NCBI GenBank assembly: GCA_004764695.1
Contig: SMSO01000035.1
Coordinates: 2,956,040 to 2,978,539 of the forward strand
Reading direction: 5' to 3'
Length of the DNA stretch: 22,500 nucleotides
Origin: Schizochytrium sp. TIO01
Taxonomy: Eukaryota > Sar > Bigyra > Thraustochytrida > Thraustochytriidae
This document shows, piece by piece, positions 1 to 22,500 of the stretch. The translations under genes were made by a program, and so were the position numbers. The notes beneath the pieces were generated by a model that worked only from the letters and a program-made list of their open reading frames with translations, had not been told where the DNA came from and did no database searches. Numbering within the stretch: the stretch's first letter is position 1; the number at the start of each line of letters is the position of its first letter.

Positions 1-826
1 CGATTGCGTCAACTTTGATGATTAGCATTTCAACAAAATGGTTTGCAAGCAAGTACAGTATACAAGGATGGGTTGTGAATCTTTTTAAGTGAAGCTTTTG
101 TGACCTACACAGTCGGACTAATGGACTTGAAGTTAGAATAAAGTGCTATGATTATGTGTCTGCCTGTATCTTTCTTTTTAACACAAGTTAATGTCCTATA
201 TGAGTCTTTGCTGAACTAGAAACACTCCAATACAAAACAAAAATGATCTCCAATTTTTCTGATGAGCTCCGATAATTTCCGATACGAAAATATTTCATTC
301 AGGGTCTCACCTTGGAAAAGATGAAGTTTTTAACAATTAGACCGCTTTCAAAAATACGTCAACCGTTACAAAACGCCGCATTCCCTCACCTACTATGTCC
401 CATTGAAAAACTTAAAAATATAAAACGTCGCTATACCTACTTGAACATGGGTTGCGATTGCCTAGAGATTATCATGTCAGAGATAGTTGTGCTTAGTTGG
501 TGTTGAGGCTAGAGTGGGTTATTGTCTTTGCACCGATCGTGATCTTGTAGGTCGATTCAGGTTGGTTCGGAACTACTGTCGCCTTTGCTTTATTTTGTTC
601 ACTTCATTTCTAATCATGGGTGCATCTCATGCAGTGTTACACCACAGCAGCGATTATGCCATGGTGTCAAACATCAGCTATCATGCAAGTGCTGATACCA
701 GTGTCTTCCTTTCAGCATCACAACGTCATGCCGTAATGTTGTATTTGATCCTATTCTCTGCAATACCCTGTGCAAACCAGGCTTCAAGCCAGAGTTTATG
801 AATAGATTGGAAAATTATTTATCTTG
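1..826. other. Non-coding flank downstream of the minus-strand LRR gene
   Basis: I see no supportable gene here. Two open frames of 64 and 104 codons exist on the plus strand (312-506, 487-801), but they overlap each other, show no recognisable motif, and lie where the 3' untranslated region of the minus-strand LRR gene would run. No tRNA, long repeat or array was seen. Confidence 0.5.
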
Positions 827-3800
827 TTAGCAAAGATACGTGCCCAGCAATCCCAATGAAGCCATTAGGACACTGTTTGCAGCTTCTAAACGACCCACCT
901 CCAGCTTCTGTTCATCAAGGCATTGCTGTTTACCTCTTAGATTGGTCTTGTGGCTAGTTAAACTACTCTGCGCAACTTGTTTGCCACGTTTCCCTGCAAG
1001 CGGCATAGCTAGGGTCCTGTTCACGGCATGGATGCAACGAAGCTCACGAGCTACCTCTTCAAGATTTTTCTTCCTTTCCTGTTCAGCATAAATCTGGTTA
1101 TTCAGGTCAAGCTCACGTTGGATACTTTTATCACCTCGCCAGGGGTGTCTATCAATCAATACATCATTCTGTTAGACAAACAATTCCTTTTCTTCATGTT
1201 TTTCTTCAACGTACTCAAAGACTGTGATACTGCGATTTGCCCGAAGTCCTTCAAGCACCGCCATACGAACTTTTGTGCTGCTCTTGTCCTTCCCGTTGAT
1301 ACTATAACACGATTTACAAATAATGAATAGAGTTAGCACTCTGCTATCAAACTGCACTTTTCAAGGACATCGCCATATTTGCTCTTATATCCTCCAAGTG
1401 TTCTATATTTATCAACCGCAGTAGTGTACACCAATAATTTTGACCTTTTCCACTTTGGTGCCCAAAGATAACTTGTTTAACTCACGATAATGCTGTCAGA
1501 ACCTTGTTCTTCTTCAACACCTCACCTAAAGCCACACAAAACTTGTCGTCAATGCTCATTGCGCTCAAGCTGTTAGATTGCAGTTAGCAATAAAATAAAA
1601 ACGTTGTTGCGTGACATAACCCGTTCCAAATCCAACGTTTGTCTTCTGACAGTGTCACCAATGGCTTCCTCATGGTTTCAAAAAACAAGCATCGCTTCCT
1701 GCTCTACTTGCTTCAATCAAACACATAACTGCACAACTTCTTTCGACCCTCTGATCATTTCTGCATCAGTCCGAGCCCCCCCCCCCAAAAAAAAAACAAA
1801 AAATTCATTCAACTCACAATAGCGCTTTCAAAACCTGGTTTTCCTTGAGGGCATCCAGAAAAGCGTGAAAGCCTGTGTTATCAAAGTTCTTTGTACCCAG
1901 ACTATTAGTCCAAAACGAAATAGCAAACCATTTCATTTGTTTCCATTTATACATCAAAGTCAGTTATCTTAACATATAGTCTTCCTGCACAATGAGTACG
2001 GAGCCACTCTAAGTGCAACTCAATGCTTCTAAATTTCCATCGTTTACTTGAAACAGACAAGAATTTGAACAAAGGCCCGTGTTTTCTCAGAATTGTCTGG
2101 CACATAGATTGCTCAACTCACCCTAGGTTTTTCAGCGAATGGTTTTTCTGGAGTACCTCCGCAAACGTCGCACAACCTTTATCGCCAACAATGCTTCCAT
2201 TCATCCTGTTGAAAAAGAAAAATGTGTCAATTCATATCAAAGTCAGTCATCCCCTTGCAAAACAAGCTACAATGGGTAACTTTTCGTACCGGCAATAGCC
2301 TGATAATTTGTTAGTCTAACTCACAGCAACGTTTCCACCGTCTTGTTCTCCTTCAGTACTTCCGCCAAGCCCACCCATCCTTCGTCGTTGATTTTGTTAG
2401 ATGTAAGGCTGCGCATCCGTACTCGGCCAAAGACATCAAATCGTTTTCAGAATCGTAATCATTCCAATGCTTCCTGTCAGTATATCATACGAATAACCCT
2501 CTTCTTGCATGCATGCAAAGGGTATAACAGTCAACTCACTCTAGCATGGTCAACGTATGGTTTGTCTTGAGTGCATCCGCCAACGCTGCACAACCTTTGT
2601 TGTCAATATTGTTGTTCCCCAGCCTGTTGGTCCACAATTGACAATGAAAAAATTAAAGTGATTTCACTCCAGTTTGAACGTCAGCCACCTTGCTCAAACA
2701 TTTCTCACCATGCGTTTTTAATTTTAAAAAGATCAAGGCAAAACCTCTCCTTGTGCCCCACATGTTCACCATTTTACAGACACATGAATATACTTGAAAG
2801 TCTTGTTCAACTCACCCCAATTCTGCCAGCGTCTTGTTCTTCTTGAGTGTATCTGCCAGCACTGTACAAGCATGGCTGCCAACGTTGTTACCACGAAGTC
2901 TGCAAGCTCCCGCTTGTCAAAAATTATGCAACAGTATCGTTTAATCAATCGACAGTAACGTCAGCAAACTTCCTGCACAACTATCAGAAACATTCCTGTA
3001 TCCGGCGGCATACATAGACTACATATACTTACTGTAGAATTCTCAGCGTTTCGTTTACCTTGAGCACCTCGGCCAAAGCCAAACAACCTTTGCTGCCAAT
3101 CGTATTGTCATCAAGACTGTTCATTCAAGAGATCACCATGCCAACGCATCGCACAATTTGTTAGCTACCTATCATATACCTCTCTTATATGCACGACAAG
3201 ACATAACATCTAGCAAATATTGCAAAGGCCGACTATACTCACTTTACTGTACTCAGTGACTGGTTGTTCTTTAGACTATCAGCTAAAATGACGCAATCGT
3301 CAGCCCCGATATTCCTTTCAATCCTGCTCGCTCACAAGTAAAACCACATTAATTTATACCATCGTCAGTCGTCATTCTCATTTTGTTACCAAAAAACTCT
3401 TTAATGACCGGCAAAGAGACCACATATCTTGTCTTACTGCTTCAACAAACTCACTCCAAACATTTCAGCGTCTCATTCAGCTTCAGAGCTTCCGCCAAAA
3501 TCGCAAAAGCTTCACTCCCAAGATTGTTATCCAAAAGCCTGTGCACCCATTGATAACAAGGAGTATCATAGTAACCACCAAATAATCTCACTGTTAGCAG
3601 TTTTCAAATAATGATCCTACAAAGTCGTCCCCAATGACATGCTCGTCAACAAAAAAAATGACAACCTGTCAGGTGTGACCTAGATGACATTTCACCTTGA
3701 CTTAGCTGAACTCACCCCAAACGCTTCAAAGCTCGATTCTTCTGGAGAACACCATCCAAGCCCTTGATCATTTCAGTGGTGAATGGGACGTTACACAAGC

Positions 3801-4539
3801 TGCTTGTTAGCCACCATCAAAGAATGGTATTGTGTGCCTCGACGGGTAATTATTCATGTTAGTGTATATATAATTAAACATGAAATGGTGTGATCAGATC
3901 CATTGCCTCAACACACGAAATGTTAATTCTCACTTACATGAGCCCAGACATTACTGTAGTCTCCTTCAGTGCGTTTGCGAGAGCAACCCAATGATCATTG
4001 CTAATATTAATGTTCTTGAGTCTATTCATCGAGAATTTCCTCCGAAACACCGAGAAAGAACAGCTTCCGTCAGTCATTATTTAATGATCGTCTACAATGC
4101 CGCGCGAATACGGAATCTTTAACGAAAACTCACTTCAAGGTCGATTCCACACGATTTTCCTTCACTGCCTCAGTCAAGGCTTGCCAACCTTCGTTGCTAA
4201 TTTGAACTCGTGCCCAATGGTACCCACTTAGTCTATTATATTAAAAAAAGAGATTTTGAATCATCAGCAAACTCAAAGTCAGCAACCCTTTCAAATCTGT
4301 ATCCAGCACATGAATAAAGCACGCACGGCAGATCAACACGCAAGTCGGGGAAGTCAAGTTTTTACTAACTGGCTAGATATTCTTGGTCTGGTGTTTCTGT
4401 GTCCAAAGATCTTCTCTCACTTTTACACTTACTCTATATTTTTGGTAACCGAACCTTCACGAAGCTTTCGAAGCGTCCGCTTGTTCATTTCGCCAAAGAA
4501 GTCACAAGAGTGATCTGAAATCATGTTTTCTCTAATCAT
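827..4539 (-). CDS. Multi-exon leucine-rich repeat protein (13 RI-type LRRs plus helical tail)
   Basis: Predicted 15-exon gene, 509 residues. Exons, in transcript order: 4433-4539, 4134-4226, 3938-4021, 3716-3799, 3455-3538, 3243-3323, 3033-3116, 2816-2899, 2540-2623, 2325-2408, 2122-2205, 1818-1901, 1486-1569, 1215-1301, 827-1148. All junctions are GT-AG (donors mostly GTGAGT or GTAAGT) and all introns are phase 2. Ten LRR exons are exactly 84 nt; the others are 93, 81 and 87 nt. Each encodes one ribonuclease-inhibitor/NLR-type repeat of about 28 residues; exon 8 reads LRGNNVGSHACTVLADTLKK. The tail (about residues 403-509) is charged and coiled-coil-like, with an LDLNN stretch just after the last repeat. 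No signal peptide, membrane segment or catalytic domain is visible, so a cytoplasmic binding or scaffold role is inferred. The first in-frame ATG (4539) was chosen; another lies at 4524. Exon calls are by eye; the last intron is the least certain. Confidence 0.8.
1149..1214 (-). other. Short final intron (66 nt) that decides the C-terminus
   Basis: The donor GTACGT follows an LRR exon at the usual phase 2. The acceptor ends in GATAG and opens 106 in-frame codons. The other introns of this gene are 112-248 nt, so this one is unusually short. Because 66 is a multiple of three and the intron contains an in-frame TAA (1172-1174), retention would end the protein 14 residues past the donor instead of adding the helical tail. 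Confidence 0.5.
1776..1796. repeat. C11-A10 homopolymer pair
   Basis: Eleven C followed by ten A, inside the intron between exons 12 and 13 of the minus-strand LRR gene. It is likely to be length-variable; no function is suggested. Confidence 0.8.
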
Positions 4540-5076
4540 TTTCGTCCCTCGTTCGTGCCTGGCGACGGTACTTTCAACAGTTGACTCCGAGAAGAACCTA
4601 AGAAAACTCCACTTAGTCTCCCGCCACCCGTTTCTACGCTACACGATCAGCGTGTAATAGAAGCTCCCTGTGTATTCTGCACTTCAAGAGCGCCCTCCCT
4701 CGCCGATCGTTCGTTCGATCTTTGTCTCTTGTCGATCCTTGCTAAGCCAACGCTCGCGAAAGAAAGGGTCGCCGACTCGCAATCGTGTTGCTCGTCGCTG
4801 CTGATGTTGCTTATGCTCCCTGCTCTCTGCTGTGCCACACCTGCTGTTCCGTCGTAAATGGTGATTTGATCAATCTCTGCAGTGACACTTGGGTTCTGCA
4901 TGCGCTGGACTTCTTTTTCTGCACTTGAGTTCTTTCTAACAATATCTACTAGGCCTATCTTTACCAAACTAGTTAATAACTTCTACTATAATATCTTTTG
5001 CAGGTGATGTTTGCTCCAGACGTTCCACTGCCACTATCTCGTTGCAATGGTAAATAACAACGAAACCAATACTAAG
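4540..5076. promoter_or_regulatory. Upstream region of the minus-strand LRR gene
   Basis: This block lies immediately upstream of the minus-strand start codon, and 4640-4840 is clearly richer in G+C than its surroundings, as expected for a promoter or 5' untranslated region. A 106-codon open frame on the minus strand (4647-4967) has no recognisable motif. The in-frame open stretch directly upstream of the chosen ATG has no further ATG, so an upstream coding exon cannot be excluded. I could not place a core promoter element. Confidence 0.35.
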
Positions 5077-5084
5077 TATAAGTA
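5077..5084 (+). promoter_or_regulatory. TATA-like element of 5S rRNA copy 1
   Basis: TATAAGTA starts exactly 30 bases before the predicted first base of the 5S rRNA. The second 5S copy has a TATA-like box at the same distance although the rest of the flank differs. Conserved position without conserved flank argues for a real Pol III upstream element. Confidence 0.6.
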
Positions 5085-5106
5085 GAGTATGAACCAGTTT
5101 GATAGT

Positions 5107-5224
5107 ACATTCGATCATACCACGCGGGTAACACCTCATCTCATTCGCACTGAGAAGTAAAGTCGCGTAGGGCCGGGTCAGTAGTATGATAGGGGACTGC
5201 ATGCGAAGCCCCGGTGTTGAATGT
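5107..5224 (+). rRNA. 5S ribosomal RNA, copy 1
   Basis: 118 bases matching the layout of eukaryotic 5S rRNA. The ends ACATTCGA and TTGAATGT pair as helix I. Inside are the CATACCAC segment of loop A, an A-box-like GAAGTAAAGTCG, and a C-box-like segment around GTATGATAGGGGACTG. A run of seven T begins at the 3' end (5224-5230), giving a Pol III terminator. It is identical over all 118 bases to the copy at 18172-18289. It sits alone between two divergent protein genes, not in a tandem array. The type of RNA is clear; the exact ends are from pairing. Confidence 0.9.
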
Positions 5225-5230
5225 TTTTTT
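5224..5230 (+). terminator. Pol III T-run terminator of 5S copy 1
   Basis: Seven consecutive T directly at the 3' end of the 5S gene, sufficient for Pol III termination. Confidence 0.7.
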
Positions 5231-6079
5231 CTCCTTTTATTTTTACCCTATCACTACAAGAAAGCAACTCCACGGCTGATATCACAATATTATTATACAC
5301 ATCAAAGATTAATTTCGTGAAAATAAACCTGCCCGAAGAGGATCAAAAGCACTATATAAAAATGTCAATTAGGCATCTACTCTCGGTCAAAGATGCTTCT
5401 CTTTTTGAAACTTTCCTCCCTTCTTTCTGGCACACCTTTGGTCGCAGCCGCCAGCAGCTCTGATCGTTGAAGGCACCTCTCTGTTTTTTTCACATTGAAG
5501 CCGTGAAGCAAACATCCAACAACTTGAGTGAAATCCGAAAATCGACAGCTTGCTCTCCATTCTTTCCCAAGCTTTCCCGATCTCAAGATAATCTATCATA
5601 GATCGCATCACAAACCTATTACTATCTGATAGCAATTTATTTCTTGTATGACTCAGTTACGAGTTTTCGTCGCTTTAAGACCTCACCAAAACCAACGAAA
5701 AGACTGCAAGTTCTCGGCTCTTCTGTCAAATTGACCCCGAAACAAGGACCTCTTCTTGCCTACTACTCGTTACACAAACGCCATGACAATCGAAACTCGA
5801 CCTCCTTCTGCTCAACAAAACCCTACTCAATGCTATATATTATCAAACCAAAACAATAGCACCCATACACGATCACAAATGGATAGGGACCTTCCTACCA
5901 CGTTCTGCATTGTGTGTGACTTGATAGAAGCACAACGCCTCCTCGTCTTTCTTCAAGAGCAGAATCCATTTTCACACCTTGCGCTCTCAGGAAAAAATTG
6001 ACTCAACGGACCTTCGAAAACACTAGCAGCGCTTAACCTACGTATACAACCAACTATCATACCCAGCAACCTACTACTC
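5231..6079. other. Intergenic DNA between 5S copy 1 and the plus-strand LRR gene
   Basis: Several short overlapping open frames occur on both strands (for example 5377-5635 minus and 5644-6001 plus), but none has a recognisable motif, a convincing splice context or support from neighbours. I see no gene here. Confidence 0.4.
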
Positions 6080-6336
6080 TCGCCATAGCCAGCCATCCTC
6101 GCAAACCCGCAACACGAGGCAGCGCACACGCACGATAGCCACGCCCCCGCGACCACTCGCGCGCCACACCCCTCCACGCGTTCGTTACTCGTGGGCGAGG
6201 CTTGGTCTGCAGAAGCACTTGCGAGGCATCGCGAGGAGTCCGCCCGTTCCTCCTTCCTTGCTGCGAAGAAGAAAGAGAAGAAGAAGACAGAGCAGGAGTC
6301 TCCGTTCTTGATCAGCAGCGCGAGCAAAGACTCAAA

Positions 6337-6338
<2 letters not shown>
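6080..6338 (+). promoter_or_regulatory. GC/CpG-rich region upstream of the LRR-kinase-RBR gene
   Basis: A sharply GC- and CpG-rich block (densest at about 6100-6250) in otherwise AT-rich DNA, ending about 140 bases before the start codon at 6480. It is probably promoter and 5' untranslated region. Open frames through it on both strands are explained by its low AT content. No individual transcription factor site can be asserted. Confidence 0.4.

Positions 6339-6339
<1 letters not shown>

Positions 6340-6381
<42 letters not shown>
6340..6381 (+). repeat. (CT)21 microsatellite
   Basis: About 21 perfect CT dinucleotides, about 100 bases before the start codon at 6480, so in the probable 5' leader or core promoter. 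CT/GA tracts can act as promoter elements and are length-unstable. Confidence 0.9.
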
Positions 6382-6384
<3 letters not shown>

Positions 6385-6479
6385 GAGAGCCAAAGCAAAG
6401 CGAAGACAAAGACAAGCAAAGTCAATCAACGCGATTGATCAATCCATCCATCAAAGGTGACACTCACTGCTGCAACACG

Positions 6480-9400
6480 ATGACTGTGGCAAAAAGCATT
6501 AAGGGCATCACAGAAGATACGACAGAGATAGAGTAAGTTCACGATGGAAAGAGGAGATGACAGAAGAAGGAGGCATCGCGTCGTCGATGTGTTGTAGTAG
6601 TCAGCTTTAGTTTTATACTAGTAGTGGTACTCATGAAGAAGTTGGAAATGGCATATACTTACTCTCACTTGTTCACTAACAAATAAACAAACACAGTCTT
6701 GGTTGGAAACAGATTGGTCGTAAGGGCGCAAAGGCCGTCGCAAAGGCACTCGAGGGATGCAAGAACCTTCAAGAATTGTGGTACGTTTGTGGAATCATCA
6801 ACGAGGGAAAGCTATCGTAATAGTCAGGACCAAGCTTTTTCTTTCTTTCTTCTTAGTGCTTGGTGTTTGTAGTACTGCTGGTACACTACCTACGTAGTTC
6901 ACGTAGTTGGGTACTTTAGAAAGGCAAAGAAGTCTTTTCTTTTTTACAAAGACAAGAAGGAAATCTATATAATTTGATACGCAGCAGCAGCAGAAGAAGA
7001 AGAGCTGATTGCTTTTTATTGTGAGGAAAAAAAAAAAAAAAAAAAAAAACAGGATCAACTGACTGGAGCTGTCTTTCCTGACAACAACGAATGAACAAAA
7101 CAAACTTATTCATTTATACTCACAGTCTTTCTGGCAACAACATTGGCGATGAGGGCGCAAAGGCCGTCGCAAAGGCACTCGAGGGATGCAAGAACCTTCA
7201 AACTGTAAAGTACGTTTGTGGAGTCATCAACGAGGGAAAGCTATCGTAATAGGCAGGACCAAGCTTTTTCTTTCTTTCTTTTTAGTGCTTGGTGTTTGTA
7301 GTACTGCTGGTACACTACCTAAGTAGTTTACATAGTTGGGTACGCAAAGAAAGGCAAAGAAAGGCAAAGAAGTTTTTTCTTTTTTACAAAGAGAAGAAAG
7401 AAATCTATATAATTTGATAGGCAGCAGCAACAGCAGAAGAAGAAGTGATTGCTTTTTAATGTGAAGAAAAACAAAACAAAACAAAACAGGATCAACTGAC
7501 TGGACCTGTCTTTCCTGACAACGAATGAACAAAACAAACTTATTTATTTATACTCACAGTCTTAACAACAACAAGATTGGCTATGAGGGCGCAAAGGCCG
7601 TCGCAAAGGCACTCGAGGGATGCAAGAACCTTCAAACTGTAAAGTACGTTTGTGGAATCATCCGCGAGGGAAAGCTATCGTAATAGGCAGGACCAAGCTT
7701 TTTCTTTCTTTCTTTTTAGTGCTTGGTGTTTGTAGTAATGCTGGTACACTACCTACGTAGTTTACGTAGTTGGGTACGCAAAGAAAGGCAAAGAAGTCTT
7801 TTTTTTTTTACAAAGAGAAGAAGGAAATTTATATAATTTGATAGGCAGCAGCAGCAGAAGAAGAAGAGCTGATTGCGTTTTATTGTGAGGAAAAACAAAA
7901 CAAAACAGGATCAACTGACTGGACCTGGCTTTCCTGACAACGAATGAACAAAACAAACTTATTCATTTATACTCGCAGTCTTGGTTGGAACAACATTGGC
8001 GATGAGGGCGCAAAGGCCGTCGCAAAGGCACTCGAGGGATGCAAGAACCTTCAAACTGTAAAGTACGTTTGTGGAATCATCCGCGAGGGAAAGCTATCGT
8101 AATAGGCAGGACCAAGCTTTTTCTTTCTTTCTTTTTAGTGCTTGGTGTTTGTAGTAATGCTGGTACACTACCTACGTAGTTTACGTAGTTGGGTACGCAA
8201 AGAAAGGCAAAGAAGTCTTTTCTTTTGTACAAAGAGAAGAAGGAAACCTATATAATTTGATAGGCGGCAGCAGCAGAAGAAGAAGAGCTGATTGCTTTTT
8301 ATTGTGAGGAAAAACAAAACAAAACAGGATCAACTGACTGGACCTGTCTTTCCTGACAACGAATGAACAAAACAAACTTATTCATTTATACTCACAGTCT
8401 TCATGGGAACAACATTGACGATGAGGGCGCAAAGGTCGTCGCAAAGGCACTCGAGGGATGCAAGAACCTGACTTATCTGAAGTACGTTTGTGGAATCATC
8501 CACGAGGAAAAGCTATCGTAATAGGCAGGACCAAGCTTTTTCTTTCTTTCTTTTTAATGCTTGGTGTTTGTAGTACTGCTGGTACACTACCTAAGTAGTT
8601 TACGTAGTTGGGTACGCAAAGAAAGGCAAAGAAGTCTTTTCTTTTTTACAAAGAGAAGAAGGAAATCTATATAATTTGATAGGCAGCAGCAACAGCAGCA
8701 AAAGAAGAAGAAGAGCTGATTGCTTTTTATTGTGAGGAAAAACAAAACAAAACAGGATCAACTGACTAGACCTGTCTTTCCTGACAACGAATGAACAAAA
8801 CAAACTTATTCATTCATACTCACAGTCTTTGCAACAACAACATTGGCTCGGAGGGCGCAAAGGCCGTCGCAAAGGCACTCGAGGGATGCAAGAACCTTCA
8901 AACTTTACAGTACGTTTGTGGAATCATCCACGAGGGAAAGCGATCGTAATAGGCAGGACCAAGCTTTTTCTTTCTTTCTTTTTAGTGCTTGGTGTTTGTA
9001 GTACTGCTGGTACACTACCTAAGTAGTTTACGTAGTTGGGTACGCAAAGAAAGGCAAAGAAGTCCTTTCTTTTTTACAAAGAGAAGAAGGAAGTCTATAT
9101 AATTTGATAGGCAGCAGAAGCAGCAGAAGAAGAGGTGATTGCTTTTTATTGTGAGGAAAAACAAAACAAAACAGGATCAACTGACTGGACCTGTCTTTCC
9201 TGACAACGAATGAACAAAACAAACTTATTCATTTATACTCACAGTCTTTCTGGGAACAAGATTGGCTCGGATGGCGCAAAGGCCGTTGCAAAGGCACTCG
9301 AGGGATGCAAGAACCTTCAAACTTTAGAGTACGTTTGTGGAATCATCCACGAGGGAAAGCTATCGTAATAGGCAGGACCAAGCTTTTTCTTTCTTTCTTT

Positions 9401-12400
9401 TTAGTGCTTGGTGTTTGTAGTACTGCTGGTACACTACCTAAGTAGTGTACGTAGTTGGGTACGCAAAGAAAGGCAAAGAAGTCTTTTCTTTTGTACAAAG
9501 AGAAGAAGGAAATCTATATAATTTGATAGGCGGCAGCAGCAGAAGAAGAAGAGCTGATTGCTTTTTATTGTGAGGAAAAACAAAACAAAACAGGATCAAC
9601 TGACTGGACCTGTCTTTCCTGACAACGAATGAACAAAACAAACTTATTCATTTATACTCACAGTCTTCATGGGAACAACATTGACGATGAGGGCGCAAAG
9701 GTCGTCGCAAAGGCACTCGAGGGATGCAAGAACCTGACTTATCTGAAGTACGTTTGTGGAATCATCCACGAGGGAAAGCTATCGTAATAGTCAGGACCAA
9801 GCTTTTTCTTTCTTTCTTTTGAGTGCTTGGTGTTTGTAGTACTGCTGGTACACTACCTAAGTAGTTTACGTAGTTGGGTACGCAAAGAGAGGCAAAGGAG
9901 TCTTTTCTTTTTTACAAAGAGAAGAAGGAAATCTTTATAATTTGATAGGCAGCAGCAGCAGCAGCAGAAGAAGAAGAGCTGATTGCTTTTTATTGTGAGG
10001 AAAAACAAAACAAAACAGGATCAACTGACTGGACCTGTCTTTCCTGACAACGAATGAACAAAACAAACTTATTCATTTATACTCACAGTCTTTTTAGCAA
10101 TAACATTGGCTCGGAGGGCGCAAAGGCCGTCGCAAAGGCACTCGAGCGATGCAAGAACCTTCAACAATTGCAGTACGTTTGTGGAATCATCCACGAGGGA
10201 AAGCTATCGTAATAGTCAGGACCAAGCTTTTTCTTTCTTTCTTTTTAGTGCTTGGTGTTTATAGTACTGCTGGTACACTACCTACGTAGTTTACGTAGTT
10301 GAGTACTTTAGAAAGGCAAAGAACTATTTTCTTTTTTAGAAAGAGAAGAAGGAAGGGCAAAAAAGGGAATCTGTATAATTTGATAGGCTGCAGCAGCAGA
10401 AGAAACCGTGATTGCTTTTTACTGTGAAGAAAAAGAAAACAAAACAGGATCAACTGACTGGACCTGTCTTTCCTGACAACGAATGAACAAAACAAACTTA
10501 TTCATTTATACTCACAGTCTTCATGGGAACAACATTGGCGATGAGGGCGCAAAGGCCGTCGCAAAGGCACTCGAGGGATGCAAGAACCTGACTTATCTAA
10601 GGTACGTTTGTGGAATCATCCACGAGGGAAAGCTATCGTAACAGGCAGGACCAAGCTTTTTCTTTCTTTCTTTTTAGTGCTTGGTGTTTGTAGTACTGCT
10701 GGTACACTACTTAAGTAGTTTACGTAGTTGGGTACGCAAAGAAAGGCAAAGAAGTCTTTTCTTTTTTACAAAGAGAAGATGGAAATCTATATAATTTGAT
10801 AGGCAGCAGCAGCAGAAGAAGAAGAGGTGATTGCTTTTTATTGTGAGGAAAAACAAAACAAAACAGGATCAACTGACTGGACCTGTCTTTCCTGACAACA
10901 ACGAATGAACAAAACAAACTTATTCATTTATACTCACAGTCTTTCTAGCAACAAGATTGGCTCGGATGGCGCAAAGGCCGTTGCAAAGGCACTCGAGGGA
11001 TGCAAGAACCTTCAAACTTTAGAGTACGTTTGTGGAATCATCCACGAGGGAAAGCTATCGTAATAGGCAGGACCAAGCTTTTTCTTTCTTTCTTTTTAGT
11101 GCTTGGTGTTTGTAGTACTGCTGGTACACTACCTAAGTAGTTTACATAGTTGGGTACGCAAAGAAAGGCAAAGAAAGGCAAAGAAGTTTTTTCTTTTTTA
11201 CAAAGAGAAGAAAGAAATCTATATAATTTGATACGCAGCAGCAGCAGAAGAAGAAGAGCTGATTGCTTTTTATTGTGAGGAAATATGAAACAAAACAAGA
11301 TCAACTGACTGGACCTGTCTTTCCTGACAACCAATGAAAAACAAACTTATTCATTTATACTCACAGTCTTGAGAGCAACAACATTGGCTCAGAGGGCGCA
11401 AAGGCCGTCGCGAAGTCTCTGCACAAAGCATGTCCTTCTGTTCGAGTCCAGTAAGTTCCGTTCCCTCTGCTTCTGGTCCTAGCTTTCGCAGAGCCTTGTC
11501 ATCTATGGTTCTCTCCAAGTCTCCATGGACTTGCGAAGCGGTCTTTAGATGCGTTAATCGTGCTTCTAACAAACGCTCTTATTCTCTTTCATTCGTGTAT
11601 TCACATGCGTTACAAAACGCAGCTATGACAGCTTTCGTGGAACCCCTAAAGAATTGCTCGAAAGGGTGTGTTCTCCTGGAGAGGATATTTACTCCTCATC
11701 AGAGACCGATTTCTGTGCCTCGAAGAGCAAGCAAGATGGCATATATGGGTAAGTTCATGCGTTTTTTTTTTGTTTGGGATCGTGTGATCATTCATTCCAC
11801 AAATTGTGTTGTTGAGGTATTTTGAAGATCCTAACTTTTGCTTTTGCCTCTGCTGGTTCTCTCTGTGTCTCCATAGACTTGCGAAGCTATCTTTAGATAC
11901 GGTCATCGTTATTCTATCAATTACTGTTATTCTCTTTCGTTCGTTTTTTTATTCGTTTACAAGACGCATTCTCTATGATGCATATTTGTCTTTTAAAGAA
12001 TTGTTCGAAAGGGTGCGTTCTCCTGGAGAGAACATATCTGGGTAAGTTCATGCGTTTTTTGTTAGGGATAGTGTGATCATTCATTCCACAAATTGTGTTG
12101 TTGAGATATTTTGGAGATCCTAACTTTTGCTTCTGCCTCTGTTGCTGCTTCAAATGTCTTCACTTTGCTCGTTTGTTTACGTCTTCTTGTTCACCTCAGA
12201 GAACGGCCGGATGGAGCGAGCGTGAGTTTCGCTGATGTGGTGCAGCTTGCCAAAAAAGTCTCGGACTTGCGCGCGGACCCAGACGGGGTCAGAGAAAACT
12301 CCCTGCAGACTGGGATTGCCTTGCTTGAGGAATTCGTAGGACCGGCGATCCAGGGCTACTTTGGCCAAGTGAAGTTGCGACAGCTTTCCGCTGACATCAA

Positions 12401-14888
12401 GAACTCCAAAGAGGGTCTTGACGCACTACAAGGCCAGATTCGTGCAAGCTCTGGTGATGGCTTGCCCAGCCTCATCGAAAAGCGGAACGCCGAACGAAGT
12501 CGCCTGCATTCGCTTTTGCAGGTTGTGTACCCATGGGTTCGCGCAAAACTTTGCGAAAGTGATGAAGATATAGGGCGAGAATTCAAAGTGAGAGTCGAAA
12601 GTTTGGTAGATCATCTAAATATCAAACCTGCGCCAGTCACGGAAGAGACCAGCACAGATGACTTTAAACACTGCCAAGAACTCGTTGTTCAGGCTGTCAA
12701 ATGCGTCGAAGAGTATAAGAGGAGTGGAGAAGGACAATCCAACAACATTGGTGAACGAAGCCAACAAGCTGTAAAGCGCGTTATCTCTCGATTGTCTGAG
12801 CTGAAGCTTGGTGATGGATTATTGGTTGCCCTGAGGACACCGGAGCAGGCCATGGAGCTAAAACCGGAGTTGTCTGAACTTGAGCGTGCTCTTCAAGAAG
12901 AAATCGAAGCTCTACAAGGAGATATACTTCGTGCCCAATTGTCCGAAATACTTTGCGCAATAAGTGTAACATTTGCTCGATTTGAAGGATATTCTAAAAG
13001 TGCTGCGTTAAATGAAGCGAGCAAGTGCGCACCAGAAGAGCTCTCTGGACTGTATGACTATTTAGGACTGGGTTTGAAAGAACCTTCTGTCTCAGATGTT
13101 GAAGAATTATACCAGAAACTTGACAAGTCGAGGATAGCCACAGAAATTTTGAAGAGAGCCAAAGAAGAACTCGAAATAGAGGACATGAATGAGGAAGATC
13201 AAGCATATTTTAGAAATAGAATGAAAAACCAAGAGCTCATTCTCTCTCAAGACAACCCTATCGACCTTAGCAAAGCTTTTCGTCATAAGCTTGCTGAGAC
13301 TCTGCAACACGCGCAGGAACATTATCCAGAGTTGCTGCAAGATAGAGCCTGGCTGGAAAGGCTTCACGTAAGTGCAGAGGGTGTTTTTGAAGTAGCATGT
13401 TCTGACCTTTGGTTGACGAATGTCACAGTCGCGGACTTCAAGCCTGTTGGCGAACCCCTTGCTTCCAGAGGTGGCAAGAGAGTACAAAAGGTTCTTGACA
13501 ACGTTGGTAAAACTATTGTTTTGAAACAATTTCAACTCGGCCATTCGAGCCAACACAAAATATTTTACAGGCAAGCTGCAAATATGGGAAACGTGGTGTC
13601 TCAGCACGTGATACGTATCACTGGCGCTTTTGTGGATACTTCTAATGGAGAACCGCGTGGCTGTATCCTCATGCCTTTCTACGAGCAAGGTGACCTTGCC
13701 AAGTGGATTGAGCGTCATCCTAACGAAGGCAAAGCAGTGCGCGACCGACTTGCTATGGGCCTGCTTATCGGTGTGGCGGATTTGCATACCCATGGCATTG
13801 TGCATTGTGATATCAAACCAGAAAACATTTTTCTCACAAGCAACGGGACACCATTGATCGGCGACTTTGACGGCATCAAGGTTGCAGACTACACTGCAAC
13901 TTACACATCACTCCAGGCAACGCCACGGTACGTTGCCCCCGAGTTGCAGAATGGGCCTGTAGATAGGTTTGAAACAGCGATGGACATGTACTCTGTGGGC
14001 ATAAGCTTAAAGGAGCTGTATCCTACTGAGCGAACCGCTGCAATGCAGGCACTTATCGATGCTCTTACAGCAACAGACCCTGGCCAGCGTCCAACTGCTC
14101 ACCAAGCACTCCAACATGAAGCTTTTGGAGCTCCTAAGATCCCTGTCAAGATATGTCTAGTATGCATGGAGGAGCATCTGCTTTCCGAGGGCACAAGCTG
14201 CGAGGAGGGAGACTTCCTTTGCAGAGACTGTATCAAATCTGCAGTAGAAGCGGCGTCACAGCCACTTGCTAACGTAAGAGTGGATGCTGATGGAACGATG
14301 GCATGCATGAAACCCGAATGTGGGGGAAGAATATCAGGTCAAGAAATCACTCGTCTTGCACCAACAGCTTTGAATCATCTTTTGTTGATTGCGAAGATGA
14401 AGGCAGAAAATGAAGCAGCAGTTTGGGCGGAGAAGGAGATCCAAAGGCGCATAGCAGAAGTTTTGCGTGCAGATGAACAGAATCGCGACGCACAACGGCA
14501 TTTACTTCATATTCAAGAGAAGATCTTGAGCACGAGTTGTCCGAACTGTAAGGCATATGTACACGATTTTGCCGGTTGCTGCGCTGTAAAGTGTGGTAAT
14601 GATACTTGTGGTCATCACTTCTGCGCTTGGTGTCTTGAGTTTAGTTCTCAGAATTCACGAGCTTGTCATGCTCATGTGAGAACCTGCTTGAAAAAGCTTG
14701 GGCAAGATCCATTTTTTCCTGATTCATTTGAGCAGGTTCGTGAGGCGTGGCAGTTGCTCCGCGCAGAACGTCTGCGTGAGTACTGGAATGCACAAATTCA
14801 GGATAGAAATCTTCGACTCGTTCTGAGAGAGTTTTTGTCACCTTTGCTAACACCAGATATCGTTGGCGCAAACTTTAGATTGGAATAA
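6480..14888 (+). CDS. LRR - protein kinase - RING1/RING2 (RBR-like) fusion protein
   Basis: Predicted 16-exon gene, 1,317 residues, all introns phase 2. Exons: 6480-6532, 6697-6780, 7126-7209, 7560-7643, 7979-8062, 8398-8481, 8826-8909, 9245-9328, 9664-9747, 10089-10172, 10518-10601, 10940-11023, 11367-11450, 11623-11748, 11964-12041, 12200-14888. Residues 1-18 are a short leader; 18-354 are twelve 28-residue LRRs of the ribonuclease-inhibitor type; 354-422 a linker from two related exons; 422-830 helical sequence of unknown fold; about 832-1064 a protein kinase; 1074-1129 RING1; 1202-1251 RING2 with catalytic-type Cys1215. No signal peptide or membrane segment is seen, so a cytoplasmic sensor is inferred: LRRs bind, kinase and ubiquitin ligase signal. 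The frame stays open across every junction, which is strong support for one gene. The start ATG is followed by 17 codons and a GTAAGT donor, like exon 1 of the divergent neighbour. Function is not proven. Confidence 0.85.
7027..7049 (+). repeat. A23 homopolymer in the first repeated intron
   Basis: A 23-base A run replaces the AAAACAAAACAAAACA tract found at the same place in the other introns of the array. Other units keep the interrupted form, so this is a local expansion. Confidence 0.85.
8063..8481 (+). repeat. LRR unit duplicated at 9329-9747
   Basis: Exon 8398-8481 and exon 9664-9747 are identical, including changes found in no other unit (GAC and GTC giving IDD and KVV). The 3' halves of the introns before them share private variants (TTTTGTACAAAG and GGCGGCAGCAG). 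The 5' halves differ, so the copied tract appears to begin inside the intron. Confidence 0.75.
11623..12041 (+). repeat. Duplicated linker exons 14 and 15
   Basis: The exons at 11623-11748 and 11964-12041 share a segment read as KELLERVCSPGEDI and KELFERVRSPGENI, and their flanking introns also match in part (for example a shared GACTTGCGAAG segment). The second exon is shorter, lacks the serine-rich 3' half, and uses an AAG acceptor shifted upstream. Both keep phase 2 at both ends, so either can be included or skipped without changing frame. The first has two in-frame acceptors nine bases apart (exon start 11623 or 11632). Confidence 0.7.
12200..13427 (+). other. Helical middle region of the fusion protein
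   Basis: Part of the last exon, residues about 422-830. It is rich in Leu, Glu, Lys, Ala and Gln with heptad-like stretches, and no known domain motif is visible. It joins the LRR array to the kinase and may be an oligomerisation or autoinhibitory region; that role is inference. Confidence 0.5.
13428..14126 (+). other. Protein kinase domain with DFD motif
   Basis: Residues about 832-1064. Visible landmarks: VLK with the likely beta-3 lysine Lys864; HCDIKPEN catalytic loop with Asp959 and Asn964; GDFDG with metal-binding Asp977, where the usual DFG glycine is Asp; VAPE at 1000-1003; the alpha-F Asp1017 in DMYSVG; and DPGQRPTA with Arg1052. No clear glycine-rich loop is seen, and the alpha-C glutamate position seems to be Gln880. 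The lysine and the catalytic and metal-binding aspartates are present, so activity is plausible but not certain. The HCD form resembles tyrosine-kinase-like and receptor-interacting kinases in general; finer classification needs a search. Confidence 0.85.
14154..14321 (+). other. RING1-like zinc domain
   Basis: Residues 1074-1129. Cysteines occur as C-x2-C-x11-C-x3-D-x2-C-x2-C-x24-C-x4-C, closely matching RING1 of RBR ubiquitin ligases, where the fourth ligand is normally His. Here that position is Asp1093. In the family RING1 recruits the ubiquitin-charged E2 enzyme. Confidence 0.75.
14538..14687 (+). other. RING2 (Rcat)-like domain with candidate catalytic cysteine
   Basis: Residues 1202-1251. 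The spacing C-x2-C-x9-C-x4-C-x4-C-x4-C-x2-C, followed by HAH and a last Cys, is the same as that of human parkin RING2 as I recall it. The third cysteine, Cys1215, falls on the ubiquitin-accepting catalytic cysteine. No cysteine occurs in the 72 residues between RING1 and RING2, so a normal IBR domain is absent. Confidence 0.75.
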
Positions 14889-16490
14889 ACTAATCGAATT
14901 TTAAATGATTATCTTTTCGTTAGCGCCGTTGACTAGAATGCAAAAAAGCAACTGCTCTCTTCCAGATAGTACCGACGTCTGCCAACAGGATCAAAATTTA
15001 TAATGTTTTTTTTTGGCAAGGTTCTTGGTGAGGGGACGTACTAAAACTTAACATAAACTAAACATAATTTAGAACAGTGTAATGATTCATTAACATTTCA
15101 CTGATGATATATATGCTTTCTTAACTTTATTTTTCCAGTTTGAGGAGCATATTTACTTTATTATTAGATACGAATCCTTTCTTAGTTTTACTTTCTTGGT
15201 TCCTTCGATAATTCATTCAGCAACACCTCAAGGTATCAGAAGCTCTATGTTTAAGCCAAATCGTTGCAAAATAAACTCAAAAATACTTTTTTGATTTATC
15301 TCTCTTTGGCAGTTCTCAATAGTTCTCATTTCGGAAAGCAACTTTTTATTTATTTATTCATCAAAGCCAAAATGCAGTTCTTCTAACTGCACTGAAACCC
15401 TTAATGTGACAATTTCCTCTCAGTTTTCAATTTAAATTCTGCACACCAATCGCTACTCCACCCTAGCATCAGAGGGCCTGTAATACGCAACTTTTTATTG
15501 TACAGTCCTATCAAACATAGAATACCATGATATTACGGTTACGAGGTGCTGGGCGTTTCCAATTTACATAAGAACTCCATCAAAGGCAGGAGCAAGAGTA
15601 GTATTACAGACACAGCCCTTTCTCCGTACATGTGATGAGCTGGGTAATAGGAGATTAGCTCTGTCTTGGTCACTATTTACTATTACACAATAAATTAATC
15701 GTAAAGATCAGACTCTGAACACAAGCCTTGGCACTCCAGACAACTTTTGAAAGCTAGAATGAAACCATTAGTTATTTAATCCTCGAAACTCTTTGATCTT
15801 GATATGCCATGTATCCAGATTTACTATTCGAAGCATGGACTCTTCTCAAGAAAACCATTTAATTTCCACATCTTAAACTCTTAGAACAAAGTTGACGCAA
15901 CGAACCTTCAAAGACAAAACATTGCGTTTCTGGTCGGCTCTTTAAGTTGTTCTTCAAAGATTTTATAGAAGAGAGCATTGCAATAACACGCAGAGTGATA
16001 AAGGAATAAGTTTACTCCATCAATCTGAGATTGCGAGACAATGACAGAATTGTGGATACCAGAGAAGCTACAAAGTAAATGCACAATCGCTATAGGAGGA
16101 GGCTATTAAAAGATTATCTCTAAGCAGCCAGAGGTTGTATGGGAAGATGGAGGCATTTTTCAATGCTTCGGCGTACGCAGTTAGCGATTGCAAACCTTGG
16201 AGATGAACATTCAGCACCAAAACTTCAAGAGTTTTGTGCATTCAAGGATTTACTGTCCTAGTAAATGATCAGCTACTGCTGCGTAGAGATATTGAACAGG
16301 TGGAACAGTTCATACCCTGAGTATGAGACTAAGACCGTTAAAACTCAGAGCTCAAGGGGTTAGGCTAGCTCGTTTGTTTAGAACAATTCTTTGGTTGTGT
16401 ATTTCATATTCACTCATGTATTTCCTTGGTCTCACTCCTTCGTATTTGATATTCATATTCTTACAAGTCCTAGACTACGAGGACTTATAA
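14889..16490. other. Gene-free AT-rich region after the fusion gene
   Basis: 3' flank of the LRR-kinase-RBR gene. AATAAA occurs at 14884-14889, overlapping the stop codon, and again at 15270-15275, so a poly(A) site is likely nearby. I see no open frame above 60 codons, no tRNA and no long repeat. Confidence 0.5.
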
Positions 16491-16494
16491 TAGT

Positions 16495-17092
16495 GTGACA
16501 ATGACTCTTCTCCACAGAGCTCTGATTGGTAATCTCAGCACAGATGATATAAATTTTGCTGCGCCCCATGAACTGCATATTTTAATCTGGCTACTTGACT
16601 TAATAGAATCCCACATGATAAGCTTTATCAGTATTCCAACTACAATGATGAATTTGAACATTACTCCTCTACAATATGCTTCATCTGTTGAAAGAAACTA
16701 TTGGCTTTACATACTTATGCCTTATCGAAGTTTTACACCTATGTGTCGGACGGATCATCTCAAGGTGCCGAACACCGAACACAAGACCAAAGCCCATAGA
16801 CTTTGACAATGGGCCTTGTCAGCAGTTCCTGAATATTAATTCTAACTTTTCTTTTCCTTCATTTCTCTACCTACACTATCTCTTGGTGATCGCCTCACGC
16901 TAATTTGCAATATACCTCTAAGAGGGAAACACACATATTTAAGCAACATGTGCTGAGAGTGTCAACGAAAGTGTTAAGCGGTTTACTTCTCCCACGAGAT
17001 CTCTGTGATGGTGTCACACTGAAGATTGTTTTGTTCTACAAACACACATTAAGGATTCTGTTCGAGTCAGTTTCAAAGCAGTTGAGACACAT
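16495..17092 (+). other. Weak coding-like stretches, unidentified
   Basis: Open frames at 16495-16806 (103 codons) and 16905-17096 are unusual for AT-rich DNA but show no known motif. The second is followed by a good GTGAGT donor at 17093, again in phase 2. I cannot decide whether they are exons of a gene or chance. Confidence 0.2.
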
Positions 17093-17248
17093 GTGAGTAC
17101 ACAGCCAAACAGAATGCGCACAACCGTGCTTGGCTAGTCTCTTCATTTGCTTTTATACGCACTTCTCGTTATAGTAAACTTTGTAACACAAGATATTATT
17201 TACTCATTAGGAATAGTAGCGCCCAGTAACTTTCTGTCTTGTCTCCAG

Positions 17249-17371
17249 CTTGGGGAATTATCTCGTTAATGTTTCCCAGGAAATACACAAATGCAAGATT
17301 AATCCTGAACGTAGAACACCTTGCATCTGTGAAAGGAAGAATCTTCAGAAGGAGAGAGTCGAACTATATCG
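17249..17371 (+). CDS. Possible internal exon of an unidentified gene
   Basis: A 123-nt open stretch between the acceptor CTTGTCTCCAG and the donor GTGAGA, with phase 2 at both ends, encoding about 41 charged, cysteine-containing residues. A possible next acceptor (TTCTACCACAG, ending 17436) would give a 65-nt intron, and the donor at 17093 would fit upstream. The protein is not recognised, and the frame soon runs into a T-rich stretch near 17480, so this may be a relic or chance. Confidence 0.22.
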
Positions 17372-17449
17372 GTGAGATTCGGACACGCAAAGGAACATAT
17401 TGAAGTGAACAAGTGTGACCTTTCCTTCTACCACAGAACGACAAACCAT

Positions 17450-18141
17450 GCAAGAAACAACAAGTACACCAGTTTCAATTTTTTTGTTTTTTTATTTTTT
17501 TTCTGACCTGCATTAACTCAATAATGCGGAACACCACAACTAAAGAACATTGTAAAGATTCATTTTTTTTCTAAATGTATTTATTTAAAACTGTGCAAAC
17601 TAGACTAAATCAACTACTTATAACCATTAACCTATGCAAGACAGCTTTAGAATTCTCAATCATGGCGGATAATTTCGTGCTAGGGAAAGAAATATGAAGC
17701 ATTTCTTGACTATGCACACGATTTGTAATATGCACAGAATAAATAATCGATTGCTCGAAATGCGTGTGTTTCAACTCAACCAGGAGGGTAGAGGACCTAC
17801 AGCTTTACGAATCTCGTCGAATTGCCTTGCCATTTTGAGGCTTGCTTTGTGCCCTTCCCTCCCTGACATAGACGCATCACTATGTTGACTGACGCTTCAA
17901 CATGATCTGGTCATGAAGGTGTTCCTTTGAGCCTTGCGAAGTCATGGCGTCAGTTTTCCTTCTCACAAACTTTACTGTTGCTCGGCATCAGCTTGTACTT
18001 CAGCAAAGGCAAATAAAGCACTCTGTAACAGAAAGCCTGCAAGGAGGCTTTTGTCTTCATGGCAGGCCAGAGAGACTCGAAGGAAAGCTACTTTCTGCGT
18101 TGTTACTTTTTATATAAAAAGAATGAAATAGAGCTCTGGAG
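17450..18141. other. Unassigned region before 5S copy 2
   Basis: A T-rich tract near 17480-17510 is followed by moderately AT-rich DNA. Plus-strand frames of 64-65 codons (17694-17888, 17934-18131) have no convincing motif, although one contains QLNQEGRGP, faintly like the short tail found after repeat domains in some algal LRR or ankyrin proteins. No gene is asserted. Confidence 0.3.
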
Positions 18142-18149
18142 TATAAATG
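18142..18149 (+). promoter_or_regulatory. TATA-like element of 5S rRNA copy 2
   Basis: TATAAATG starts exactly 30 bases before the predicted 5S start, matching copy 1 in position although the surrounding flank is unrelated. Confidence 0.6.
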
Positions 18150-18171
18150 CTAGAGGTCGACTTACTAGTTC

Positions 18172-18289
18172 ACATTCGATCATACCACGCGGGTAACACC
18201 TCATCTCATTCGCACTGAGAAGTAAAGTCGCGTAGGGCCGGGTCAGTAGTATGATAGGGGACTGCATGCGAAGCCCCGGTGTTGAATGT
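18172..18289 (+). rRNA. 5S ribosomal RNA, copy 2
   Basis: 118 bases, identical to the copy at 5107-5224 and in the same orientation, 13 kb away. The similarity stops at the helix I ends on both sides, so the gene itself, not a larger segment, is shared. T5 (18292-18296) and T6 (18301-18306) runs follow as Pol III terminators. Confidence 0.9.
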
Positions 18290-18291
18290 TC

Positions 18292-18306
18292 TTTTTGCAA
18301 TTTTTT
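18292..18306 (+). terminator. Pol III T-run terminators of 5S copy 2
   Basis: Five T three bases after the 5S 3' end and a second run of six T shortly after. Confidence 0.6.
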
Positions 18307-19403
18307 CCCAAACCACTCATTTTTGGTACTTTGATATGAATCACTAATAATTGAGCAATGATATCAGTTCTCCACACAAAGCGGGGTTAATCTGTTCATT
18401 TTTGACATACGTACTGGTATCGTTGACATATAATCATCATTCCTGAAGAATAAAATCAGAGGGAAACACAAGATTGGTGTATCCTATTTTTTGCAATGCA
18501 TTAATAAATTAAAATAAGAATAGACACAAAGAGATAAAGAATCGCAATTACTTTGTATCAATCAGTGATCTACTTGGGAAAGCCATGGCCAGCAACTGCA
18601 TTATCTGGAAAGTACGTTTGCAGAAACGAATGAAAAGTACAAATTTATGATCTAGGTAGAATAAATAGAGGTTCCACAGAAAAGGTCGTACTTGCTTTTA
18701 AATAATCATTCTTGTCGCCGCAATCAATCGAGATATATTGTTTATTTAAAACGCCACTCGCTTGCCCGAGGCTTCACTTTTTCTCCTCTCCCTTTGCCTA
18801 GGTGGCGGGCTTAAGGCAACAGCACAAAAGTTGTATATGTTAAAGATACCCTTCAGCAGCAGATTTAAGGAAATAAAATTTTCAGTAGCTTTCCTGAAGA
18901 CAGCCGTGTTTAATTTACTATTTTTCGAAACAAAGCCAGGTACCAGGAATTCTGATTTCAATTCTCCAGCGACCTGAATTGATCTGGATTTTTAGAGGAG
19001 AAACTTTGGCCATCTGGTGATGTACGACATTTTATTTTTCATTTTTCCTAAACTAAGTTAGGATTGGTACTTCGGCAGATCCCTACTACAACTCTAAAAG
19101 ATCTCATTCAGGCTACATCAACAATTTCTGTCAATTTAAAATTTGCCATTGCAAATACTTTTACTCTTTTAAACTTATAAAGATTAAAAATAAAAATGTA
19201 TTAAAACAGAAAATCAAATTGTTTTGTTTTAGTTAAACTTTTAATGTAGATTTAAAATCTTTAACTTTTCAAAATAAAAAGTTAAACAATGATTTTTTGG
19301 TGTTTTTTTTTTTAGATCGTACCTTGAACTATTTAAAACTGCATCCATATTCCATACTTATCAGTACTCTTGCTGATAAAGAAAAGTAAAACATCTCTTG
19401 TAG
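18307..19403. other. AT-rich gene-free region with hairpin
   Basis: No gene is seen. Frames at 18746-18977 overlap on both strands with no motif. From about 19040 to 19320 the DNA is very AT-rich and includes a perfect 10-base inverted repeat, TTTAACTTTT at 19260-19269 and its complement at 19277-19286, with a 7-base loop. Confidence 0.4.
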
Positions 19404-19614
19404 ATTAGTTAAGTGGCAAAGAAATGTTTCAAATATCTACAAGGAGTTAAATTATTATGGCAAGTGGGATGAAGTTACAGAGGCTGGAAGATCTCACACA
19501 GTGAATTCCGACGTTTACGAATATATTTCAGTCCTTTACGAGAAGCAAATGAAAATTGTCTTGCTCTTGCAAGAATCATATGAAAGGACCACTGAGGGAT
19601 GGTGCTTCATTTAA
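19404..19614 (+). pseudogene. Coding-like fragment, unidentified (possible last exon or relic)
   Basis: A 69-codon open frame ending in TAA, with no ATG near its start but preceded by a plausible acceptor (CTTGTAG). Its composition is protein-like, unlike the AT-rich surroundings, with a stretch reading DVYEYISVLYEKQMKIVLLL. Farther on, broken frames such as one reading DVEKRFNEYSRWDSAS (about 19917-19964) look similar in character. I do not recognise the family; a decayed transposon protein or the terminal exon of a spliced gene are both possible. Confidence 0.3.
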
Positions 19615-21023
19615 TTTCAGCAATAAATCTAGACTATCTGAATGTTCATTACTTTCAAAGCTTGAAGCAAAACAATAATATAATCGATCACACGCTAGTG
19701 GACGTTTTTATTCCTGTACATTACGTATTACTATGCTCAAAATAAACTAAATCAAGCATTCATTATGCATTAGCAACACCTTGCATACAATTTGTGATGT
19801 AATTGTTGATCATGTAGTTAATGACCATAAGATGAGAACAAGCAATCCAAGCGAATACGGTGTCTTCATGCCAAGAGGTACCTTGAAGAATATATTGCAG
19901 GAGAAGATATGTCTTTGACGTTGAAAAGCGTTTCAATGAATACTCTCGGTGGGATTCGGCATCTTGATATGCTTCACCAATTCACTTTGCTATTAATAGA
20001 ATGATTAGTGTTAGAAAGCACTTTAAATAATAATAGAAATTAAAACAAAGACATTTATTGAAACAAGTTTAAAAATTTAATTGAAACTTTGATTAAATTT
20101 GTCTTTATATAATTTTTCAATTAAATTCTTTAAATAAGTATCGTTGTTAACTTAACATACAGTTATTCCGAATCGAAGAGTAGCGTGACAATGTGGAGCT
20201 GCATAAAGTGTCGCATCCAATTATACAATACGCAGTAACCGTTGGGCCTAGCGCGACCAACAAATCAGAGAGGACATTTCGATACTAACTCTTCTATTTT
20301 AGATCACAAAGGTTCTAGCCTCATGAGTATCTTCATGTTTCAATTATATAAAGCAGCATGAATTCCTTTTTACTACACACCTTCATCACAATCGTTGCTC
20401 CACATATTGTCACCACAGATATATTGGGATACCTGGCATTGCAGTAAACTTGAGGTAAGGTCAACTTCACCGTATTGGGTGGCTTTCTCTTTCCACTTCA
20501 ACAATTTGACACATTTGTACTTACCAAATTATGAATGTACGAATCGCTTTATTCGGACCCCGCTCTTCGGTTTTAAAATGAAGAACATTCTTTTTAAGTT
20601 TTAATTTTTTTAATTTATTTTTTTACTTTCATTTTATTAAATTAGTTCACTCTTTTATTTAATTTAAAAAAAAAAAGAATTCTATTATAATATTTGTTTT
20701 AATTTACAGGAAAGGGGGTATTAAATAAACCTTCGAGTGAAAAGGTTTATTATATTTTAAAAGAACTCACAATCGATAATTGCGTAGTGGCTCGCTTCTT
20801 TACGCCCACGTACCTTGTAGAGGAAAAAAGGGTCGTTAGCTAAAATGTGCTTCAAGCTTTTCACCCTTGTGCAAATTATTTATGCCAATATGTAAATTTG
20901 ATTTTGCTTAAAGTAACGGTCAGCTTTAAAATTTTGTGCAATCAAGTTCCCCCAAGGTCAGGATAGAGTGTGAGGAAAACGTATTTTTGACAGCAACAAG
21001 TCTCACTTTCAACTTAGCAAGTT
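19615..21023. other. AT-rich gene-free region
   Basis: Long A/T tracts at about 20020-20150 and 20580-20710. Short broken coding-like pieces near 19800-19990 may belong to the relic just upstream. A 69-codon frame at 20395-20604 has no motif. No RNA gene was recognised. Confidence 0.4.
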
Positions 21024-21097
21024 GTCTCCGTGGCCAAGTTGGATAAGGTGCCTGACTACGAATCAGGAGATCGTGGGTTCAAGTCCCGCCGGAGATT
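21024..21097 (+). tRNA. tRNA-Arg (anticodon ACG)
   Basis: Complete cloverleaf: acceptor stem GTCTCCG with CGGAGAT (one G-T pair), D arm with GTTGGATAA, anticodon stem CCTGA/TCAGG with loop CTACGAA, and T arm GTGGG-TTCAAGT-CCCGC. No intron. The internal A and B boxes are intact, and a T6 run at 21115-21120 serves as terminator. ACG is read as ICG after A34 editing and decodes CGN arginine codons. Confidence 0.95.
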
Positions 21098-21114
21098 CTG
21101 GAACTTAAAGTGTG

Positions 21115-21120
21115 TTTTTT
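21115..21120 (+). terminator. Pol III terminator of tRNA-Arg
   Basis: Six T, 18 bases after the tRNA 3' end; a further T-rich stretch follows. Confidence 0.6.
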
Positions 21121-21843
21121 CTTTTTGTTTTAGGGAAAGTAACTGTGGGATTAGATGCTTGACCTGCGTTACCTGCGTTTCAGTCTTGCTAGAGCAAAGC
21201 CACGGAAACTCGTACAGGAAGTAGACATATTCCTGTTTATACCTTTGTAACATTTGTTTGTAAGCTAATCGATTCTCCATTTTCTCTTAAAGGCTATGGT
21301 TTTAAACAGCACAGCACTACTTTTACAGCAAATCATTAAGGCTTTACTTTGAAACTGTGTATACTCAAACGTATACCTTTACGATAGTCTAATTCAGACA
21401 TCTGAGGATAAACAGAACCGATTATTTATTTTGTAGAAATTACAATCACAGAAACATTATGAAAAAAATGACGAGGCCTTCAATAAGTGCCACAAGGAAA
21501 GAACTGCCAAAGAACGTTTAGCTTAATCAGCGATGCCTTGCAGAAGTGTAGATCAAACCGGAGATACTTGTATTGTACAAAAGATCCAACCTCCAACGTA
21601 ATCAGCCCGACTGTAAAGTGGCTTCCTGAATACTGTCTCGTTTCCTTTGATTTGCAATCTAGCAAGCATTGAAGTATAGCTTCTGCATTTCTTCAAACAT
21701 TCATTGAAAATACTCCATACATCACTTGTCAGTATTAAAAATAGAATTTTTACAGAAGGAAGTAAACTTTCATTTAGTGAACTTGGATATCAAGTAAAAT
21801 ACACCAGAAGATATGAATCGTATCAGTATGAAAAGAAATCAAC
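21121..21843. other. Gene-free region between the two tRNA genes
   Basis: Frames of about 60-75 codons exist on both strands (21056-21280 minus, which overlaps the tRNA; 21480-21672 on both strands), but they mirror each other and carry no motif. No gene is asserted. Confidence 0.4.
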
Positions 21844-21848
21844 AAAAA
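21844..21848 (-). terminator. Pol III terminator of tRNA-His
   Basis: Five T on the minus strand, about 28 bases after the tRNA-His 3' end. Confidence 0.5.
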
Positions 21849-21875
21849 TATTCACTTCCCTAGTCTTGAAGTGAG

Positions 21876-21946
21876 TGCCTTCGCGCGGAATCGAACCACG
21901 GTCGTCACGGCCACAACGTGACGTTCTACCATTGAACTACGAAAGC
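21876..21946 (-). tRNA. tRNA-His (anticodon GTG)
   Basis: Cloverleaf on the minus strand: acceptor GCTTTCG with CGAAGGC (one T-G pair), D arm GTTCAATGGTAGAAC, anticodon stem GTCACG/CGTGAC with loop TTGTGGC, T arm CGTGG-TTCGATT-CCGCG, and discriminator A. No intron. As in other eukaryotes, the G at position -1 would be added after transcription. Confidence 0.95.
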
Positions 21947-22500
21947 TTGACTTTACTTAAGCACGGCCAAGTCAAAGCACATTTTGTATTCCTCGTCCAC
22001 TGCTCAAAGACGTCTAGTTCCGAAAAATATATCTTCAATAAATACTCATGTTGGATTCGGTAATTCATTTAGCGACCTCACCAGGTTGACAAATGTATCA
22101 ATCAACTCCAACCCAAAATTGTGAGAAAAACTAGATCAGGTCTATCCGAAAGGTAAATCGGCGAAGAAAATTACCTCGAAGGCTTTGAAGTTTGGAAAGA
22201 AGCAGGAAGAGAAAATGAAGTGACAAAAAGATTTTATAAAATATCGAACATTTCGGTTTGTCGTGGCCCACACTATCCACGATTGATCCTTCCATTGACG
22301 GAGACTTCGTAAATAATTTCTCCATCTGCATTCAAAGCAGCACTATATGTTTTAGGGATACTGGTTTTATTGTCGATGTTGTTGGTAGTTCTTTGTTTTA
22401 TTTCTTTTTACAAAAGAAGAGCACTGTTGATTCATAGCTTCCACAATTCGTTGTATAGAAGCTTTCAAGATACTAAAATTACCTTTAAAAAGCTGAAACT
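21947..22500. other. Gene-free end of the window
   Basis: A 66-codon frame on the minus strand (22131-22331) has no motif. I see no RNA gene, repeat or splice pattern that supports a feature. Confidence 0.4.

What the first reader, a model, noticed from the sequence alone, without database searches (positions are those of the whole stretch)
6480..14888. One protein joining an LRR sensor, a kinase and a catalytic-cysteine ubiquitin ligase
Sixteen exons splice in one frame into 12 LRRs, a helical region, a protein kinase and RING1/RING2. Animal innate immunity uses separate proteins for these steps (LRR sensors, RIP-type kinases, RBR ligases). Here sensing, phosphorylation and ubiquitin transfer would sit in one chain. 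The layout is seen in sequence; the immune-like or self-recognition role is inference. I do not know of a described protein with this full order.
Basis: partly seen in the sequence, partly recalled or inferred. Interest (0 to 1): 0.88.

Follow-up and report, generated by a model that had tools for sequence, protein, structure and literature searches.

The report
Variable LRR sensors fused to kinase-E3 ligase
A marine protist (a stramenopile, probably a thraustochytrid) carries about 60 copies of a gene whose protein joins a shuffled, hypervariable recognition domain to a nearly constant kinase and ubiquitin-ligase end; it looks like a repertoire of variable intracellular sensors in a single-celled organism.

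Summary
Sixteen exons splice in one frame into 1,317 residues: 12 LRRs, linker, helical region, kinase, RING1 and a RING2-like zinc domain. It is one of about 60 copies in this 64-Mb genome. All 18 other gene loci read upstream (60-97% identity to the window copy) have the same order, each with its own array of 84-nt, phase-2 LRR exons (5 to at least 18). Within an array, introns differ by 3%, framework codons by 4-8%, but positions 1-2 of the five concave-face codons by 54%. The kinase-RING exon is under purifying selection; copies over 99% identical there can share no LRR. Copies cluster near rDNA units and contig ends. RING1 matches RNF216 and the second zinc domain ARIH1/parkin RING2 with the catalytic cysteine aligned, but the IBR and catalytic His of RBR ligases are missing. 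Best reading: a variable-sensor/constant-effector family for non-self (or self/non-self) recognition, evolving by exon shuffling, concerted evolution and diversifying selection, as in Podospora HNWD, Tetrahymena LRR and brown-algal LRR-ROCO genes. The mode of evolution is a known kind; the LRR-kinase-RING1/RING2 chain appears undescribed. Function, expression and enzymatic activity are inferred.

The parts
6480..6532 (+). exon 1, start exon MTVAKSIKGITEDTTEI
   Evidence: homologous start exon found in 14 other paralogs
6697..6780 (+). LRR exon 1 (84 nt, phase 2)
7126..7209 (+). LRR exon 2
7560..7643 (+). LRR exon 3
7979..8062 (+). LRR exon 4
8398..8481 (+). LRR exon 5
8826..8909 (+). LRR exon 6
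9245..9328 (+). LRR exon 7
9664..9747 (+). LRR exon 8 (identical in sequence to LRR exon 5)
10089..10172 (+). LRR exon 9
10518..10601 (+). LRR exon 10
10940..11023 (+). LRR exon 11
11367..11450 (+). LRR exon 12, the cap repeat (AKSLHKACPSV-type end)
   Evidence: cap recognisable in all 19 genes read
6723..11415 (+). 419-bp tandem exon+intron array
   Evidence: TRF: 11.1 copies, 90% match
11623..11748 (+). linker exon 14 (KELLERVCSPGEDI)
   Evidence: homologue in all 19 genes read
11964..12041 (+). linker exon 15, tandem duplicate of exon 14, acceptor mutated in this copy; may be skipped in frame
12200..14888 (+). large terminal exon (helical region, kinase, RING part)
   Evidence: 51 matching places in the genome
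12201..13436 (+). helical region, residues about 1-412 of the large exon; no family match
   Evidence: low-confidence model, mostly helix; dN/dS 0.39 for residues 1-400
13440..14129 (+). protein kinase domain (VLK, HCD, DFD, APE motifs)
   Evidence: Pfam Pkinase 1.3e-28; motif columns
14154..14321 (+). RING1 (C652-C707 of the large exon; C3HC4 in divergent members)
   Evidence: profile match to RNF216 RING1, E 2.2e-5
14538..14687 (+). RING2-like zinc domain (C780-C829)
   Evidence: profile match to ARIH1 RING2, E 6e-4
14577..14579 (+). candidate catalytic cysteine (C793 of the large exon, residue 1215 of the chain)
   Evidence: Cys in 40 of 41 paralogs and in all 17 of the diverse set; aligned with ARIH1 C357

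Best explanation
This is one member of a family of about 60 intracellular sensor-effector proteins. The variable LRR array binds a target or ligand through its concave face. Binding relieves the helical/kinase part, the kinase phosphorylates itself or the bound protein, RING1 engages a ubiquitin-charged E2, and ubiquitin passes through the RING2-like cysteine to the LRR-bound target, marking non-self (virus, parasite or foreign strain) or starting a defence or death response. Diversity arises because each LRR is one 84-nt phase-2 exon, so exons can be duplicated, lost, swapped and possibly skipped without breaking the frame, while exchange homogenises the framework and selection keeps the contact residues different. 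Shown here: gene structure, copy number, conserved order, variability pattern, purifying selection on the effector half, RING/RBR homology, location near rDNA. Inferred: ligand binding, kinase and ligase activity, order of events, biological role.
For: Architecture and frame. Same order with own LRR arrays in all 18 other loci read. 51 matches of the large exon and 60 RING parts at 54% identity or more. dN/dS 0.19 for the kinase, 0.27 for the RING part; 0 of 595 pairs with dN above dS. Concave codons differ 54% at positions 1-2 against 3% in introns; same-amino-acid codons mismatch 4.4% against 6% in the framework, which speaks against a mutational hotspot. 82 of 87 repeats distinct. L004/L005: 99.4% identical large exon, 0 shared LRR peptides; L002/L003: 99.9%, at least 16 against 6 repeats. 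RING1 to RNF216 and second domain to ARIH1/parkin RING2. No membrane segment or signal-like stretch by hydropathy. The same evolutionary pattern is an established allorecognition mechanism in Podospora (PMC1805685).
Against: No expression, ligand, phenotype or population data. Kinase departs from consensus (DFD for DFG, Gln for the alpha-C Glu, weak Gly loop), so it could be weak or a scaffold. The RING part lacks an IBR and the catalytic His (Ala instead), so thioester transfer is unproven. Structure prediction from a single sequence failed (pLDDT about 39).
Confidence: 0.6

Rival explanations
1. The LRRs are variable substrate receptors of a family of regulatory ubiquitin ligases for endogenous proteins (housekeeping, life-cycle switch from zoospore to settled cell), not recognition of non-self.
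For: LRR plus E3 in one chain or complex is how several known ligases choose substrates (general knowledge: LRSAM1, F-box-LRR). Signal-transduction proteins change in the zoospore transition of Aurantiochytrium (PMC12221091).
Against: Concave residues differ strongly even between copies with nearly identical effector halves; endogenous substrates would favour conserved surfaces. Large family near rDNA with rapid turnover.
Confidence: 0.2
2. Self/non-self (allo- or mating-type) recognition rather than defence against microbes.
For: Closest evolutionary analogue, the Podospora het-d/het-e family, does this.
Against: Nothing here distinguishes it from pathogen sensing; cell fusion in this organism is not documented in the sources read.
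Confidence: 0.2
3. Selfish or neutral gene family near chromosome ends: arrays expand by unequal crossing over with no adaptive role.
For: Location near rDNA and contig ends, many copies, some fragments with stops.
Against: Most copies have an intact 900-aa frame; strong purifying selection on kinase and RING parts; variation confined mainly to the five a-priori concave codons. Neutral arrays would vary as much in introns.
Confidence: 0.03
4. The LRR exons and the large exon are separate genes that merely adjoin.
For: No transcript evidence available.
Against: Order, phase and linker exon are kept in 19 of 19 genes; the window's large exon has no in-frame ATG before residue 218, yet that part is conserved.
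Confidence: 0.03

Closest known systems
Podospora anserina HNWD/NWD family (het-d, het-e), PMC1805685, PMC12222747
   Same: Gene family with repeats of very high internal conservation, concerted evolution, variable repeat number, and diversifying selection at a few codons on the interaction face; constant effector half
   Different: WD40 repeats in fungal NLRs with NACHT and HET domains, about 10 genes; here LRR exons, kinase and RING1/RING2, about 60 genes, one intron per repeat
Brown-algal LRR-ROCO genes (PMC11378527; Zambounis et al. 2012 as cited there)
   Same: Stramenopile; each LRR one phase-2 exon; exon shuffling and diversifying selection; proposed immune receptors
   Different: 72-bp exons and ROC-COR GTPase; here 84-nt exons and kinase plus RING1/RING2
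Tetrahymena LRR genes with 90-bp phase-2 exons (PMC6564038)
   Same: Tandem symmetrical LRR exons, ectopic recombination, youngest genes subtelomeric/pericentromeric, some fused to a protein kinase
   Different: 90-bp exons; no RING1/RING2 part reported in the passages read; purifying selection emphasised there
RBR E3 ligases (ARIH1, parkin, RNF216)
   Same: RING1 with C3HC4 ligands and a RING2-like domain with the same Cys spacing and catalytic-Cys position
   Different: No IBR between them, catalytic His replaced by Ala, fused to kinase and LRRs
Lamprey variable lymphocyte receptors (general knowledge, not tested)
   Same: Hypervariable residues on the LRR concave face with a constant framework and constant remainder
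   Different: VLRs are secreted or anchored and assembled somatically; here the diversity seen is in the assembled genome

Membership tests
RBR (RING-between-RING) E3 ligase | RING1 with eight zinc ligands binding E2 | tested here: met
   C3HC4 in divergent members (Asp for His in the main clade, window included); profile match to RNF216 RING1 E 2.2e-5
RBR (RING-between-RING) E3 ligase | IBR domain between RING1 and RING2 | tested here: not met
   no cysteine between C707 and C780 in the window protein, only conserved His
RBR (RING-between-RING) E3 ligase | RING2 with catalytic cysteine | tested here: met
   same spacing and position as ARIH1 C357; Cys in 40/41 and 17/17; 1wd2 E 6e-4
RBR (RING-between-RING) E3 ligase | catalytic His two residues after the Cys | tested here: not met
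   Ala in 41 of 41
RBR (RING-between-RING) E3 ligase | ubiquitin thioester activity | not testable with these tools
   needs biochemistry
Active protein kinase | VAIK Lys, HRD Asp, catalytic-loop Asn, DFG Asp, APE | tested here: met
   K442, D537, N542, D555 and the PE of APE invariant in 41 copies
Active protein kinase | alpha-C Glu, Gly-rich loop and DFG Gly | tested here: not met
   Gln458 (40/41), no GxGxxG, DFD in 41/41
Repeat-diversified recognition family (HNWD-like, high internal conservation) | repeats nearly identical within a gene except a few surface codons | tested here: met
   introns 3%, framework 4-8%, concave codons 54%
Repeat-diversified recognition family (HNWD-like, high internal conservation) | variable repeat number between copies | tested here: met
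   5 to at least 18 LRR exons
Repeat-diversified recognition family (HNWD-like, high internal conservation) | allelic polymorphism in populations and a recognition phenotype | not testable with these tools
   one assembly only
Brown-algal LRR-ROCO | ROC-COR GTPase domain | tested here: not met
   Pfam finds kinase, no ROC/COR
NLR | NB-ARC or NACHT ATPase | tested here: not met
   none in Pfam scan

The most novel reading that the evidence does not exclude
A unicellular stramenopile holds a large, shuffling, VLR-like repertoire of one-chain immune sensors that recognise, phosphorylate and ubiquitinate their targets through an IBR-less RING1/RING2 ligase, with diversity renewed by recombination between arrays near chromosome ends, perhaps also by somatic rearrangement or exon skipping.
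Probability: 0.35. Interest if true: 0.92.

Novelty: new variant of a known kind. Interest (0 to 1): 0.8.

Why it matters
If right, it gives a unicellular protist an anticipatory recognition repertoire with a complete built-in output, independent of NLRs, and makes testable how a single cell diversifies intracellular receptors. It would also show an RBR-derived ligase working without an IBR and physically coupled to a kinase.

Tried and rejected
Search of viral contigs with the RING alignment: no relative. Search of prokaryote genomes: only two Acinetobacter stretches at 27% identity over part of the kinase. Idea that the C32 and C35 copies (L032/L033) are alleles: the flank is not collinear at high identity, rejected. 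Idea of targeted hypermutation at concave codons (diversity-generating-retroelement-like): same-residue codons are as conserved as framework and each residue has a position-specific codon, pointing to shuffling of old variants; not strictly excluded. Telomere repeat TTAGGG: none in the assembly, so 'subtelomeric' stays inferred. 18S family search failed once; 5.8S was used instead.

Full report
Observation. The sixteen-exon model was rebuilt base by base. Twelve exons of exactly 84 nt, each starting T|CTT and ending before GT, lie between 6697 and 11450; with the start exon 6480-6532, two linker exons and the large exon 12200-14888 they give one 1,317-residue frame. The array is a 419-bp tandem repeat of exon plus intron, 11.1 copies. 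Pfam gives LRR_6 at 6.7e-74 and Pkinase at 1.3e-28. All LRR exons are phase 2 at both ends, so any number can be added, lost or skipped in frame.

Is the big exon joined to the LRRs? No RNA was available. Comparative evidence is strong: in 19 of 19 gene loci read upstream (window plus 18), at 60-97% identity to the window copy in the large exon, the LRR exons, a recognisable cap repeat (AKSLHKACPSV-type), the linker exon and the large exon follow in the same order and phase. A start exon of the form MTxAxxIxDIxxDTTEI is found in 14 others. In the window the large exon has no in-frame ATG from the upstream stop to residue 218, although that part is under purifying selection.

A large family. 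The genome (64 Mb, 37 contigs) holds 51 matches of the large exon and 60 places with the RING part at 54% identity or more over nearly its whole length, plus older relatives at roughly 26-46% and fragments. Of 50 large-exon copies on contigs of known length, 41 lie within 100 kb of a 5.8S rDNA unit or contig end; random placement gives 4.9 on average and never more than 13 in 2,000 trials. Most of the more diverged copies (61-68%) are interior. The 5.8S units are identical in score and scattered. The SSU rRNA reads, to my eye, as a thraustochytrid stramenopile, and Aurantiochytrium is known for universal subtelomeric rDNA (Collier et al. 2023, cited in PMC12221091). The identity of the host is therefore an inference, and no telomere repeat was found in the assembly.

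Variable and constant halves. The kinase (dN/dS 0.19), RING part (0.27) and helical part (0.39) are constrained, with no pair of 595 showing dN above dS. In the LRRs the opposite holds. I took the five solvent-facing positions from the LxxLxLxxN strand consensus (codons 2, 3, 25, 26, 28 of the exon) before counting. These are the five with most residue types (13, 16, 7, 10, 9; next is 5) among 87 internal repeats; 82 repeats are distinct. Within one array codon positions 1-2 at these sites differ in 54% of comparisons, against 3% in introns and 4% (positions 1-2) to 8% (position 3) in framework codons. Codons that keep the same residue are as conserved there as elsewhere (4.4% against 6.0% mismatch), and each residue has a position-specific codon (Ser TCT at codon 2, AGC at codon 3), which argues for shuffling of old variants under selection rather than a mutational hotspot. 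The 5' and 3' variable blocks of an exon associate almost freely: 78 combinations, 82.8 expected under full shuffling, range 77-87. Copies nearly identical in the effector half carry different sensors: L004/L005 (99.4% nucleotide identity) share no LRR; L002/L003 (99.9%) have at least 16 and 6 LRRs and share three.

What the effector half is. The kinase keeps K442, HCD-K-N, D555 and the PE of APE in all 41 copies but has DFD for DFG and Gln for the alpha-C Glu; it may be active but unusual. One older relative (L060) has HCN and is probably dead. The RING part was unnamed by Pfam for the window protein, but a profile including relatives down to 26% identity finds RNF216 RING1 (E 2.2e-5), ARIH1 RING2 (1wd2, 6e-4; 2m9y, 0.01) and parkin (0.065), and also the RNF4 RING (7e-4). 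The second domain has the RING2 spacing C-x2-C-x9-C-x4-C-x4-C-x2-C; the third cysteine, C793, aligns with ARIH1's catalytic cysteine and is kept in 40 of 41 close copies and 17 of 17 in the diverse set, more strictly there than two presumed zinc ligands. There is no IBR, and the catalytic His is Ala in all 41. So: RBR-derived, catalytic cysteine present, two defining features absent.

Mechanism. The chain has no hydrophobic segment or signal-like start, so it is probably cytosolic. I propose: LRR concave face binds a target; kinase is released; RING1-E2 passes ubiquitin through C793 to the target or to the protein itself. The variable-sensor/constant-effector pattern is shown; the biochemical steps and the non-self role are inferred.

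Comparison. The mode of evolution matches Podospora HNWD genes closely: homogenised repeats, a few surface codons under diversifying selection, variable repeat number (PMC1805685; PMC12222747). One-exon-per-LRR, phase-2 shuffling is known in brown-algal LRR-ROCO genes (72 bp; PMC11378527) and Tetrahymena (90 bp; PMC6564038). None of these has this domain order, and the held literature gave no LRR-kinase-RING1/RING2 protein; that library lacks many journals, including the main Aurantiochytrium genome paper, so prior mention elsewhere is possible.

Noticed in passing
window 5107-5225 (+) and 18172-18290 (+): Two 5S rRNA genes (96.5 bits each) flank the gene on both sides; two tRNAs follow at 21024-21098 (+, Arg) and 21875-21946 (-, His).
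   Followed up: partly
L066 (G000:C33:2558450-2559350): A relative in which the linker sequence runs straight into the RING part, with no helical region or kinase: probably an LRR-RING variant in the same family.
   Followed up: no
L060 (G000:C31:6278200-6281250): An older relative whose kinase has HCN instead of HCD, probably a pseudokinase.
   Followed up: no
L006: Three tandem copies of the linker exon, so linker exons also duplicate.
   Followed up: no
L052: The only one of 41 close copies with the candidate catalytic cysteine lost (Trp).
   Followed up: no
whole genome G000: At least 40 5.8S rDNA units of identical score scattered singly over many contigs, often within tens of kb of this family; several lie inside long contigs, which could be real or assembly joins.
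   Followed up: partly
window 6340-6381: A (CT)21 run just upstream of the start exon.
   Followed up: no

What the first reader, a model, noticed from the sequence alone, without database searches (positions are those of the whole stretch)
6697..11450. Differences among LRR units cluster at ligand-facing positions around the intron
Across twelve exons the core GAKAVAKALEGCKNL is almost fixed even at silent sites. The two codons just after LRR leucine 1 vary (GW, SG, NN, HG, CN, FS, SS, ES), the codon split by the intron varies (Cys, Asn, His, Asp, Ser), and the last two codons before it also vary (QT, QE, QQ, TY). These are the exposed residues of the LxxLxLxxN strand on the concave face of LRR proteins. 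Amino-acid change without silent change points to diversifying selection on a binding surface, as in lamprey VLRs and NLRs.
Basis: partly seen in the sequence, partly recalled or inferred. Interest (0 to 1): 0.8.

Follow-up and report, generated by a model that had tools for sequence, protein, structure and literature searches.

The report
Hypervariable LRR-exon receptor family in protist
A single-celled protist carries a family of receptor-like genes whose presumed binding-surface codons differ strongly from repeat to repeat while the surrounding DNA, including introns, is almost identical, which looks like an immune-type recognition repertoire.

Summary
In the first 11 of twelve 84-nt phase-2 LRR exons, 30 of 84 columns vary, including all 14 counted for the five concave-face codons. 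Exons differ by 16% on average, their introns by 4.6%. The genome (64 Mb, probably a thraustochytrid) has 51 kinase-exon matches. In 21 independent exon pairs with 1.7% intron difference, exposed codons differ at 77.5/203 replacement sites against 8/279 core silent and 7/918 core replacement sites. Exposed codons with unchanged residue show no silent difference (40 codons), but changed codons often differ at two or three bases, so pN/pS inside the exposed codons is only 0.38/0.30. A colinear gene pair repeats the contrast against its own kinase. One ortholog pair shows no LRR change. Not a VLR, NLR or ROCO: LRRs, helical region, kinase, RING/IBR-like module. Precedents: brown-algal ROCO and Tetrahymena LRR-exon arrays. 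New variant of a known kind; isolates untested.

The parts
6480..6532 (+). putative first coding exon, MTVAKSIKGITEDTTEI + split codon; no signal peptide evident by eye
   Evidence: read from sequence; resembles N-terminus MTKVTRIIDIKEDTTEVD of P0077
6697..6780 (+). LRR exon 1 (first-type, ACAAACACAG acceptor), LGWKQIGRKGAKAVAKALEGCKNLQEL
7126..7209 (+). LRR exon 2
7560..7643 (+). LRR exon 3
7979..8062 (+). LRR exon 4
8398..8481 (+). LRR exon 5 (identical to exon 8)
8826..8909 (+). LRR exon 6
9245..9328 (+). LRR exon 7
9664..9747 (+). LRR exon 8 (identical to exon 5)
10089..10172 (+). LRR exon 9
10518..10601 (+). LRR exon 10
10940..11023 (+). LRR exon 11
11367..11450 (+). last LRR exon (capping type, KSLHKACPSVRV)
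6723..11415 (+). tandem array of ~419-nt exon+intron units, 11.1 copies, 90% matches
11623..11748 (+). inferred linker exon (YDSFRGTPKELLERVCSPGEDI...), partly duplicated near 11994
   Evidence: read from sequence; resembles the post-LRR part of P0077; duplication; borders not tested
12201..14888 (+). large exon: helical region, protein kinase domain, C-terminal RING/IBR-like Cys-rich module, stop
   Evidence: ORF; Pkinase Pfam E 1.3e-28; model and kinase fold; Cys pattern

Best explanation
The locus encodes one member of a multigene family of probably intracellular receptors: a short N-terminus, a solenoid of 28-residue ribonuclease-inhibitor-type LRRs with one repeat per exon, then a helical region, a protein kinase and a RING/IBR-like zinc module. 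Each phase-2 intron interrupts the exposed beta-strand at codon 28, so every strand joins residues 25, 26 and 28 of one exon to residues 2 and 3 of the next. Near-identical introns and a frozen exon core let units be duplicated, lost and exchanged between loci, many of them near contig ends, without breaking frame or fold. Diversifying selection keeps the five or so concave-face codons different. Most likely use (inferred): recognising variable non-self ligands such as viruses, bacteria or non-self cells, with signalling through the kinase and perhaps ubiquitin transfer. Shown here: architecture, position-specific hypervariability, replacement change at these codons above intron, core-silent and kinase-silent rates, units more alike between loci than their kinases, purifying selection on the kinase exon. 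Inferred: ligand binding, immune role, cellular location, E3 activity, and the mechanism of unit exchange.
For: Amino-acid diversity over 68 distinct internal units is 0.90 and 0.91 at codons 2 and 3, 0.71 at 26, 0.54 at 5, 0.55 at 8 and 0.41 at 25; the other full codons are 0.24 or less. In 294 unit pairs with <3% intron difference the mismatch rate jumps from 0.00 at exon nt 1-4 to 0.55-0.70 at nt 5-10 and back to 0.00 at nt 11-12. Twenty-one non-overlapping pairs, 11 of them between arrays: exposed replacement 77.5/203 against intron 108/6197 and core silent 8/279 (Fisher 4e-72, 4e-25). Colinear pair C35-2.43M / C32-2.58M: exposed pN 0.435, core pS 0.036, kinase pS 0.079, or 0.117 without the last third (Fisher 5e-12 and 1.7e-8). 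Kinase exon dN/dS 0.31 over 105 pairs; 15 of 55 locus pairs share units with <3% intron difference although their kinase dS is 0.115-0.282. Twin loci with identical kinases (0 of 2685) differ by one LRR exon. At codon 2, 0 of 63 distinct exons have I/L/V/M/A/T. Strands at codons 26-28 in the P0077 model. P0030 against its best locus C33-2.56M, three exons: 8 of 15 exposed residues differ against 7 of 73 others.
Against: Inside the exposed codons silent change by path counting is also high: pS 0.296 beside pN 0.382 in the 21 pairs, 0.268 beside 0.435 in the colinear pair. P0077 and its best-matching locus differ at 0 of 112 LRR residues but 13 of 269 effector residues. Duplicates C30-1.73M and C5-1.79M (kinase dS 0.013) have identical residues in all four LRR exons. 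So exposed codons do not change at a steady high rate everywhere, and intron distance underestimates unit age. Codon 8 varies strongly off the concave face, and the silent third base of Asn4 differs in 22% of close pairs. RING/IBR assignment is below Pfam cut-offs. No expression, ligand or population data for this strain.
Confidence: 0.63

Rival explanations
1. Relaxed constraint: exposed LRR positions are simply free to drift, while introns and core are kept alike by concerted evolution, so no positive selection is needed.
For: Solvent-exposed LRR positions are generally tolerant (recalled); units are more alike between chromosomes than their kinases; P0077 and its locus show no LRR change; pS inside the exposed codons is also high.
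Against: Drift should not exceed the silent rate, but exposed pN is 0.435 against kinase pS 0.079-0.117 in a colinear pair and 0.38 against core pS 0.029 in 21 pairs. The third base of codon 1, next to codon 2, stays at 0.000. I, L, V, M, A and T are missing at codon 2 (0 of 63).
Confidence: 0.12
2. Exchange of old segments: the variable codons are older alleles reassorted between units by short gene conversion, with selection mainly keeping variety rather than driving new mutations. Compatible in part with the best explanation.
For: At many positions one amino acid has one codon (Gln25 CAA 50/50, Thr26 ACT 33/33, Gly2 GGT 9/9). Codons 24-28 are linked, silent sites included, while left and right words show no link (p = 0.73 within exon, 0.56 across the intron). 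At codon 2, 220 of 254 differing codons differ at two or three bases. Silent differences sit in codons whose residue changed.
Against: 47 different codon 2-3 words occur and at most 9 are shared between arrays. Gly at codon 3 uses four codons and Arg at codon 2 two. Silent sites at codons 1, 6 and 7 do not vary with them. Still needs selection for variety.
Confidence: 0.37
3. Targeted mutagenesis: a dedicated mutator changes these codons.
For: Single-base sharpness of the variable blocks and multi-base codon changes; elevated path-counted pS inside these codons.
Against: At codon 2 the third base of four-fold codons is T in 25 of 27, silent difference is absent in 40 exposed codons with unchanged residue, and no stop occurs in the 136 exons the scan kept, which fits selection on amino acids rather than blind mutation. 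No mutator gene was searched for.
Confidence: 0.08
4. The array is a pseudogene or assembly artefact.
For: Several related loci have stops in the kinase exon; C24 and C32 share a 7.2-kb stretch without substitutions.
Against: The window copy and 14 further kinase exons chosen for one search are open; transcriptome-derived relatives join the same kind of exons; the kinase exon is under purifying selection.
Confidence: 0.03

Closest known systems
Brown-algal LRR-ROCO genes (PMC11378527: abstract and sections 11 and 15 read; Zambounis 2012 not held)
   Same: One LRR per exon, phase-2 introns, exon shuffling, sites under positive selection on the concave face.
   Different: 72-bp exons with a 23-residue LRR, selected sites 14, 16, 18, 19 inside the exon, ROC-COR GTPase effector. 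Here 84-bp RI-type LRRs, the intron cuts the strand, kinase plus RING/IBR-like effector, no ROC-COR found.
Tetrahymena 90-bp-exon LRR genes (PMC6564038, passages read)
   Same: Tandem equal-length exons, phase-2 introns, young members near chromosome ends and centromeres, array length change, some fused to protein kinases; leucine positions in a legend suggest the intron also lies at the LxxLxL strand (my inference).
   Different: 90-bp exons, ciliate. The passages read show no codon-level concave-face analysis; the word concave does not occur in the text.
Lamprey VLR (recalled)
   Same: Variable residues on LRR concave strands.
NLR proteins (e.g. NLRP2, PDB 9l4k; zebrafish NLR-B30.2, PMC4852459, passages read)
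   Same: RI-type LRRs match by sequence; gene conversion plus positive selection in a recognition module.
   Different: No NACHT/NB-ARC found; in zebrafish selection is reported on B30.2, not on the LRRs.
Ribonuclease inhibitor (PDB 1dfj)
   Same: RI-type LRR solenoid, E 7.8e-25.
   Different: An inhibitor without kinase (recalled).

Membership tests
RI-type LRR protein | tandem ~28-29-residue LRRs, strand then helix | tested here: met
   Pfam LRR_6 E 5e-75, 11 stretches; 28-residue units; strands at codons 26-28 and helices from codon 7-8 in the model of relative P0077
Protein kinase | kinase domain with catalytic motifs | tested here: met
RBR/RING E3 ligase | RING1-IBR-RING2 zinc fingers | tested here: inconclusive
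   Many invariant Cys in 11 of 11 paralogs aligned; Pfam RING/IBR in at most 3 of 11 and weak, PDB RNF4, Ariadne and parkin hits weak
NLR | NACHT or NB-ARC nucleotide-binding domain | tested here: not met
   none in Pfam scans of kinase exon or joined LRR; the short stretch 11451-12200 was not scanned
LRR-ROCO | ROC-COR tandem | tested here: not met
   none in the same scans
VLR | somatic cassette assembly, LRRNT/LRRCT caps | not tested
   no somatic DNA data; caps not in the Pfam list
Plant-type LRR receptor kinase | signal peptide and transmembrane helix | not tested
   no predictor was run; none evident by eye
LRR-exon-shuffling family | equal-length phase-2 LRR exons with diversification at concave-face codons | tested here: met

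The most novel reading that the evidence does not exclude
A unicellular protist keeps a germline 'library' of LRR units in which about six codons per unit are effectively randomised on an otherwise nearly clonal unit, introns included. New binding strands are composed by joining half-strands across the intron, through unit exchange between chromosomes and possibly through alternative splicing of interchangeable 84-nt exons: a combinatorial recognition system in a third eukaryotic lineage.
Probability: 0.3. Interest if true: 0.85.

Novelty: new variant of a known kind. Interest (0 to 1): 0.66.

Why it matters
Exon-per-LRR receptor families with selected concave residues are described in brown algae, and equal-length LRR-exon arrays in Tetrahymena. 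A third case, with a different LRR class, effector and exon length, would suggest that eukaryotes repeatedly arrive at phase-2 LRR exon arrays as a way to build recognition repertoires. The sharpness here, with no silent change at codon 1 next to near-randomised codons, makes the system well suited to separating selection from unit exchange in a microbe.

Tried and rejected
Raw dN/dS inside the exposed codons is not decisive: pN/pS 0.525/0.314 in the window, 0.382/0.296 in 21 pairs. Silent differences at exposed codons with unchanged residue do occur in the wider set: 13.7% of 73 pairs at codon 2 and 15.8% of 57 at codon 3, none of 337 and 234 at codons 25 and 26. Intron distance as a clock: rejected after twin loci with kinase dS 0.013 showed no LRR change. 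The 2,211 unit pairs are not independent. The linkage test has low power, since most words occur once; single-codon links such as 8-27 (p = 0.004) were seen, and one of its 9 'shared' words lies within one array split by the binning. The contig-end test used the 30 best loci, some of them duplicates. Fold search with the kinase-exon model listed kinase folds only; helical and zinc parts stay untested there. Literature: thraustochytrid + LRR + genome, Labyrinthul + LRR + immune receptor and 84 bp + exon + LRR + phase 2 gave no description of this family among the titles and abstracts listed; this covers the held library only. Species: the 18S/ITS stretch looks thraustochytrid from memory only; P0077's listed name begins 'Auranti' and its best locus is 94% identical in the effector; not proven. 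Rows dropped: of 136 scanned exons, 82 passed the array filter, 73 internal, 68 distinct, 67 with long flanks; last exons, older arrays, and exons that the scan missed (e.g. two with insertions in C32-2.89M) were left out.
Full report

Splicing. No RNA from this strain was available. P0077, a transcriptome-derived protein (listing name beginning 'Auranti'), has its best match at C31:8498633-8499445 (94% in the effector, next best 74%). Its four LRR units match four genomic exons there, and the split codons agree. P0077 lacks the kinase, so the module order is flexible. P0030, another transcriptome-derived relative, has about ten LRRs by eye and the same C-terminal module.

The window test. In the first 11 exons 30 of 84 columns vary; the 14 columns of codons 2, 3, 25, 26 and 28 all do (p = 4.6e-8). 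Mean exon difference is 0.162, mean intron difference 0.046. Exons 5 and 8 are identical. Silent changes are absent at most core codons but present at codons 3, 4, 7, 14, 24 and 27.

The family. A core pattern has 101 matches in the genome at up to 3 mismatches, and the kinase exon has 51 matches, some of them pieces of one locus. I parsed 136 LRR exons from the fetched loci; 68 are distinct internal units of the array type. Amino-acid diversity is 0.90, 0.91, 0.41 and 0.71 at codons 2, 3, 25 and 26, 0.54 at codon 5, 0.55 at codon 8 (mainly Asp or Ser), and 0.24 or less at the other full codons. The split codon uses 11 different first-two-base pairs. In 294 unit pairs with less than 3% intron difference, mismatch is 0.00 at exon nt 1-4, 0.55-0.70 at nt 5-10, 0.00 at nt 11-12, 0.22-0.30 at nt 13-16 (silent third base of Asn4, and codon 5), 0.00 at nt 17-19, 0.49-0.65 at nt 23-25 (codon 8), up to 0.17 at a few sites of nt 26-72 and otherwise near 0, and 0.25-0.58 at nt 73-84 apart from the fixed second base of codon 27. 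The nearest 50 intron columns on either side differ by 0.003-0.007, columns further out by up to 0.067.

Selection. In 21 non-overlapping nearest pairs, 11 of them between arrays, path-counted differences are: exposed replacement 77.5/203, exposed silent 14.5/49, core replacement 7/918, core silent 8/279, Leu24 and codon 27 silent 8/37; intron 108/6197. In the 40 of 84 exposed codons whose residue is unchanged there is no silent difference. So replacement change at exposed codons is far above core-silent and intron levels, but the changed codons often differ at two or three bases, which puts silent steps into them. Because units are exchanged, intron distance is not a clock: 15 of 55 locus pairs share units with <3% intron difference although their kinase exons have dS 0.115-0.282. 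A cleaner comparison is the colinear pair C35-2.43M / C32-2.58M. Five exon pairs with matching flanks (7 tried, 2 dropped for intron difference above 0.12) give exposed pN 0.435 and pS 0.268, core pN 0.046 and pS 0.036, kinase pS 0.079, or 0.117 when the apparently converted last third is left out (p = 5e-12 and 1.7e-8). The kinase exon itself is under purifying selection, dN/dS 0.31 over 105 pairs. Codon 2 carries no I, L, V, M, A or T in 63 distinct exons; codon 3 carries them in 7 of 63.

Results against. Duplicates C30-1.73M and C5-1.79M (kinase dS 0.013) have identical LRR residues in four exons. P0077 and its locus differ at 0 of 112 LRR and 13 of 269 effector residues. P0030 and its best locus (86%) differ at 8 of 15 exposed and 7 of 73 other residues in the three LRR exons found there (p = 0.0004), so relatives behave differently.

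Mode. At many variable positions each amino acid has one codon, with exceptions such as Gly at codon 3. Codons 24-28 move as a block, but left and right words show no link within an exon (p = 0.73) or across the intron (p = 0.56); the test has low power. Array length changes fast: loci C32-2.89M and C35-2.71M have identical kinase exons (0 of 2685) but C35 lacks one LRR exon, and in the stretches fetched the colinear pair has 10 against 7 scanned exons. Of 19 loci at 80% identity or more, 9 lie within 100 kb of a contig end, against at most 11.6% of the genome (p = 1e-4); of 11 more distant ones, 1 does. This fits unit exchange by unequal crossover or gene conversion plus selection for variety. 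New mutation and reshuffling of older variants cannot be separated here.

Structure. In the AlphaFold model of P0077 (mean pLDDT 78.7, mostly above 90 over the LRR) five short strands lie at residues 16-18, 44-46, 72-74, 100-102 and 128-130; the last four are codons 26-28 of its four repeats, and the helices begin at codon 7 or 8 and fall in the conserved core. That the x residues of LxxLxLxxN face the concave side is general LRR knowledge, recalled.

Comparison with known systems. PMC11378527 (abstract and two sections read) reports one LRR per 72-bp phase-2 exon in brown-algal ROCO genes, shuffling, alternative splicing and four positively selected concave sites. PMC6564038 (passages read) reports Tetrahymena 90-bp phase-2 LRR-exon arrays, the youngest concentrated near centromeres and chromosome ends, some fused to kinases. 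PMC4852459 (passages read) reports gene conversion plus positive selection in zebrafish NLR-B30.2 genes. Zambounis 2012 is not held. The present family works like the first two but belongs to neither: no ROC-COR was found, and exon length and LRR class differ. It is not an NLR by the domain test. The immune role is inference by analogy.

Noticed in passing
window 1486-3799, minus strand: Head-to-head neighbour is another LRR gene with mostly 84-nt exons (9 of 10 found) and unlike exons and introns, probably an older array.
   Followed up: partly
window 5107-5225 and 18172-18290, plus strand: Two dispersed 5S rRNA genes with equal Rfam scores.
   Followed up: no
window 21024-21098 (+) and 21875-21946 (-): tRNA-Arg(acg) and tRNA-His(gtg) genes.
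   Followed up: no
C24:1-7200 and C32:2889535-2896734: 7.2 kb shared with no substitutions and six gaps near contig ends: recent end duplication or assembly duplicate.
   Followed up: partly
C32:2893924-2894004 and 2894812-2894892: LRR exons with a G/T-rich in-frame insertion of about 15 nt at codons 2-3.
   Followed up: no
C31:8498633-8499445: Kinase-less LRR plus RING/IBR-like gene with a transcriptome-derived relative, P0077.
   Followed up: partly
C5:13250-14598: LRR array with units close to those of other loci and no kinase match near it among the 51; possible unit reservoir.
   Followed up: no
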